Positions 1 to 64,000 of a DNA stretch of 64,000 nucleotides are shown piece by piece. Where the stretch lies: assembly GCA_029228645.1 (NCBI GenBank), contig JAPTHR010000004.1, positions 248,001 through 312,000 of the forward strand. The letters are read 5' to 3'. The notes under the pieces were generated by a model. The model worked only from the letters and a program-made list of their open reading frames with translations, was not told the origin of the DNA and did not search any database. How positions within the stretch are numbered: position 1 is the stretch's first letter; each line of letters begins with the position of its first letter. The stretch is from Gammaproteobacteria bacterium Milos-ODIII6. Lineage in GTDB: Bacteria > Pseudomonadota > Gammaproteobacteria > Chromatiales > Chromatiaceae. Made by a program: the position numbers and the translations under genes.

Positions 1-1689
1 GGTCGATCCGTCCGCCTGGCGGAAGGCGTCGAATATGTGCGCCTGTTTCTCGCGGGGAATGCCGATCCCGGTATCGCTGACCGAAATCTCAAGGGCGAAC
101 GGCGCTTTCGCCGTCCGCACCGCCAGGCGCACCTCGCCTGCGGTGGTGAACTTGAGCGCATTGGCCAGGAAATTCTTGAGAATCTGGCGAATCATCCCCG
201 GATCGCTGCGCACGACAGCCGATGCCGAATCGCCCCAGTCGAGCTTCAGCCGCAGCGCCTTCTGGTCGAACTGCGCCTGCATCAGTTCGCGCAGATCCTC
301 GAGCAATGGCCGCAGCTGGATCCTCTCCGGGTGGACTTCAAAACGGCCGGCCTCGATCTTCGACAGGTCCAGGATATTGTCGATCAGGGCCCGCAGATCA
401 TTGCCCGCTTTGTGGATCACCCCGGCCTGCTCGCGCTGCTCGTCGGCAAGGCCGCTCTCGGGCGCCTTGAGTATTTTGGACAGCAACAGGATCGAGTTCA
501 GCGGCGTGCGCAATTCATGACTGACATTGGCCAGAAACTCCGACTTGTAGCGGTTGCTGTCCTCGAGCTCGCGCGTGTGTTCGAGCAGGCTGCGCGCCTG
601 GACCGCATGCCGCGCCGACAGGCTGGTGAGGTCCGCGGACAACTGCTGGAGTTCCTGGGTGTCCGACCAGTTGAATTCAACCGCGCGATTGGACTCCAGG
701 GTTTCATGAATGCCCTCGATCAACTCGGTGCTGATCTCCTCCACCCGCTTGGCGAGCATGCGCGCGGCAATCAACAGCAACAGGATGAGCCCGAACACGA
801 TCGCCAGAACCCGGTGGACCAGCTCGGTGCGCAATTCGACCAGCTGGGAAGTGTCCGCTTGTCGACCGACCCACAGGGGAGCCCCGGATTCAGTAACGAA
901 CATCGGCACCCAGATCACGCGCTGGTCGCCGCGTTCCCACAGCGCAGGCTTGCGCTTGCCGAACAGTGTTTCCAGACCGGGGTAGCGTTGGAAGGCATTG
1001 CCTGCCTGCTTCTCCGTCGCCGACTGGTACAGGTAGCTCCCGTCGTGCATGACCCAGCGGGTGCGGGTGTCGCTTTTGACCAGGTTGCTGATATCCAGGG
1101 AAATCACCACCGCCCCCCAGTAGGTGCCCTCGACCCGTATCGGCGCCATCATCTGCAGGGTCAACAGGGGCGCCGCACCCACCCCGTCACCCACTCGCAC
1201 CGGGGTATAGGCAACATCCTTCAGCTGCCCGCTGCGGATGACCTGCAACTGCTTGTTCGGCAGCCCGGAGAGTGGCGCCGGCGGCGCATACCAGACCCCG
1301 CTGACGGTACTGCGCAGCAACCAGAAATGCTCTTCTGCATCCCGGTCGAGGAAGCGAATCTCGAAGATGTCGCTCTCGTCGCCAAGAATCCGGTTGACCC
1401 ACTCGGTGTAACGGACGCGCTCCAGGTCGACACGCGCCTGCACGGCCTTACTGTCCGGTGCGAACAGGGAAGGCTCAGGGAGGCGCGCCAGCAGGCGCAC
1501 ATTGGCGTCGCGGCTGGCCAGGTGCTGGTCCAGGTCACGAAAGTCCTGACGCAGGTCGTGCAGGTAGGTCTGGCGGGAATAATCGTCCACGCGGTCCAGC
1601 ACCAGCGGCAGGTTGATGACCACCGCCATCAACAAAGGCACCAGGGCGAAGAGGGACAGGAACAGCAGAATGCGGGTGCGTAATGACAT
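1..1689 (-). CDS. Membrane sensor histidine kinase, 3' part beyond the window
   Basis: The open frame starts at the ATG at 1689 and runs off the left edge after 563 codons. A transmembrane helix lies at about residues 6-28. It is followed by a periplasmic region of about 260 residues, probably a Cache-type sensor, and a second helix rich in Ile and Leu. The cytoplasmic kinase core is canonical: a HisKA H-box SHELRTPLNS with the phospho-acceptor His, an N-box NALKF, a G1 box DTGIGIP and an F-box DAFRQADGST at the edge. These are the motifs of an active autokinase. Receiver or Hpt domains could follow beyond the window, since such kinases are often hybrids. It is divergent from truC with about 50 bp between them, and no response regulator lies on this side. 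The ligand is unknown. Confidence 0.9.
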   Translation of the reverse strand, partial: MSLRTRILLFLSLFALVPLLMAVVINLPLVLDRVDDYSRQTYLHDLRQDFRDLDQHLASRDANVRLLARLPEPSLFAPDSKAVQARVDLERVRYTEWVNRILGDESDIFEIRFLDRDAEEHFWLLRSTVSGVWYAPPAPLSGLPNKQLQVIRSGQLKDVAYTPVRVGDGVGAAPLLTLQMMAPIRVEGTYWGAVVISLDISNLVKSDTRTRWVMHDGSYLYQSATEKQAGNAFQRYPGLETLFGKRKPALWERGDQRVIWVPMFVTESGAPLWVGRQADTSQLVELRTELVHRVLAIVFGLILLLLIAARMLAKRVEEISTELIEGIHETLESNRAVEFNWSDTQELQQLSADLTSLSARHAVQARSLLEHTRELEDSNRYKSEFLANVSHELRTPLNSILLLSKILKAPESGLADEQREQAGVIHKAGNDLRALIDNILDLSKIEAGRFEVHPERIQLRPLLEDLRELMQAQFDQKALRLKLDWGDSASAVVRSDPGMIRQILKNFLANALKFTTAGEVRLAVRTAKAPFALEISVSDTGIGIPREKQAHIFDAFRQADGST

Positions 1690-1739
1690 GAGATCAACAT
1701 TAACGCGAAAATGACCCGTTACAAACCATCCTGCACGGC

Positions 1740-2435
1740 ATGCAACTCCCCATCCTCTATCAAGACGAACGGCTGGTCGCGATCCACAAGCCATCCGGGC
1801 TGCTGGTCCACCGAAGCCCGATATCACAGGACCGGGTGTTCGTCCTGCAGACCCTGCGCGACCAGCTGGGGCAGCGGGTCTACCCCGTTCATCGGCTCGA
1901 TCGGGCAACCTCGGGCGTGCTTCTGTTCGGCCTCGATAGTGTCAGCGCGCGCGCAATGGCGGCCCAGTTCGAGTCACACAAGGTGTCGAAAAGCTACCGG
2001 GGTCTGGCGCGCGGCTGGGTGGATAAAAACGGGCTCATCGATCATGCCCTGCAGGACGAGGAGGGGACTCGCGGCCTGCAGCCCGCCCAGACCCGCTATC
2101 GCCGCCTGCAACAGGTCGAGTTGCCGCACGCGGTGGATCGCTACCCCAGCGCGCGCTACTCGCTGGTCGAGATCGAGCCCCTGACCGGCCGGCGCCAGCA
2201 GATCCGCAAGCACTTCAAACACATCTCGCACCACCTGATTGGCGACACCACGCACGGCAACGGGCGCCACAACCGCTTCTTCCGCGACCACTTTGGCATT
2301 CACCGCCTGATGCTGACCGCGCAACGGCTGGACTTCGACCATCCCGTCAGTGGCGAGCGGCTCGAACTGGAGGCGCTGCCGGAGCCGGAATGGCTGCGCC
2401 TGTTCTCGGCCTTCGGCTGGGAAGCGTCAGAGTGA
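1740..2435 (+). CDS. truC: tRNA pseudouridine(65) synthase TruC
   Basis: A 231-residue RluA-family enzyme that isomerises U65 in the tRNA T-stem region to pseudouridine. The catalytic motif HRLDRATSG carries the active-site Asp at about residue 54. The start ILYQDERLVAIHKPSG, the GRRQQIRKH stretch and the IGDTTHG segment match the TruC subgroup closely; E. coli TruC has ILYQDEWLVAVNKPSG. There is no S4 domain, as expected for TruC. The 3' end overlaps bcp on the other strand by 9 bp. Confidence 0.9.
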   Translation: MQLPILYQDERLVAIHKPSGLLVHRSPISQDRVFVLQTLRDQLGQRVYPVHRLDRATSGVLLFGLDSVSARAMAAQFESHKVSKSYRGLARGWVDKNGLIDHALQDEEGTRGLQPAQTRYRRLQQVELPHAVDRYPSARYSLVEIEPLTGRRQQIRKHFKHISHHLIGDTTHGNGRHNRFFRDHFGIHRLMLTAQRLDFDHPVSGERLELEALPEPEWLRLFSAFGWEASE

Positions 2436-2888
2436 GCGCACCACCTCGAGAATCCGGTCGGCGTGCCCTTTCGGGGTTACACCGTACTCGGCGTGGCGGA
2501 TAACGCCCCCGCCATCGATGACAAAGGTGGAACGCACGATACCGAGGCGCTTCTCGCCGTTCTTCTCCTTTTCCTGCCATACCCCGTAGGCCTCGCACAG
2601 CTGGCCGTCGACATCCGCAAGCAGGGTGACGTCCAGCCCGTACTTGTCGCGGAAGCGACCGTGGCTCGCGCAGTTGTCGCGACTGACGCCGATCAGGCCG
2701 GTGTTGGCTGCCTGGAAGTCATTCATCAGATCGGTGAACTCCTGCGCCTCCAGGGTACAGCCGGGCGTGTCGTCCTTGGGATAGAAATAGATGACGTAGC
2801 TCTGCCCGCTCAGATCCGCGGAACGGACCATGTTCATGTCCGCGTCGGGCAATTCGAATTCCGGGGCCGTGTCTCCCGCTTTCAACAT
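2427..2888 (-). CDS. bcp: Thioredoxin-dependent peroxiredoxin, Bcp/PrxQ type
   Basis: A 153-residue peroxiredoxin that reduces hydrogen peroxide and organic hydroperoxides in the cytosol. The peroxidatic Cys is at about residue 44 in DDTPGCTLEAQEF. The resolving Cys that E. coli Bcp has five residues later is not present here (Gln at that place). Other Cys residues occur in DNCASHG and QLCEAYG, so resolution may use another Cys or a one-Cys mechanism. The frame is open further upstream, but the start was placed at the ATG at 2888 because GAGGAGA lies just before it and the family begins MLKAGD. Confidence 0.92.
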   Translation of the reverse strand: MLKAGDTAPEFELPDADMNMVRSADLSGQSYVIYFYPKDDTPGCTLEAQEFTDLMNDFQAANTGLIGVSRDNCASHGRFRDKYGLDVTLLADVDGQLCEAYGVWQEKEKNGEKRLGIVRSTFVIDGGGVIRHAEYGVTPKGHADRILEVVRSL

Positions 2889-3001
2889 GTCATTCTCCTC
2901 ACTCTGGTGCAGACAGATTCGACTGCGGGTAACAGGGACCGACTTCGGACAGACCGGCCGCGCGTTTTTCCGGCTGAATGTAGGTTGAGCGGAGGCTCTG
3001 G

Positions 3002-5065
3002 TCAACCACCGGCGGCCGGCCCCAACAGCTCGCGGAGGTGGTCGCGCAATCTCCTCTCGGCGGCGCGGTCCGCGATATGGCCGGGCCTGGCTTGCAATAC
3101 CGTGCGCAAAAGCTCGGGCGATATGTCCTTCGGATCGTCCTGGGCGCGATCCAGCAACCAGCGCCACACGGATGGAAAGGCATCGGCAAAGCCGCGCTGC
3201 CCGAAGGCAAAGGCATTCACATTGGCCTGGTCACGCCCATCGGGTCGCAATTCTTGCGGGACTGGCCCCGGCAACAGTGCGCGCAGCAGCGCCAGGGGTA
3301 ATGCGGACAGTTCCCGCTGCAGACGCCAGGGGAGATCGCGCCGGAAAGCGGCATGCACGCTGTCCACCAGGCACCTGCCAGCCGAATCCAGCCCCTTGAG
3401 CAACTGCGCGGCATGCGCACCGCTGGCCGGATCGACGCGATACCCGAGTCGCGCGAGCCGAAACCCGGCGCCTTGCCAGAATGAAAGCAGCCCGGCGTCT
3501 GCGCCAAATGAGGTGCCGATGAGGCCGTAACCCTGCTCACGCGCCCAGGATTCCGCCTCGGCCAGCAGCGCCGAACCAATACCGCGACGACGCACTGTCG
3601 CCTGCACCGCGATCCGCATCACGCGCAAGGCGCGCTGCCGCGGCGCCTCGCAGCATCCCGCGTGCTGCGCCAGGGACTGCAACAGGAGATGCCCGCGGGG
3701 GCGACGCTCGCCCTGGCAGACCCGGGCCGCCAATTCGGCGTCGAAGCCCCCTTCGCTGGCGAGGAGTGCGACACCCAGGACGGCACCGCTACTGCGTGCC
3801 AGCAGCAGGCGCTGGCGCGGGGCATCCAGCAACTGCTGCAGGTCGGCGGGGCGGGTCTGATAATGCGCCGCCACCAACAGTCCGAAAACCTGCTTGAGCA
3901 GCCTCTCGTCGCGCGCAAGTTGATCCTGTTCCAGCCATTCCAGCACTGGCTCGCCGCCATCCGCTGGCTCGGGCTCCGCGTCCAGGAGCAGGGCGTCATT
4001 GAGCCTGACCTCGAGTGGATCGCCGATGCCCCAGCGCACCGGCTGCTTCAACTCGAGCTGGCGGACGCCAGGCATCGCTTGCGCGACGAGCTCGCGGAAA
4101 CGCAGCAGGAAGCCCCGCCCACTGCCCTCGTAGCCATGCACCGTGGTGCTGAAAACAATCCGCTTGTGCCTCTCCAGCAGGCGCTGCAGGGCATCCAGGC
4201 CGAGCGCCGCCGCCTCGTCGACCACCAGCAGGTCACAATCCTGTGGGTCCTCCAGCTGCGCCGAGGGCTCCCGCAGGAGCAGCCTTCCATCGCCCCAGCT
4301 GAAACCCTGTTCATCGCGTCGACCCGCGGGCAATTCGCGCTGTACTTGATCGAACAGGGCCAGCACCGACCACGCCGAAGGGGCACACAGCAGGACCCGC
4401 TTGCCCAGCGACAGCAGCCCCGCCACGCCCGCGCCGAGCGCCGTGCTCTTGCCGCGACCGCGGTCTGCGGTCAGCAGCAGGGGACGACGCGCGTGCCCCA
4501 GGGCAACGCGCTCAACCGCCGCAACCACCTCCCGCTGCCCCGCGTTCAGCTGCCATGTCCGGCCCCCCTGCTGGACCGGCAAGGGCAGCGGCTCCCGGCC
4601 GGCCGGGTCCAGGCTGAGGAATTCCGGATGCGCCGCGAACCGTTCGATGAAGCGCCCGAAGAAGCGGCGCCCCACGGCGTTCGCGCCCAGCGGCCAAGGC
4701 GCGAGACGCTCCAAAGCCGGGTCGTCCAACGCCGGCCAGTCAGCCTCCGGCAACAGCAGATAGAGCACGCCACCAGCGCGCAGGATGCCGACCCAGGCGG
4801 CGAAGGCATCCGGATGAAAACCCCGGTGGGCATCGTAAATGAGCGCAGCGCGCTCGCTGCCGAGATGCTCGCGGAAGCGCTTCGGTGATACGCACGGCAT
4901 GCCGTCACATGCCCCATCCCCGATCCACAGCAGACCAACGCCATCCTGCTCCGGGAGTGCCGCCAGGATCCTTTCCCGGGCCCACGCGGGCGGACCCGAG
5001 AGAATCACCACTCGACGGAAACGTGCGTCCGCTTGGGCAGGTTCAGACAAACAGGGTCGCTCCAT
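3002..5065 (-). CDS. tmcA: tRNA(Met) cytidine acetyltransferase TmcA
   Basis: TmcA makes N4-acetylcytidine at the wobble base of elongator tRNA-Met, using acetyl-CoA and ATP or GTP. The 687 residues match the family length. In order there is an N-terminal DUF1726-like domain (about 20-150), a RecA-like helicase module with Walker A ADRGRGKST (about 200) and a DEAAALG box with VHGYEGSGRGF (about 285-330), and a GNAT acetyltransferase domain with RVMRIAVQATVRRRGIGSA (about 480). The tRNA-binding tail follows. It is preceded by gpmI on the same strand, 70 bp away. Confidence 0.93.
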   Translation of the reverse strand: MERPCLSEPAQADARFRRVVILSGPPAWARERILAALPEQDGVGLLWIGDGACDGMPCVSPKRFREHLGSERAALIYDAHRGFHPDAFAAWVGILRAGGVLYLLLPEADWPALDDPALERLAPWPLGANAVGRRFFGRFIERFAAHPEFLSLDPAGREPLPLPVQQGGRTWQLNAGQREVVAAVERVALGHARRPLLLTADRGRGKSTALGAGVAGLLSLGKRVLLCAPSAWSVLALFDQVQRELPAGRRDEQGFSWGDGRLLLREPSAQLEDPQDCDLLVVDEAAALGLDALQRLLERHKRIVFSTTVHGYEGSGRGFLLRFRELVAQAMPGVRQLELKQPVRWGIGDPLEVRLNDALLLDAEPEPADGGEPVLEWLEQDQLARDERLLKQVFGLLVAAHYQTRPADLQQLLDAPRQRLLLARSSGAVLGVALLASEGGFDAELAARVCQGERRPRGHLLLQSLAQHAGCCEAPRQRALRVMRIAVQATVRRRGIGSALLAEAESWAREQGYGLIGTSFGADAGLLSFWQGAGFRLARLGYRVDPASGAHAAQLLKGLDSAGRCLVDSVHAAFRRDLPWRLQRELSALPLALLRALLPGPVPQELRPDGRDQANVNAFAFGQRGFADAFPSVWRWLLDRAQDDPKDISPELLRTVLQARPGHIADRAAERRLRDHLRELLGPAAGG

Positions 5066-5135
5066 CTCGGCAGAATGGAGGCATGAGAGTGCGACAAGCC
5101 CCTGGCGAAAACAAGGGCCGGCCGGAAGCGCTGAC

Positions 5136-6728
5136 TCAGGCGGCGCCCTGCAGTTGGCGCGGCCTGTCGCGCTCGCTCGGGCGGCTGCCGGGCAGCTCGC
5201 GCAACAACAGCGAGGACGCGGTCATGTCGGAAGGCACCGGCAGGCCCATCAGCTGCAGCACGGTCGGGGCGACATTCGACAGCCCGCCTTCACTCGAGAG
5301 CTGCCAGTTGGCCCCGTCGACGATCAGACAGGGAACCGGGTATGTGGTGTGCTGGGTATGCGGGGCACCGGTGTAGGGATCGATCATTTCTTCGCAATTG
5401 CCGTGGTCGGCGGTCAGCACCACCGAGTAGCCGGCGGTTTCGGCGGCCTTGAGGACCCGGCCTGCCTCGCGATCAAGCGTCTCCACCGCGGCAAGCACGG
5501 CATGCCGCTTGGCGGTGTGGCCGACCATGTCACCGTTGGCGAAGTTCACCACGATAAACCCGTACCGGCGGGATTCGATCGCTTCGGTCACGGCATCCGC
5601 AACCGCCCCGGCATTCATCTCAGGCTGGAGGTCGTAGGTGGCCACCTTGGGCGATGGAATCAGCATCTGATTCTCGCCACTGTAGGGCGTGGTCCGCCCG
5701 CCATTGAAGAAGTAGGTCACGTGAGCGTACTTTTCGGTCTCGGCGCAGTGAAACTGCGCCAGGCCGGCGGCGCTGACGATCTCGCCGAGGGTGGTCTCGG
5801 GATGCTCAGGCTCGAAAGCGAAGGGCAGATCGAGGTTGCGGTCATAAGGCATCATGCAGGTGACCTCCGGCAACGGCGCCGCACCGCGATCGAACCCCTG
5901 GAAACCGGCATCGGCCAAGGCCGCCACCAGCTGGCGCGGACGGTCCTTGCGGAAGTTGAAAAAGATCACCTCGTCGCCCGCACGCACCGAATCGAAGGTG
6001 GAGGTCCTGACCGGACGGATGAACTCGTCGCTGTCACCCGCCGCATAGGCACCGCGTATCGCGGTCTCCGCGGAGTAGGCCTGCTCGCCCTTGCCGAGCA
6101 TCAGCAGGCGCCACGCCAGCTCGGTGCGCTCCCAGCGCTTGTCCCTGTCCATCGCGTAGTAGCGACCCATCACCGAACCGATCGACCCGCCGGATTCGTG
6201 CAACAGCGGCTCGATCGCCTGCTGGTAGTGCAGCGCAGATTGTGGAGGCGTGTCGCGCCCGTCCGTAATCATGTGCAGCTGTGGTCGCGCACCCTGTGCG
6301 CGACTCATCTGCACCAGCGCCTTGAGGTGCCCCAGGTCACTGTGCACCCCACCGTCCGACACCAGTCCCAACAGGTGCAGGGGACGTCCCGCGCTCGCCG
6401 CGCGCTGCATTGCCGAGAGCAGCGCCGGCACACGCTTGAAATCGCCGCTCGCGATCGCGTCACTGATCCGCACGCTGTCCTGGCGGATCACGCTTCCGGC
6501 GCCGAGCGTCAGGTGCCCGACCTCGGAGTTACCCATCTGCCCGTCGGGCAGACCCACCGCGTGCCCGGAGGCAGCCAGGGTGGTATGCGGGTAGCGGCTG
6601 AAGTAGTCGTCCAGGTTGGGGGTGTTGGCTTCGGCCACCCCGTTGTTCGACTTGCTCGCATTGACTCCAAATCCATCCAGGATCAACAGGACCGTGGGGC
6701 GGCGCGGGACCTGCGCAACAATACTCAT
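5136..6728 (-). CDS. gpmI: 2,3-bisphosphoglycerate-independent phosphoglycerate mutase
   Basis: A 530-residue cofactor-independent mutase that interconverts 3- and 2-phosphoglycerate in glycolysis and gluconeogenesis. It belongs to the alkaline phosphatase superfamily. Metal-binding LLILDGFG is near residue 15, and the phosphorylated Ser is at residue 68 in QMGNSEVGH. The phosphotransferase and phosphatase domains contain the expected ITDGRDTPP, NFRKDRPRQL, NFANGDMVGHT and LTADHGNCEEM motifs. Length is slightly above the usual 510-515. It probably has its own promoter in the 230 bp gap after the TPR gene. Confidence 0.96.
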   Translation of the reverse strand: MSIVAQVPRRPTVLLILDGFGVNASKSNNGVAEANTPNLDDYFSRYPHTTLAASGHAVGLPDGQMGNSEVGHLTLGAGSVIRQDSVRISDAIASGDFKRVPALLSAMQRAASAGRPLHLLGLVSDGGVHSDLGHLKALVQMSRAQGARPQLHMITDGRDTPPQSALHYQQAIEPLLHESGGSIGSVMGRYYAMDRDKRWERTELAWRLLMLGKGEQAYSAETAIRGAYAAGDSDEFIRPVRTSTFDSVRAGDEVIFFNFRKDRPRQLVAALADAGFQGFDRGAAPLPEVTCMMPYDRNLDLPFAFEPEHPETTLGEIVSAAGLAQFHCAETEKYAHVTYFFNGGRTTPYSGENQMLIPSPKVATYDLQPEMNAGAVADAVTEAIESRRYGFIVVNFANGDMVGHTAKRHAVLAAVETLDREAGRVLKAAETAGYSVVLTADHGNCEEMIDPYTGAPHTQHTTYPVPCLIVDGANWQLSSEGGLSNVAPTVLQLMGLPVPSDMTASSLLLRELPGSRPSERDRPRQLQGAA

Positions 6729-6908
6729 GGCGGTAATACTTCCGGGTGTTAGCTATTGGGTTTTATTCAAGAATCGCGCCGACCCACGTCCAAGCGCGGG
6801 GAATGCGGCAAAACGCGCGGCAACAGTGGTTATCGGCGCACCTGCATGGACCGGGACGCCCCGCCTTGGGTCACATGACGCAGACCGGGGCGAGTAATTG
6901 CCCTAAAT

Positions 6909-6941
6909 CGGTGCGGCCGGCCGTCTTCCGCGGCCGCACCG
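6909..6941 (-). terminator. Strong hairpin after the TPR gene, probable terminator
   Basis: A perfect 11-bp stem (CGGTGCGGCCG with CGGCCGCACCG) with an 11-nt loop lies about 20 bp past the stop of the TPR gene. On the minus strand it is followed by ATTTAGG, a short T run, so the intrinsic terminator call is moderate. Confidence 0.5.
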
Positions 6942-6961
6942 ACCAGGCGCCATCAGCCACC

Positions 6962-9736
6962 TCATTCGAGACGCTGCAGCATCCGCTCGGCTTCACCCCG
7001 CTCGGGGAAATCACGACCCGACTTGAGCAGGCGGGCCAGGGTCTTGCGCGCGGCCGCCGAGCGGCCGTTTTTCTCCTGCGCCACCGCGAGGTGGTATTGA
7101 ATGGTCGGGATGTGCGGCCCGAACACGGCGGCGTCCTGGATCGCCTTGAACCCGGCTTTGGCATCGCCTTGCTGGAGTTCGATCCAGCCATAGGTGTCGA
7201 GCACCTCCGGCTGCTGCGGGGCCAACTCGTGCGCCTTGCGCGCGTAGGACAGGGCCCGCTGGTCACCGCGCTCGTGATACAGCCAGGCCAGGTTGTTCCA
7301 GGCGGCAAAGTTGTCCGGCCGTAGTTCGCGCACGCGCTCGTAATGCTGCATGGCCGCGGGGAACTGCTCTTTGTTCTGGAACTCGTTCGCCAGCACCATA
7401 TGGGCTTTAGCGTCATTGGGCTGGGTCTGGACCCAATCCTTGAGGATGCCAATGGCACCCTCGCCGTCACCCGAGGCCCGGCGTGTCTGGTAGGCCAGCA
7501 GGGCGCGCTGCGAAGAGGGACCCAGTTCCAGAGCCCGCGCATAGGCTGCCGCGGCGCCCGCGTAGTCCTTTGCCTTACGCTCGATATCCCCCAGGAGCTG
7601 CGGGCCGAGCGGGGACTCCGGGTGGGCGCTGATAACCTTCCCGGCGGTGGCACGGGCGCGCTCTGGCTTCCCCGACTCCAGTTCAATGGCCCCGATTCCC
7701 ACCATGCCGGCGAGGCTGTTGGCGTCCTGGGCCAAGGCCTGTTCAAAGGCACTGCGGGCCGCATTCAGGTCCTTGTCACGCAGATTGAGTTCCCCGAGCC
7801 GGATCCAGACCGCCGGGAGTTCGGGACGCAGCCGCGCGAGCTTCTCGTAGCTGCCAATGGCGTTCTTGAGTTCACCGTTACGCAACTGCACGTTGGCCAG
7901 GGTTTCGATCGCCACCGGACTATTCGGATGCGCGGTCACCAGGGAGCGGGCAATCGGAAGCGCCTTGAGCGGTTGGTTCTCCGAGAGGTAGTGCAGCGCC
8001 AGCATCACGCCCGGCTGGAGGGCCTCGGGGTCCTCCTCGTGCGCCTTCAGCACCCACTCGATCGCCTGTTCACGATTGCCCTGGCGTTCCTCGAGTTGAG
8101 CGAGTCCAAGGTAGGCCTGGGTGTGGTTCGCAGCAAGGGCGAGCACGTCCTCGTAGTGGCGACGCGCGGCATCGAAATCACCGTCCCTCAGCGCGAGACG
8201 CGCCAGGTTGATGTGTGCCGGACGGAATGAGGGGTCGACCTGCAACGCTTTCTGCAGTGCCTCGCGCGCCCTGCCGTTTTCCTTTTTGCCCAGCAGTGCC
8301 GCCGCCATGACGTTGTAAGCGAGCGGGTTATCCGGCCGCTTTGCGATCATCTCCTCGGCTACCGCAATGGCCTTGTCGTATTCCTGCTTGCGCAGGTGGA
8401 TCTGGACCAGCACCAGGTCGGCCTGCATCAAACCAGGCTCCATCTTGACGGCGCTCTCCAGATGCGACACCGCCCGATCGGTTTCACCCAGGGCCAGATG
8501 CCCCAAACCGATCTGCGACTGGACGCCCGCCATATCCGGCGCGAGCACGGCCGCCTGTTCCAGGTACTGCATGGCGCTGGAGGCATCCCCGGCCTCGAGG
8601 TGAGCCCCACCGAGCATGGCGAGAAACTGCGCATCGCCGACCGCCTGGTCTTTGGCGGCGGTGAGTACCTCGACGGCCTTCGCCGGGTCACCCTGCCTGA
8701 TCTTGATCATCGCGAGCAGCTTGCGTGCCGGCAGGTTGCCGGGGTTTGTCTTGATGAACTCTTCCAGGTGGCTGTTGGCGACCTCGACCTCATCCTTGAG
8801 ATAGCTGGCCACTCCGGCCAGCAAGCGGCCCTGGAGATAGTTCGGCGCCACGTTCAGAACGGGAGACAGCTTTTCCTGAACGGCATTGTAGTCCTTGCGA
8901 TGGAACGCGATTACGGCATCCAGATAGCGTCGATGCAGCATCCCGGGGGCGAAGGTATCAAGTCGCTTGAGGAGCTTTTCCGCCTCTTCCAGTTCCCGCT
9001 GTTCCACCTGCACGGTGGCAGCGCCAAGCAGGGCTTCGCGGCTGAATGCATCGGATGCGAGCGCTTCCCGATAGGTTTTCAGGGCCTCGTCCTGGCGCCC
9101 CTTCTGACGCAGCAAGTCGGCTTTGATCACCAGGGCCTCGGCATTGTCCGGCTCGAGTTGCAGGGCCCGCTCGACGTGCCGCGCGACCGCCTCGGTCTGT
9201 TTGTCCGTAATGGCGAGCATGGCGCGACCCAGTTCGAGTTCCGCGTTGTCCTTGACGAGGACCGCAGCCTGTTCCAGGGATTCCGCCGCGTCATCCGACT
9301 TGCCCTGCATGAGGTAGGCACGCGCGCGCAGCACCAGCAGTTCCGCACGCAGAGTGGGAGCATCGCCCTCCAGGGGTCGGATTTCTTCGAGAACGGCGCG
9401 GTAGTTCCGCTGCGCCAGGTAGGCTCTGGCGAGTGGAATCAGGACCCGATCCGGGGCTATACCCGCCTTGCGCGCGAAACGGAACTCCTTTTCGGCGGCA
9501 GCACCCTGCCCGGTCTCCAGGTAGATCTGACCGAGGAAAAGCCGCACATCGGCACTCTCCGGATCCTTCTGCAGGGCGTTCTTGGCGTCGATGATCGCTT
9601 TCTGAAAGTCTCCGGCCTCCAGGTAGCGTTGCGCGGACTGCAGGTGTTGCTCTGCCGTCACAGCGAGAACTGGGCCGACTGGCATAGCCAGCGCGGCCAG
9701 CAACAGGGTTAGACGGATCATCGGACTCATCTTCAT
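6962..9736 (-). CDS. Long secreted TPR-repeat protein, PEP-CTERM/PrsT type
   Basis: About 924 residues built almost wholly of tetratricopeptide repeats after a signal peptide (MIRLTLLLAALAMPVGPVLA). The first repeats (LQSAQRYLEAGDFQKAIID, KNALQKDPESADVRLFLG, YLETGQGAAAEKEF) closely resemble PrsT, the TPR protein of the exosortase XrtA / PEP-CTERM system. PrsT is normally a lipoprotein, but no lipobox Cys is visible here. TPR arrays scaffold protein complexes, and in PEP-CTERM bacteria the family is tied to exopolysaccharide loci. No exosortase, PEP-CTERM substrate or glycosyltransferase is in the window. The frame is open to 9856, but the ATG at 9736 was chosen because GGGAGAC precedes it and the signal peptide then starts correctly. 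Confidence 0.8.
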   Translation of the reverse strand: MKMSPMIRLTLLLAALAMPVGPVLAVTAEQHLQSAQRYLEAGDFQKAIIDAKNALQKDPESADVRLFLGQIYLETGQGAAAEKEFRFARKAGIAPDRVLIPLARAYLAQRNYRAVLEEIRPLEGDAPTLRAELLVLRARAYLMQGKSDDAAESLEQAAVLVKDNAELELGRAMLAITDKQTEAVARHVERALQLEPDNAEALVIKADLLRQKGRQDEALKTYREALASDAFSREALLGAATVQVEQRELEEAEKLLKRLDTFAPGMLHRRYLDAVIAFHRKDYNAVQEKLSPVLNVAPNYLQGRLLAGVASYLKDEVEVANSHLEEFIKTNPGNLPARKLLAMIKIRQGDPAKAVEVLTAAKDQAVGDAQFLAMLGGAHLEAGDASSAMQYLEQAAVLAPDMAGVQSQIGLGHLALGETDRAVSHLESAVKMEPGLMQADLVLVQIHLRKQEYDKAIAVAEEMIAKRPDNPLAYNVMAAALLGKKENGRAREALQKALQVDPSFRPAHINLARLALRDGDFDAARRHYEDVLALAANHTQAYLGLAQLEERQGNREQAIEWVLKAHEEDPEALQPGVMLALHYLSENQPLKALPIARSLVTAHPNSPVAIETLANVQLRNGELKNAIGSYEKLARLRPELPAVWIRLGELNLRDKDLNAARSAFEQALAQDANSLAGMVGIGAIELESGKPERARATAGKVISAHPESPLGPQLLGDIERKAKDYAGAAAAYARALELGPSSQRALLAYQTRRASGDGEGAIGILKDWVQTQPNDAKAHMVLANEFQNKEQFPAAMQHYERVRELRPDNFAAWNNLAWLYHERGDQRALSYARKAHELAPQQPEVLDTYGWIELQQGDAKAGFKAIQDAAVFGPHIPTIQYHLAVAQEKNGRSAAARKTLARLLKSGRDFPERGEAERMLQRLE

Positions 9737-10206
9737 CGTGTCTCCCAGCTTCCTTGATGCAAACAATTTGAACACTCCACCGGCTAATGCCGGTGGTTTG
9801 AGATTACGGCTGAAAGCCGGATCGATCGGCCATACGGCCGATTGTCCCCTCCCCACTTGTGGGGAGGGTTAGGGTGGGGACATGATTCCCCTATATTTCA
9901 GGTCCACCCCCATCCCAACCTTCCCCCTCAAGAGGGGGAAGGGGTAAACCCGGAGTCCGGCTGAAGCCGGGGGATTTACGGATCCCCTATTTAGTGACTT
10001 TAAACGGTCGTATTTTCAGTCTGCCACAGCCCTGGCGGTCGGAGCGGCACCGATCTGTCAGATCCAATACAGATTCAACGGCCATGGCGTGCTCATCTTG
10101 ACATCCCGGGTACGCATTTTTATCGACCGTCTATTAAAAACCGATGGCAACATGCACCGCTCGCTTCGCAGTGCCCCTGGCGAACGACGGTAGCGAACAA
10201 GCCTGA
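9737..10206. other. 470-bp intergenic region rich in hairpins
   Basis: No gene was found between the TPR gene start and the stop of the DUF697 GTPase. The half next to the TPR gene is filled by the hairpin repeats described separately. The other half (about 9990-10206) is more AT-rich and may hold the TPR promoter, but no convincing -35/-10 pair was identified. Confidence 0.6.
9777..9973. repeat. Cluster of perfect palindromes, REP- or IS200/IS605-like
   Basis: At least five perfect hairpins are packed into 200 bp. They are CCACCGGC-TAAT-GCCGGTGG (9777-9796), ATCGGCC-ATAC-GGCCGAT (9825-9842), CCCTCCCCAC/GTGGGGAGGG (9847-9868), CCTTCCCCCTC/GAGGGGGAAGG (9919-9942) and CCGGC-TGAA-GCCGG (9957-9970). 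A near-perfect CGGC-TGAAA-GCCG lies at 9807-9819. The two pyrimidine-rich hairpins, with their flanks GGTTAGGGTGGGG and CCCCATCCCAACC, are also inverse copies of each other. The GGCT-loop-GCC hairpins at both ends resemble subterminal palindromes of IS200/IS605-type elements. No transposase is present. Confidence 0.75.
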
Positions 10207-11565
10207 TCATACGCGTCCCAGGCGGGCGCGGATATCCGCCCGGGCCTGCTCCAGGATCGATCCGCGATCGAGCGAATCGAGAATCTCGCGCACCGCCAGC
10301 TTCGCACCGGCATCGCCCCAGGATTTGCCATTCGCGAGGTAACGCTCGGCCGCACGCCCGACCACGAAGGTGCTGTAGTAGGCCACCGCGCCCTGCGCGC
10401 CCCCGGTCACCAGCGCGGAGAGTCCGCCCGTGCCGAGCTTGAGCGCAGAGGCGACGAAGTGAACCGCCCATATGGTCCCCATCAGCAGCAGCATCTGCGC
10501 GCCGATGGTTCTGACCAGCTCACCCGCTTCGCTGCGGGTCAACGGAAAACCATAGACGCGCGACAGGTGCACCACCATGCCGACATCGACCACCGCGGCC
10601 GCCACCAGATCGGCGACCGGGACCGGATTGAGCGCGACCGCCACGCCCTTGGCGATACACCACGTGCGGATCACGCGGTCGCCAAGGGTGCGCCGCGCAC
10701 TCAGCACGCGCCCCGCCACTTCATCGCTCAACTCGCCGGCAAACAGCGAGGCATTGAGTGCGGCCAGCGATTTGCCATCACGCTCGAGAACCTGCCACAG
10801 AAGCGCTTTCAGCTCAGCGACATCCGGAGGCGGCTGGCGCCGGGTCTCGGTTTCCTTGCCCGATTCATCCACACGCACCACCCACTGCTCGGCTGGTTGG
10901 GCGGCCACGAATACCAGGCTGTCCGGCATAATCAGCCCCTCACTGTGCGCGAGCAGCGCCGCGCGCAGCGCTTCGCGCTCGTCGGCCGAGTAGCGGTCCG
11001 TCTTGTTGAGGACCAGCAGCATCGGTCGGCCTTGCGAGCCGAGTCCGTGCAGGGTTTGACGCTCCACCGCGGTGAGATCGCCGTCGACCACGAACAACAC
11101 CAGATCGGCGCGGCCGGCGACCTGGCGGGCGAGCATTTCGCGCTCCTCTCCAGCGACTTCGTTGATACCCGGCGTATCAAGCAGGATCACATTGCCATCG
11201 CGGAACTCGCTCCAATGCCCCTGTTGTACCGTGCGGGTCTCCCCATGCAGCGGACTGGTGGCGAATCGCGCTTCCCCGAGCAGGGCATTGACCAGCGCGG
11301 ACTTGCCGACACTGACGCGCCCGAACACGGCGATGTGTATATGCCCCTGCTCGAGCTTGTCGAGCATCGCCTGCACCTGGCTGTAGTCTTCCTGCAGGGA
11401 CTCGCGCACCTCTGACGGCACGCGCTCGTCCACGAGCAGTTCGCGCAGGCTCTCGCGGGCCAGTTCGAGATGCCCCTCGCCGCCCGTGTCAGCGCTCTTC
11501 CCTATGCCGGCCCTGTTCGAAAACCAGCTTGGCCAGGCCGCGCGCAGATGCTTCCAGATCTTCAC
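10207..11565 (-). CDS. Membrane-associated GTPase, Era-like with DUF697-type tail
   Basis: About 452 residues. The G domain has G1 GRVSVGKSAL, the switch-I Thr in GETRT, G3 DTPGINE and G4 NKTD. The C-terminal half has hydrophobic segments (VAVALNPVPVADLVAAAVVDVG and a long helix with LLLMGTIWAVHFVA) typical of the DUF697 region found on Era/YcjF-type GTPases. It is the second of a pair with the preceding gene, and the two share the NKTDRY motif. The GTG at 11565 was chosen because GAGGAGG lies seven bases before it and the protein would then start VKIWKHLRAAW. This gives a 77-bp overlap with the upstream gene. Function unknown; envelope or stress roles are often suggested for this family. Confidence 0.75.
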   Translation of the reverse strand: MKIWKHLRAAWPSWFSNRAGIGKSADTGGEGHLELARESLRELLVDERVPSEVRESLQEDYSQVQAMLDKLEQGHIHIAVFGRVSVGKSALVNALLGEARFATSPLHGETRTVQQGHWSEFRDGNVILLDTPGINEVAGEEREMLARQVAGRADLVLFVVDGDLTAVERQTLHGLGSQGRPMLLVLNKTDRYSADEREALRAALLAHSEGLIMPDSLVFVAAQPAEQWVVRVDESGKETETRRQPPPDVAELKALLWQVLERDGKSLAALNASLFAGELSDEVAGRVLSARRTLGDRVIRTWCIAKGVAVALNPVPVADLVAAAVVDVGMVVHLSRVYGFPLTRSEAGELVRTIGAQMLLLMGTIWAVHFVASALKLGTGGLSALVTGGAQGAVAYYSTFVVGRAAERYLANGKSWGDAGAKLAVREILDSLDRGSILEQARADIRARLGRV

Positions 11566-12985
11566 CGAGTTCCTCCTCGAACAGCCTCGCGGTCTGCCTG
11601 GGGTGCAGCTCGCCTCGGGTGGCGAGGGTTGTCGTGAGAGCACGCCCCAGGGTGCGAAAGATGATGCCATAGGCCACCGCGTGCAGGGCGCCGCCCGCGA
11701 GTGTGCCGACGCCAGGGAAGGCCTTCAGGCCATTCCCGGCCACTGCGAGGATCAGGGTGCGGGTTCGGCCGACATGCTCCTGGACCAGCTTCAGCAACAG
11801 ATCGATGTCCACCTTTCCCGGTTTGGTGTCGTACAGCGCAGCAAGTTCCCGAACCAGTTGGGTCCCCAGCCAGCCCTGGATCACCAGATCGGACCCTGGC
11901 GTGATCGCCGCGAGTGCCCCCACGACCGCCTTGAGCGCATAGCTGTCCACCAGCGCATCCGCCTTTTCACGGCGTGATTCGGCCAGGGCTGTGTCCAGCT
12001 GGCTTGCGGCGAGCACGAAGGTGGCGCTGTCGCGAAGCTGCGCGAGCATGTCCGGATCATTGTCGACCAAGCGCTGCAGCGCCGCGCCGAGTTCATTCAC
12101 GCGCGGCGCCACGGTGCGCATCTCGACCTGCTCTCTGCCATCCGCGAGCTGACGCACCACCTGCCGGGTACCCGCCGCAGAAACCATTACCAGCTCGGCA
12201 TTCCTCCTTTCCCGCAAGAGAGCCGCCAGGCGACCGGATATCTGCTGCAGCTCCGGGGCGGTGTAGCGATCGGTCTTGTTGAGTACCAGTAGCATGGGCT
12301 TGCGCAGGTCGAGCAAGGCCGTTACGGCCGCATGCTGCTGCCGGTTGAGATCGCCATCGCTCACGTACACCACGATGTGCGCGCGCTGCGCCTCCTCGGC
12401 CGCCAGCCGATCGAGCGAGCCCTCGACCTCGCCGGTTCCGGGCATGTCGGTGATCAGGAGATGATCCCCGCCGGGGCTCTGCCAGTCGTAGCGCGTGAGT
12501 TCGCGCGTCGTACCGCCAAGCACATCGGTGCGGACCTCCAGGCCGGGCAGCAGGGCCCGGACCAGACTGGATTTACCGGTGGATATCTCACCGAAGAGGG
12601 CGACATGGATCTCTCCGGACTCGCGGCGACGCTGCAGCTCTGCGAGTTCTCCACGCACCTGCCGGGTGTCGGCGCCGAGGCGCTCCGCCTGCTGCATGGC
12701 CCGGTCCAGGTCCTCGCGGGTTGGCGCGGCCGTCTGGCCGGCCTCCTGCGACTCGGGCGCCGCGGGGCGCGAGCGCAGAACCCGCCACAGCAGCAGCCCC
12801 GTCAGCACGCCTCCAACAGCCAACCCGCCCCACCATGCCACCTGCATCCATGCCGGGTAGTCATCGATGTGCGCACGGATGTTGAGGGTCGCCTCGGTAA
12901 TCGTGAGGACAAGCAACAACGCCGCCAGGGCGAGCACCACGACGGCAAGGGCGATCAGGATACGGATGCTGCGCGGGAGATTCAT
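11489..12985 (-). CDS. Two-helix membrane GTPase paired with its paralogue
   Basis: 498 residues. Two N-terminal transmembrane helices (about 8-32 and 48-68) are followed by an acidic linker. The GTPase domain has G1 GEISTGKSSL, GGTTRELT, G3 DMPGTGE (Met replacing the usual Thr of DTPG) and G4 NKTDRY. The C-terminal part has Gly/Ala-rich segments such as FPGVGTLAGGALHAVAYGI, as in DUF697 proteins. It is the first gene of a two-gene unit with the following GTPase; both are on the minus strand and overlapping. The partners may form a heteromeric membrane GTPase. Substrate unknown. Confidence 0.8.
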   Translation of the reverse strand: MNLPRSIRILIALAVVVLALAALLLVLTITEATLNIRAHIDDYPAWMQVAWWGGLAVGGVLTGLLLWRVLRSRPAAPESQEAGQTAAPTREDLDRAMQQAERLGADTRQVRGELAELQRRRESGEIHVALFGEISTGKSSLVRALLPGLEVRTDVLGGTTRELTRYDWQSPGGDHLLITDMPGTGEVEGSLDRLAAEEAQRAHIVVYVSDGDLNRQQHAAVTALLDLRKPMLLVLNKTDRYTAPELQQISGRLAALLRERRNAELVMVSAAGTRQVVRQLADGREQVEMRTVAPRVNELGAALQRLVDNDPDMLAQLRDSATFVLAASQLDTALAESRREKADALVDSYALKAVVGALAAITPGSDLVIQGWLGTQLVRELAALYDTKPGKVDIDLLLKLVQEHVGRTRTLILAVAGNGLKAFPGVGTLAGGALHAVAYGIIFRTLGRALTTTLATRGELHPRQTARLFEEELGEDLEASARGLAKLVFEQGRHREER

Positions 12986-13134
12986 GCCTGTGACTGTGCC
13001 ATCGACACCCGGCTCGAGCCAGCCGAAGCGACGCGCCCGGAGAGCTCAGGGGAGCCCCGGGTGAGCGTCTTGTGACCTGCTTGCGCCTGGATGGCGATGT
13101 GGCAGCTGGATGATTGCTCCACCCGTCGCCGCAG

Positions 13135-13650
13135 TCACTCGATCTTTAGATAGGCGAAACCCTCGCTCTGCAGTGCGGCCACCTGGACGACACCGGAAGG
13201 CACGAGTTCGACGCCCTCGTAGAGCAGGTCCTCACCCAATCCCACCTGGCTGCGGGTGATTTCACAGAGTTCGAGTTTGACGCCCTGCACGCTGCGCAGG
13301 GCGTCGAGGCGCCCGGCGTTGTTCTGCCGCCGCTCGGCCATTTCGGCATCCTCTTCGAACGGCGTGCCGCTCAGCTTGTCGTCGGTGACAAAGCGGATGC
13401 CGTGGGCAACGAACACGATGCGAACGTCGTAATCGATCAGCTCGTTCTGGTAATAGGTCACCATGTTGTTGATGCTGGTCAGCATGGCGCTGAAGCGTCG
13501 GGGGTCCGCGAAGTCGGCGTGATACACGACTTTGGCCATGTCGGAGGCGCGCGCTGGCACAGGCGCTGTGGCGAGTACCGACAGTATCAGCAGCAGGCTG
13601 CACAGCAGCACCATCGGTTTGTTCTGGCTCGGTTGCAATCGGCAGTTCAT
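13135..13650 (-). CDS. Periplasmic DsrE-family protein
   Basis: 171 residues with a signal peptide (MVLLCSLLLILSVLATAPVPARA). The mature part KVVYHADFADPRRFSAMLTSINNMVTYY...DVRIVFVAHGIRFV...VKLELCEIT has the fold pattern of the DsrE/DsrF-like family, with one Cys where many relatives carry theirs. Cytoplasmic DsrE proteins carry sulfur as persulfide; secreted ones like this are common in sulfur oxidisers but not well characterised. The ATG at 13650 was chosen because GAAGGAGA lies before it and the signal peptide follows. The frame itself is open further upstream. Confidence 0.8.
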   Translation of the reverse strand: MNCRLQPSQNKPMVLLCSLLLILSVLATAPVPARASDMAKVVYHADFADPRRFSAMLTSINNMVTYYQNELIDYDVRIVFVAHGIRFVTDDKLSGTPFEEDAEMAERRQNNAGRLDALRSVQGVKLELCEITRSQVGLGEDLLYEGVELVPSGVVQVAALQSEGFAYLKIE

Positions 13651-13827
13651 GGCATTTTCTCCTTCGGTCGAATTCAGTCGGCAGCGCGAATGGCAGGGAG
13701 GCACACCGCCCGTGCGCAGCGCTTTCCGCAAAGTGTAGGCCAGCCATCCCGGCTTGCGCCGCTGTTGAATACTTTTTGGGTAGCTTCCTGCGGAAACGGC
13801 CGCAAGAACCGGAAAACCTCAAGAACG

Positions 13828-13856
13828 AAAAAAGGCCGGGTTCGGAAAACCCGGCC
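13828..13856 (-). terminator. Intrinsic terminator of tRNA-Val
   Basis: On the minus strand GGCCGGGTT-TTCCG-AACCCGGCC is followed at once by TTTTTT. It lies 12 bp past the tRNA 3' end. This is a textbook rho-independent terminator. Confidence 0.9.
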
Positions 13857-13868
13857 GTTCTTCTGCAT

Positions 13869-13943
13869 TGGTGGGCGCGACAGGGATTGAACCTGTGACC
13901 CCTGCCGTGTGAAGGCAGTGCTCTCCCGCTGAGCTACGCGCCC
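13869..13943 (-). tRNA. tRNA-Val (anticodon CAC)
   Basis: A 75-nt cloverleaf read on the minus strand. The acceptor stem GGGCGCG/CGCGCCC is followed by A and an encoded CCA. The D-arm is GCTC...GAGC. The anticodon stem CTGCC/GGCAG has the seven-base loop TTCACAC, giving anticodon CAC, which reads GTG. The T-arm CAGGTTCAATCCCTG is standard. A perfect terminator follows. Confidence 0.95.
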
Positions 13944-14304
13944 CGATGAGTTGGGGGGGACGGATATTAACCGAACAACGCCGGTTTCTCCAAGGAGTCC
14001 GGGCGCTTGCCGCATCTCCCGGCAAGCCATACCAGGCCATACAGAGATCCGGGGTAGGCGCCAACCCGCCCGCGTGCGGCCGTATTGACGACAATCGAAT
14101 CAGGGTAGGACGACATTCCGGGAGGGTCGGATCTGAAATTTAGTTCCTGCGATGCGATTCTCAACCGCTCCGGGGTTGCCCCCAGGGCCGTCGGCGGCGA
14201 GAATCCGCCGTCATGGCAATGGCGCGCTGCCGCCACGCCTGGACCCGGCACCCGCTCATCGCGGTGCCGTCATTCACTCCGGAGCCGCAACCCCGCGTCT
14301 GTCG

Positions 14305-17300
14305 ATGGACATGAAAACCTCCCCCGAAAACGCCGGTGATGAACAGGCCCAGGAGGTTTTATTCCGGGACAGCCCGCTGCCACAGTGGATTCAGGACCCG
14401 GAAAACGGGGGTTTTCTCGAGGTCAACCAGGCGGCTTTGTCGCAGTATGGCTATTCCCGGCAGGAATTCCTCGCTCTGAGCCTGCACGACATCCAGCCCC
14501 CGCAGCAGGGACCTTGCAAAATGGGCGCCAAGGGCGAAGTGCGGCGTCATCGACGAAAGGACGGTTCAGTCGTCGATATCGAATACTGCACCCACCCGTT
14601 CGAGTACGGCGGCCAGCAAGCCCTGTTGGCCATCGCTTGCGACATTTCCGGTCGCATCCAGACCGAGGCCGAGCTACAGACGCTGCTCGAGCTCGAGCGC
14701 GTCATCAGCAACATTTCCCGCCAGCTTTTCGAAACGGAAAAGTCCGACTCAGGCATCCATGATGCGCTTGCGCAGATGGGCAATTTCAGCAATGCAGGGC
14801 GCGCCTACCTGTTCCGCTTCGACCTCCCGGCCGGCCGCATGAGCAACACCCATGAGTGGTGTGCACAAGGGGTTTCGCCGCAGATCGACATCCTGCAGGA
14901 TCTTTCGATTGAGACCTTTGCGTGGACCGCTGGCCAGATGCTGCAGGGCAAGACCCTCTCGATCCCGGACGTCGAGACCCTCCCGCCGGAGGCGCGTAAC
15001 GATCGGGACATCCTGCGTCAACAGGAGATCAAGTCCCTGATCATGGTCCCGGTGCACTCCGGCGAAGCAGTCACCGGTTTCCTCGGCTTCGACAACGTGG
15101 TGGCCGCAGGCGCCTGGGGAGAGCCGGCACAGCGCCTGCTCGAGGTGGTAGCTGAACTGATCGGCGCTGCGCTCTGCCGGCAAACCGACCGCGAGGCATT
15201 GCAGGCGAACGCCAACCAGATGGACGCGATAATGCGGAGTGCCGGGCACTTCGTGTTCTACCGCTTACGCATACATGCCGAGGCGACGCGGGGAGCGCAG
15301 GTCGAATTCGTCAGCGACTCCATCCAGGACATCCTGGGCGTAGCCCCGGATGCACCCTTCGAAACCTGGTTCGTGCACGTGCACGAGGAGGACCTGCCGC
15401 AACTCGAGGCAGCCAACGCCCGTGCTGCGTCGGAGGGCGCTGGCCTCGACCAGACGATCCGGATGTTCCACCCGGGCCGGCGCGCGTGGCGATGGATAAG
15501 GGTGGTATCCAATCCTTCCCGCGATGCCAGCGGCAACATCACTCACTTCAACGGGTTTCTGCTGGATGTCACCGACATGGTCGAGGCATCGCGCGAGCTG
15601 AAGTCCGAGAGGGACTTCGCCAACGCGGTCATGGACACTGTTGGCGCGCTGGTGGTGGTCATGGACGATCAGGGGCGCATCGTCCGTTTCAACCGAGCCT
15701 GCGAAGTTGCCACCGGATACCGCTTCGACGAGGTTCGCGACCGCCGGGTATGGGACTTCCTGCTGCGGGATTCGGAGCGGGCGGCTGTGGAAAGCGTCTT
15801 CACCCGCCTGAAAGCGGAAACGCTGCCCAACTTTTACGAGAACTACTGGGTTACGCGGGATGGCCAGGAGATACTGATCTCCTGGTCGAATACTTCCATC
15901 CGCGACGACGCCGGCATGCTGTGCTACGCCATTGCCACCGGCATCGACATCACCCAACGACGGCAGGCAGAGGGCGCGCTGCGCAAGCTGTCCAGCGCCA
16001 TGGAGCAGACCACCAGCGGCGTGGTGATCCTGAATGAAGAGGGGCTGATCGAGTACCTGAACCCCGCCTACGCGCAGCTCAGCGGGCGCGAGATTGGGGA
16101 ACTCATCGGCCGCCCGGCGCCCTTTCTTGGCACGCCGGACACCGCGACGCCGGAACAGTCTCGTATTTGGAAACAGATGCTCGCCGGCAATACCTGGCGT
16201 GGAGAGCTGAAGCAGGAGCGCGACAACGGCCGACACGGCTGGGCACTGGTCACCGTGTCACCGGTACGCAGCCCGCAGCAGGAAGGCAGCCACTTCGCTG
16301 CACTGGTGGAGGACGTCACCGAACTCAAGCGAACCCAGGAGAACCTGGAGCGTTTGGCCTCCTTCGATACCCTGACCAACCTGCCCAACCGGCGGCTTTT
16401 TCGCGACCGCCTGGAACTCGCGATCAAGCATGCCCACCGCCATTCGCAACGCATCGCCCTGCTGTACCTGGACCTGGACAACTTCAAACGGGTCAACGAT
16501 TCGCTCGGCCATGACGTCGGCGACCAGCTCCTGTGCGAGGTGGCGCAACGCCTGACCGCCTGCCTGCGTGAAGAGGACACGGTTGCCCGCTTGGGGGGCG
16601 ACGAATTCGTGGTCTTGCTGCAGGATGTGGACGACGCACTGGAGGCCGAGATTGTCGCCAGCAAGATCCTGGAACGGCTCAGTCAGCCGGTCAGGTCGTC
16701 GGGCCACGAGGTGGTGATCGGCGCCAGCATCGGCATCACCCTCGCACCCGATGATGCGCGCGATCCCGGCAGCCTGTTGCGCAATGCGGACATGGCCATG
16801 TACCGGGCCAAGGACCGCGGGCGCGGCGGCTTCGAGTATTTCGAAGACGCCATGAACCTGGAGGTCTCACGCCGACTGAGCCTCGAAGCGGAACTTCGAC
16901 ACGCGATAGAGGCCGGACAGATTCAGCCCTACTTCCAGCCCATCGTGCGCCTCAGCGACATGCGCATCGTCGGTTTCGAAGCCCTGGCGCGCTGGCAACA
17001 CGCGAGTGAAGGCTTTGTGCCACCGCTGGAGTTCATCTCGGTTGCGCACGAGTCGGGCCTGATCATCGGCCTCGGTGAAAAGCTCCTGCGCGAGGCTGCC
17101 GGACATATTCGACGCCTGAACGAAGCGCACGGCTCCTCCAACCTATACGTCGCCGTGAACCTCTCGGCCGAACAGGCACGCGCCACAGGGTTGCGAAAAC
17201 TGATCCGGGATGTCCTGCACGAGACCGGGCTGCCGCCGGAGGCGGTGCGCCTGGAGATCACCGAGAACCTGCTGATGGACGACTTCGATGTCGCCGGAAA

Positions 17301-17670
17301 ACTCCTGCAGAGCCTGCAAAAAGACCTCCGGACGCGCATCGCCATTGACGATTTCGGCACCGGCTATTCCTCGTTGAGCTACCTGCGAAGGCTGCCTCTG
17401 GACACCCTCAAGATCGATCGCAGTTTTGTGCATGACATCCCCGGCGACCAGAACGACATGGAAATCACCGCCGCCATCATTGCCATGGCGCATGCCCTGA
17501 ACAAGGAGGTGGTGGCCGAGGGCGTCGAAAACCGGCAACAACTGGATTTCCTGCGCCAACACGGATGCGACTTCGGGCAAGGCTATCTGTTTGGCCGGCC
17601 TTTGCCGCCAGAGGCCTTTCTCGAAACGCCTCTCGCGCCTGTTCAGCTGGCCGCACCAGACGGTCAGTGA
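14305..17670 (+). CDS. PAS/GAF sensor protein with intact GGDEF and EAL domains
   Basis: About 1121 residues without evident membrane helices. In order: a PAS domain (about 20-120), a GAF domain (about 125-300), a PAS3-like domain (about 310-440), two further PAS domains (about 445-575 and 575-700), GGDEF (about 705-870) and EAL (about 880-1120). The cyclase signature RLGGDEFVVLL and the phosphodiesterase motif GFEALARW, with DDFGTGYSS, are both intact, so it could make or degrade cyclic di-GMP. No GGDEF I-site RxxD is obvious five residues before the motif. The ATG at 14305 is used; an in-frame ATG at 14152 would add 51 residues of Arg/Pro-rich sequence unlike the family. Confidence 0.9.
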   Translation: MDMKTSPENAGDEQAQEVLFRDSPLPQWIQDPENGGFLEVNQAALSQYGYSRQEFLALSLHDIQPPQQGPCKMGAKGEVRRHRRKDGSVVDIEYCTHPFEYGGQQALLAIACDISGRIQTEAELQTLLELERVISNISRQLFETEKSDSGIHDALAQMGNFSNAGRAYLFRFDLPAGRMSNTHEWCAQGVSPQIDILQDLSIETFAWTAGQMLQGKTLSIPDVETLPPEARNDRDILRQQEIKSLIMVPVHSGEAVTGFLGFDNVVAAGAWGEPAQRLLEVVAELIGAALCRQTDREALQANANQMDAIMRSAGHFVFYRLRIHAEATRGAQVEFVSDSIQDILGVAPDAPFETWFVHVHEEDLPQLEAANARAASEGAGLDQTIRMFHPGRRAWRWIRVVSNPSRDASGNITHFNGFLLDVTDMVEASRELKSERDFANAVMDTVGALVVVMDDQGRIVRFNRACEVATGYRFDEVRDRRVWDFLLRDSERAAVESVFTRLKAETLPNFYENYWVTRDGQEILISWSNTSIRDDAGMLCYAIATGIDITQRRQAEGALRKLSSAMEQTTSGVVILNEEGLIEYLNPAYAQLSGREIGELIGRPAPFLGTPDTATPEQSRIWKQMLAGNTWRGELKQERDNGRHGWALVTVSPVRSPQQEGSHFAALVEDVTELKRTQENLERLASFDTLTNLPNRRLFRDRLELAIKHAHRHSQRIALLYLDLDNFKRVNDSLGHDVGDQLLCEVAQRLTACLREEDTVARLGGDEFVVLLQDVDDALEAEIVASKILERLSQPVRSSGHEVVIGASIGITLAPDDARDPGSLLRNADMAMYRAKDRGRGGFEYFEDAMNLEVSRRLSLEAELRHAIEAGQIQPYFQPIVRLSDMRIVGFEALARWQHASEGFVPPLEFISVAHESGLIIGLGEKLLREAAGHIRRLNEAHGSSNLYVAVNLSAEQARATGLRKLIRDVLHETGLPPEAVRLEITENLLMDDFDVAGKLLQSLQKDLRTRIAIDDFGTGYSSLSYLRRLPLDTLKIDRSFVHDIPGDQNDMEITAAIIAMAHALNKEVVAEGVENRQQLDFLRQHGCDFGQGYLFGRPLPPEAFLETPLAPVQLAAPDGQ

Positions 17671-17743
17671 ACTGCCGCTGCGTCACGCTGCCATCCCGAC
17701 AGCGCGTTGGCCTTTTGTCACGCCATCTCTATCATGCCCGGGC

Positions 17744-20263
17744 ATGCAGCTGCCCAATCTCCCTATCACGCCCAGCCTGAGCGCTATCGATGAGGCCCTC
17801 GCAGCCTGCCACCTGGTACTGGATGCACCTCCAGGGAGCGGCAAAACCACCCTGGTGCCGCTCAGCCTGCTGCAATCGGCGTGGCTCGAGGGAAGGCGTA
17901 TTCTCATGCTGGAGCCACGCCGTCCGGCGGCCCGCATGGCGGCGCACCGCATGGCTTCTCTGCTGGGCGAGCAGGTCGGCGAACAGGTCGGCTACCAGGT
18001 ACGTTTCGAACGTCGTATCGGCGCGAGCACGCGCATCGAGGTGCTCACCGAAGGTCTGCTGCTGCGCCGCCTGCAGCAGGATCCGGAGCTCCCCGGGGTC
18101 GGCCTGGTCATCTTCGACGAGTTTCATGAACGCGGCCTGAGCGGCGATCTCTCGCTGGCCCTGTGCCGGGATGTGGTCAGTGGCCTGCGCGAAGACCTGC
18201 GCCTGATGGCGATGTCCGCCTCACTCGATGATGCCGCCCTGGCACGCCAGCTGGGCGCGCGTCACCTGCAGGCCAAGGGGCGCTCCTACCCCGTGCACAT
18301 CAATTACCTGGAACGCGACCCACCCCGCGAGGAAAGAAACCGTCAACTGGCCCGCCTGGTCCGCGAAGCGCTGAACTCACACGCCGGTGACGTGCTGGTG
18401 TTTCTGCCCGGCAAACCCGAGATCCGCTCGCTGGAGCGACTCCTGGCGGAGAGCATGCCTCCCAGGGTCGCCATCGAGCAGCTGCATGCCGAAGTGCCCC
18501 CGGGTCAGCAGGATCGCATCATCCGCGGTAAAGCGCCCGGCCGTCGGGTCATTCTCTCGACCGATATCGCGGAGACCAGCCTGACCATCGAAGGCATCGG
18601 CGTGGTCATCGATTCCGGCCTCAACCGCCGGCCGCGCTTCGACCCCTCTACCGGGCTTACCCGACTGCAAACCGGTTTCATCCCGCAGGCCTCCGCGCTG
18701 CAACGCGCCGGCCGCGCCGGCCGCCTCGGCCCCGGTCATTGTTACCGCGCCTGGAGTGCCGCACGACAGGAGCGCCTGGCGCCTGAAATCCGTCCGGAGA
18801 TACTCGATGCCGACCTGGCGGGAACGGTTCTCGAGCTGGCCGGCTGGGGCATACAGGATCCGGACCAACTCAACTGGGTCACCCCACCTCCGGACCAGCA
18901 TTGGCAGCAGGCGAGGCAACTCCTGGAGCAACTCGGGGCGTTGGACGAGAAAGGAATGATCACCGTCACGGGGCGGGCCATGCTGCGGCTGCCGGTGCAC
19001 CCGCGGCTGGCGCATTTACTGGTCGCCACCGCCACTCGGCAAGACAGGCGCCTATCTGCGGACATCGCCGCCCTGCTGAGCGAACGTGATCCGGTCGCAC
19101 GCAGCCACGCGGAAGCAAGCGGCTGTGACCTGCGCACCCGGCTGGCCGCGCTCGCGGAGACCCGTACCGGGCTTGTGCCCGAAGGGTTTCAGCTCAGGGC
19201 CCTGCGCCGCGTCGAGCAGGTATCGCAGCAGTTGCAGGCGATGCGTGAGGACCGGCAACCCTCAGCTCCCACCTCCCCCCTTTCAGCCGGCCTCGCGCTG
19301 GCGCTGGCATTCCCCGATCGAATCGCAATGGCGCGCGCGCCCGGTTCGACCGATTACCTGCTCAGCAGCGGACGCGCCGCCAGCCTGCCGCCGCATGACC
19401 CGCTTTGCGGCAGCGATCTGCTGGTGGCCGCGGCCCTGGATGCAGGCCGGACCCAGGGACGCATATGGCTGGCCGCCCCCTTGCAGCGGGCCGAACTGGA
19501 GGCACACTTCGCAGACCGGATCACTGAACAGCGCGAATTGGAATGGGACAGGGAGGCTGGCGCCGTGCGGGCCTGGCGACGCCGCCGGCTCGACGCGCTG
19601 GTCCTCGATTCCCATATCGAGCCGATCGGGCCGGGGGACGATACCCAGGCCATCCTGCTGCAACAGCTACGCTCTCAAGGAATCGATCTCTTCAAGCAGG
19701 CCCCGGCGCTGCGCCAACTGCAGGCCAAAACGGCAACCCTGCGACGCTACCTGGACGAGCGCGAGTGGCCCGATTTATGCGACGAGGCCCTGCTCACGCA
19801 GGCCGAGGAATGGCTCGGCCCCTGGCTCACCGGTATCCATAGCATCCGGCGCCTGCGGGAGATCGATATCCCGGGCGCGCTGCAGGCATGGCTCGGCTGG
19901 GATCTGCTGCAACGCCTGGAAAAGCTGCTACCGGGAAAGTACCGCACCGCAGCGGGAACCGAGCGCGTAATCGAGTATGCACAAGACGCCGATCCGGTCA
20001 TACGCGTACCGCTGCAGGAGATGCTCGGCAGTGCGCAGGGACCGTCACTCGCGGACGGCCGCGTGCCGGTAGTCCTGCACCTGCTCTCCCCCGCGATGCG
20101 TCCACTGCAGATCACACGCGACCTGGGACACTTCTGGGGAAACGCCTATGCCGAGGTCCGCAAGGAAATGCGCGGGCGCTACCCCAAGCACCACTGGCCG
20201 CAAGACCCGCTCAATGCCGCGGCGACCCGACTGGGTCGCCGCGGGCGGCCCAGCCAGGGTTGA
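17744..20263 (+). CDS. hrpB: ATP-dependent helicase HrpB
   Basis: 839 residues, typical for HrpB (about 810-840), a DEAH-family helicase of unknown cellular substrate. It has Walker A APPGSGKTTL, motif II DEFHERG, SAT-like motif III MSASLD, motif V TDIAETSLT and motif VI QRAGRAGR, then the HrpB-specific C-terminal half ending in YPKHHWPQDP. The ATG at 17744 gives the family start MQLPNLPI. It follows the GGDEF/EAL gene by 73 bp and converges on phoU. Confidence 0.94.
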   Translation: MQLPNLPITPSLSAIDEALAACHLVLDAPPGSGKTTLVPLSLLQSAWLEGRRILMLEPRRPAARMAAHRMASLLGEQVGEQVGYQVRFERRIGASTRIEVLTEGLLLRRLQQDPELPGVGLVIFDEFHERGLSGDLSLALCRDVVSGLREDLRLMAMSASLDDAALARQLGARHLQAKGRSYPVHINYLERDPPREERNRQLARLVREALNSHAGDVLVFLPGKPEIRSLERLLAESMPPRVAIEQLHAEVPPGQQDRIIRGKAPGRRVILSTDIAETSLTIEGIGVVIDSGLNRRPRFDPSTGLTRLQTGFIPQASALQRAGRAGRLGPGHCYRAWSAARQERLAPEIRPEILDADLAGTVLELAGWGIQDPDQLNWVTPPPDQHWQQARQLLEQLGALDEKGMITVTGRAMLRLPVHPRLAHLLVATATRQDRRLSADIAALLSERDPVARSHAEASGCDLRTRLAALAETRTGLVPEGFQLRALRRVEQVSQQLQAMREDRQPSAPTSPLSAGLALALAFPDRIAMARAPGSTDYLLSSGRAASLPPHDPLCGSDLLVAAALDAGRTQGRIWLAAPLQRAELEAHFADRITEQRELEWDREAGAVRAWRRRRLDALVLDSHIEPIGPGDDTQAILLQQLRSQGIDLFKQAPALRQLQAKTATLRRYLDEREWPDLCDEALLTQAEEWLGPWLTGIHSIRRLREIDIPGALQAWLGWDLLQRLEKLLPGKYRTAAGTERVIEYAQDADPVIRVPLQEMLGSAQGPSLADGRVPVVLHLLSPAMRPLQITRDLGHFWGNAYAEVRKEMRGRYPKHHWPQDPLNAAATRLGRRGRPSQG

Positions 20264-20309
20264 TACCGATCGAAAGCGCTCGCCCTGCCTGCCGCAGGAC
20301 GACAGCGCC

Positions 20310-20966
20310 TCAGAGTTCGACCTGGTCCGCGTTCACCATGAACACAACGCGCTCCGCGATATGGCGTACACGGTCACCAACACGCTCGAGGTGGTAGGCA
20401 ATCCATAGCAGATGGGTCGAGTGCATATGGGTGTCGGGGGCAATCGCCAGCTGCATCATCAGGTCCGCGACCGCCTCCTGGTCGAGCTCGTCGACTTGCT
20501 CGTCCTCCGCGGCAGCCGTGCGTGCCAGATCATCGTCCTTGTTCAGGACCGCCTCGCCCACCTGTTCGAGCATGGTCACCACCAGGTCACCCATGCGCAG
20601 GATCCGGTCCATGGGACCGGAGAAGTCGCTCGGATCCATGCCGAGCACGATCTTGGCGATGTCCTTGGCGTGCCCGCCAATACGCTCCAGTTCACCGGCC
20701 ACCTGCAGGCCGCCGATGATCTCGCGCAGATCGCGGGCCACCGGCTGCTGCAGCGCCAGCACCTGGAGGCATTCGGCCTCGATGATGCGGTAGAGGTTGT
20801 GCAGGTCGACATCGCTGTCGAGCGTGCCCTCGGCCTGGTCTGTATCCTGGGATTCGAGCGCCGTGAGGGCGCTGACGAGTTCCCGCTTCGCCATCCGGAC
20901 CATTCTGTCCAGGTTGTCGTGTATGCGGGTTTCCTCTTCGAAGAGTCGGCGACTGGAGCCATCCAT
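20310..20966 (-). CDS. phoU: Phosphate transport regulator PhoU
   Basis: 218 residues forming two PhoU three-helix repeats, with the metal-binding signatures ELERIGGHAKDIAK and HLERVGDRVRHIAE. PhoU links the Pst transporter to the PhoR kinase and represses the Pho regulon at high phosphate. There is no pst or phoBR gene in the window, so it is an isolated copy. The gene upstream is an OsmC-like protein, 70 bp away. Confidence 0.93.
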   Translation of the reverse strand: MDGSSRRLFEEETRIHDNLDRMVRMAKRELVSALTALESQDTDQAEGTLDSDVDLHNLYRIIEAECLQVLALQQPVARDLREIIGGLQVAGELERIGGHAKDIAKIVLGMDPSDFSGPMDRILRMGDLVVTMLEQVGEAVLNKDDDLARTAAAEDEQVDELDQEAVADLMMQLAIAPDTHMHSTHLLWIAYHLERVGDRVRHIAERVVFMVNADQVEL

Positions 20967-21036
20967 CTAAAAATTCTCTCTGATTGTCATCTGCTGGTGA
21001 ATGTTGGGTCGGAATCGTGCGGCCGGGCTGCGCAGC

Positions 21037-21465
21037 TCAGGGCTCCACAAAGGCGAGCAGTACGCTGCAGTCGGCAATCGGGCGCATGTTCCTGGAGACC
21101 GGGCAATGCTGCAGCCGCTCGATGATGTAGTCGACAGTATCGGGATCCGGCACGATGCTGCGCGGGCGCGCGGAAAAAGACATCAGGAGGTGTCCAATCT
21201 CCCAGTCCTCGTGTGCCGAAAGGTGCATCTCGCCATCGACCTGCTCCAGCAGCACGCCTTTTTCCGCGCAGTTCAGACGCAGGTAGGTGTGCTGGCAGGT
21301 CAACAGGGCATAGCAGAAGATCTCGAAACCCGGGGTCCGGATGCCAAGGTCAAACGTCCGCCAATCCCCCTCCTCGCTCTGCTTCCAGACCTCAAGACCC
21401 TTTACCAGGTTGTCCTCACCCTCATAGCTGCATTTGAAGCGGAAAAGAAAATCATTGGTGGGCAT
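21037..21465 (-). CDS. OsmC-like small protein
   Basis: 142 residues, cytosolic. The second half (CAEKGVLLEQVDGEMHLSAHE...ARPRSIVPDPDTVDYIIERLQHCPVSRNMRP) follows the OsmC/Ohr layout, in which one Cys sits in the central helix and another in a CPV motif near the C terminus. The N-terminal part lacks a clear OsmC glycine-rich signature, so the family call is tentative. If correct, it would be a thiol peroxidase-like protein. It lies between metH and phoU on the same strand. Confidence 0.55.
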   Translation of the reverse strand: MPTNDFLFRFKCSYEGEDNLVKGLEVWKQSEEGDWRTFDLGIRTPGFEIFCYALLTCQHTYLRLNCAEKGVLLEQVDGEMHLSAHEDWEIGHLLMSFSARPRSIVPDPDTVDYIIERLQHCPVSRNMRPIADCSVLLAFVEP

Positions 21466-21648
21466 AGCAGTTCCCGTTGGGGTAAGACGTCTTTCAGGCC
21501 GCGATTCCGGGACCGGAGAATCCGATCAGCAGCGCGCAAGGCGTGCAAACATCACCCGGCAGTTGCAGACCTTCCAGACTTTTATTATCGACGGGCAGGC
21601 GCACAAATGAAGGCCGAACAGCGGCGTCCGGACGGCCCGCCGAGTATG

Positions 21649-25401
<3,753 letters not shown>

Positions 25402-25671
25402 CGGGGGGTATCGCGGCGGACAAGCGGCGCATTATACCGACGTCGCCGGATATTTCCGCGCCGGGGCCCGGGAACCCCGGTCCGTTTCCCGGCTGGCATG
25501 AAAAAGCAAATAAATCGCCTCTTGACCTCATAAAAACTTATGTTCCCCAAAAATCCCAAAGCATGCTTATATACCGCCGGTCTGCCGGGCGGCAGAGCCC
25601 TGCCCCATCCCCGGGGCCGGACAGCAGTATCAGGGGCCCTGCCGGCTCCGTAACCCTGAGGAGGAAACTTT
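25402..25671. other. Divergent promoter region of metH and the SCP-2 gene
   Basis: 270 bp without a gene. An AT-rich stretch (about 25495-25575) lies in the middle and probably carries both promoters. The side next to the SCP-2 gene has GC-rich inverted repeats (for example around 25578-25650) that could fold in its 5' leader. No known riboswitch motif was recognised. Confidence 0.45.
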
Positions 25672-26076
25672 ATGGCTGAACTCTTTTCCGACGCATGGAT
25701 GAAGGCGCTCATGGATGCCTGGAATGGCGAACCCGATGTCAAAGACAAACTCGCCGAAATCGGCTTCAACTCTGTGATCAGCTGCGGCTTCAAGGGCGAG
25801 GACCAGCCGCGCGGTATTTTCGTGGTGGAAAACGGCGAGTGCGTACGCGCAGGCGACTACGACGGCACCGAGCCCGACTGGGATATGCGCGCGGACAAGG
25901 ACAACTGGATCAAGTGGGCCAAAGACGGTATCGGCATGACCGGCCTGGGCACTGCCTTCGCGATGGGCAAACTGAAGTTTCTCAAGGGCGACTTCAAGGG
26001 CATGATCAAGGATCCCCGCATGGCGGGCCCCTTCGTCAAGAGCTTTTCCCTGATGGGCAAGATCGACACCCAGTAG
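25672..26076 (+). CDS. SCP-2 sterol-transfer family protein
   Basis: 134 residues of the small stand-alone SCP-2-like family common in sulfur- and methane-oxidising gammaproteobacteria. It starts MAELFSDAWMKALMDAWN and includes GFNSVISCGF, RGIFVVENG, DNWIKWAKDGIGM and the C-terminal IKDPRMAGPFVKSFSLMGKI. The fold binds lipids or other hydrophobic ligands; the bacterial role is unknown. GAGGAGG precedes the ATG. Confidence 0.85.
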   Translation: MAELFSDAWMKALMDAWNGEPDVKDKLAEIGFNSVISCGFKGEDQPRGIFVVENGECVRAGDYDGTEPDWDMRADKDNWIKWAKDGIGMTGLGTAFAMGKLKFLKGDFKGMIKDPRMAGPFVKSFSLMGKIDTQ

Positions 26077-26117
26077 GCCGCCCCTCCCCGGGGCGCGACG
26101 TCGCCCCCGGGGACTGC

Positions 26118-26732
26118 TTATTTTCCCTCGATCAGGGGATTGCCCCAGCCCTGCACCTCGCGCACCCGTCGGTTATGCGCCCTCTCCGCCTGGTCGGGTG
26201 GATCGGCACGCTCCCAGCGTTGCAGCAATTCCCGCTGTTCGCGATAGAGTTTCAGCTCGTAGCGGTCCGCTATGTACAGCATGGCCCGGGCGATATCACC
26301 GCGCACAGCCGGACGGGGCTCGACCCGGCGCCGACGCTCGTCGATCTCGAGATCGCAGCCTGGCTCTATCCAACGCTCGCCCTTGATCACCGCGTAGGCC
26401 ATCGAGCCTCGCCGCCGGTTCAGATCCTTGCGCGCCGGATACATGTTGTGCATGTCGGACTCGATCTGATTGAAGCGTTCGCTGCGGGCACGGCAACTCT
26501 GCCTGTCGCCGCAGCGCAGGCTGCGCGCAACCCAGGACATGGGAAACACGTGCTCGATGTTGTAGCGCCGATCGAAGCGCTTGAAAGACTTGCCGCAATA
26601 GAGGCCGGTCCCCCCGTCCGGGTAGAGTGTCTTCCAGAAAACCGGCACGGTCTCGAGGTAATCGGCCGCGGCCGTGGCGCTCCCAAAAAGTGGAATCAGG
26701 ACCCAGAAAATGCACCCAAGGCGTCCTCTCAT
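26118..26732 (-). CDS. Secreted endonuclease I (EndA family)
   Basis: 204 residues with an N-terminal signal peptide ending near ATAAA. The nuclease core has the catalytic ββα-metal motif NIEHVFPMSW and the following DMHNMYPAR block (normally F/DxHNLYPA), plus paired Cys (LYCGKSF; RCGDRQSCRAR) for disulfides. Such enzymes cut DNA non-specifically in the periplasm or outside the cell. It is divergent from the membrane/vWA/CHAD cluster. Confidence 0.88.
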   Translation of the reverse strand: MRGRLGCIFWVLIPLFGSATAAADYLETVPVFWKTLYPDGGTGLYCGKSFKRFDRRYNIEHVFPMSWVARSLRCGDRQSCRARSERFNQIESDMHNMYPARKDLNRRRGSMAYAVIKGERWIEPGCDLEIDERRRRVEPRPAVRGDIARAMLYIADRYELKLYREQRELLQRWERADPPDQAERAHNRRVREVQGWGNPLIEGK

Positions 26733-26827
26733 TGCCCTCTCCTTTGCACTCGCGCGTGGGCGGTTGGATAATCGCGACTTTCCCGCTAACCCCAGAGCGA
26801 GTCAAGCACGTGGCAGAAGAACAGAAT

Positions 26828-27448
26828 ATGCCTGATACCGGCAACGAAAACCCGCCCAGGCACAAAGGCGGAGCCGGCAAGCTGATCGCCGTGGTCGTGG
26901 TGCTCACCATCCTGGCCATCCTGCTGGTTCCGAGCCAGGATCCGGAGGAGCCCGTGAGCGTCGCCCCAACGGTCGACGGGGAGCCACCGAGCCTGCTCGC
27001 CCCCGACGCAGCCCAAACCGGCAGCGCGGTCACGCCGGCCCGCCCGGAAACGAGCCCTGAACCCGGTCCCGGTGGCGCGGCGCGATCGCTTATCCGCGAA
27101 CTGCGCGCCGATCCGCCCGTGGACCTGGAGCGCGCCTTTCGCGCCGGACAGGCATTCGAGGCCGAACAGCGGCGGGACGATGCCTACCTGATGTACTTCT
27201 TCGCGGCGCGCGAGGGACACGGCCCCTCCGCCCTGTTACTGGCTCGCCAGGCGGACCCGGCCACCTTCAGCAGCGACGGTCTGCTGGCAGCGCCGGACGA
27301 GCTGCAGGCCAACAAGTGGTATCAAGTCGCGAGCCGCTCCGGGGAGCCTGGCGCCGCCGAGGCGCTGCAGGCGCTGCGATCGCGGGTTGAGCAACAGGCG
27401 CTCGCCGGCGATCAGCGGGCGCGCCGAATCATGCTGCAATGGAAATAG
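26828..27448 (+). CDS. Single-pass membrane protein with a TPR/Sel1-like tail
   Basis: About 206 residues. A short basic cytoplasmic start, one transmembrane helix (LIAVVVVLTILAILLVP), a Pro/Thr-rich linker and a helical C-terminal domain (ERAFRAGQAFEAEQRRDDAYLMYFFAAREGHGPSALLLARQ...NKWYQVASRSGEPGAAEAL) with the spacing of Sel1/TPR repeats. No specific family was recognised. It ends 7 bp before the vWA gene, so the two are probably co-transcribed and may form a complex. The ATG at 26828 was chosen; GTG at 26810 is possible. Confidence 0.65.
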   Translation: MPDTGNENPPRHKGGAGKLIAVVVVLTILAILLVPSQDPEEPVSVAPTVDGEPPSLLAPDAAQTGSAVTPARPETSPEPGPGGAARSLIRELRADPPVDLERAFRAGQAFEAEQRRDDAYLMYFFAAREGHGPSALLLARQADPATFSSDGLLAAPDELQANKWYQVASRSGEPGAAEALQALRSRVEQQALAGDQRARRIMLQWK

Positions 27449-27455
27449 ACCGACC

Positions 27456-29414
27456 ATGAGACACCTCAAGCTGTTCATCCTGGCCGTCCTCGTGGCGCTG
27501 CTTTGCTCGCCTGCCCTGGCCGCCGACAAGATGCCGCTGCTGATGCCGGGCAAGACGGCGCTCTACCAGCGCATCCTGGTAGTTCCGGGAGGGGAGATGC
27601 ATTCCAAACCCGGCGAGGGTGGCGAGGCCACCGTCCCATTCACCGCTTACTACGTCTTTTCGCGCAGCAAAGTGGGCGACACCGAATGGGTCGAGGTCGG
27701 CACCAGCCGCTTCGACGCGGGCAAGGGCTGGCTCAAGGTCTCCGACACCATCGATTGGAACCAGGGTCTGACCGTGGCCTTTCGCGAGCCCAAGGCGCAT
27801 GACCGCGCGCTGCTCTTCCGCAGTGCCGAGAAGCTGCAGGAGGTCGCCAGCGATCGCGAACTGGAGAGCTACCAGGCGCTCTACCAGGCCGCGCTGGACG
27901 GGGTGATTGACAATGACTCCCCGGTCGTCGCCATCCAGCCACCGGGCCCACTGGATATCCAGGAAGATTTCTACCTGGTGCCGATCCTCGAACACAGGGA
28001 CATCTACCTCGGCAACGAGCAGGTGCGCATGCTGCGCGTCGCCAGTGTCCCGCTGTCCGACCCGCCGGCGGCTGAGAAACCCGTAGTCGCTGCGGAAAAG
28101 CAACAGGGCTACAACGCCGGCCTGACCTTCGTGATCGACTCCACGCTCTCGATGGACCCCTACATCGAGCGCACCCGCGAGGCGGTGATGAAGATCTACG
28201 ACAGCCTTGGCGATGCCGGGCTGCTCGGCAACGTCAACTTCGGCATGATCGCCTTCCGCGACGACCCCGGCAGTGTCCCCGCGCTGGGATACCGCAGCAG
28301 GACCTTCGTGACCCTGGAGCAGGGACGCAACCCGGGCACCTTCCTGGAACAGATCAACAATCTGCGGGCCGCCCGGGTCTCGAGCCGGGATTTCCGCGAG
28401 GATTCCTACGCCGGGATCGAGCGGGCGATCAACCGCATGGACTGGGATGGCCACGCGGCGCGCTATATCGTCCTGATCACCGATGCCGGACCACGCGATC
28501 CGGGCGACCCACTCTCCGGCACCGGACTCGACGCTACACAACTGTCGAAGCTGGCGCAGGAAAAGGGCGTCGCCATCTTCGTCATGCACCTGCTGACCCC
28601 CGCCACCAGGGCCGATCAGGAACGCGCCGCGGAGCGCTACCGCGACCTGTCCGAGTTTCCCGGCATCGGGAGCCTGTACTACGCGGTTCCAACCGGCGAC
28701 GTGGCCGAGTTCGGGCACGTGCTCGACACCCTGGCGGGGCAGATCACCATGCAGGTGAGAGTCGCCGCCACGGGACAGCCCCAGCCAAAATCGGTGGTCG
28801 AACCCGACGCCAATCCCCGACTGGCGGAACTGCAGAGCAAGGTCGCAAAACTGGGCTACGCCCTGCGCATGCGCTACCTGCGGCAGAGCGAGGGCGGCAG
28901 CATTCCACGCGTATTCAACGCCTGGCTGTTGGATCACGACATCCGGCGCCCGGAAATCCGCACCCTGGATGTTCAGGTGCTGCTCACCCGCGACCAGCTC
29001 TCCGACCTGCACGACATCCTGCGGCAGGTGCTCAACACGGCCGAAGAGGGGCTGCTGTCTCCTGACAACTTCCTGAACGAACTGAAGAGCCTGGCAGCGA
29101 CGATCGCGCGCGACCCGGAGGAGCTCGGCGAGACCACGGCGACCACCTCGGGCGAGGGCAACAGCCTCGCCGACCTCGGCTTCATGCGCGAGTACATCGA
29201 CGACCTGCCCTACACTGGCGAAGTCATGGCCCTCTCCCTGGCGGACTGGGAAACCTGGCCGGCGCGCGAGCAGATCGCCTTCCTGCAGCGCCTCGAAGAC
29301 AAGATCGCCTACTACCGCGCGTTGCACGACCATACCGACCTCTGGGTCAACCTCGACCGTGGAACGGTGAGCGGTGATTCGGTCTTCCCGGTACCACTGG
29401 AAATGCTTCCTTGA
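27456..29414 (+). CDS. Secreted vWA-domain protein resembling the tail of kinase PpkA
   Basis: 652 residues with a signal peptide (LFILAVLVALLCSPALA). An N-terminal domain (about 25-140; LLMPGKTALYQRILVVPGG) is followed by a vWA domain from about residue 220. Its MIDAS first motif is DSTLSM and the later metal residues are near TDAGPRD. The first part and the vWA region resemble the C-terminal half of PpkA, the type VI secretion Ser/Thr kinase, but no kinase domain is present here. The C-terminal 200 residues are helical. It sits between a membrane TPR-like gene and a CHAD gene in the same direction. The function is not established. Confidence 0.75.
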   Translation: MRHLKLFILAVLVALLCSPALAADKMPLLMPGKTALYQRILVVPGGEMHSKPGEGGEATVPFTAYYVFSRSKVGDTEWVEVGTSRFDAGKGWLKVSDTIDWNQGLTVAFREPKAHDRALLFRSAEKLQEVASDRELESYQALYQAALDGVIDNDSPVVAIQPPGPLDIQEDFYLVPILEHRDIYLGNEQVRMLRVASVPLSDPPAAEKPVVAAEKQQGYNAGLTFVIDSTLSMDPYIERTREAVMKIYDSLGDAGLLGNVNFGMIAFRDDPGSVPALGYRSRTFVTLEQGRNPGTFLEQINNLRAARVSSRDFREDSYAGIERAINRMDWDGHAARYIVLITDAGPRDPGDPLSGTGLDATQLSKLAQEKGVAIFVMHLLTPATRADQERAAERYRDLSEFPGIGSLYYAVPTGDVAEFGHVLDTLAGQITMQVRVAATGQPQPKSVVEPDANPRLAELQSKVAKLGYALRMRYLRQSEGGSIPRVFNAWLLDHDIRRPEIRTLDVQVLLTRDQLSDLHDILRQVLNTAEEGLLSPDNFLNELKSLAATIARDPEELGETTATTSGEGNSLADLGFMREYIDDLPYTGEVMALSLADWETWPAREQIAFLQRLEDKIAYYRALHDHTDLWVNLDRGTVSGDSVFPVPLEMLP

Positions 29415-29439
29415 GCATCACTGCGCAGGCCCGGCTCGC

Positions 29440-30273
29440 ATGCCTGCTCGTTTGAAAAAGCGGGAGCGGGTGGACCGGGGACTGCGGCGCGTCCTCGGGG
29501 AACAGGCCACCTCCGCCATCGACGCGCTCTCGGCAGCACCAGCAGAGCGCGAGCGTGGCATCCATGATTTTCGTGTCGGCTGCAAGCGCCTGCGCGCCAC
29601 CCTGCGCCTGTTGCAGGACGAAAGCCGCCCGATGGCCGCCATACTCAACCGCCAGATTGGCGACCTCGCGGCAGAGCTTTCCGCACTGCGCGACGCCGAC
29701 GCGATGATCGAGACCCTGGACGCCCTGCAGCAGAAGCACCCCGACTGGTTCGAGCAGAACGCCTACCTCAAGGCGCGTGAGCAGCTGCTCCAGCAACGCC
29801 AGCAAACCCAGGCGGAATCACCTGATTTCGCAAAGCTCGCACCTGATCTTCAGGAACGCATGCGCCTGCTCGGCCAGGAGCTGGCGCGCATCGATCTGCC
29901 CCGGCGCAAGCGGCACCTGCGCAAGGCCTTCGGTCGGACCCAGGCGCGCCTCGACAGCGCGGTTGCCAGGACACGACCGGGTCAGGCGGAGGACTTTCAC
30001 CGCTGGCGTAAACGGGTCAAGGACCTGCTCTACCAGGGGGAGCTGTTGCGCCGGATTCTCGATGACCACCCGAAACGCACCCAGCGCGCATTGGCGCAGC
30101 TGTCCAAGGTACTCGGGGAACACCACGACCTCGAGGTAATGGACCTGCTGTTCGTGGAGAACGGGCTGCTCGCCTCGGCGGAGGCCGCCGCATCATTCAG
30201 CACCACCCTGGCCAGACGAAAGCGGCGGCTCGAAGAAGAGGCGACCCGACTCTACAAAGATGTTCTGAGCTGA
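29440..30273 (+). CDS. CHAD-domain protein
   Basis: About 277 residues, nearly all one CHAD (conserved histidine alpha-helical) domain. HDFRVGCKRLRATLRLL near the start and FHRWRKRVKDLLYQGELL in the second half carry the conserved His and basic residues. CHAD domains bind inorganic polyphosphate. There is no CYTH triphosphatase domain fused to it. It begins 25 bp after the vWA gene and its end overlaps the convergent PRPP-synthetase-like gene by 22 bp. Confidence 0.88.
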   Translation: MPARLKKRERVDRGLRRVLGEQATSAIDALSAAPAERERGIHDFRVGCKRLRATLRLLQDESRPMAAILNRQIGDLAAELSALRDADAMIETLDALQQKHPDWFEQNAYLKAREQLLQQRQQTQAESPDFAKLAPDLQERMRLLGQELARIDLPRRKRHLRKAFGRTQARLDSAVARTRPGQAEDFHRWRKRVKDLLYQGELLRRILDDHPKRTQRALAQLSKVLGEHHDLEVMDLLFVENGLLASAEAAASFSTTLARRKRRLEEEATRLYKDVLS

Positions 30274-31127
30274 GCTGCCAGCAACGGCGCCAGGGATATC
30301 GCATTGCTTGCATGCGGGATGCTGTCGGTGCTCCAGATGTGCTCGAATCCGGCACGCTCAAGCCGCTCATAAGCATCGTCCGCGAACAGCGCATGCGTCA
30401 CGACCACCGAGATCGAGGCGGGTCCGGCGCGCGCAATGATCCCGCCCGCCACCTCCAGGGTATGCCCGGTGCTGGCCACATCGTCGACCAGCACCACATC
30501 GCGTCCGGCGAAATCCCCCTCCAGCCGGATCTCCACCTCGCGGTCCCCATGCCGCACCTTGTTGCCTATCACGAAGTCCAGGCCGGCGCGCGAGGCAGCG
30601 GCGGCGACCCACTGTGCGGATTCCGCATCCGGCCCAACCAGCAGTGCATCCGGCAGCCGACGCGCGAGAAAATCCGCGACCGATGTGGTCGCCAGCAGGG
30701 AGACACTGCGCCCGGTGGGCACCGCCTGTTCGATATCCCGGACCCGGTGCAAGTGTGGGTCGACCGTCACGAGCCCGTCGAAATAGCGCGCCAGCAGCGC
30801 CCCGACAATCCGCTGACTGACCGCCTCGCCCGGCTGAAAACTGCGGTCCTGGCGCATGTAGCACAGGTAGGGAGCGACCAGGGTCAGGGATTGCACCCCC
30901 AGGGCGCGTGCCTCGCCGGCCGCCAGGATCAGCTCCACCAGTTTGTCGTTCGGATGATCCAGGCTACGGCACAGCACGACCCCGTCCGGCAGGTCCGCGG
31001 GCAGACGGATGCGGCTCTCGCCATCCGGGAAACGGTGCACGTCGACCTCTGCATAGTCGAGACCGGCCGCCTCGGCCAGCGCGATGGACTGGCTCCGATA
31101 CTCGCGGAATCCGAGCAGCAGGCTCAC
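30252..31127 (-). CDS. PRPP synthetase-like enzyme (phosphoribosyltransferase fold)
   Basis: 291 residues homologous to ribose-phosphate pyrophosphokinase. Visible motifs are an N-terminal FREYRSQSIALAEAAGL, VDVHRFPDGES, APYLCYMRQDR (ATP-binding flexible loop), VDPHLHR (catalytic His) and the PRPP loop VLVDDVASTGHTL. It is shorter than housekeeping Prs (about 315), and the PRPP loop DDVASTG differs from the usual DDMIDTAGT. It starts with GTG one base after the stop of the phosphorylase gene, so the two are translationally coupled. Making PRPP or acting on ribose 1,5-bisphosphate are both possible; this is inference. Confidence 0.8.
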   Translation of the reverse strand: MSLLLGFREYRSQSIALAEAAGLDYAEVDVHRFPDGESRIRLPADLPDGVVLCRSLDHPNDKLVELILAAGEARALGVQSLTLVAPYLCYMRQDRSFQPGEAVSQRIVGALLARYFDGLVTVDPHLHRVRDIEQAVPTGRSVSLLATTSVADFLARRLPDALLVGPDAESAQWVAAAASRAGLDFVIGNKVRHGDREVEIRLEGDFAGRDVVLVDDVASTGHTLEVAGGIIARAGPASISVVVTHALFADDAYERLERAGFEHIWSTDSIPHASNAISLAPLLAAQLRTSL

Positions 31128-31128
31128 C

Positions 31129-32673
31129 TCAAACCACCAGGCCGTTGGACTGGCGCGGCGGGTCGCTGCCAATCCAGAAGCCGGAGTCCTTCTCCGCCAA
31201 GGCCACCGCGAAGCGGAAATCCGAGGGAAACTCGGCATGGATGCTGTACAACAACTCCCCCTTGCTGACGCGCTCGCCGAGCTTCTTGTTGAGATCGACG
31301 CCAGCCCCCTTGTCCATGGGAGCGCCGGCGAGGCGGGCTAGGTGGGCCATGCGCAGATTGTCGATTGCCGAGACATATCCACTGCGTGGCGCACAAACCT
31401 TTTTGCACAAGCGCCCCGGCGGGTAAGAGCGTGACGCGGCGCCCTGGGCCGAGACGATCGCCTTCATCTTCTCCAGGGCGCGCCCGGAGTCGAGGATGTC
31501 GCGCGCGACCGCATAGCCCTGTCCGCCACGGATATCGGGATCGAATTCGAGGATCCGCCCCGCCAGGCGCAGCGCTTTCTGACGCAGATCCTGGGGGGCG
31601 GCAGGATCATTCTCGAGCACCTGCATCACGTCGCGCAGCTCGAAATGCGGCCCGATGCCACGACCAACCGGCTGGGCTCCGTCGGTGATGATCACCTCGG
31701 TATGCAGGCCCATGCGATCGCCCACGTACTCGAACAGCTTGCGCAGCGCGACCGCATCCTGCATCCGGCGCACCTTGGCGGTCGGCCCCACCGGAATGTC
31801 GATCAACAGGTGGGTGGAACCCGCGGCCACCTTCTTCGCGAGGATCGAGGCGACCATCTGCCCCGGCGAGTCCATCGACAACGGTCGCTCCACCGAGATC
31901 AGGATGTCGTCCACCGGGGCCAGGCGCGCGGTTCCTCCCCAGGCGAGGCAGCCGCGATGCTGGCGCACGATACGGTGCAGGCGGGCGGGATTGAGATCCA
32001 CCTCGGCGAGCAACTCCATGGTGTCCGCGGTACCCGCTGGCGAGGTGATCGCGCGGCTCGAGGTCTTGGGTATGAGCATGCCGTGCGCCGCCACGATGGG
32101 CACCAGCAACATGCTGGTGCGATTGCCCGGGATGCCACCGATACAGTGCTTGTCCGCGACCAGCGGCTCGCCCCAGTCGAGCCGCTCCCCGGTGGCCACC
32201 ATGGCGTGCGTCAAAGACAGGACCTCCTCGCGCGTGAGGCCGCTGTGCGAGCAGGAGACCAGGAAGGCCGCCATCTCCATCTTGGAGTAGCGGTTGTCGG
32301 CGATGTCGCGGGCGAGTTCGAGAAACTCCTGGTCGCTCAGGACCTCGCCAGCGATCTTGCGGTGCACTGCCGCCAGAGAGGCCGGCGGCTCGGCGTGCGC
32401 CACGCGCACGGCGCGCCCCTCCTTGAGGCCGAGCTGCTCGAAGGCCTGCTCGCTCAGGCCGAGTTCGTCCGGGGCAATGATGGCGCCGTTATCGACCACG
32501 TTGAGCACCGCCAGGATGCGCTTCCTCCCGGCACCGATCTCGATCTTGGCGAGCGCCTGAAAACCCTCGGCACGGTAGGCCTCGCAATCGCGATGCATGT
32601 AGGCCACGTTCTCGCGGAAGGTGTCGATCGCGATCCGGCGGAGCTTGAGTGTCTGCCTGCTCTTGCTTGGCAT
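31129..32673 (-). CDS. Archaeal-type AMP / thymidine phosphorylase
   Basis: 514 residues of the DeoA-like family that includes archaeal AMP phosphorylase. There is an extra N-terminal β-domain of about 85 residues ([19 protein letters not shown]...), then the nucleoside-phosphorylase fold with [39 protein letters not shown] and the C-terminal HAEFPSDF. The archaeal enzyme releases the base from AMP, CMP or UMP and gives ribose 1,5-bisphosphate. The coupling to a PRPP-synthetase-like gene fits nucleotide turnover. The phosphorylase activity itself is likely, but the substrate cannot be read from sequence. Confidence 0.85.
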
Positions 32674-32796
32674 AATGGCCTGAATTCCCCGGGGTTGCGG
32701 GCGTCCCCGTGCGGACCCCGTCGTAAATTTTCACGCGCCGGCGCGATTTATCCCAGTACAATAGGCGGCTTTCGATTAACGCGCCAGTGAGGCAAT

Positions 32797-33558
32797 GTGA
32801 GCACTGTTTCGTTCAGGCCATCGCACGACAAGGGCATCATCTACCACCTGCGTAACGTGGTCCTGGACCGCGAATCGCAGGGCATTTCCTTTCGCCTGAA
32901 CGTCCCCACCCTGCAGATTGCACAGGGGGAGAAAATCGCGCTCATCGGCGAGTCCGGCTGCGGCAAGTCCACCCTGCTCGATATCCTGGCGTTCATCGCC
33001 CAACCGACCGAAATCGGCGCCTTCCGCTTTCGCCCGGTCAACACCGGCGAACCGATCGACATTGGCCAGCATTGGAAAAAACGCCAGCTCAACCGGCTGG
33101 GCGAGTTGCGCAAGCGTCATATCGGTTACGTCATGCAGACCGGCGGCCTGCTCCCCTACCTGACCGTGCGTGACAACATGAACCTGACCCGCAGCGTGCT
33201 CGGGCTGCGCGGCGAGGAGACCACCGAAGAACTTGCTCGCGAGCTGGGCATTGCGCGTCACCTCGACAAGCTCCCGGAGACGCTCTCAACCGGCGAACGC
33301 CAGCGGGTGGCGATCGGACGCGCGCTCGCGCATGAGCCCTCGATCGTGATCGCAGACGAACCGACCGCCTCTGTCGACCCATTCGCCGCGGAGAAGATCA
33401 TGTCCCTGTTCATCGGGCTCGCCGAGGAGCGCAATATCACCGTGATCGTGGCCAGTCATGCGTGGCGCCACATCAAACGTCTCGGCCTGCGCAGGCTCGC
33501 GCACCACACCCAACGCTCCAAGGACGGCAGTACCACCGAAACCGTGGTGAACGGCTGA
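32797..33558 (+). CDS. ABC transporter ATPase, LolD/MacB-like
   Basis: 253 residues. It has Walker A GESGCGKST, the Q-loop in VMQTGGLLPYLTV, signature LSTGERQR, Walker B IVIADEP and the switch His in VASHAWR. It is most similar in layout to LolD/FtsE-type ATPases that work with four-helix permeases, with an extra N-terminal stretch. It starts with GTG. The stop overlaps the permease ATG by one base, so the two are one unit. Possible roles are lipoprotein release or export of a small molecule; it is not the canonical lol operon. Confidence 0.85.
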   Translation: MSTVSFRPSHDKGIIYHLRNVVLDRESQGISFRLNVPTLQIAQGEKIALIGESGCGKSTLLDILAFIAQPTEIGAFRFRPVNTGEPIDIGQHWKKRQLNRLGELRKRHIGYVMQTGGLLPYLTVRDNMNLTRSVLGLRGEETTEELARELGIARHLDKLPETLSTGERQRVAIGRALAHEPSIVIADEPTASVDPFAAEKIMSLFIGLAEERNITVIVASHAWRHIKRLGLRRLAHHTQRSKDGSTTETVVNG

Positions 33559-34763
33559 TGAAAGCATTTCGCACCCTCCGCCTGGCCACCCGCGACTACC
33601 GCCACGAATGGCAGATGTCGGGCTGTTTCGTACTCGCCCTGGCGGCCGTGCTCGGCCCCATGCTGGTGCTGTTCGGCCTGAAATTCGGGATCATCGGGGG
33701 CATGCTCGAGCAGCTGATCGAAGATCCCGCCAACCGCGAGATACGCACGGTCGGCAGCGCCCGTTTCGAGAGCGTGTGGCTGGACGGCCTGCGCAAGCGC
33801 CCGGACGTGGCCTTTCTGATGCCGCGCACCCGCAGCATTGCGGCCACCCTGCAGCTCAAGAGCGGCGCCAGCGCGAGCATCCTGACCGCCGAAATGATCC
33901 CCTCCGGGCACGCCGACCCGCTCCTGAGGGAAGGTGCACCGGCGCCCACCGGCCTGGCTAAACTGGTGCTTTCGCAGAGCGCCGCGGAAAAGCTGGGGGT
34001 GGGCCCGGGCGACCGTATCGACGGCAGCCTGGCGCGGCTGTACCGCGGCAAACGCGAGCGCGTCCATCTCGACCTGGAGGTGCTGGACGTGGCGCCGGTG
34101 GCGGCATTCGGCCGCGACGGCGCCTTCGTGGACCTGCGCCTGCTCGAGGCGCTCGAGGATTTCCGCGACGGCAACGCGGTCCCGGCCCTCGGCTGGGAGG
34201 GCGCCGATCCGGTCGGCGATCGGACCTACCCGAGCTTTCGCCTGTACGCACGCTCGATCTACGACGTGGCCCCGCTCAAGCGGCTGCTGAACAGCCAGGG
34301 CATCGAAGTCCGCACGCGCGCCGGCGACATCGAACTGGTAATGCGGATCGATCGCAACCTGAGCACCATCTACTGGGCGATCGCCATCATCGGCCTGATC
34401 GGCTTCTCCCTGTCGCTGGGCGCCAGCCTGTGGGCCAACGTGGATCGCAAACGCAAGGAGCTCTCGGTACTCCGCCTGGTGGGATTCCGCACCGGTGACA
34501 TCGTGTGGTTCCCGATCATTCAGGCCTTCTATACCGCGCTGCTGGGCTGGGCGCTGGCGATCGGCATCTACCAGGCCGCCGCGATCGCGATCAACAACAT
34601 GCTCAGCGAGCAGATGGCGGCGGGCCAGCTGGTATGCGTGCTGCTGCCACAGCATTATCTCGCGGCCGGGGTCATCACCGTGGTGTCGGCGGTGATCGCC
34701 GCTGCCCTTGCGGGGATACGCTCAGCACGCATCGAGCCATCGGAAGGATTGCGCGAAATCTGA
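33558..34763 (+). CDS. ABC transporter permease, MacB/FtsX-type
   Basis: 401 residues. One transmembrane helix near 20-42, a large periplasmic domain (about 45-270) and three helices near the C terminus (YWAIAIIGLIGFSLSLGASL; IVWFPIIQAFYTALLGWALA; YLAAGVITVVSAVIAAALAG). It ends in ARIEPSEGLREI, the usual end of MacB-type permeases. Such transporters drive periplasmic conformational work rather than carry substrate across the membrane. It is coupled to the ATPase gene before it. Confidence 0.82.
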   Translation: MKAFRTLRLATRDYRHEWQMSGCFVLALAAVLGPMLVLFGLKFGIIGGMLEQLIEDPANREIRTVGSARFESVWLDGLRKRPDVAFLMPRTRSIAATLQLKSGASASILTAEMIPSGHADPLLREGAPAPTGLAKLVLSQSAAEKLGVGPGDRIDGSLARLYRGKRERVHLDLEVLDVAPVAAFGRDGAFVDLRLLEALEDFRDGNAVPALGWEGADPVGDRTYPSFRLYARSIYDVAPLKRLLNSQGIEVRTRAGDIELVMRIDRNLSTIYWAIAIIGLIGFSLSLGASLWANVDRKRKELSVLRLVGFRTGDIVWFPIIQAFYTALLGWALAIGIYQAAAIAINNMLSEQMAAGQLVCVLLPQHYLAAGVITVVSAVIAAALAGIRSARIEPSEGLREI

Positions 34764-34814
34764 TCGCTGCTGCGCGCGACGGCGCGGCCGGGACCCCGCG
34801 CCGGCAGGCCCGTT

Positions 34815-36089
34815 TCAGTCGCGATCCCGCAACTGGCTGCGTACCAACAGGATGTGTTCGCGCAGGTGATATTGCAGGTGCCCGAAAGAAGCCGGCACCC
34901 GGATCCTCAGAACCTGCTCCTCGAGCCGCTTGAGACGCGCGCGCAGGGCCGCATGCGCGCTGGCATCGGAGCGCATGATCTCGGCTTCGAGATCCTCGAG
35001 GTCGTCGTACCAGTGGTAGATCCGCGCCCGCATACGCCACTGATAGACCGGCGGCATCACCTTGACGAAAGGCAGCAGCATGAGCACCAGTGGCAGCAGC
35101 ATGACCTTCAGACGATCCACCAGGGATGCTGCCCAGAAAGGCAGATAACGCTGCAACAGGGGCGGGCCGTGACGGTAATAGCGCTCCGCCTCCCTGGCCA
35201 GGGGGTAGGCCAAAAGGTCGGGCTGCGGAAACTCCTCCCGCTGCGAGAACCAGTCACCGTTCTCATGCACCCGCTGCATGGCCTGCAACAGCAGTTCGTT
35301 GATCGCCGGATGGGTGTCGGCGGATACCACCAGGTTGGCTGTCGGTGCGAGCAGACGGATATCCTGCGCCGGCAGGTTTTCCCGCAGATCGACCACCCCC
35401 TCGGGCAGTGTCACGCCATTCAGGAAACGGTGGCGGCGCGAGTAGGCCTCGGACCGGTCGAAAGACACCAGGCGCAAGCCCGGATCCTGCAGCAGGGATC
35501 GCACCAGCGGACTGTCCGGGGAGGCGACGAAAAGCGCGGCATCCACCTGCCCCGCACGCAGCCTGCTCGCGGCAGCCTCGTCTTCGAGATCGAGCAGCGT
35601 GCTGTTGGCGGCATCCACGCCATTTTCCGACAACAGGCGCATAGCCAAAGCGCGCGTCCCCGAACCCTCGGCGCCAACGCTCACGCGCTGCCCCTGCAGC
35701 GAGCCCAGGTCGCGGTACTGCGGACCTGTGCGCACAAACAGCCACAACGGCTCGTAGAAGAGACTGCCGAGGGAATAGAGCGGCAGGACGCCCGCTTCAT
35801 CGTGCGGATCGGACACGCCACCCTGCACCAGGGCCGTATCGACTGAACCCTCCCGCAACAGGCGAAGATTCTCGACCGAGCCGGCGGTGGGCACGACCTC
35901 CAGGGTGATGCCCTCGCGCGCCAGTAGACGCGCATAGGCCTGGGCAAAGATGAAGTAGGCCCCCTGCTCGCCGCCACTTGCAATCCGTACATGCTGCGGC
36001 GGTGCCGGCTTGATGAACTGGTAGGCCACCACGAAGGCGACCAGCACGAGCAGCCCGGCGGGGCCGTAGATTTTCAGCGCGTGTTTCAC
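34815..36089 (-). CDS. Membrane-anchored TAXI-family solute-binding protein
   Basis: 424 residues. After an N-terminal hydrophobic segment (LLVLVAFVVAYQFI) comes a TAXI TRAP-type binding domain (VRIASGGEQGAYFIFAQAYARLL, VEVVPTAGS-like VVPTAGSVENLRLL, GVDAANSTLLDL). Past about residue 320 it has a second hydrophobic stretch (VMLLPLVLMLLPFV) and a charged helical tail (YDDLEDLEAEIMRSDAS), which TAXI periplasmic receptors normally lack. No TRAP membrane subunit lies nearby. It is the last gene of amgK-HAD-TAXI, starting within the HAD stop (4-bp overlap). Confidence 0.82.
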   Translation of the reverse strand: MKHALKIYGPAGLLVLVAFVVAYQFIKPAPPQHVRIASGGEQGAYFIFAQAYARLLAREGITLEVVPTAGSVENLRLLREGSVDTALVQGGVSDPHDEAGVLPLYSLGSLFYEPLWLFVRTGPQYRDLGSLQGQRVSVGAEGSGTRALAMRLLSENGVDAANSTLLDLEDEAAASRLRAGQVDAALFVASPDSPLVRSLLQDPGLRLVSFDRSEAYSRRHRFLNGVTLPEGVVDLRENLPAQDIRLLAPTANLVVSADTHPAINELLLQAMQRVHENGDWFSQREEFPQPDLLAYPLAREAERYYRHGPPLLQRYLPFWAASLVDRLKVMLLPLVLMLLPFVKVMPPVYQWRMRARIYHWYDDLEDLEAEIMRSDASAHAALRARLKRLEEQVLRIRVPASFGHLQYHLREHILLVRSQLRDRD

Positions 36090-36814
36090 GATTCCTCCCG
36101 CCGCATCAGCATGTCGCGCAGAGCATACAGGTCACGCACCTGCAGGTCCGGCCCAGGCAGTGCGCCGGGCCATTCGCTGCCGTCGCGGTTGATCCACACG
36201 CTGCGCAGGCCGGCGCGGCGCGCCGCGTCCACGTCCCGTTCCGGGTCGTCCCCAACGTGGGCCGCCGCATTCAGGGGGATGCCGGTGGCGTCGCTGGCAG
36301 CATGAAACAGGGCTGGATCCGGCTTGGCGGCGCCGACCTGCTCGGCCATGAAGGCGAAATGAAAGCAGCCCGCGAGCGGCGTCTTCTCGATCTGGGCATT
36401 CCCATTGCTGACCGCCACCAGTTGGAAATGCCCGCGCAGCGAACCGAGCACTTCGCGCACCTCCTGGTAGGGTGTGACGCGATTGCGTGCCCGCCGGAAG
36501 ATACTGTTCGCCTCGTGCGCGACCTCGGCCGGCAGACCGTGTCGCTCCGCCAGTTGACGGTAGGAGTGAATACGGATCGCACTCAGGTCATGCGCCATGT
36601 GAGGATTCTCTCTGGCGACCTGCTGCCGGTGTGCACGCAGACTGTCGATATCGTACTCGCTCGCCAGCACCGGGGCGCTGTCAGCAAACCAGGCATGCAC
36701 CTCCTGCTCGGCCGCCTGGATGGTTGGCAGGCATGGCCACAGGGTATCGTCCAGGTCGAAAGTCAGCAGGCGCACGCCGCTGAAAGGATGGCTCGGCGCC
36801 AGATGCCAGCTCAT
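36086..36814 (-). CDS. HAD-family hydrolase, YigB-like
   Basis: 242 residues. Motif I FDLDDTLWP (nucleophile Asp), motif II VSNGN, motif III Lys in AAKPDP and motif IV HVGDDPERDVDAARRAG are intact. The subgroup looks like YigB, an FMN or sugar-phosphate phosphatase. It overlaps amgK by 4 bp upstream and the TAXI gene by 4 bp downstream. In many bacteria murU follows amgK; here this phosphatase takes that place. Confidence 0.82.
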   Translation of the reverse strand: MSWHLAPSHPFSGVRLLTFDLDDTLWPCLPTIQAAEQEVHAWFADSAPVLASEYDIDSLRAHRQQVARENPHMAHDLSAIRIHSYRQLAERHGLPAEVAHEANSIFRRARNRVTPYQEVREVLGSLRGHFQLVAVSNGNAQIEKTPLAGCFHFAFMAEQVGAAKPDPALFHAASDATGIPLNAAAHVGDDPERDVDAARRAGLRSVWINRDGSEWPGALPGPDLQVRDLYALRDMLMRREES

Positions 36815-37800
36815 GCCGCCTCCAGAACAGGCATCACGCGCGCCTGTATGAACTCGGCGAGGGGGACCAATTCCCGCTGATGCTGCGCGGCCTGAGCGAC
36901 ATAGCCGAGTGTCCGCGGGATATCGGCGAGATACCCCGGCTTGGCGTCGCGGTGTTTCAGGCGCGCGAAGATACCCGCCGCCTTGAGTTGCCGTTGCACC
37001 CCCATGAGATCGAACCAGCGCGGCATGCTGGCCGCCTCCGTCTCGCTGAGGATGCCGGCCTCGACCGCCTTCTCGGTGTAGGCGTCCCGCCAGTGGTCGA
37101 CCCGCTGTGGCGGCCAGGCGATGTAACAGTCCCGCAGCAGGGAAACCAGATCGTAGCTGACCGGGCCGAGCACCGCGTCCTGGAAGTCGATGACCCCGGG
37201 ACTATTTGCATCCGTCACGAGCAGGTTGCGTGAATGATAGTCACGGTGCACCAGCACCCGGGGTTGGGCGAGCGCGTTCTCCACCAACAATTCGAAGGTT
37301 TGATCCAGCATGCGCAGCTCGGCCGCATCCAGACGCAGTCCGAGGTGGACCTGCAACAGCCAGTCCGGGAACAGCCGCATCTCCCGCTCCAGAAGGGCCC
37401 GGTCGTAGGGTGGCAGACCGGCAGTGTCACCACCCTGGATCCGGAGCAGGGCATCGATGGCCGCGGTGTATAGCAGGTCGGCCGAGTCGGGTCCGAGTTC
37501 CCCGAGATAGAGACGGTCTCCCAGATCCTCCAGCAGCAGGAATCCCTGCGCCAGGTCCTCAGCCTGCACATACGGCACGTGGACACCGGTCGGTTCGAGT
37601 CGCGCGATCACATCCAGGAAGGGCCGGCAGTCCTCTTTGTCCGGCGGTGCGTCCATCACGATCCGGCTATCGCCGCCCGCCAGGGTCACGCGAAAATAGC
37701 GGCGAAAGCTGGCATCCCCGGATGCGAGCGCCAATGTGTAGTCGCCTGTCTGCAGGATGTCGTTCAGCCATTGCCTTATGAGGGCCTCACGTTGCGGCAT
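36811..37800 (-). CDS. amgK: Sugar kinase AmgK (N-acetylmuramate/N-acetylglucosamine 1-kinase)
   Basis: 329 residues of the aminoglycoside-phosphotransferase fold. Visible are RYFRVTLAGG, the hinge LLEDLGDRLY, the catalytic loop LVHRDYHSRNLL and the metal motif GVIDFQDAVLGPVSYDLVSLL. AmgK phosphorylates the anomeric carbon of MurNAc and GlcNAc in the peptidoglycan recycling route that also needs MurU. It is divergent from lptD, the usual context in gammaproteobacteria. GGAGGAAGC precedes the ATG at 37800; the frame is open further upstream without a good start. Confidence 0.87.
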   Translation of the reverse strand: MPQREALIRQWLNDILQTGDYTLALASGDASFRRYFRVTLAGGDSRIVMDAPPDKEDCRPFLDVIARLEPTGVHVPYVQAEDLAQGFLLLEDLGDRLYLGELGPDSADLLYTAAIDALLRIQGGDTAGLPPYDRALLEREMRLFPDWLLQVHLGLRLDAAELRMLDQTFELLVENALAQPRVLVHRDYHSRNLLVTDANSPGVIDFQDAVLGPVSYDLVSLLRDCYIAWPPQRVDHWRDAYTEKAVEAGILSETEAASMPRWFDLMGVQRQLKAAGIFARLKHRDAKPGYLADIPRTLGYVAQAAQHQRELVPLAEFIQARVMPVLEAA

Positions 37801-37919
37801 GCTTCCTCCGGAACACGGCCGGCAGGACCGTGACAGCATTGAAGAATCGGGCATTCTATGAGATTTTAGCGCCCCCTGAGAGGGGCCCGCGGCTCCAAAA
37901 CCATAAGGCTTTATTACTC

Positions 37920-40634
37920 GTGTCACGGAATGTCCTGATCCCGGGCAAGCGCCCCCTCCTGCCGCTACGCGTACTTTCCTGGCTGGTACAGGGTACCGCA
38001 GCCACTGCCGGCGCCCTCCTCGTGATCAGCAACCCGGGCATGGCTGAGAACAGTTGGGACTGCCGCGCCGCTGCGGATGGCAGCTGGCTGTGCGAGCAGG
38101 GCGAAATCTTAAGGATCGCACCGGCCGCTGCGCCCCCCAAACTACATGATGCGACCGACAGCGAAGCCCCCGGGCTGATCGAAAGCGCGCCAGACCCCGT
38201 AACTGCATCGACGCCCGCGGCAATAGCTGCAGAACCGACGCTCCCCCGGGTGAGCCCTGCCGCGCCCAGGCAACAGCAAGTTCCCGCTCCCGGACCGGAT
38301 CCGGCGCACCCCTCCCGCGCGCACGACGGTGACCGCCTGGACAACGGGCCAATGGCCTCGTCCAAAGCCGCCACCGCAAGCCCCCGCCCGCCCGCAGAGT
38401 TGCACCCCGGGACAAGCGCAAAAGCCGCCCTCAGCACCGTTGCTGGCATCGGGGAGGCACCGCGTGTGAATTTCGGCCGGCTGGATGAGGGCGTACACTG
38501 GGAGAACTGTGCACCCGTAGCGATTACGCCCGCGGCAAGTGACGAGGACCGGCTTCCGATCGAAATCGAGGCGGACAGCGCCGAGGCCGACGAACTGAAC
38601 CAGCGCGCCGACTTCTTCGGGAGCGTTGCCATCAGTCAGGGCAGCCAGCAGATCCATGCCCGCGAGGCCCATTACGACTACACCGATGGAACACTGCGGG
38701 CGCTGGGGGATGCGCTCCTGTTGAGGCCTGACCTGCGTCTTGCCGCCGACGAGATTCAATACAACCTGCGCTCGGGCAGGGGCGAGGCGCACGACGCCGA
38801 GTACCGCCTGCCGGGAATACTGGCGCGCGGCACGGCGGAGCGTGCACAGCTGATCGACGCCGCCAACAGCCACTATACCCGGATCGACTACACCACCTGT
38901 CCGCCGGGAGACAGCGCCTGGAAGATCGATGCGGAGGTACTCGAGATCGATACCGCCGAGGGGCTGGCTACCGCCACCGATGCACACCTGTTGTTCGCCG
39001 ATATCCCGGTCATGTATCTGCCGAAGCTGACCTTCCCGATCGACGACCGGCGCCGCAGCGGCGTGCTGGTCCCCTCGTTTGGTTACGGCGACCGGCACGG
39101 CGCCGACCTGAGCGTGCCCTACTACTTCAACCTGGCGCCGAACTACGACCTGACCCTGACCCCGCGCCTGATGAGCAAGCGCGGCCTGCTCCTGGATGGC
39201 GAATTCCGCTTCCTGACCAGCGCACACCGTGGCGAAATTCAAGGCAGCTTCATCCCCAACGACCGGCTTGCCCCCGCCGGATCGGACATGCGCGGAGGCC
39301 TGTCCCTGAACACCCACAGCCAATTCAGCGACCACCTGGGCGGCTCGCTCAAGATCAACCGCGTGTCGGATGATGATTTCCTGGAGGATTTCGGGCCGGA
39401 TATCGAGACCTACGCCACCTCTCATCTGGAGAGCAATGCCGCGTTGCGCTACAGCGCCCGTAACTGGTGGGCCCTGGCCCAGGTGCAAAAGTTCCAGACC
39501 ATCGATCCACTGCTCACAGCAGCCAACCGCCCCTACGAAATTCTCCCCAGGCTGCAATTTCACGCGGCCGACCGCCTCGACCTGGCAACACTCCACCCCA
39601 GCAACTATTCGTTCGGGGCGGAGTTGGCCAACTTCAGCAAGGATGGCAGCGTGGTCGAGGGCCGTCGCGTCGACCTCAATCCGAGGGTGGCCATGCCGCT
39701 GCGCGAGAGCTGGTACCACCTCATCCCGGCGGTGGGCCTGCGCTACACCCGCTACGAACTGGAAAACCAGGCCGCCGGGCAGGATGCGAGCCCGGATCGG
39801 CTGCTACCCACCTTCAGCCTGGACAGCGGCCTGTATTTCGACCGTGACATGCAATGGTTCGGGCATGGCGCCACCCAGAGCCTGGAGCCGAGAATCTTCT
39901 ACCTGTTTGTCCCGGAGGAGAACCAGGACGATATCCCGGTCTTCGACACCGGGCGCTATGCAACGAACTTCGGCAACCTGTTCCGCGAAAACCGCTTTAC
40001 CGGCGCGGACCGGGTCGGCGATGCCAACCAGCTGACCCTCGCGGTCAGCAGCACGATCAGTGACCTCGACTCGGGCGAACAGATGCTGCGCGCCGGCCTG
40101 GGCCAGATCCTCTACCTCAAGGACCGCCGGGTGCAGCTGCCGGGCGTCGCGACCGAGACCGACCGGACCTCGCCGCTGGTCGCCGACTTGAGCGCCAGAC
40201 TCAACCGGCACTGGCAAACCCGCGGCGAACTGGTTTGGAATCCACACAGCAACCAGGTCGAGCAGGCGCTGGCGCGCGCCAGCTATCGCGCCGATGACGA
40301 CCATATCTTCAGCGCCTCCTATCGCCTGCGCGACGTGGTCTCATCCGAGACCGACCTGGCGGCAATCTGGCCGATCGGATCGCGCACCCGTGCGATCGCG
40401 CGCTGGAATTACTCTTTGAGTGAACAACGCAACCTCGATGCCCTCGCGGGGATCGAGTACGGGCAGTGCTGCTGGAAGATCCGGACCCTGCTGCGCCAGC
40501 AGGTCACGGGAACCGGCAGCGATCAAAACCTGTCTTTCCTGCTGCAACTCGAACTCCGGGGCCTGGCCAAGCTGGGCGACAATATCGACTCTGTGCTCAG
40601 GGAAGGCATTTACGGCTACCGCAACTATGACTGA
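37920..40634 (+). CDS. lptD: LPS-assembly protein LptD with a long low-complexity insert
   Basis: LptD is the outer-membrane β-barrel that, with LptE, inserts LPS in the outer leaflet. After a signal peptide come WDCRAAADGSWLC, a Pro/Ala-rich linker of about 120 residues, an OstA-type β-jellyroll (LPIEIEADSAEADELNQRADFFG) and the barrel domain. Disulfide Cys are in place: N-terminal WDC, DYTTCPPGD and the adjacent pair in GQCCWKIR. At 904 residues it is longer than E. coli LptD (784). GTG 37920 places the signal peptide correctly; an in-frame ATG at 37830 would put 30 more residues before it. It is the first gene of the lptD-surA-pdxA unit. Confidence 0.9.
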   Translation: MSRNVLIPGKRPLLPLRVLSWLVQGTAATAGALLVISNPGMAENSWDCRAAADGSWLCEQGEILRIAPAAAPPKLHDATDSEAPGLIESAPDPVTASTPAAIAAEPTLPRVSPAAPRQQQVPAPGPDPAHPSRAHDGDRLDNGPMASSKAATASPRPPAELHPGTSAKAALSTVAGIGEAPRVNFGRLDEGVHWENCAPVAITPAASDEDRLPIEIEADSAEADELNQRADFFGSVAISQGSQQIHAREAHYDYTDGTLRALGDALLLRPDLRLAADEIQYNLRSGRGEAHDAEYRLPGILARGTAERAQLIDAANSHYTRIDYTTCPPGDSAWKIDAEVLEIDTAEGLATATDAHLLFADIPVMYLPKLTFPIDDRRRSGVLVPSFGYGDRHGADLSVPYYFNLAPNYDLTLTPRLMSKRGLLLDGEFRFLTSAHRGEIQGSFIPNDRLAPAGSDMRGGLSLNTHSQFSDHLGGSLKINRVSDDDFLEDFGPDIETYATSHLESNAALRYSARNWWALAQVQKFQTIDPLLTAANRPYEILPRLQFHAADRLDLATLHPSNYSFGAELANFSKDGSVVEGRRVDLNPRVAMPLRESWYHLIPAVGLRYTRYELENQAAGQDASPDRLLPTFSLDSGLYFDRDMQWFGHGATQSLEPRIFYLFVPEENQDDIPVFDTGRYATNFGNLFRENRFTGADRVGDANQLTLAVSSTISDLDSGEQMLRAGLGQILYLKDRRVQLPGVATETDRTSPLVADLSARLNRHWQTRGELVWNPHSNQVEQALARASYRADDDHIFSASYRLRDVVSSETDLAAIWPIGSRTRAIARWNYSLSEQRNLDALAGIEYGQCCWKIRTLLRQQVTGTGSDQNLSFLLQLELRGLAKLGDNIDSVLREGIYGYRNYD

Positions 40635-41937
40635 CAAAATTTCAAGACTCCTCCTTCCGCTCACTCTTGTGCTCTTGCTCCTGGCGGGACCGGCCCAGAC
40701 AACCCAACTGCTCGACCGCATCGTCGCCGTAGCGGGGGACTCGGCGGTCATGTTGAGCGAATTGCGAGACAAGGCGCGGCAACTGCTGAGTGAACTGCAG
40801 GCGCAGCGCACCAACCCCATGCCCAGCGAACAGCAAATCATAAACAGCGCCCTCGATGACCTGATTCTGGAAAAACTGCAGTTGGCCGAGGCGCAACGGC
40901 TCGGCATCAGCGTGGACGCCGAAACGGTCTCGCGCGCAGTCGCACAGATCGCGGCAAACAACGGCCTGACCCTGCAGCAGTTGGCGCAGACGCTTGCCGC
41001 GGAAGACATGAGCATGCAGGCCTTCGAAAACCGGATCCGCGACCAGATACTGGTCTCCCGGCTGATCAACCAGGAGGTCACCAACCGGATCCAGGTATCG
41101 ACCTCGGAGATCGAGCAATACCTCGCACGCCAGGATGCCGCACCCGACCAACGGCGCGAGGTCCGCCTGATGCACATCCTGATCGCAACCCGGGATGGCG
41201 CCACCCCGGCGCAGATAAACACCGCCGCGCAGAAGGCCGAGGCGACAGAAAAACGCCTCCGCGGAGGCGAGGATTTCGCACGTGTCGCGCAGCAGGTTTC
41301 GGATGCAGGCAACGCCATTCAGGGCGGTGATCTCGGCTGGGCCAAGATGGGCCAGCTCACCCAGAGCATGGCCGAGCAGGTGGGCCGCGCTGCGCCAGGC
41401 GACATCATCGGCCCGATTCGCAGTAACGCAGGCTTCCACCTGATCAAGGTCGCCGCGTTTCGTGGCGGATCGGAGGAACGCAAGATCGTGCCGCAAACAC
41501 AGGCGCGTCACATCCTGATTCGGACCGACGAAGTGACCTCGGATGACGACGCGCGTACCCGCCTGGAACAACTGCGGGACCGCATCCAGGGGGGAGAGGA
41601 CTTCGCCACCCTGGCGCGCGCCAACTCCCAGGACCCGGGGTCGGCCATCAAGGGTGGTGAGCTCGGCTGGGTCAGCCCGGGGTCCATGGTGGAAGACTTC
41701 GAAAACGAGATGGTCAAGCTGCCTGATGGTGGCATCAGCCGCCCCTTCAAGACGCGCTTCGGTTGGCACATCGTGCAGGTTCTCGCACGCCGCGATCACG
41801 ACGAGACCCTGGAGGCACGCCGTCTGGCGGCGAAGAAGGCCATACGCGACCGCAAAGCGGACGAGGCGACCGCCCAATACCTGCGCCGACTGCGGGACGA
41901 GGCCTTTGTGGACGTCCGGCCGGACGATATCGAGTGA
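40627..41937 (+). CDS. surA: Periplasmic chaperone and peptidyl-prolyl isomerase SurA
   Basis: 436 residues. Signal peptide ([18 protein letters not shown]), a chaperone N-domain ([19 protein letters not shown]) and two parvulin domains (about 180-280 and 290-390, each with the HILI motif: [10 protein letters not shown] and [10 protein letters not shown]), then the C-terminal helix. SurA escorts outer-membrane proteins, LptD among them, to the Bam complex. The start overlaps the lptD stop by 8 bp. Confidence 0.95.
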
Positions 41938-42902
41938 CATCCGGCGCGCTCGCGCTCACGCCGGGGGAGCCCGCAGGCATCGGCCCCGACCTCGTGGTCC
42001 AGATCGCCCAGCAGGCATGCGCGCGCCCGCTCGTGGCGATCGCAGACGGCGAGCTGCTGGCGGAACGGGCGAAACAGCTCGAGCTGCCCCTGGAGCTATT
42101 GGCATTCGACCCCGGGGATCCACGACCATCCCCTCCGGGCAGCCTCTATCATCACCCGGTCCCGCTGGCCCACCCGGTCCGTCCGGGTGTGCTCGATCCC
42201 GGCAACGCCGCTTATGTCCTGGAGACGCTCACGCACGCGGTCGAGGGCTGCCTGGATGGCGTCTACGCCGGAATGGTTACCGCCCCGGTGCACAAGGGGG
42301 TGATAAACGACGCCGGAATCCGCTTCAGTGGGCATACCGAGTTCATCGCGGAACGCACCGGCGGACACCCGGTCATGATGCTCGCCTGTCCCGGCCTGCG
42401 GGTGGCCCTGGTGACCACCCACCTGCCCTTGCGCGCAGTCGCTGACGCCATCACGCCAGACCGCCTGGAACGGGTCATTCGCGCTCTGCAACACGATCTC
42501 GTGACGCGCTTCCACATCCAGCGACCGAATATCCTGGTATGTGGTCTCAATCCACATGCCGGCGAGGGGGGGCATCTCGGGCGCGAGGAGATCGACGTGA
42601 TCGAGCCGGTTCTGGCGCGGCTGCGCGCCGAGGGCGTACAGCTCAGCCGGCCCCTGCCGGCAGACACCCTGTTCACGCCGCGCCATCTGCAGCAGGCCGA
42701 TGCGGTCCTCGCGATGTACCACGATCAGGGCCTGCCGGTACTCAAGCACATGGGCTTCGGGCAGGCGGTCAACATCACCCTCGGCCTGCCGATCGTGCGG
42801 ACCTCGGTCGATCACGGCACGGCACTGGAACTGGCCGGCAGCGGAAAGGCCGAGCCCGGCAGCCTGCTGGCAGCGATCGAACAGGCGATCCAATTGACTT
42901 AG
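41934..42902 (+). CDS. pdxA: 4-hydroxythreonine-4-phosphate dehydrogenase PdxA
   Basis: 322 residues. PdxA oxidises 4-phosphohydroxy-L-threonine in the DXP-dependent route to pyridoxal 5'-phosphate. It has the start [23 protein letters not shown], the metal site FSGHTEF and [16 protein letters not shown], plus [15 protein letters not shown]. The GTG start at 41934 overlaps the surA stop (GTGA), a typical coupled arrangement. rsmA, the normal next gene, is missing. Confidence 0.95.
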
Positions 42903-42906
42903 TGCT

Positions 42907-43860
42907 TTAGATCGCCGGTGCGCCGGGCGCCTCCTCGATGCGCTGTTTGACCTGCAGCGCCACCTCCAGAGCACGCAGGCCGACAACCCCACCCACCAGC
43001 GGCGGCTTGCCGCTGCGCACGCTCGCAACAAAGGCATCGATCTCGGCGTCCAGTGGCTTGACCGGTTCGATCGCAACCCGCTCGGCAGCGATCTCCGGCC
43101 ACTCTGCGCCCTCCTTTTTCACCGGGTGGGCGGTATCCAGGGTCTGCTCGATGAAGTCCAGCGATTGATAACGATGGTGCTCGAACACGCGAATCCGTCG
43201 CATGCGCTCGCGTGAGACACGGCTCGCTATCACGTTCGCCACCGCCCCGTTGGCGAATTCGAGGCGCGCATTGGCGATATCGAGATGATCCGTGAGGACC
43301 GCGGCACCGGCGGCGGAGATGTGCACGATCTCGCTGTCGATCAGCGATAGCACGATATCGATATCGTGGATCATCAGGTCCGAGATAACGTCCACGTCGG
43401 TGGCGCGCGCCACAAAAGGGCTCATCCGGTGGGCCTCGATGAAACGGGGTGATCGAATGCCCTTCGCGAGCGCCATCACGCCGGCATTGAACCGCTCCAG
43501 GTGGCCGATCTGGAGAATCACCCCGTGGCGTTCCGCCAGCGACACGATTTCGCGCCCCTCCACTACCGTGGCCGCAATCGGCTTTTCCAGCAGGACATGC
43601 CTGCCGGCCTCGAGAAAGGGGCGCGCGACCGCGAGATGCGCCGTGGTCGGCACCACGATGCTGACCGCGTCGACCCGGTCGAGCAACTCCTCCGCATCGG
43701 TAAAGGCCTGACAACCGGCCTCCTCGGCCACCTTGGCGGCGATGCCGGCATCGGTGTCCGCGACACCGACCAGTTCAACTCCCGGATGGCGCGCATAGAT
43801 CAGCGCGTGAAAACGCCCCAGATAGCCGACACCGGCCACACCCACCGCGATCTTCGTCAC
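42907..43860 (-). CDS. Gfo/Idh/MocA-family oxidoreductase, perhaps GnnA-like
   Basis: 317 residues. The Rossmann start GVAGVGYLGRFHA and the EKP motif VLLEKPI define the family, and LMIHDIDIVLSL marks the second domain. The whole layout (LVGVADTD, IGHLERFNAGV, DIANARLEFANGAVANV) resembles UDP-N-acetylglucosamine 3-dehydrogenase (GnnA), which feeds amide-linked lipid A. The site next to lptD agrees, but no gnnB aminotransferase or lpx gene is in the window, so the substrate is not proven. It stands on the opposite strand between pdxA and apaG. Confidence 0.75.
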   Translation of the reverse strand: MTKIAVGVAGVGYLGRFHALIYARHPGVELVGVADTDAGIAAKVAEEAGCQAFTDAEELLDRVDAVSIVVPTTAHLAVARPFLEAGRHVLLEKPIAATVVEGREIVSLAERHGVILQIGHLERFNAGVMALAKGIRSPRFIEAHRMSPFVARATDVDVISDLMIHDIDIVLSLIDSEIVHISAAGAAVLTDHLDIANARLEFANGAVANVIASRVSRERMRRIRVFEHHRYQSLDFIEQTLDTAHPVKKEGAEWPEIAAERVAIEPVKPLDAEIDAFVASVRSGKPPLVGGVVGLRALEVALQVKQRIEEAPGAPAI

Positions 43861-43967
43861 TGCAATACCCCCGCTGCATGAAAGGGCGGCAGGTTAGCAG
43901 ATGTCGGGTAGAGCGCGCAGGGGCTGGGGCGCTTACTCGCTCGCAAGGGCTCGCGCGGGGCGCGGCC

Positions 43968-44465
43968 TTACTCTGGCGCCTTCCCCTCTTCCGGCTCCGC
44001 GGGGTCGCCTTGCTCCGCTTCCTCGGTCTCCTCGACCGCTCCCGCTGCCTTCAGTGCCGCCGCGATGTGCGGATAAGCACCGAGATTGGCGCGCACCAGC
44101 GCGCTCTGTCCCAAGGCATTTTTCAGGTTGGGGTCGGCGCCCGAGGCAAGCAGCAGCTTCACCACCTCGGCGAAGCCATAGCTGCTGGCGCTGATCAGGG
44201 CCGTGTCGCCGGCCTGATCGGTGGCGTTCACATCCGCACCAGCGAGCAGCAACTCGCGTAGCGTCCTGAGGTTGCCACGCGCTGCCGCGATCGCCAACAC
44301 CGGCCGGCCGCCGGGGCTGCGCGTGTTGGCATCCTCACCGCTCGCCAGCAGGTCCCGCACCGCCTGTACCCGCCCGTCCCCGACGGCCCCCAACAGGGCG
44401 GGCGACTGCGCGGCGCTCAACGGCGCAAGCATGCTTAAGATGACCAACAGCAGGTAACGAGGCAT
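43968..44465 (-). CDS. Secreted ankyrin-repeat protein
   Basis: 165 residues: a signal peptide (LLLVILSMLAPLSAA), then about three to four ankyrin repeats (GRVQAVRDLLASGEDANTRSPGGRPVLAIAAARGN; NLRTLRELLLAGADVNATDQAGDTALISASSYG; FAEVVKLLLASGADPNLKN), and a Glu-rich acidic tail. It is probably periplasmic and protein-binding; the partner is unknown. Confidence 0.82.
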   Translation of the reverse strand: MPRYLLLVILSMLAPLSAAQSPALLGAVGDGRVQAVRDLLASGEDANTRSPGGRPVLAIAAARGNLRTLRELLLAGADVNATDQAGDTALISASSYGFAEVVKLLLASGADPNLKNALGQSALVRANLGAYPHIAAALKAAGAVEETEEAEQGDPAEPEEGKAPE

Positions 44466-44723
44466 AAACCCGGGTTCTCCAAAATCGAACGCTGGAATAC
44501 TGTGCCAGCGCGCATGGCGCTTGACCCATAGGAGCAGACTCCGCCGCAGCGACGATAGTCTGGCTCAACGCCCGGAAGCGCGTTCCGGACACTGGATCCG
44601 ATAGACACCGGACGGTGATTCCATGTCCTGTATCGGGTGTCGGAGTCGGATCTTTACTTGCTTTTGATGAGCCTCCGGCTTAGCTTTAGTGGCCTCAATC
44701 CCCGCTGCGCAACGACGCCTGAC

Positions 44724-45107
44724 ATGAGCCCCGAAGACAGACCCAAAATCGATATAGCCGTCGAGACCCGTTACATCGAGGAACAATCCGAACCGGATTC
44801 GGACCGCTATGTCTTCGCCTACACGATCACGATCAGCAACCCGGGAAACACCGGGGCCAAGCTGCTTAATCGTCACTGGCTGATCACCGATGCCAACAAC
44901 CGGGTCGAAGAGGTCCGTGGGGAGGGCGTGGTCGGTGAACAACCGCATCTCGACCCGGGTGAACGTTATCAGTACACCAGCGGCGCCATCATCAAGACAC
45001 CTGTCGGGACCATGCAGGGCGAGTACGAGTTTGTGACCGACAACGGAGTCAGCTTCCTCGCCCCCATCGACCGATTCATCCTCTCCGTCCCGCGCGTTTT
45101 GCACTGA
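44724..45107 (+). CDS. apaG: ApaG protein
   Basis: 127 residues, family length 125-127. It has the ApaG immunoglobulin-like core: VETRYIEEQSEPDSDRYVFAYTITISN, LLNRHWLITDAN, GEGVVGEQPHLDPGERYQYTSGA and MQGEYEFV. The biochemical role is unsettled. The ATG at 44724 was chosen to match the family start; the frame is open to 44637. It lies 14 bp before apaH. Confidence 0.93.
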   Translation: MSPEDRPKIDIAVETRYIEEQSEPDSDRYVFAYTITISNPGNTGAKLLNRHWLITDANNRVEEVRGEGVVGEQPHLDPGERYQYTSGAIIKTPVGTMQGEYEFVTDNGVSFLAPIDRFILSVPRVLH

Positions 45108-45121
45108 TACGGCGCGCCAGC

Positions 45122-45964
45122 ATGGCGGTCTACGCACTTGGCGACATCCAGGGCTGCTACGACGAGTTGCGCGCAGCGCTGGACAAGATCCGCTTCGACC
45201 CCGCAAGCGACCGGCTTTGGTTCGTCGGAGACCTGGTCAACCGCGGCCCCAAGTCCCTCGAGGTATTACGCTACGTCCGCGGCCTCGGGGAGGCAGCGGT
45301 CAGCGTGCTGGGCAATCATGATCTGCACCTGTTGGCGATCGGTCACGGCAATCACTCACGTGCCGGCAAGGACAGCCTGGACGCGGTGCTGACGGCGCCC
45401 GACCGTGACGAGCTCCTGGATTGGCTGCGTCACAGGCCGCTCATGCATTACGACCCCAGGCTCGATTTCGCCCTGCTGCATGCCGGCCTTCCACCGCAGT
45501 GGACGATCGCCATGGCAGGACTGCGGGCGCGCGAAGTCGAGGCCGTGCTGCGCAGCGAAGCGCACCAGGAATTCTTCCACGCGATGTACGGTAACCGCCC
45601 GAAATTGTGGTCGGACGGGCTGAAGGGGATCGACCGGCTGCGCTTCATCGTCAACTGCTTCACCCGGCTGCGCTTCTGCACCCCCGAAGGCACTCTTCAG
45701 CTCAAGGAAAAGGGTCCACCGGGGACACAACGGGATCCTGCCGCACTGCCCTGGTTCGATGTCCCGGGACGGTTCAGCCAGGGCACGCGGATCGTATTCG
45801 GACACTGGTCCACGCTCGGCTACGCCGCGCGCAACAATGTCTGGGCGATCGACAGCGGCTGCCTGTGGGGCGGCAGGCTGACCCTGCTGCGCATCGACCT
45901 GCCGACACCGCAGCCCATCCACCTGGACTGCGCGGGCGCCCGCGATCCGCGCCACTTCGCCTGA
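45122..45964 (+). CDS. apaH: Bis(5'-nucleosyl)-tetraphosphatase, symmetrical
   Basis: 280 residues. ApaH splits Ap4A into two ADP and removes Np4 caps from RNA. The metallophosphatase motifs are GDIQGC, GDLVNRGP, LGNHD and the later FGHWSTLGY and WAIDSGCLWGG. It follows apaG directly, as in E. coli. Confidence 0.95.
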   Translation: MAVYALGDIQGCYDELRAALDKIRFDPASDRLWFVGDLVNRGPKSLEVLRYVRGLGEAAVSVLGNHDLHLLAIGHGNHSRAGKDSLDAVLTAPDRDELLDWLRHRPLMHYDPRLDFALLHAGLPPQWTIAMAGLRAREVEAVLRSEAHQEFFHAMYGNRPKLWSDGLKGIDRLRFIVNCFTRLRFCTPEGTLQLKEKGPPGTQRDPAALPWFDVPGRFSQGTRIVFGHWSTLGYAARNNVWAIDSGCLWGGRLTLLRIDLPTPQPIHLDCAGARDPRHFA

Positions 45965-46027
45965 AACCGGGAGACCGGGTCTATCCGGATTGGCTGTAGC
46001 GAGGAATAACGGCGCCTGGGAAAGGCG

Positions 46028-46840
46028 TCAGCTGATTCGCCTGCCGCGGGAAATGTTGCGCCCGTAGAAGATCTCGAGCATCTCGCGGCGCAGCTTTTCG
46101 CCGATCTCGCGCTGCTCCTTGGGTGACACATCGCCTGCTTCGACGCCGAAGAGATAGCTATTCAGATCGAAATCCTTGAGCATCATCTTGGTGTGAAAGA
46201 GGTTCTCCTGGTACACGTTGACGTCGATCATCTGGTAACGCTCACGCGTATCGCGCGCCAGGAAATTCTGAATGGAGTCGATCTTGTGGTCGATGTAGTG
46301 CTTCTTGCCATTCACATCGCGGGTAAAGCCACGCACCCGGTAGTCCAGGATGACAATGTCGGACTCGAAACTGTGGATCAGGTAATTGAGCGCCTTGAGC
46401 GGCGATATACGCCCACAGGTGGAGACATCGATATCCACGCGGAAGGTCGAGATGCCGTTGTCGGGATGGCTCTCCGGGTAGGTGTGTACCGTGAGGTGGC
46501 TCTTGTCGAGGTGTCCGACGACCGCCTCGGGCAGCGGGCCCGGGGCCTCCGAGTTGGAGATGTCCTGGGCGGCGATCGGCTCCTCCGAGATCAGGATGGT
46601 GACGCTCGCACCGGAGGGATCGTAGTCCTGACGTGCGACATTGAGGACGTTGGCGCCGATGATGTCGCTCACATCATGCAGGATATGGGTCAGGCGCTCC
46701 GCATTATAGGCCTCGTCGATGTACTTGATGTACTGATCGACCTGCGCCGGCGTGTTGGCGAAGCAGATGTCGTAGATATTGAAGCTGAGGGTCTTGGTAA
46801 GGTTGTTGAACCCGTGGAGCTTCATCCGGCTGGACTGCAT
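46028..46840 (-). CDS. speD: S-adenosylmethionine decarboxylase proenzyme
   Basis: 270 residues of the large E. coli-type enzyme. Self-cleavage before Ser114 in [14 protein letters not shown] makes the pyruvoyl cofactor. [18 protein letters not shown]-like [33 protein letters not shown] and [10 protein letters not shown] are strongly conserved. It provides decarboxylated AdoMet for spermidine; speE is not nearby. Confidence 0.96.
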
Positions 46841-46911
46841 GCGGTAAACCCTCGGCGAGGCCTGCGAAGTCGCGGGAAATTACCCGATTTCCCGCACCCG
46901 GGGAAGCTTTT

Positions 46912-47328
46912 TCAGAGCTCCACGATCTCGTAATCGTGCGTGATTTCGGCCATCGCGCCAAGCATGATCGAGGCGGAACAGAATTTCTCGGCGCTCAGGC
47001 GGACTGCCCGCTCGACGGCCTTTTCGGTCAGCCCCGCGCCACCGACGCGAAAATGCGCATGAATCCGGGTAAACACCTTGGGTTCCTTCTCCGCCCGTTC
47101 GGCCTCCAGTTCCACCTCGCAGAAACTCACCTCCTGGCGGGACTTCCTCAGGATATGAACCACGTCGAACTCACTGCAGCCGCCCATGCCGATCAGCAGC
47201 ATCTCCATCGGGCGCACCCCGAGATTCTGCCCGCCATGCTCCTCTGGACCATCCATCACCACGGCATGCCCGCTCCCGGACATCCCCACCATGAGGGCAC
47301 CCTCGACCCATTTGACACGTGCTTTCAT
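46912..47328 (-). CDS. OsmC-family protein, YhfA-like
   Basis: 138 residues with typical OsmC features: GGQNLGVRPMEMLLIGMGGCSEFDVVHILRK, where one Cys lies at the head of the long helix, and the second in SAEKFCSASIML. It is divergent from crp, the same neighbourhood as E. coli yhfA-crp, which supports the orthology. The activity is probably peroxide or thiol related but not established. Confidence 0.87.
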   Translation of the reverse strand: MKARVKWVEGALMVGMSGSGHAVVMDGPEEHGGQNLGVRPMEMLLIGMGGCSEFDVVHILRKSRQEVSFCEVELEAERAEKEPKVFTRIHAHFRVGGAGLTEKAVERAVRLSAEKFCSASIMLGAMAEITHDYEIVEL

Positions 47329-47460
47329 AGGACACAGCTCACAAATTTTTACCGATCTGACTCAAACCCGTTCGACTTTGGCCGATACCCTGCCTAGTAT
47401 TGGGATGACATTCGGTATCTTCGAACGCGGCGGGGGAGCCATTAGGCCACATTCATCAGG

Positions 47461-48126
47461 ATGATCCAACAAGTCAAACCCTTCGCTATACCACCGCAGA
47501 ATCCGTCATGGCTGGAGCCGTTTCTGGCACACTGCCACCGACGCAGGTACCCGGCCAAAACGGATTTCATCCACCCCGGGGACAAAGCCGACAGTCTCTT
47601 CTACCTGGTGTCCGGGCAGGTCACCGTCTTGATGGAGGACGACGACCGCCGGGAGATCATCCTCGCCTACCTCAACAAGGGTGATTTCATCGGCGAAATG
47701 GGCCTGTTCATGCCGCAGCCGAAGCGCTCGGTCACGGTGCGCACACGCGCGCCCTGTGAGTTGGCCGAAATATCCTATGCCAAGCTCGAACAGCTTTTCG
47801 AGTCCGAACTGCACACCGCGAGCAAGGACATTCTGTACGCCATTGGCAGCCAGCTGACCGAGCGCCTGGCCGCGACCAGCCAGAAGGTGAGCCACCTCGC
47901 CTTTCTTGATGTCACCGGCCGGATTGCGGGCACCCTGCTGGATCTGTGCAAACAGCCGGACGCGATGACTCACCCGGACGGGATGCAGATTCGCATCACG
48001 CGTCAGGAGATCGGTCGTATCGTGGGCTGCTCGCGCGAGATGGCGGGGCGGGTACTCAAGGATCTCGAGGAACGCGGCCTGATCAGCGTCAGCGGCAAGA
48101 CCATCGTGGTGTTCGGCACCCGCTGA
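47461..48126 (+). CDS. crp: cAMP receptor protein / Vfr-type regulator
   Basis: 221 residues. The cyclic-nucleotide domain (about 20-135) has [19 protein letters not shown], whose Arg-Ser pair contacts cAMP phosphate. The helix-turn-helix [29 protein letters not shown] is almost the same as the DNA-reading helix of E. coli CRP, so the TGTGA half-site is probably the target. It is convergent with trpC. Confidence 0.93.
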
Positions 48127-48143
48127 CCCGCACAGGCCAACGG

Positions 48144-48947
48144 TCAGTCGCTACCGAACAGCGCCGCCAGCTTCTCTCCCGGGTTATCCGCCCGCATGAA
48201 GGCCTCCCCCACCAGGAAAGTGTTCACCCCGTGGTCGCGCATCAGGCGCACGTCCGCCGGGGTGTGAATCCCGCTTTCGGTGACCACCAGACGCTCCGCG
48301 GGCACCTGCGGCAGCAGGTCGAGGGTGGTCTGCAGGCTGACCTCGAAGGTATGCAGGTTACGGTTGTTGATGCCCAACATCCGGCCGGGGATCGCCAGAC
48401 CCCTGTCCAGCTCGGATGCATCGTGCACTTCCAGCAGCACATCCATACCGAGTTGGTAGGCGAGATCATTCAATTCGCGCATCTGCGCGTCTTCCAGGCA
48501 GGCGGCAATCAGCAGGATGCAGTCGGCGCCTATCGCTCGCGCCTCGTAGACCTGGTAAGGATCGATGATGAAATCCTTGCGGATCACCGGCAGCTCGCAG
48601 GCCGCGCGCGCCGCCTGCAGATAGGCATCGCTACCCTGAAAGAAGTCGCGATCGGTCAGCACCGACAGGCAGGCGGCCCCGTAATCGGCGTAACTGACAG
48701 CGATCTCGGCAGGGTGGAAATCTTCGCGCAACACGCCCTTGGATGGTGAGGCCTTCTTGATCTCGGCAATCACCCCGGGATGGCCCGCGATCACCCGCTG
48801 CTGCAGGCTGTCGACGAATCCGCGCACCGCGTCCGCGTCGGCCGCGCGTGAACGGATTTCATCCAGGGAAACTCTCGCACTGCATTCAGCGATCTCTTCG
48901 CGCTTGCGCGCCACGATGCGCTTGAGGATGTCCGGGGTGTCGCTCAT
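48144..48947 (-). CDS. trpC: Indole-3-glycerol phosphate synthase
   Basis: 267 residues, stand-alone (not fused to TrpF). It has [19 protein letters not shown], a TIM-barrel core with [34 protein letters not shown] and VVTESGI. The start overlaps the trpD stop by 4 bp. Last gene of trpE-trpG-trpD-trpC here; trpF, trpB and trpA are elsewhere. Confidence 0.96.
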
Positions 48948-49975
48948 GCGGCATTCCCCAGTTTGCGGGTCAGGTCGACCAGTTTCTGCAGGCGTTCAGC
49001 AGCGGCTCCGCTATCGATGACCTCGCGCGCGAGTGCCACACCCTTGGCAAGCGTTTCGCTCAGGTCGGCGGCATAAATGGCGGCGCCGGCATTCATCGCG
49101 ACGATATCGAGCGCCGGTCCGGGCTTGCCGGCCAGAACGTCGCGGATGATGGCGACGCTCTGCTCCGGGCCCTCGGCGCGGATCGAATCCAGCGAACCCC
49201 TCTGCATGCCGAAATCTTCAGGCTTGATGCGGTAGCGCCGGATTTCCCCGTCCTTCAGTTCGGCCACTTCGGTCTCATCGCCGATACTGATCTCGTCCAG
49301 ACCGTCCCGGGAATGCACCACCAGGACGTGCTTTGCACCCAGGCGCTGGAGCACTTCCGCGATCGGCTGCAGCAGCTCGTCGCTGAAGACGCCGAGCAGC
49401 AGGTTCGGTACGCCCGCCGGGTTGGTCAGGGGGCCGAGGACATTGAATATGGTGCGCACGGCCATCTCCTTGCGCGGTCCGATGGCATGCTTCATGGCGC
49501 TGTGGTGACCGGGCGCGAACATGAAGCCGACGCCCAGTTCGCGCACGCACTCGGCCACCTGTTGCGGCTTCAGCCCGAGGTGCATGCCGGCCGTCTCGAG
49601 CGCATCGGCGCTGCCCGACTTGCTCGAGACCGAGCGATTGCCGTGCTTGGCCACATGACACCCGGCAGCCGCTGCGACGAACATGCTCGCGGTGGAGATA
49701 TTGAAGGTCCCGGAGGCATCCCCACCGGTACCGACGATATCGACCGCATGCGGCAGCCCGGCGATGTCCACGCCCGACGCCAGCTCGCGCATCACCGTGG
49801 CCGCCGCCGTGATCTCGGTGACCGTCTCGCCCTTCATGCGCAATCCGATCAGAAAACCGCCGATCTGGGCGTCGGTGGCGCCCCCGGTCATGATGGTCCG
49901 CATGACCTCGGCCATCTGCTCGGCGCTGAGATCCTCGCCACGGACCACCTGGTTAATCGCCTGCGACATGTTCAT
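48944..49975 (-). CDS. trpD: Anthranilate phosphoribosyltransferase
   Basis: 343 residues. The PRPP-binding motif is [15 protein letters not shown] (canonical GTGGDGxxTFNIST), followed by [18 protein letters not shown] and [19 protein letters not shown]. It follows trpG after 132 bp that hold an inverted repeat. Confidence 0.96.
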
Positions 49976-49998
49976 AGCTTCCCCCTGATTAATCTCTC

Positions 49999-50091
49999 AC
50001 CACAAAGGACACGAAGATCACGAAGTGATGAATTCAATGCTTTGGTGAATATTTGACCGGGAACCTTCGTGCTCTTTGTGATCTTTGTGGT
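49999..50091. repeat. Imperfect inverted repeat between trpG and trpD
   Basis: Two 27-bp arms (49999-50025 and 50065-50091) pair at about 23 of 27 positions around a 39-bp AT-rich centre. Arm one contains ACCACAAAGGACACGAAG, and arm two ends CTTTGTGATCTTTGTGGT. The word type is a recurring intergenic repeat seen in several proteobacterial genomes. It would form a long hairpin in the trp mRNA. Confidence 0.8.
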
Positions 50092-50107
50092 TAACCGGAT
50101 TGTGAAA

Positions 50108-50686
50108 TCAGCGTCCATCCAGAAAATTCTGCAGTAGCTGGTGGCCCTGCTCGGTGAGGATCGACTCGGGATGGAATTGCACACCCTGGATCGGGTAGTC
50201 GCGATGCCGTATGCCCATGATCTCGTCGATCGCGCCATCCCTCTCGGTCCATGCGGTGATCTCCAGGCAGTCCGGCAGGGTGGCGCGTTCGATCACCAGG
50301 GAATGGTAGCGGGTGGCAAGGAAGGGGTTGTCCAGACCGGTGAATACGCCGCTATCGGCGTGATAGACCGGTGAGGTCTTGCCATGCATGACCTCGCGCG
50401 CATGCACGATCCTGCCGCCGAATGCCTGACCGATCGATTGATGTCCGAGGCAAACCCCGAGAATCGGGATCCGGCCCGCAAAACGCTCGATCGCCTCGAC
50501 CGAGATGCCCGCCTCCCTGGGAGTACAGGGCCCCGGGGAGATCACCAGGCGCTCGGGCGCGAGCGCCTCGATCTCCTCCAGGCTGATCTCGTCGTTACGG
50601 TAGACGCGTACATCGGCGCCCAATTCACCGAGATATTGCACGATGTTGAAGGTGAAGGAGTCATAGTTGTCGATCATCAACAGCAT
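50108..50686 (-). CDS. trpG: Anthranilate synthase glutaminase subunit
   Basis: 192 residues of a class I glutamine amidotransferase. Nucleophile Cys is in [15 protein letters not shown], and the His-Glu pair is in QFHPESILT. It starts [28 protein letters not shown] within the end of trpE serves as its ribosome site, and the ATG lies two bases past the trpE stop. It may also serve as PabA. Confidence 0.95.
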
Positions 50687-50688
50687 GA

Positions 50689-52188
50689 TCAGCCCTCCTC
50701 TGCAAAGCCGGGGGCCCGGTCCAGGCCGGCCTCCGCCAGCGCCACGGCGCGGAAAACCGCGCGCCCCTTGTTCATCGTCTCTTTCCACTCCAGCTCGGGT
50801 ATCGAGTCGGCGACCACCCCGGCGCCCGCCTGAATATTCAGTTGACCGCCCTTGATCACCGCGGTGCGGATCGCAATCGCGGTGTCCATGTTGCCGTTCC
50901 AGGCCAGGTAGCCGATTGCCCCGGCGTAGATGCCGCGCTTGACGGGCTCCAGTTCGTCGATGATCTCCATCGCCCGGATCTTGGGTGCGCCCGAGACGGT
51001 ACCGGCCGGGAAGGTCGCGCGCAGGACGTCCATGGCGCTCATCCCCTGGCGCAGCTTGCCCACCACGTTCGAGACGATGTGCATGACATGCGAGTAACGC
51101 TCCACCAGCATGCGCTCGGTCAGGCTCACCGTCCCGATATCCGCGACCCGACCGACATCATTGCGCCCCAGATCGATCAGCATCAGGTGCTCCGCAAGCT
51201 CCTTGGGGTCGGCCAGCAGCTCACGCTCGAGCGCCAGGTCCTCTTCTTCGCTGTGGCCACGGCGACGGGTACCGGCGATCGGCCGGACGGTCACCTCGCC
51301 GCCTTCGAGTCGCACCAGGATCTCGGGGGAGGAACCGACGATCTGGAAATCGCCGAGGTCGAGGAAGTACATATAGGGGGAAGGATTGAGGCCGCGCAGT
51401 GCGCGGTACAGATCCAGTGGGCGCGCATGGAAGGGTATCGTGAGGCGCTGCGAGATCACCACCTGCATGCAATCCCCATCCAGGATGTACTGCTTGATGC
51501 GCTCGACCGCTGCCTTGAACCCGTCCTCGGTGAACCCCGAGACGAAATCGGATTCGTCCACGCGGCGCGCCGCTGCCGGCGCGTGCCGGGGCGCCCCCGT
51601 CTGCATCATCCGGTAGAGGACGGCGATACGTCCCTCGGCGTCCTCCAGGGTCTGTCCGGCATCGATATCCGCGTGCACCACGATGTACATGCGCCCTGTG
51701 AGGTTATCGAACACCACCAACTCGTCCGAGACCATCAACAGGACATCCGGGGTCTGCAAGGGGTCCGGCTTGTCCGGGTCGGCCAGGCGCGGCTCGATGT
51801 AGGCGATGGTGTCGTATCCAAAATAGCCGACCAGGCCACCATGAAAGCGTGGCAATTCCGCAATTTCGGGGACCCGGAAGCGTTCCCGGAATTCATCCAC
51901 GAAGGCGAGCGGGTCGGAGACCTCGAAGACCTCGCTCTCGCGTCCTTCAGCTGTCAGGGTGACCTGGTATCCACGCACCTCTAGGCGCTGGCGACAGGGC
52001 AGCCCGATGATCGAGTATCTGCCCCATTTTTCGCCCCCATGGACCGACTCGAAGAGGTAGCCATAGGGCCCCTGCACCAGTTTCAGGTAAACACTCAAAG
52101 GGGTATCGAGATCGGCCAGTACTTCGCGCACGACCGGAATCCGGTTATAGCCCTGCTGGACGAGGGCGGCAAAAAGATCGGGGGACAT
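50689..52188 (-). CDS. trpE: Anthranilate synthase component I
   Basis: 499 residues. Chorismate-binding core has [57 protein letters not shown] and the final [11 protein letters not shown]. The N-terminal LFES segment corresponds to the LLES motif that binds tryptophan in feedback-inhibited enzymes. The ATG at 52188 was chosen because GGAG lies just before it; a GTG four codons upstream is possible. No leader peptide with tandem Trp codons was seen upstream. Confidence 0.95.
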
Positions 52189-52512
52189 CAGGAACTCCAC
52201 ACGTTGACAGAGGACAGGCGAAACGGGCCCAGGATCAAACCTGGTTGCGCCATCGTGCGTCTTTATTCAACGGACTGCGGAAGCAAGGGAGCATGGGCGG
52301 GGGGGAAATGCCGTGACGGTAACCTGATCGGAACATTAATAAAAAATCCGAACCACGCCAAGCGCATCCCATCGATTGCCGGAAAAACCGTGCACATTGC
52401 GAAAAAATATTGACATTTAAGTAATTGCTTATATACTACTTCGCATCGACCAACTGTTGCGTCGAACGACAAATTGAATCGGGTTTTCCAATATTCCTCT
52501 CGGAGACACATC
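52189..52512. other. Intergenic region between trpE and the first globule gene
   Basis: 324 bp. The right part (52400-52512) holds a strong sigma-70 promoter and a 5' leader of about 70 nt for the first sulfur-globule-like gene. The left part should hold the trpE promoter, but none was recognised with confidence. Nothing else is visible. Confidence 0.6.
52410..52437 (+). promoter_or_regulatory. Strong sigma-70 promoter of the first globule gene
   Basis: TTGACA (52410-52415), a 16-bp spacer and TATACT (52432-52437), about 75 bp before the ATG. The same pair with the same spacing precedes the second copy, which supports it. Confidence 0.85.
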
Positions 52513-52824
52513 ATGAAAAAGATTATTGCTATCGCTGCTGTCCTGGCTTCCACTTCTGCCTTCGCTTTCTTCGATTCCTCGAACGGTGGCACCGACGGTC
52601 GTTACAACGGTACCGGTGACTTCGTGGGCAACGGTTCCGGCGAAGGTGAAGCGACCTTCTCCATGAACTTCAAAGGTCGTGGCAAGGCCGATGGCGACTT
52701 CAAAGGCACCGCTGACACCGACGGCAACTGGTACGGCTACGGCTACGACCAGCCCTACGGTTACGGCTACATGCCGCAGGCCCCGATGGCTCCGGTTGCA
52801 CCTGCCGCTCCGGCTGCCCAGTAA
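52513..52824 (+). CDS. Sulfur-globule-envelope-like secreted protein, copy 1
   Basis: 103 residues. Signal peptide MKKIIAIAAVLASTSAFA, then FFDSSNGG, a Gly/Asn-rich segment, FSMNFKGRGKADGDFKG, a Gly-Tyr stretch NWYGYGYDQPYGYGY and a Pro/Ala tail APMAPVAPAAPAAQ. Small, secreted, low-complexity Gly/Tyr-rich proteins with such tails are typical of the Sgp proteins that coat periplasmic sulfur globules in Allochromatium and related sulfur oxidisers. The assignment rests on composition and remembered homologues. Its strong promoter and its own terminator suggest a highly expressed structural protein. CGGAGACACATC precedes the ATG. Confidence 0.65.
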   Translation: MKKIIAIAAVLASTSAFAFFDSSNGGTDGRYNGTGDFVGNGSGEGEATFSMNFKGRGKADGDFKGTADTDGNWYGYGYDQPYGYGYMPQAPMAPVAPAAPAAQ

Positions 52825-52853
52825 TTCAGATCCAATCTGACATTACTTGAAGA

Positions 52854-52884
52854 AAGGCCTGCATCTTCGGATGCAGGCCTTTTT
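52854..52884 (+). terminator. Terminator of globule gene copy 1
   Basis: A perfect stem GGCCTGCATC-TTCG-GATGCAGGCC with a stable UUCG loop, followed by TTTTTG. Confidence 0.93.
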
Positions 52885-52938
52885 GCTTTCTGCCCGGCAC
52901 CCCGAGCAAAAAAATGCCGGAATCTGCGAAAAAGAGTA

Positions 52939-52966
52939 TTGACATTTAATTAAATGCTTATATACT
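52939..52966 (+). promoter_or_regulatory. Strong sigma-70 promoter of the second globule gene
   Basis: TTGACA (52939-52944), a 16-bp spacer and TATACT (52961-52966). Bases after the -35 box (TTTAA) and before the -10 box (TGCTTA) are kept from copy 1. Confidence 0.85.
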
Positions 52967-53044
52967 TCTCCCCATCGACCGAGCAGTTGGGTCGACGAAA
53001 TCTCAACTGGATTCTTTCTGATCGAACATTTTTGGAGACACCAC

Positions 53045-53365
53045 ATGAAAAAGATCATCGCTATCGCAGCTGTCCTGGCCTCCACCTCCGCCTTCGCTTT
53101 CTTCGATTCCTCGAACGGCGGCACCAACGGCGCCTACAACGGCAACGGCGACTTCGTCGGTAACGGTTCGGGCGAAGGCGAAGCTACCTTCTCCATGGAC
53201 TTCAAAGGTCGTGGCAAGGCAGACGGCGACTTCAAAGGCAACGGCGACACCGACGGTAACTGGTACGGCTACGGTTACGACCAGCCCTACGCCGGCTACG
53301 CTCCGTACGCCATGCCGCAGGCTCCGATGGCTCCGGCCGCTCCGGCCGCTCCGGCAGCCCAGTAA
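53045..53365 (+). CDS. Sulfur-globule-envelope-like secreted protein, copy 2
   Basis: 106 residues, a close paralogue of the preceding gene: the first 27 residues are identical, and most of the rest. It differs by NGAYNGNGDF for DGRYNGTGDF, NGDTDG for TADTDG and an added Ala/Tyr motif (AGYAPYAMPQ). Signal peptide cleavage after AFA is expected. The mature part has no Cys, so it would not be disulfide-linked. It carries its own promoter, leader hairpin and terminator. Two or three related envelope proteins per genome are normal for Sgp systems. The AGACACCAC leader end is kept before the ATG. Confidence 0.65.
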   Translation: MKKIIAIAAVLASTSAFAFFDSSNGGTNGAYNGNGDFVGNGSGEGEATFSMDFKGRGKADGDFKGNGDTDGNWYGYGYDQPYAGYAPYAMPQAPMAPAAPAAPAAQ

Positions 53366-53394
53366 TTCAGACACCGTCTGAGATTACCTAAGAA

Positions 53395-53426
53395 GGCCCC
53401 GCATCGTGAGATGCGGGGCCTTTTTT
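53395..53426 (+). terminator. Terminator of globule gene copy 2
   Basis: A perfect stem GGCCCCGCATC-GTGA-GATGCGGGGCC followed by TTTTTT. Confidence 0.93.
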
Positions 53427-53457
53427 ATGGACGGTTTGACCCGAAATTTTGACCCGT

Positions 53458-53883
53458 TTACAGGGCCCCGTCGACCTGGGAACCAATCGCGAAGTCGCGC
53501 CTCGCCGCAACGATCGACACGGTAAATCCGGCAATCACGTCCAGTAGCGACATCAGGGCGAGCGCAAAGAAGGTAGAGGTGCCGCAGCCGGCAACGACCA
53601 GGAACTCGACCAGGAACACGATGAAAACCAGCATCGAAAGGGTATGGTCCAGGACCGAGGCCATACCGGTGCCGGTCGACTTGAATATCTCGAAGTACAA
53701 CAGCAATACCCCTGACACCACAAAGGCGTCGTGCACGCTGAAGCTCCAGGTGGCGCCGGACATAAGGCCTAGCGAGAACAGCTCCTTCGCGAGTAGCGCG
53801 TTCACACCACCCGCCAGCATCAGCAGGTTGTAAATCGCCAGGGGAAGGAACAATAACGGGATGGCTCTGAACATCTTGGGCAT
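53458..53883 (-). CDS. Small four-helix membrane protein, unknown function
   Basis: 141 residues with about four hydrophobic helices (IPLLFLPLAIYNLLMLAGGV; DAFVVSGVLLLYFEIF; LDHTLSMLVFIVFLVEFLVVAG; TFFALALMSLLDVIAGFTVSIVAA). The family was not recognised. It lies downstream of the cytochrome c gene on the same strand, but a terminator stands between them. Convergent with the globule genes. Confidence 0.75.
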   Translation of the reverse strand: MPKMFRAIPLLFLPLAIYNLLMLAGGVNALLAKELFSLGLMSGATWSFSVHDAFVVSGVLLLYFEIFKSTGTGMASVLDHTLSMLVFIVFLVEFLVVAGCGTSTFFALALMSLLDVIAGFTVSIVAARRDFAIGSQVDGAL

Positions 53884-53945
53884 CTCTTTGGCTGGGAGTG
53901 AGAGAAGTTCGGCCCGGAACCGGCTGGGGCGCAGCCCTCAGGCCC

Positions 53946-53979
53946 AAAAAAAACCGGGCCTCCACAGAGGGCGACCCGG
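53946..53979 (-). terminator. Terminator of the cytochrome c gene
   Basis: On the minus strand a CCGGG...CCCGG stem, with a G/C-rich inner part, is followed by eight T residues. It lies 20 bp past the cytochrome stop. Confidence 0.8.
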
Positions 53980-53999
53980 CTTGCACGAGACCTTTGGGA

Positions 54000-54308
54000 T
54001 CAGTGGCTCAAAATCCACTCGACCAGTTGCGTGGCCTCTGCGTCTGAGACGTGCGCATTCGGCGGCATCGGGATCGGACCCCAGACGCCGGAGCCACCGG
54101 CCTTGACCTTCGCAGCCAGCATCTCGACCGCGCCGGCATCACCTTTGTACTTGGCCGCCACTTCCTGGTAGGAGGGCCCGACAAGCTTGGCATCGACCTT
54201 GTGACAGCCCATGCAGCCTTTCATCTGGGCCATTGCACCGGTATCCGCCATGGCGGGAGCAGCAGCGACGGCCGCGAGAACAGACAATCCAATCAGTTGT
54301 TTTTTCAT
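54000..54308 (-). CDS. Small monohaem c-type cytochrome
   Basis: 102 residues: signal peptide MKKQLIGLSVLAAVAAAPAMA, haem motif CMGCH (Cys32, Cys35, His36) and the axial Met in WGPIPMPPN. The layout is that of class I cytochrome c551/c552, a periplasmic electron carrier. The ATG at 54308 with GAGGAA before it was chosen; the frame is open further upstream. Close to the globule genes, it could accept electrons from periplasmic sulfur oxidation, but that is inference. Confidence 0.92.
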   Translation of the reverse strand: MKKQLIGLSVLAAVAAAPAMADTGAMAQMKGCMGCHKVDAKLVGPSYQEVAAKYKGDAGAVEMLAAKVKAGGSGVWGPIPMPPNAHVSDAEATQLVEWILSH

Positions 54309-54464
54309 CAATTTTTCCTCTAACAGATTCGGGATGAGGGTGGCTGAAACCGCTTCAAGCCGTGCGAAAAAATGCGCTCCGCAGTATACATGCGGCGAAG
54401 CCAGAGTATCAGACACCCGAAAGGAGCGAAATATTCCGCCTGGACGCAAAAAATTGGCTCGGGT

Positions 54465-55133
54465 TCAGAGAATCCCCACGAGTTCGGACATGGAATCGAC
54501 AACCAGGTCGGGATCATAGTTCCGGATGTCCTCGCCATGGTTGTACCCGTAGCTCATGCACACGATCTGGAAGCCGGCGGCGCGCGCCGCAGTGACATCG
54601 CTCCTGGAGTCGCCGATCATGAGCGATTCCTGTGGAGACACCCCGAAATGCGCCGCCGCGTGCAACAGCGGCTGGGGGTCGGGCTTTTTCACCGCCAGGG
54701 TGTCTCCGGAAACAACGATACCGAAATCCGGGTACAAGCAGAGGTCCTTGAGCAGCGGCAGCGTGAACTGGGCCGCCTTGTTCGTGACGCAGCCGAGCAG
54801 GTAACCCTGGGACTTGAAGTAGTCGATCCCCTCGCGCACGCCCGGGTAGAGACGGGAACGCTTGGAGGTGTTCTCGGCGTACAACTCGAGGAAGACCGGG
54901 TAGGCCCGCTCGAAATCCTCGTTCGGGGGTTCGCCATCCAGCTGCCCCACCAGGGCGCGCCGGCAGAGTCGCTCGACGCCGTTCCCGACCCAGTTGCGGA
55001 CCTTGGCCTCGCCATGCGGCGCACGTCCGAGCCGGCGCATCATCTCGTCCACGCACCAGGCCAGGTCCGGGACGCTGTCGACCAGGGTCCCGTCCACGTC
55101 AATCAGGATCATGCGGGGTTTGCGTATGCTCAT
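54465..55133 (-). CDS. gph: Phosphoglycolate phosphatase
   Basis: 222 residues of the HAD family. DVDGTLVDSVPDL (nucleophile Asp), a helical cap, VTNKAA, KKPDPQPLL and MIGDSRSDVTAARAAGF. Removes 2-phosphoglycolate, a by-product of Rubisco or DNA damage. It follows rpe on the same strand, as in the rpe-gph-trp order of other gammaproteobacteria. Confidence 0.9.
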   Translation of the reverse strand: MSIRKPRMILIDVDGTLVDSVPDLAWCVDEMMRRLGRAPHGEAKVRNWVGNGVERLCRRALVGQLDGEPPNEDFERAYPVFLELYAENTSKRSRLYPGVREGIDYFKSQGYLLGCVTNKAAQFTLPLLKDLCLYPDFGIVVSGDTLAVKKPDPQPLLHAAAHFGVSPQESLMIGDSRSDVTAARAAGFQIVCMSYGYNHGEDIRNYDPDLVVDSMSELVGIL

Positions 55134-55149
55134 CTCGTTATCTCAAACA

Positions 55150-55175
55150 GCAAAAGGGCGAGCCGAAGCTCGCCC
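55150..55175 (-). terminator. Hairpin between rpe and gph
   Basis: On the minus strand GGGCGAGC-TTCG-GCTCGCCC is followed by TTTTGC. It would end or reduce transcription from rpe into gph. Confidence 0.8.
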
Positions 55176-55198
55176 TTTCCGGACTGCGCTGCAATCAA

Positions 55199-55888
55199 TC
55201 AGCCAACCTTGGCCAGTTCCTCGCGCATTTCCCCGACGATGGTGTCGTACTTGTTGGCATCGCTTTCCTTGCGCTTGCCGAAGATGCCGGAACCGGACAC
55301 GAAGGTGTCTGCACCGGCCGCGGCGATCTCCGCGATGTTGTCCACCTTGACGCCGCCATCGATCTCGAGGCGGATATCGCGCCCGGACTCGTCGATGATC
55401 TTGCGCACCTGCTTGAGCTTGTCCAGCGCCGAGGGAATGAAGCTCTGGCCGCCGAATCCCGGGTTGACCGACATCAGCAGGATCATGTCGATCTTGTCCA
55501 AAACGTAGTCGAGGTGCGACAGCGGCGTGGCCGGATTGAACACCAGGCCGGCCTTGCAGCCTTCACCCTTGATCAGCTGAAGGGTGCGATCGATGTGCCC
55601 GGATGCCTCCGGATGGAAGGTGATGTAGGTCGCACCGGCCTTGGCAAAGTCCCCCACCAGGCGATCCACCGGGCTGACCATGAGGTGCACGTCGATCGGC
55701 GCGCTGATGCCATGCTTGCGCAGCGCTTCGCAAACCAGCGGGCCGATGGTCAGGTTGGGCACGTAATGATTGTCCATGACATCGAAGTGGATGATGTCGG
55801 TGCCCGAGGCAAGCACGTTGTCGCATTCCTCGCCCAACTTGGCGAAATCCGCGGAGAGGATCGACGGTGCAATCTGGTAATCAGCCAT
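55199..55888 (-). CDS. rpe: Ribulose-phosphate 3-epimerase
   Basis: 229 residues, TIM barrel. [30 protein letters not shown] (metal and catalytic residues), [23 protein letters not shown] and [11 protein letters not shown] are intact. It interconverts ribulose 5-phosphate and xylulose 5-phosphate in the pentose-phosphate and Calvin cycles. The ATG at 55888 gives the family start [11 protein letters not shown], with GGGAGC upstream; the frame is open much further. Confidence 0.95.
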
Positions 55889-55987
55889 GGTGTTGCTCCC
55901 TACCGGCCTGCCGGTATTAACATGTGGCTTGACGCGCGCGAGCGCAGTCAAAATCAGGGGCGAAACTTTACCGGAAAAGTGAGCAAT

Positions 55988-56794
55988 ATGCAGCCAGACA
56001 TCCGAAAAAACCGCGCAGCGCTCAATGTCCTGCTGGTCCTGTTTCTGTTCAGCACCGCTTGCAGCGTTTGCATGGCCGCCGACTGGGTCCGCGAGCAACG
56101 TATCCAGGCGCAGATAAAGGATGCGATCCTGGAGGGCGAAGTCGTACAGATCGAGGGCGGAGAACACCCTTTTCTCGGCATACTGACCCGCACCGGGTGG
56201 CCGTCCGCTCGCGGGGCCGCACTGATCCTGCACGGCCGGGGCGCCAACCCGGATTGGCTGGACATCGTCCACCCGCTGCGAACCCGGCTGCCAGCGTTTG
56301 GCTGGGACACCCTGTCCATCCAGCTGCCGCTCGCCTCCGAGGGCGCCCGGGACGCCGAATGGTGGGCCACGATTCCCGAGACCCTGCCGCGGATCGAGGC
56401 CGCACTGGATCTCCTTGCACAGCGCGGCATGCAAAACATCGTGCTGATCTCGCACAGTTTCGGCAACCAGGCCGTGGCGCGCTTTCTGGCTGAAAACCCG
56501 GGACGCGAGATCCGCGCCTGGGTGGGCATCGGCATGTCGACCGACGGCAGCAATCGCGAGAACGGCACCCTTGCCACGCTCCGCCGGGTGCAGCTGCCGA
56601 TATTGGATCTGTATGGGGAAAACGATCTCGCGAGTGTGACCGCCAGCGCCACCGATCGCCGTCTGGCCGCGCGCGACGCCGACAACCCGGTCTTCGAGCA
56701 GCGCGAGATCGTCGGCGTGGATCATTTCTTCAGTGGCCAGGACGAGTTGCTCGTGAGCATCGTGAAATCCTGGCTGGCCAAGGTCGCGAACTAG
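55988..56794 (+). CDS. Secreted alpha/beta hydrolase-like protein, DUF3530 type
   Basis: About 268 residues with a signal peptide ([19 protein letters not shown]; a weak lipobox-like STAC is present). Oxyanion-hole motif [12 protein letters not shown], nucleophile elbow LISHSFGNQ (Ser-x-Ser-x-Gly in place of Gly-x-Ser-x-Gly), acid LDLYGENDL and His VDHFFSG form a plausible triad. It matches the DUF3530 group of gammaproteobacteria in length and layout. Substrate unknown. Divergent from rpe. Confidence 0.8.
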
Positions 56795-56842
56795 CCGGCC
56801 TGCCGCCACCTCGGCAAGCCCCCAGGGAAGAGGCCTTTAGCC

Positions 56843-57415
56843 CTATTTGATGATTCGCACCAGCAGATCGCGGTAGCCGTGCCCCTTGAGCTGACGGCGC
56901 GCCGCATCCAGCTCCGAGCGCCCCAGGAAGGGGCCGGCCTGGACGCGGTAGCGCTCGTCACCGCCTCCCAGGCTCGCGCGGGTGATGCGTGTCTCTACAC
57001 CCTGCAGGGCAAGCTCTGCCTGCATACGGTCGGCTTCAGCAGGACGCGAGAAGGAACCGATCTGGATCAGGTAGCGCGCGGTGGGATCGACCTTGTCCAG
57101 GCTGTCGCGTCGATCCAGCTGTTCTTCGGGTACCACCACCTGCTTGCGTCCCAGCTCATCGTAAAAGCGATAGCGTGGCTGGTAGGGCGGGATTTCCGGC
57201 GCCGGGCTCTTCTCCGGCGCGTCCTGAGGCGGACGATCCGGCCGGGCGCCGATCCACGCCTCGGGCGCAAGCGGCGTTTCCAGTTTCAGCCAGACCAGGC
57301 CGACGATGAAGGCGCCGAGCAACAGCCCCACCAGCATCCACAGCCAGGCGGGGGCGCTGCGCGAGGATTTGCGACGCCTGGCGGCGTTGGCGCGGTACTT
57401 ATAGTCGCGCGGCAT
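56843..57415 (-). CDS. SPOR-domain membrane protein, FtsN-like
   Basis: 190 residues. A basic N-terminal tail (KYRANAARRRKSSRS), one transmembrane helix (WLWMLVGLLLGAFIVGLVWL), a Pro-rich periplasmic linker and a C-terminal SPOR domain (YLIQIGSFSRPAEADRMQAELALQGVETRIT...RVQAGPF) that binds denuded glycan. Such genes commonly follow argS and are taken as FtsN or FtsN-like division proteins. It starts 3 bp after the argS stop. Confidence 0.85.
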   Translation of the reverse strand: MPRDYKYRANAARRRKSSRSAPAWLWMLVGLLLGAFIVGLVWLKLETPLAPEAWIGARPDRPPQDAPEKSPAPEIPPYQPRYRFYDELGRKQVVVPEEQLDRRDSLDKVDPTARYLIQIGSFSRPAEADRMQAELALQGVETRITRASLGGGDERYRVQAGPFLGRSELDAARRQLKGHGYRDLLVRIIK

Positions 57416-57418
57416 GGA

Positions 57419-59179
57419 TCACATCTTCTCCGGGGCACTGATGCCGATCAGGCCCAGCCCGTTGGCGAGCACCTGGCGCACCGCAGCGATCAGTTTCAAA
57501 CGCCCATCCCGCAGGCCCCCGTCTTCGACCAGGAACTGGTGCGCGTTGTAGTAGGTGTGCAACTCGTTCGCCAGTTCGCGCAGGAAATGGGTCAGCTGAT
57601 GCGGTTCCTCATTGAGCGCGGCCGCTTCCACCACCTCCGGATAGCGCGCCAGCGATTTCAGCAGCGCCAGCTCGTGCTCCTCAGCGAGTTGCTCGAGATT
57701 GCCCGACCCGTCGCTGAGTTCCGCCTGGAAACCCTTCTCGGCCGCCTGGCGGAAGACCGAGCAGATCCGGGCATGCGCATACTGCACGTAGTAGACCGGG
57801 TTGTCATTCGACTGCGAGCGTGCCAGGTCCAGGTCGAAGTCGAGGTGCTGTTCACATTTGCGCATGATGTAAAAAAAGCGTGCTGCATCCCGGCCGACAT
57901 CCTTGCGCAACTCGCGCAGGGTCACGAACTCGCCCGAACGGGTCGACATCTGCTTCTTTTTGCCGCCTTCGTACAGTACCGCGAACTGCACCAGGAGAAC
58001 GTCCAGCTTGCCCGGATCGTCGCCCAGTGCCTGTAGCGCGGCCTTGACCCGCGGCACGTAGCCATGATGATCGGCACCCCAAACGTCGATCACACGCGCA
58101 AAACCGCGTTCGATCTTGTCCAGGTGGTAGGCGATATCCGAGGCGAAGTAGGTGGCCTGGCCGTTTTCGCGCACGACCACGCGATCCTTCTCGTCGCCGA
58201 AGTCGGTCGAGCGGAACCACCAGGCCCCGCCTTTCTCGTAGAGATGGCCGGAGGCACGCAGCCGGTCGACGCATTTGTTGACCGCACCGGACTCGACCAG
58301 CGAGCGCTCCGAGTACCACTCCTGGTAGTGCACGCCGAACAGCTCCAGGTCATCGCGGATATCGTCCAGGATGACGTTCAGGCCGAGCTCGAACACGAAG
58401 CGATAGCGGTTGTCTTCCAGCAGATGTTTGGCGCGCCCGATCAGCGCGTCGATGTGCGCCTCCTTGTCGCCCCCGGCGGGCTCATCTGCCGGCACATCCG
58501 CGAACACCTCGTGCGCCGCATGGCGGTAGGCATCCCCGTGATCACGGTGCAGGGTCGCGGCGATATCCCAGACGTAGTCCCCCTTGTAAGCGTTGCTCGG
58601 AAAGACCAGCTCCTCCCCCGCCAGCTCGAGATAACGCAACCACACCGAGGTCGCGAGGATATCCATCTGGCGCCCGGCATCGTTGACGTAATACTCGCGA
58701 TGCACCTCGAAACCCACCGCCTCGAGCAGGTCTGCCACGACCGAGCCATACGCCGCGCCTCGGCCATGCCCGACGTGCAGCGGCCCGGTCGGGTTGGCCG
58801 AGACGAACTCGACCTGTACGCGCTTGCCAGTGCCGATGTCCGAGCGCCCGTAGCGCTCGCCCTGCGCAAGCACCTGGGAGACGACCGCCAGGTGCGCATT
58901 CTGTGCCAGGCGGAAGTTGATGAACCCGGGCCCGGCGATGCTGACCTCTGTCAGCAGCGGGGTCTGCGGCAGGGCGGCGACGAGTCTCTCGGCAAGGTCG
59001 CGCGGCTTCATTCCCGCCACCTTGCTGTTGACCATGGCGGCATTAGTCGCGAAATCCCCGTGCGCGGGGTCGCGCGCGCGCTCGATCACGGGATCGGGGA
59101 ATGACTCGGCACTCAGGACGCCCTCACGGGCAAGCGACTCCAGCGCGGAACGGACCAGGGCGGCAATCTCGGACTTCAT
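57419..59179 (-). CDS. argS: Arginyl-tRNA synthetase
   Basis: 586 residues. An N-terminal arginyl domain, the HIGH-type motif [11 protein letters not shown] (about 130), a variant [15 protein letters not shown] (about 385), and the DALR anticodon-binding domain at the C terminus, ending in ARG-type [11 protein letters not shown]. The ATG at 59179 matches the family start [13 protein letters not shown]. Unit priA-argS-SPOR. Confidence 0.96.
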
Positions 59180-59328
59180 GACAGTTTCAACCTGGGCAAG
59201 CAGGCGGCGAAGGATAGCAAGAAGCCGGCGATCCCCCAAAAAATCGATCTGCGGGAAATGCGGGCCGCGCTGGCTTGCGAGCTTGCCTCGACCTGCCTGC
59301 TTTCATCACGCGCAGCCGGGCGGGAGGC

Positions 59329-61539
<2,211 letters not shown>

Positions 61540-62101
61540 GAGCGGGATTGTATCGACCCTTTCGGCCGTGCAGTGGGGACACCTGTCGAAGCCTGTGATT
61601 CGAAGTGAATACGATTCAAAAACATAAACTTAGCCGGGCATTAACAATTCCTGTGGATAACTTTGTGGAATTCGGGTTCGCGTTTCCCCGCAGGCGCCGG
61701 AACGCGCGCGATCGAGCCAGCGAGGAAAAAATGAGCAAAAAGTCAACATCCATGGATTTCAATGGCTTACCGAACCCCCAAGGTGAGCGGCTGACGCCAG
61801 GGGGAAGTCACCCCGCGGACAGGGAAAAGCGCCGTTTTGTGCATAAGTCACTTGACAGAAACGTCGCCAGGCGTTCCATCCCGCACGCATGGGATCGACT
61901 GACGGGCTCTTCGCCGGGTCTAGTGGCATTGTCGATGTCTGCGCGCGCACCCAAGGCGCTGCAGGCCCGGGCGGATGATGCCGCTCCCCTGGACCACTTC
62001 GACGCGGCATCGCTGGCCCGGTTCGACTGCGCTGGTCGCAGCTTGAACCGGGATGCGCTTTTATGCCATAAACCGGGCAACCCCATCGCGAGGATGACGT
62101 C
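61540..62101. other. 562-bp region between priA and the HNH gene
   Basis: The left part is AT-rich (61600-61670) and carries TGTGGATAA (61652-61660), a perfect 9-base DnaA box. It may serve as the priA promoter zone. An open frame at 61731-62183 (GAGGAAAAA before ATG) has no recognisable protein features, and its last part overlaps the HNH gene; it was not called. No tRNA or RNA motif was seen. Confidence 0.5.
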
Positions 62102-62692
62102 GTGTCGAATCTGTCTCAACAGATCCTGCGAACCGATGCATCGGGCATGCCGCTCGAATGGATCGACTACCGGCATGCGGTGAAACTGCATGCGCTGGAT
62201 CTGGTGGCTTACACCCTGGGCTCCGCCATCATGACCATTCACGGCGGTATCAACTCGCGCAGCCGCGAACGCAGCCGGCTGCGACTGCACAGCATCCTCG
62301 CCACCCACGGCAACCACCAGTCGCAGTTTCGCCGCGACCGGGGCTACATGCCGCCGCTGTGCAACGAGACCCTGTTCCAGCGGGATGCGCACGTCTGCCT
62401 GTACTGCGGCGATTCCTTCCACCGCAGCAGGCTCTCGCGCGATCACGTGACCCCGGTCAGTCGCGGCGGCCAGGACACCTGGAACAACCTGGTGACCGCC
62501 TGTGTCCGCTGCAATACCCACAAGGCGGGACGGACCCCGGAAGAGGCAGGCATGCAGCTGCTCGCGATCCCCTTCACCCCGACGCACGCCGAATACATCT
62601 ATCTCCAGGGCCGGAATGTACTCGCGGACCAGATGGAGTTCCTGGTCGCGCACTTCCCGCGCACCAGCCCGCTGCGCGGCCGGGTCGCGTGA
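62102..62692 (+). CDS. HNH endonuclease-family protein
   Basis: 196 residues. A zinc-binding pair CLYCGDSF and CVRCNTHKAG frames the HNH nuclease motif SRDHVTPVSRGGQDTWNNLVTAC. It starts with GTG at 62102; GAGGA lies eight bases upstream. This type is a small, chromosomal HNH protein found widely in gammaproteobacteria with no known substrate. Its stop overlaps the next gene start by 4 bp. Confidence 0.87.
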   Translation: MSNLSQQILRTDASGMPLEWIDYRHAVKLHALDLVAYTLGSAIMTIHGGINSRSRERSRLRLHSILATHGNHQSQFRRDRGYMPPLCNETLFQRDAHVCLYCGDSFHRSRLSRDHVTPVSRGGQDTWNNLVTACVRCNTHKAGRTPEEAGMQLLAIPFTPTHAEYIYLQGRNVLADQMEFLVAHFPRTSPLRGRVA

Positions 62693-63567
62693 GCGAACTC
62701 TGGCAACATATCGCGGAACGCATCAGCGAACTGAACGGCGTCCCTTTCAACCCCGAGACGCCGAGCCGCCTCGGCGGCGGTTGTATCAACACCGCGGTGC
62801 GCCTCTCCGACGGGGATCGACACTGGTTCGTCAAGATCAACGACGCCATGCGCCTGGATATGTTCGAGGCGGAAGCCGCCGGCCTGAACGTGATGGCGGA
62901 CACCGAAACGATCCGGGTGCCACGCGCGCTGTGCACCGGCAGCCAGGGTGGCAATGCCTATATCGTGATGGACTACATCGAGCCGGGACAGGCTGGCGCC
63001 GGCGGGCAGGCCCGCGCCGGTGACGCCCTGGCCAACATGCATCGCCATACCGCCAAGGCCTACGGTTGGGAGCGCGATAACACCATTGGCGCCACCCACC
63101 AGCCGAATGCCTGGCGCGACAGCTGGGTCGACTTCTGGCGCGAGCAGCGCCTCGGCTTCCAGCTGGAACTGGTCGGACGCAACGGCCACACGGCATTGCA
63201 ACGCCACGGGGAGAAACTGCTCGATCGTTTCCACGTGCTGATCGATCACGCCCCCGTCCCGTCGCTGCTGCACGGCGACCTGTGGGGCGGCAATATGCAC
63301 TTCGACCAGAATGGCGAGCCGGTCATCTTCGACCCCGCGGTCTACTACGGCGACCGCGAGGCCGAACTCGCGATGACCGAGCTTTTCGGCGGATTCGGCC
63401 GCGACTTCTATGCGGCCTACGAAGCCGCCTGGCCGCTGCATGACGGCTACGCCGTGCGCAAGACGCTCTACAACCTGTACCACATTCTCAATCACGCCAA
63501 CCTGTTCGGCGGGGGTTATGCCTCGCAGGCCCAGGGGATGGTCGACCGTCTCCTGGGCGAGTGTTGA
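62689..63567 (+). CDS. Fructosamine kinase-family protein
   Basis: 292 residues. Core motifs LGGGCINTAVRL, HWFVKIND, the catalytic loop LLHGDLWGGNM, metal site VIFDPAVYYGDREAELAMTELFGGF. The family phosphorylates ketosamines on glycated amines or proteins (fructosamine-3-kinase, YniA), leading to their breakdown. The GTG at 62689 overlaps the HNH stop (GTGA), which fixes the start. The frame is open upstream but lies over the HNH gene. Confidence 0.88.
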   Translation: MSELWQHIAERISELNGVPFNPETPSRLGGGCINTAVRLSDGDRHWFVKINDAMRLDMFEAEAAGLNVMADTETIRVPRALCTGSQGGNAYIVMDYIEPGQAGAGGQARAGDALANMHRHTAKAYGWERDNTIGATHQPNAWRDSWVDFWREQRLGFQLELVGRNGHTALQRHGEKLLDRFHVLIDHAPVPSLLHGDLWGGNMHFDQNGEPVIFDPAVYYGDREAELAMTELFGGFGRDFYAAYEAAWPLHDGYAVRKTLYNLYHILNHANLFGGGYASQAQGMVDRLLGEC

Positions 63568-64000
63568 AGCGGCCTTCGGGGGAGTCATTCGCCAAGCTGT
63601 TGCGCGAGATCCGGGACTGCACCTTGTGCCACGAACACCTCCCGAACCCGCCACGCCCGGTCTTCCAGGCGCACCCGGATGCGCGCATCCTGGTCGTGGG
63701 ACAGGCGCCCGGACGGCGCGCCCACGAAACGGGCCTCCCCTTCAACGACCCCAGCGGCGAGCGCTTGCGCGACTGGATGGGCGTGGACCGGGATACCTTC
63801 TACGACTCCAGCTGCATCGCCCTGGTGCCGATGGGCTTCTGTTACCCGGGCACCGGTGCCGGCGGCGACCTCCCGCCTCGGCCGGAATGCGCGCCCACTT
63901 GGCGTGCACGCCTGCTCGCCGCCCTGCCGAACATCCAGCTGACCCTACTGGTCGGCCGTTATGCCATCGCCTGGCACCTGCATCCGCAGCAACCGGCACG
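63564..64000 (+). CDS. Uracil-DNA glycosylase-family protein, 5' part only
   Basis: The first 145 residues are seen before the window ends. VVGQAPGRRAHETGLPFNDPSGERLRDWMG and FYDSSCIALVPMGFCYPG are the hallmark segments of the small UDG-like family related to mismatch and uracil glycosylases. The start is TTG at 63564 (TTGA overlap with the stop before) or GTG at 63561; neither has a strong ribosome site. Co-directional with HNH and fructosamine-kinase genes, all coupled. Confidence 0.82.
   Translation, partial: MKRPSGESFAKLLREIRDCTLCHEHLPNPPRPVFQAHPDARILVVGQAPGRRAHETGLPFNDPSGERLRDWMGVDRDTFYDSSCIALVPMGFCYPGTGAGGDLPPRPECAPTWRARLLAALPNIQLTLLVGRYAIAWHLHPQQPA

Follow-up and report, generated by a model that had tools for sequence, protein, structure and literature searches.

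Genes at the locus

We analyzed a 64,000-nucleotide stretch of contig JAPTHR010000004.1 (the window) from Gammaproteobacteria bacterium Milos-ODIII6, focusing on a stalk gene and a vWA gene and on the genes that follow them. The features are as follows.

26828..27448, plus strand: P0001, stalk protein, 206 aa (same strand as P0002 and the CHAD gene)
27456..29414, plus strand: P0002, secreted vWA protein, PpkA-type, 652 aa
29440..30273 (ATG at 29440), plus strand: CHAD protein (Pfam CHAD, E 9.5e-30), outside the module described below
30252-31238, minus strand: PRPP-synthase-like gene, named by eye, outside the module
31129-32673, minus strand: thymidine-phosphorylase-like gene, named by eye, outside the module
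32797-33558, plus strand: TagT-type ABC ATPase, GTG start (Pfam ABC_tran, E 2.4e-27, over the cut-off)
33558-34763, plus strand: TagS-type FtsX-like permease (Pfam FtsX, E 3.5e-11, over the cut-off)

The original prediction had drawn the first three genes as one tightly spaced cluster, and they do lie on the same strand at that place, with gaps of 7 nt (P0001/P0002) and 25 nt (P0002/CHAD gene). A cluster so drawn omitted the conserved partners, the ABC ATPase and the FtsX-type permease, whose genes lie 3.4 kb downstream of P0001/P0002 on the same strand, the ATG of the TagS-type gene overlapping the 3' end of the ATPase gene by one base. Two overlapping minus-strand genes (30252..32673) separate the stalk-vWA half from the TagT-TagS half; this pair sits between the vWA and TagT genes in five of the six genus members examined and is absent from that position in the remaining family loci. 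A promoter scan found one promoter, against 1.0 expected by shuffling.

P0001 was expected to be a single-pass, TPR-like membrane protein, and its AlphaFold model agrees, with one transmembrane helix (residues 16-32) and a Sel1/TPR-like helical domain (residues 83-205). The predicted layout is a short cytoplasmic tail, the transmembrane helix, a linker and a periplasmic Sel1-like repeat domain. Neither domain profile searches nor the AlphaFold model revealed a kinase domain in P0001. A MerG identity (NCBIfam, E 2e-5, far below the cut-off) was rejected, and the match was taken as shared repeats. Among the family loci fetched, the stalk gene precedes the vWA gene in 40/40, and the open frame allows at most 47 residues ahead of the transmembrane helix in 29/40.

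P0002 begins with a signal sequence recognized by eye. Its match to Pfam VWA_4 (E 4e-5) is below Pfam's cut-off, and sequence searches of the PDB, whether started from the protein or from its profile, returned nothing meaningful; the vWA fold is supported by the model, residues 217-471 of which align with the integrin alpha2 I domain (Z 18.8, rmsd 2.6, 189 aligned). The domain spans approximately residues 217-435, with aligned rows extending to 471, and the metal-site-like residues D228, T230, S232 and D343 are invariant across 53 aligned sequences. Phage records gave no vWA match.

Conservation of a four-gene module

Judged by sequence, the conserved module is the stalk (P0001), the vWA protein (P0002), the TagT-type ATPase and the TagS-type permease. 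The order stalk-vWA-TagT-TagS was found in 53 of the 54 named relatives with enough flanking sequence, and outside the window's genus the genes are contiguous. We then looked at co-occurrence across 146 family genomes: a window-type TagS was present in 43/43 genomes with a window-type vWA protein (G013, which is 40% complete and gave pieces with stops, was excluded from the 43) versus 0/103 of the other family genomes. Moreover, the vWA and TagS genes are retained together even where the set is split, as in the window's genus and at locus L100.

The CHAD gene does not share this conservation. Among the open reading frames of 66 loci and the window, CHAD was hit in only two places, the window itself and the corresponding copy in its genome, and no CHAD gene lies beside the module in 74 further named loci (0/74). 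We therefore rejected it as a module partner, since it adjoins the module in the window species only; it looks like a passenger or local neighbor. Thus, of the envelope module that had been proposed, the adjacency of P0001 and P0002 is conserved, and an envelope module with a conserved neighborhood is probable, but the CHAD gene is not kept with it. The suggestion that the membrane protein, the vWA protein and the CHAD protein form an envelope module linking adhesion or chelation to polyphosphate draws on the closeness of the three genes on one strand in the window; it is refuted as a conserved unit by every other locus examined, and we consider it very improbable. Without the CHAD protein in the module, the polyphosphate link falls away.

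None of the 74 named loci has a kinase, SUMF1, SrfB or SrfC gene beside the module. In 18 of these 74, lptE precedes the unit, a context that is limited to those loci and may reflect one insertion.

Relationship to PpkA-TagQRST and SrfABC-linked clusters

Our T6SS reference was the Tistrella pTM1 locus that is annotated as a T6SS, rather than P. aeruginosa PpkA. P0002 is 35% identical over its full length to the vWA protein of that locus, whose gene adjoins a Ser/Thr kinase gene, so the expected resemblance to the C-terminal part of PpkA is real. The TagT-type ATPase and the TagS-type permease are 44% and 40% identical, respectively, to the proteins at the TagT and TagS positions. For the stalk, the link to the kinase tail rests on profiles, because BLASTP against the Tistrella kinase found no significant match (E 3.1): P0001 matches the periplasmic tail of T6SS-type kinases in profile comparison (hhalign E 3e-21, with controls far weaker). 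The stalk profile also matched four frames not labelled kinases (L067, L068, L064 and L060). On these comparisons, P0001 and P0002 together correspond to the periplasmic half of PpkA in headless form.

With the Tistrella locus as the yardstick for PpkA-TagQRST, the threonine-phosphorylation sensor known from the P. aeruginosa H1-T6SS, the vWA protein, TagT, TagS and the stalk's periplasmic repeat domain are homologous to those of the window and follow the same order. The window module differs in having no kinase and no adjacent SUMF1/TagR, in belonging to a genus without a T6SS and in carrying the stalk and vWA protein as two separate, headless genes. SrfABC-linked tag clusters, known from Deltaproteobacteria (PMC3608642), Xenorhabdus (PMC6950479) and Klebsiella plasmids, share the stalk-vWA-TagT-TagS core; an adjacent kinase gene was not found in six named loci, and such clusters can exist without a T6SS. 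Unlike the window type, which has none of these, they carry SrfA/B/C, SUMF1 and a stalk that is extended at its N terminus. Related clusters do have a head, which is a kinase in the T6SS type and a different one in the SrfABC type. The kinase-less form described here is a headless variant of the PpkA-TagST type; a srfABC-tagQRST-ppkA cluster without a T6SS has already been published from host-associated Deltaproteobacteria (PMC3608642), and no description of the headless, kinase-less form was found in the open-access literature searched.

The original prediction that no kinase or T6SS gene lies near was borne out: none was found in the neighborhood, which also lacks TagR and SrfABC genes, and TssC (PF05943) was absent from the window genome and from 6/6 genus members examined. 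Furthermore, TssC showed no association with the module across the 146 family genomes (14/43 with the module, 38/103 without it; Fisher P value = 0.71), and a T6SS link of the module was rejected on this result. The Srf profile PF07520 found nothing anywhere in the window genome, but its control genomes were silent too. SUMF1-family proteins are encoded elsewhere in 8/8 genus genomes searched, and it is possible that a TagR acts in trans.

Proposed function and alternatives

Our interpretation builds on what was read from the sequences: gene content and order, four-part homology to PpkA, TagT and TagS, the ATPase motifs, the vWA fold, headlessness and the vWA-TagS co-occurrence. Of the T6SS threonine-phosphorylation pathway (PpkA-TagQRST), the module is probably the receptor half, acting in the envelope without the kinase, TagR or T6SS. 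According to passages of PMC11881912, TagQRST-PpkA responds to outer-membrane damage. The module resembles a bacterial weapon system's damage sensor from which the signaling kinase and the weapon have been omitted. In our reading it spans the envelope, is driven by ATP and works independently of a T6SS. TagT2-TagS2 would sit in the inner membrane as a mechanotransmission ABC complex like MacB, LolCDE and FtsEX; the stalk would tether the vWA protein at the membrane, where it may bind a periplasmic ligand or partner through its metal site; and ATP hydrolysis would reshape the periplasmic complex, either in answer to the condition of the outer envelope or so as to act on it. Because the stalk lacks a cytoplasmic domain, its output would most likely remain within the envelope rather than take the form of phosphorylation.

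A lineage that keeps the stalk, vWA, TagT and TagS without the kinase, TagR or T6SS is a natural minimal system for the ABC part's own activity, and annotation after PpkA or T6SS control does not by itself imply a T6SS. More tentatively, the four genes may form a stand-alone machine for outer-envelope integrity, unconnected with secretion, with the headless form as the core and PpkA signaling as derived. If so, T6SS and SrfABC clusters borrow the machine as a sensor by adding a kinase or other cytoplasmic head to the stalk.

We also weighed a transporter proper, in which TagTS would carry a substrate (a lipoprotein, lipid or peptide) in the manner of LolCDE or MacB, the vWA protein and stalk serving as periplasmic acceptors or chaperones. 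Like the MacB/LolCDE/FtsEX family, the pair combines the ABC_tran and FtsX Pfam domains with a periplasmic partner protein, which here is a vWA protein. Its nearest solved structures by sequence include MacB and LolC (all weak, E 0.02-0.07), and lptE and lnt belong to the same gene run in part of the loci. However, the ATPase falls far below the cut-offs of the LolD family (124.7 of 307.75 bits) and the FtsE family (121 of 265 bits). In addition, T6SS loci have the same ABC pair next to a kinase. According to passages of PMC6657622, the P. aeruginosa pair acts in signaling within the PpkA pathway, where loss of TagS/TagT only weakens T6SS assembly. On balance, we regard transport as rather unlikely.

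Less likely still is signaling through a kinase that is encoded elsewhere in the genome and joins the stalk or vWA protein in trans. Hanks-type kinases are common in the family (some Pkinase match in 138/146 genomes), and a single kinase of the window genome, L189, carries Sel1 repeats; the stalk profile matched it weakly. Nevertheless, L189 has no transmembrane segment and no counterpart among the kinases of the module-keeping sister genomes G041, G082 and G109. The four genomes together have nine kinase loci, and at none of them is a transmembrane helix joined to the stalk-type domain.

A last alternative is that the gene set is what remains of a T6SS sensor and is decaying now that the weapon has been lost, as the missing kinase, TagR and T6SS and the split set in the genus would allow. 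This is hardly credible given the 43/43 co-retention and the catalytic motifs: the window ATPase has Walker A, Walker B and the LSxGExQR signature, and across 68 TagT sequences Walker A is present in 67 and Walker B in all 68. Moreover, in a quick-method, unrooted tree, in which the kinase group includes L056, L058, L059 and L072 with no kinase gene detected beside them and the group srf_or_other contains loci of unclear type, the headless-type loci form one clade (SH-aLRT 100) that is spread over several families.

Gene content of the window and settings of related loci

The window is part of contig 20 in a genome of 3.53 Mb, and the three genes that the original prediction had joined into one module (a membrane protein, a PpkA-type vWA protein and a CHAD protein) are real, with gaps of 7 and 25 nt between them. 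The stalk protein, P0001, has 206 residues, with a single TM helix and a helical repeat domain; from residue 81 onward its AlphaFold model has a mean pLDDT of 95-99 per ten-residue block, and it matched Sel1/TPR proteins in sequence and fold searches, the fold search being weak by E-value. The vWA protein, P0002, has 652 residues, a central vWA domain and a signal sequence (judged by eye).

On the plasmids inspected, relatives of P0002 occurred mainly in two settings, a Srf cluster or a T6SS locus. The first had the order SrfB-SrfC-[stalk]-vWA-ABC ATPase-ABC permease-SUMF1 or similar (Klebsiella, Cereibacter and Gluconobacter). The second, in Tistrella, was a T6SS locus with phosphatase-kinase-vWA-ABC ATPase-FtsX permease-SUMF1, which is the PpkA-TagT-TagS-TagR arrangement; we take TagR to be of the SUMF1 type and the P. 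aeruginosa order to agree with that of Tistrella. A Thiodictyon plasmid carried the vWA and ATPase (TagT) genes only. Of the 125 plasmid records containing a relative of P0002, 114 are from Klebsiella, and in the one Klebsiella plasmid examined the relative stood within a srfABC-stalk-vWA-TagT-TagS-SUMF1 run. The ABC genes followed the vWA gene in these plasmid orders, and the window also carries an ABC ATPase and an FtsX-type permease on the same strand as the flagged genes:

26828-27448, + strand, stalk protein (P0001)
27456-29414, + strand, vWA protein (P0002), 35% identity to the vWA protein of the Tistrella T6SS locus
29440-30273, + strand, CHAD protein
30252-32673, - strand, overlapping PRPP-synthase-like and thymidine-phosphorylase-like gene pair, inside the module
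32797-33558, + strand, TagT-type ABC ATPase, 44% identity to the Tistrella protein
33558-34763, + strand, TagS-type FtsX permease, 40% identity to the Tistrella protein

Conservation of the four-gene unit

P0002 was matched in 77 of 146 Chromatiaceae genomes, in 43 of these at 50% identity or more, and wide neighbourhoods were taken for 40 of the 43 and scanned by phmmer. TagT and TagS followed the vWA gene in 39 of the 40 loci; the exception, L038, ends at a contig end, and a TagS at 66% lies on another contig of its genome. The minus-strand gene pair separates vWA from TagT in the window and in four of the other five genus members examined. Among the best 80 relatives of P0002 (named loci), 74 were of the window type, and the order stalk-vWA-TagT-TagS was found in 53 of the 54 with enough flank on both sides; in L100, the one locus that departs from this order, the genome holds a 70% TagS at another site. 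No SUMF1, kinase, SrfB or SrfC gene was detected at any of these 74 loci, 20 of which have short flanks. The neighbourhood survey thus upheld the predicted adjacency of stalk and vWA genes, the former preceding the latter in 40/40 family loci, and did not bear out CHAD as a conserved neighbour of the module (detected in 0/74 named loci among the best 80).

Class-wide, P0002 was matched in 32 of 369 genomes, many from other families, and all four genes were present in each of the six other-family loci taken at 49% identity or more (L204-L209). Furthermore, TagS was found at 56% identity or more in all 43 family genomes with a window-type vWA protein (as a fragment in three), and its best match in the remaining 103 was 51%. 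Co-occurrence of vWA and TagS is therefore independent of adjacency.

Relation to PpkA, phylogeny and chromosomal context

A plain BLASTP comparison of P0001 with the Tistrella kinase gave no match (E 3.1), so the link between stalk and kinase tail rests on profiles. A profile of the last 130 residues of the 40 stalk proteins gave Prob 99.4 and E 3e-21 over 103 columns against the C-terminal tails of six kinases whose genes adjoin vWA-TagT-TagS-SUMF1, and Prob 98.6 and E 6e-16 against SrfABC-cluster stalks; a profile search recovered all six kinases (E 1.7e-9 to 2.5e-17). As controls, an unrelated window-genome kinase with Sel1 repeats reached E 7.5e-5 across 31 columns, and the kinase tails, shuffled by column 20 times, gave E 0.077-0.82. 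The tail is preceded in kinase loci by the kinase and, in four of six (on a simple scale), a TM helix, and in Srf loci by a TM helix together with a different N-terminal part of about 130-180 residues. Among the 40 window-type loci, 29 have at most 47 residues of open frame ahead of the TM helix. The tail homology and this short frame argue, at the level of sequence, that P0001 and P0002 correspond to the extracytoplasmic half of PpkA. Two loci, L067 (genome G012) and L201 (G238), have a short stalk, vWA, TagT, TagS and SUMF1 with no Srf or kinase gene detected, and are possible intermediates between the forms.

PMC11881912, PMC6657622 and PMC12607579 describe the TagQRST-PpkA pathway, whose published role is in sensing outer-membrane damage, and PMC3224232 and PMC1262709 treat the PpkA vWA domain, in the former as extracytoplasmic. 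For host-associated Deltaproteobacteria, PMC3608642 describes srfABC together with tagQ, ppkA and, in most cases, tagR/S/T in one cluster, with T6SS machinery mostly absent, and PMC6950479 mentions T6SS control genes close to srfABC in Xenorhabdus. The literature searched yielded no module lacking kinase, TagR and Srf; this four-gene form appears to be new, and related srfABC-tag clusters were already known.

In a quick, unrooted maximum-likelihood tree of 73 vWA proteins, a branch with an SH-aLRT of 100 separated the 41 window-type proteins from all others, and a second branch (SH-aLRT 98) set apart ten kinase-group proteins, four of them without a detected kinase gene. Since the tree is unrooted, kinase loss and gain are both possible. 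The vWA proteins of L056, L058, L059 and L072 are in the kinase clade, though no kinase gene was detected beside them. Two copies in a single Rhodospirillaceae-labelled MAG (L161 and L162) clustered with the proteins of a Woeseiaceae MAG and of a further gammaproteobacterial MAG, which may reflect transfer or mis-binning.

The unit occurs in more than one chromosomal context, that of the window's relatives being metH/endonuclease I. In 18 of the 74 window-type loci among the best 80 (L129, L134, L138, L139, L142, L144, L145, L146, L148, L149, L151, L153 and six more), a presumed lptE directly precedes it in the same direction (leuS-lptE-module). Pfam LptE was recognised in 6 of these 18 genes, and LeuS, HolA and Lnt each in the single representative scanned. 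Wherever the gene after the module could be assigned it was holA (12 of the 18); of the remaining six loci, five lie on contigs that stop a short way past the module. The leuS-lptE-holA run is usually continuous, and in these loci the four-gene unit is inserted into it.

T6SS, kinases and a putative mode of action

The module is apparently not part of a T6SS. TssC was missing from the window genome and from the five other genus members examined, and across the family 14 of the 43 module-bearing genomes have it vs 38 of the 103 that lack the module (Fisher P value = 0.71). A kinase in trans is conceivable, as 138 of 146 family genomes have some Pkinase match; however, only one of nine kinase loci in four genus members has Sel1 repeats, without a TM segment, and the Sel1-repeat kinase L189 is confined to the window genome among the four. 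L189, on contig 22, is an open frame of 448 residues that has a Pkinase domain and Sel1 repeats and no TM segment.

For a module that works without a kinase head, TagT and TagS would form a mechanotransmission ABC system coupling ATP to a periplasmic stalk-vWA assembly. Walker A is kept in 67 of 68 TagT sequences and Walker B in all 68, and D228, T230, S232 and D343 of the vWA protein, invariant in 53/53 aligned sequences, probably form a MIDAS-like metal site, as in the familiar vWA metal-site motif. With no cytoplasmic head, the output would stay confined to the envelope. The published sensing of outer-membrane damage by TagQRST-PpkA and the lptE context point to a possible link between the module and the outer envelope.

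Follow-up and report, generated by a model that had tools for sequence, protein, structure and literature searches.

The two adjacent genes at positions 52405-53426 of the window, the whole analysed stretch of 64,000 nucleotides from Gammaproteobacteria bacterium Milos-ODIII6, encode secreted members of the sulfur globule protein (SGP) family, and their host, judged from its gene content, oxidizes sulfur. The explanation that best covers the observations, and which we hold with considerable confidence, is that the two belong to an SGP family of a sulfur oxidizer, each forming a strong transcription unit of its own with a putative repressor palindrome and a 5' stem-loop. While the proteins add to a family already known, interest centers on the operator and the leader they share. 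Through this shared operator, the control of sulfur storage, which is poorly understood, becomes testable: a fixed 20-bp site, which precedes sgp, soxX, and rhd/dsrE2 genes in different families of the Gammaproteobacteria, animal-symbiont relatives included, would serve as a direct probe for the regulator and predicts the membership of a sulfur-storage regulon.

Gene A (52513..52824, + strand) codes for a protein of 103 aa and gene B (53045..53365, + strand) for one of 106 aa. Both proteins start with a signal-like N-terminus of 18 residues (MKKIIAIAAVLASTSAFA), judged by eye to resemble the Sec type and ending in AFA, followed by a Cys-free mature part with a Pro/Ala tail and a composition of ~20-21% Gly, 6-8% Asn, and 8% Tyr. 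Sequence and composition agree with the sequence-only reading, which had described an adjacent pair of secreted, Cys-free, Gly/Asn/Tyr-rich proteins of these lengths. Matches to the Pfam model PF17228 ("Sulphur globule protein"), which we take to be the family of SgpA, SgpB, and SgpC of Allochromatium vinosum, span the mature protein with 62.1 bits for A and 68.1 bits for B against a cut-off of 26.7; since the E-values are 9e-17 and 1e-18, respectively, the resemblance is not due to chance. The proposed identity as SGPs is further borne out by the host, which carries dsrA (C19:194476), soxB (C24:65207), soxX (C2:106508), and DsrE2 (C23:133302; the prefixes denote contigs). In the profile match over the mature protein, the Sec-type signal, and all compositional features, as well as in having several paralogues per genome in sulfur-oxidizing hosts, A and B are like the other SGPs of PF17228. 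They differ in a short N-terminal FFDSS or FWDS in place of WWG-P repeats, in the FSM-x-FKGRGK/GDFKG core of the subgroup of their own genus, whose likeness to SgpA/B/C of A. vinosum runs via the PF17228 profile, and in the six close copies under one operator. The notion of a distinct subgroup holds in a weak sense, with the core FSMxFKGRGK-xxGDFKG common to the genus and its near relatives, but these proteins still fall inside PF17228. A and B are additional members of the known family; a reading as coat proteins is well supported, and they would coat sulfur globules in this organism as well. In the lucinid symbiont Ca. Thiodiazotropha, SgpB is reported to rank with the most highly expressed genes and the most abundant proteins (PMC11171427).

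The interval 52405-53426 fits two complete transcription units, each running from promoter to terminator. The predicted promoter of A (TTGACA-16-TATACT, 52410..52437, + strand) has 11 of 12 consensus bases, and that of B (52939..52966, + strand) matches the same pattern; two such near-consensus sigma-70 promoters were found in the region vs 0.7 expected. The leaders comprise ~65-70 nt, counted from the predicted start. Gene A is followed by a predicted intrinsic terminator with a 15-bp stem and a T run (52851..52884, + strand; the containing segment folds at -30.3 kcal/mol), and gene B by one with a 16-bp stem and a T run (53390..53425, + strand; -38.0 kcal/mol). The Rfam search yielded only matches below the gathering score, positioned over these terminators. 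A 28-bp promoter close to TTGACATTTAAGNAANTGCTTATATACT is common to six of the eight sgp genes of the genome, and when the 28-bp pattern was sought with ≤1 mismatch in the 3.53-Mb genome, exactly six sites emerged, all of them before sgp genes. Thirty-one sgp leaders, taken from this genome and related ones, preserve it, spacer positions included.

Downstream of the promoter, an inverted repeat, mostly TCGAC-loop-GTCGA, starts 8-9 nt past TATACT. It takes the form TCGAC-N10-GTCGA (52446..52465, + strand) where the A transcript is predicted to begin, and TCGACC-N9-GGTCGA (52975..52995, + strand) at the corresponding place in the B transcript. Loop length varies across the leaders from 7 to 11 nt, and the arms covary, with A-U replaced by G-C in five leaders and an extra C-G or U-A pair in others. 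Double changes occur in 4 of 5 pairs (8 cells vs 2.6 in shuffles), and a stem of ≥5 bp lies near the predicted start in 19 of 29 leaders, compared with 1.4 in shuffles. These sequences are most simply read as a 5'-terminal stem-loop of the mRNA, placed there by the predicted start. The repeat might instead be a second DNA operator, to which the identical sequence of the arms TCGAC/GTCGA in most copies lends some weight; however, a spacing of the arms that ranges from 7 to 11 nt is unusual for a dimer site, and the compensatory changes in the arms (A-U to G-C in 5 sequences) speak for pairing in RNA, so that we consider this alternative unlikely. Stem-loops at the very 5' end of a leader, like that of ompA, slow the decay of the mRNA. 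By analogy, the 5' stem-loop probably lengthens the life of the sgp mRNAs: as in the ompA type, the encoded protein is exported and probably abundant, and its transcript carries a short stem-loop a few nt from where it is predicted to begin, with the difference that the transcript start is here predicted from the position of the -10 element.

The second shared element is a palindrome which overlaps the spacer and the -10 element of the promoter. Comparison of sgp upstream regions places the putative operator of A at 52415..52434 (ATTTAAG-TAATTG-CTTATAT) and that of B at 52944..52963 (ATTTAAT-TAAATG-CTTATAT), neither assigned to a strand. Its wider consensus is ATATWAG-N6-CTWATAT, and at the sites in other families the palindrome is the constant element; a scan with the full 28-bp matrix overlooked most of the distant families, for which the palindrome form was required. 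When gapped palindromes were counted without bias across 59 sgp upstream regions, ATAT-N12-ATAT came up 18 times, TATT-N10-AATA 12 times, and TTAG-N6-CTAA 5 times, all nested within ATATTAG-N6-CTAATAT, while the best palindrome in shuffled sequences reached 6. With ≤2 mismatches, ATATWAG-N6-CTWATAT is found in 30 of 59 sgp upstream regions of other genomes vs ~1 in Markov controls, and about half of these 59 regions lack a site at this threshold. The palindrome could be imagined to represent a conserved architecture of strong promoters, i.e. a preference in spacer and -10 that duplication and gene conversion have preserved among sgp genes, and not an operator. Its overlap with the -10 element would fit, as would the copies within the genome, which seem to convert one another (B and its counterpart on C1). 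The symmetric left arm, however, is located in the promoter spacer, to whose sequence RNA polymerase is largely indifferent; moreover, other families lose the -35 element but retain both arms, the reversed pattern occurs just 3 times and permuted half-sites at most 6 times in the sgp upstream regions, and the palindrome precedes unrelated sulfur genes, not recA. Such a purely architectural origin is hence improbable, and an operator is the preferred reading of the palindrome.

The genome itself has additional sites before soxXA (C2:107057; NCBIfam confirms SoxX, the next gene is SoxA by eye), before a rhodanese gene that is followed by DsrE2 (C23:132519), and before genes for a SulP permease and an AhpC-type peroxiredoxin. 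The rhodanese site is identical in a member of the genus (G002) and nearly so in another genome (G007), and a TusA-DsrE2 locus in G010 also has a site. In tests whose pattern was settled in advance, the palindrome was present in soxX upstream regions in 9 of 30 genomes vs 0 of 30 for recA (Fisher p 1e-3), most of the soxX regions being devoid of a site at ≤2 mismatches. In the 1.1 kb before dsrE2, it was present in 12 of 30 genomes vs 0 of 30 for recA in the same window size (Fisher p 6e-5). Because the palindrome was defined from the sgp set itself, only these soxX and dsrE2 tests are independent, though a single genus accounts for three of the rhd/dsrE2 sites. Near dsrA (C19:184000-203000), no palindrome was found. 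Some matches in the genome, such as those at clpS/cspD and tgt, are probably due to chance. Operator-like sites before tgt (tRNA-guanine transglycosylase) occur in two genera (G000, C5:10457; G014, C1:86534) and reflect either chance or a conserved promoter. A site with 1 mismatch before fbp (fructose-1,6-bisphosphatase; C1:389859) gives a hint that the Calvin cycle may be coupled to the supply of sulfur. Another site with 1 mismatch (C1:308309-308331) is located ~115 bases upstream of a gene (L166) for a secreted, Cys-containing, Asp/Gly/Pro/Met-rich protein of 165 aa (DPECWYNPDCNPYDPWDPRYWMEEME...) that has no Pfam match and is possibly another globule-associated protein.

How sulfur oxidizers sense reduced sulfur and turn on their oxidation genes is called little known (PMC10451225). 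SoxR and sHdrR of Hyphomicrobium are repressors that respond to sulfane sulfur and act on sulfur-oxidation genes; ArsR repressors of the SqrR/BigR/SoxR/sHdrR kind exert this repression from intergenic repeats (PMC10451225, PMC12423496), and the regulators studied in the former work are alphaproteobacterial. The genome under study encodes two ArsR proteins with the cysteine pair of the SqrR/BigR subfamily (C1:280131 and C20:246200). The former aligns with BigR (3pqj, E 2e-17), YgaV, and HlyU, with both Cys aligned, and its gene is followed by genes for a rhodanese, secB, and gpsA. Just past gpsA, ~2 kb from this arsR, a perfect palindrome (ATATTAGCTAATACTAATAT) is found at C1:277989-278008. The presumed repressor at the operator is possibly of the SqrR/BigR type, to which the ArsR genes with the Cys pair and the position of the palindromes on promoters of sulfur-oxidation genes (sgp, soxX, rhd/dsrE2) are alike; the likeness is one of sequence, and it differs from the known systems in that no site at ≤3 mismatches was found directly before either ArsR gene, which makes the role of the two candidates a guess. 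The HlyU operator of V. cholerae, as quoted in PMC10509353, was compared by eye and is unlike the palindrome. A literature search with poor coverage of subscription journals returned no description of an ATATWAG-N6-CTWATAT operator, so that its novelty is not secure.

It is supposed that each of the two genes acts as its own strong transcription unit, driven by a sigma-70 promoter close to consensus, with the stem-loop opening its short leader and an intrinsic terminator closing it off. The palindrome would most likely be bound by a dimeric repressor, which is released when reduced sulfur becomes available, that is, when the oxidation of sulfide or thiosulfate raises the level of sulfane sulfur. 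The six close copies with the same operator would then probably supply the bulk of the coat protein as sulfur accumulates, the combination of strong promoters and stabilized mRNAs delivering it in quantity to the periplasm. There, it would enclose the sulfur made by Sox and sulfide-oxidizing enzymes, and this store could later be used by DsrE2/TusA/rhodanese and reverse Dsr. Evenly poised, in our judgement, is the wider proposal that a regulon for the oxidation and storage of sulfur extends over many gammaproteobacterial families, with ATATWAG-N6-CTWATAT as its hitherto undescribed operator, and answers to a sulfur-sensing repressor, supplemented at sgp by an mRNA-stabilizing 5'-terminal stem-loop. 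Such a regulon would encompass sgp, soxXA, and rhd-tusA-dsrE2, and in this genome perhaps also the genes for SulP, fbp, and the peroxiredoxin.

Homologues of the two proteins are concentrated in sulfur oxidizers. Among 369 gammaproteobacterial genomes, SGP was detected in 56, dsrA in 119, and soxB in 162. The SGP genomes contain dsrA in 50 of 56 cases (Fisher p ~4e-22) and dsrA or soxB in 55 of 56 (Fisher p ~3e-19), both tests counting genomes as independent; as genomes within one family are non-independent, the association of SGP with dsr is partly phylogenetic. Homologues in gammaproteobacteria devoid of both genes are accordingly confined to a single genome of this set. A scan of contigs revealed 29 related loci, in records named as Chromatiaceae/Chromatiales, Sedimenticola, Candidatus Thiobius, SUP05, Thioglobus, and tubeworm-symbiont MAGs, further ones being gammaproteobacterial MAGs and one Halieaceae bin. 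In a phylum-wide sample of Pseudomonadota, scored for the presence of SGP only, 6 of 397 genomes besides the one studied here had the family. Three genomes of one family in another class of the phylum (G392, G395, G398) harbor 3-4 SGP genes each. AlphaFold2, applied to a 34-sequence alignment, produced no fold (mean pLDDT 50, pTM 0.12), and a search for relatives of A and B among solved structures found none (best E 0.14). It is very improbable that A and B serve outside the cell as Gly-rich components of the surface or matrix, of a curli-like or adhesin-like kind, unrelated to sulfur storage and similar to SGPs through low-complexity composition: such a composition, the failure to obtain a fold, and a weak match to the curli CsgA model (E 0.03), confined to the signal peptide and its N-terminal surroundings, stand against PF17228 scores more than twice the cut-off that cover the mature protein, the absence of the SGP family from 14 control genomes, its near confinement to dsrA/soxB genomes in gammaproteobacteria, and an operator that the sgp genes share with soxX and rhd/dsrE2. 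A curli relationship was discarded, the CsgA match being restricted to the N-terminal 34 residues.

A search of the genome by pattern and by family revealed 8 SGP genes on six contigs. Five copies (A, B, and those on C1, C2, and C12) are near-identical to one another; one further copy is close (C20:233530), and two are divergent (C25, C6). Apparent internal stops in some copies turned out to be the own ends of those genes. A and B share 87.8% identity in coding DNA and 92% in protein, with a repeat of 258 bp aligned at 88% and a start-to-start spacing of 532. The description as near-identical suits other pairs more: the nearest copy of A, on contig C12, is 97% identical, and that of B, on contig C1 (C1:108388), is 99.7% identical in its coding sequence. 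The proposal that a recent tandem duplication raises the dose was not upheld. A and B each are nearer to a copy on another contig than to one another (88%), and since they are not each other's closest relatives, tandem duplication as the sole origin is rejected; moreover, the family has 8 members, six of one close type. The upstream regions of B and C1:108388 are 80% identical, less than the coding parts, a disparity that points to gene conversion restricted to the coding sequence. Judged from these sequences, gene conversion or dispersed amplification fits better than recent tandem duplication.

Upstream, the sgp pair is bordered by a divergent trpE gene, which is also present in the neighbourhoods of three related sgp genes (L008, L009, L014). 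On its other flank, the pair is adjoined by a gene for a small secreted c-type cytochrome (window positions 54000-54449, - strand; KQLIGLSVLAAVAAAPAMADTGAMAQMKGCMGCH).
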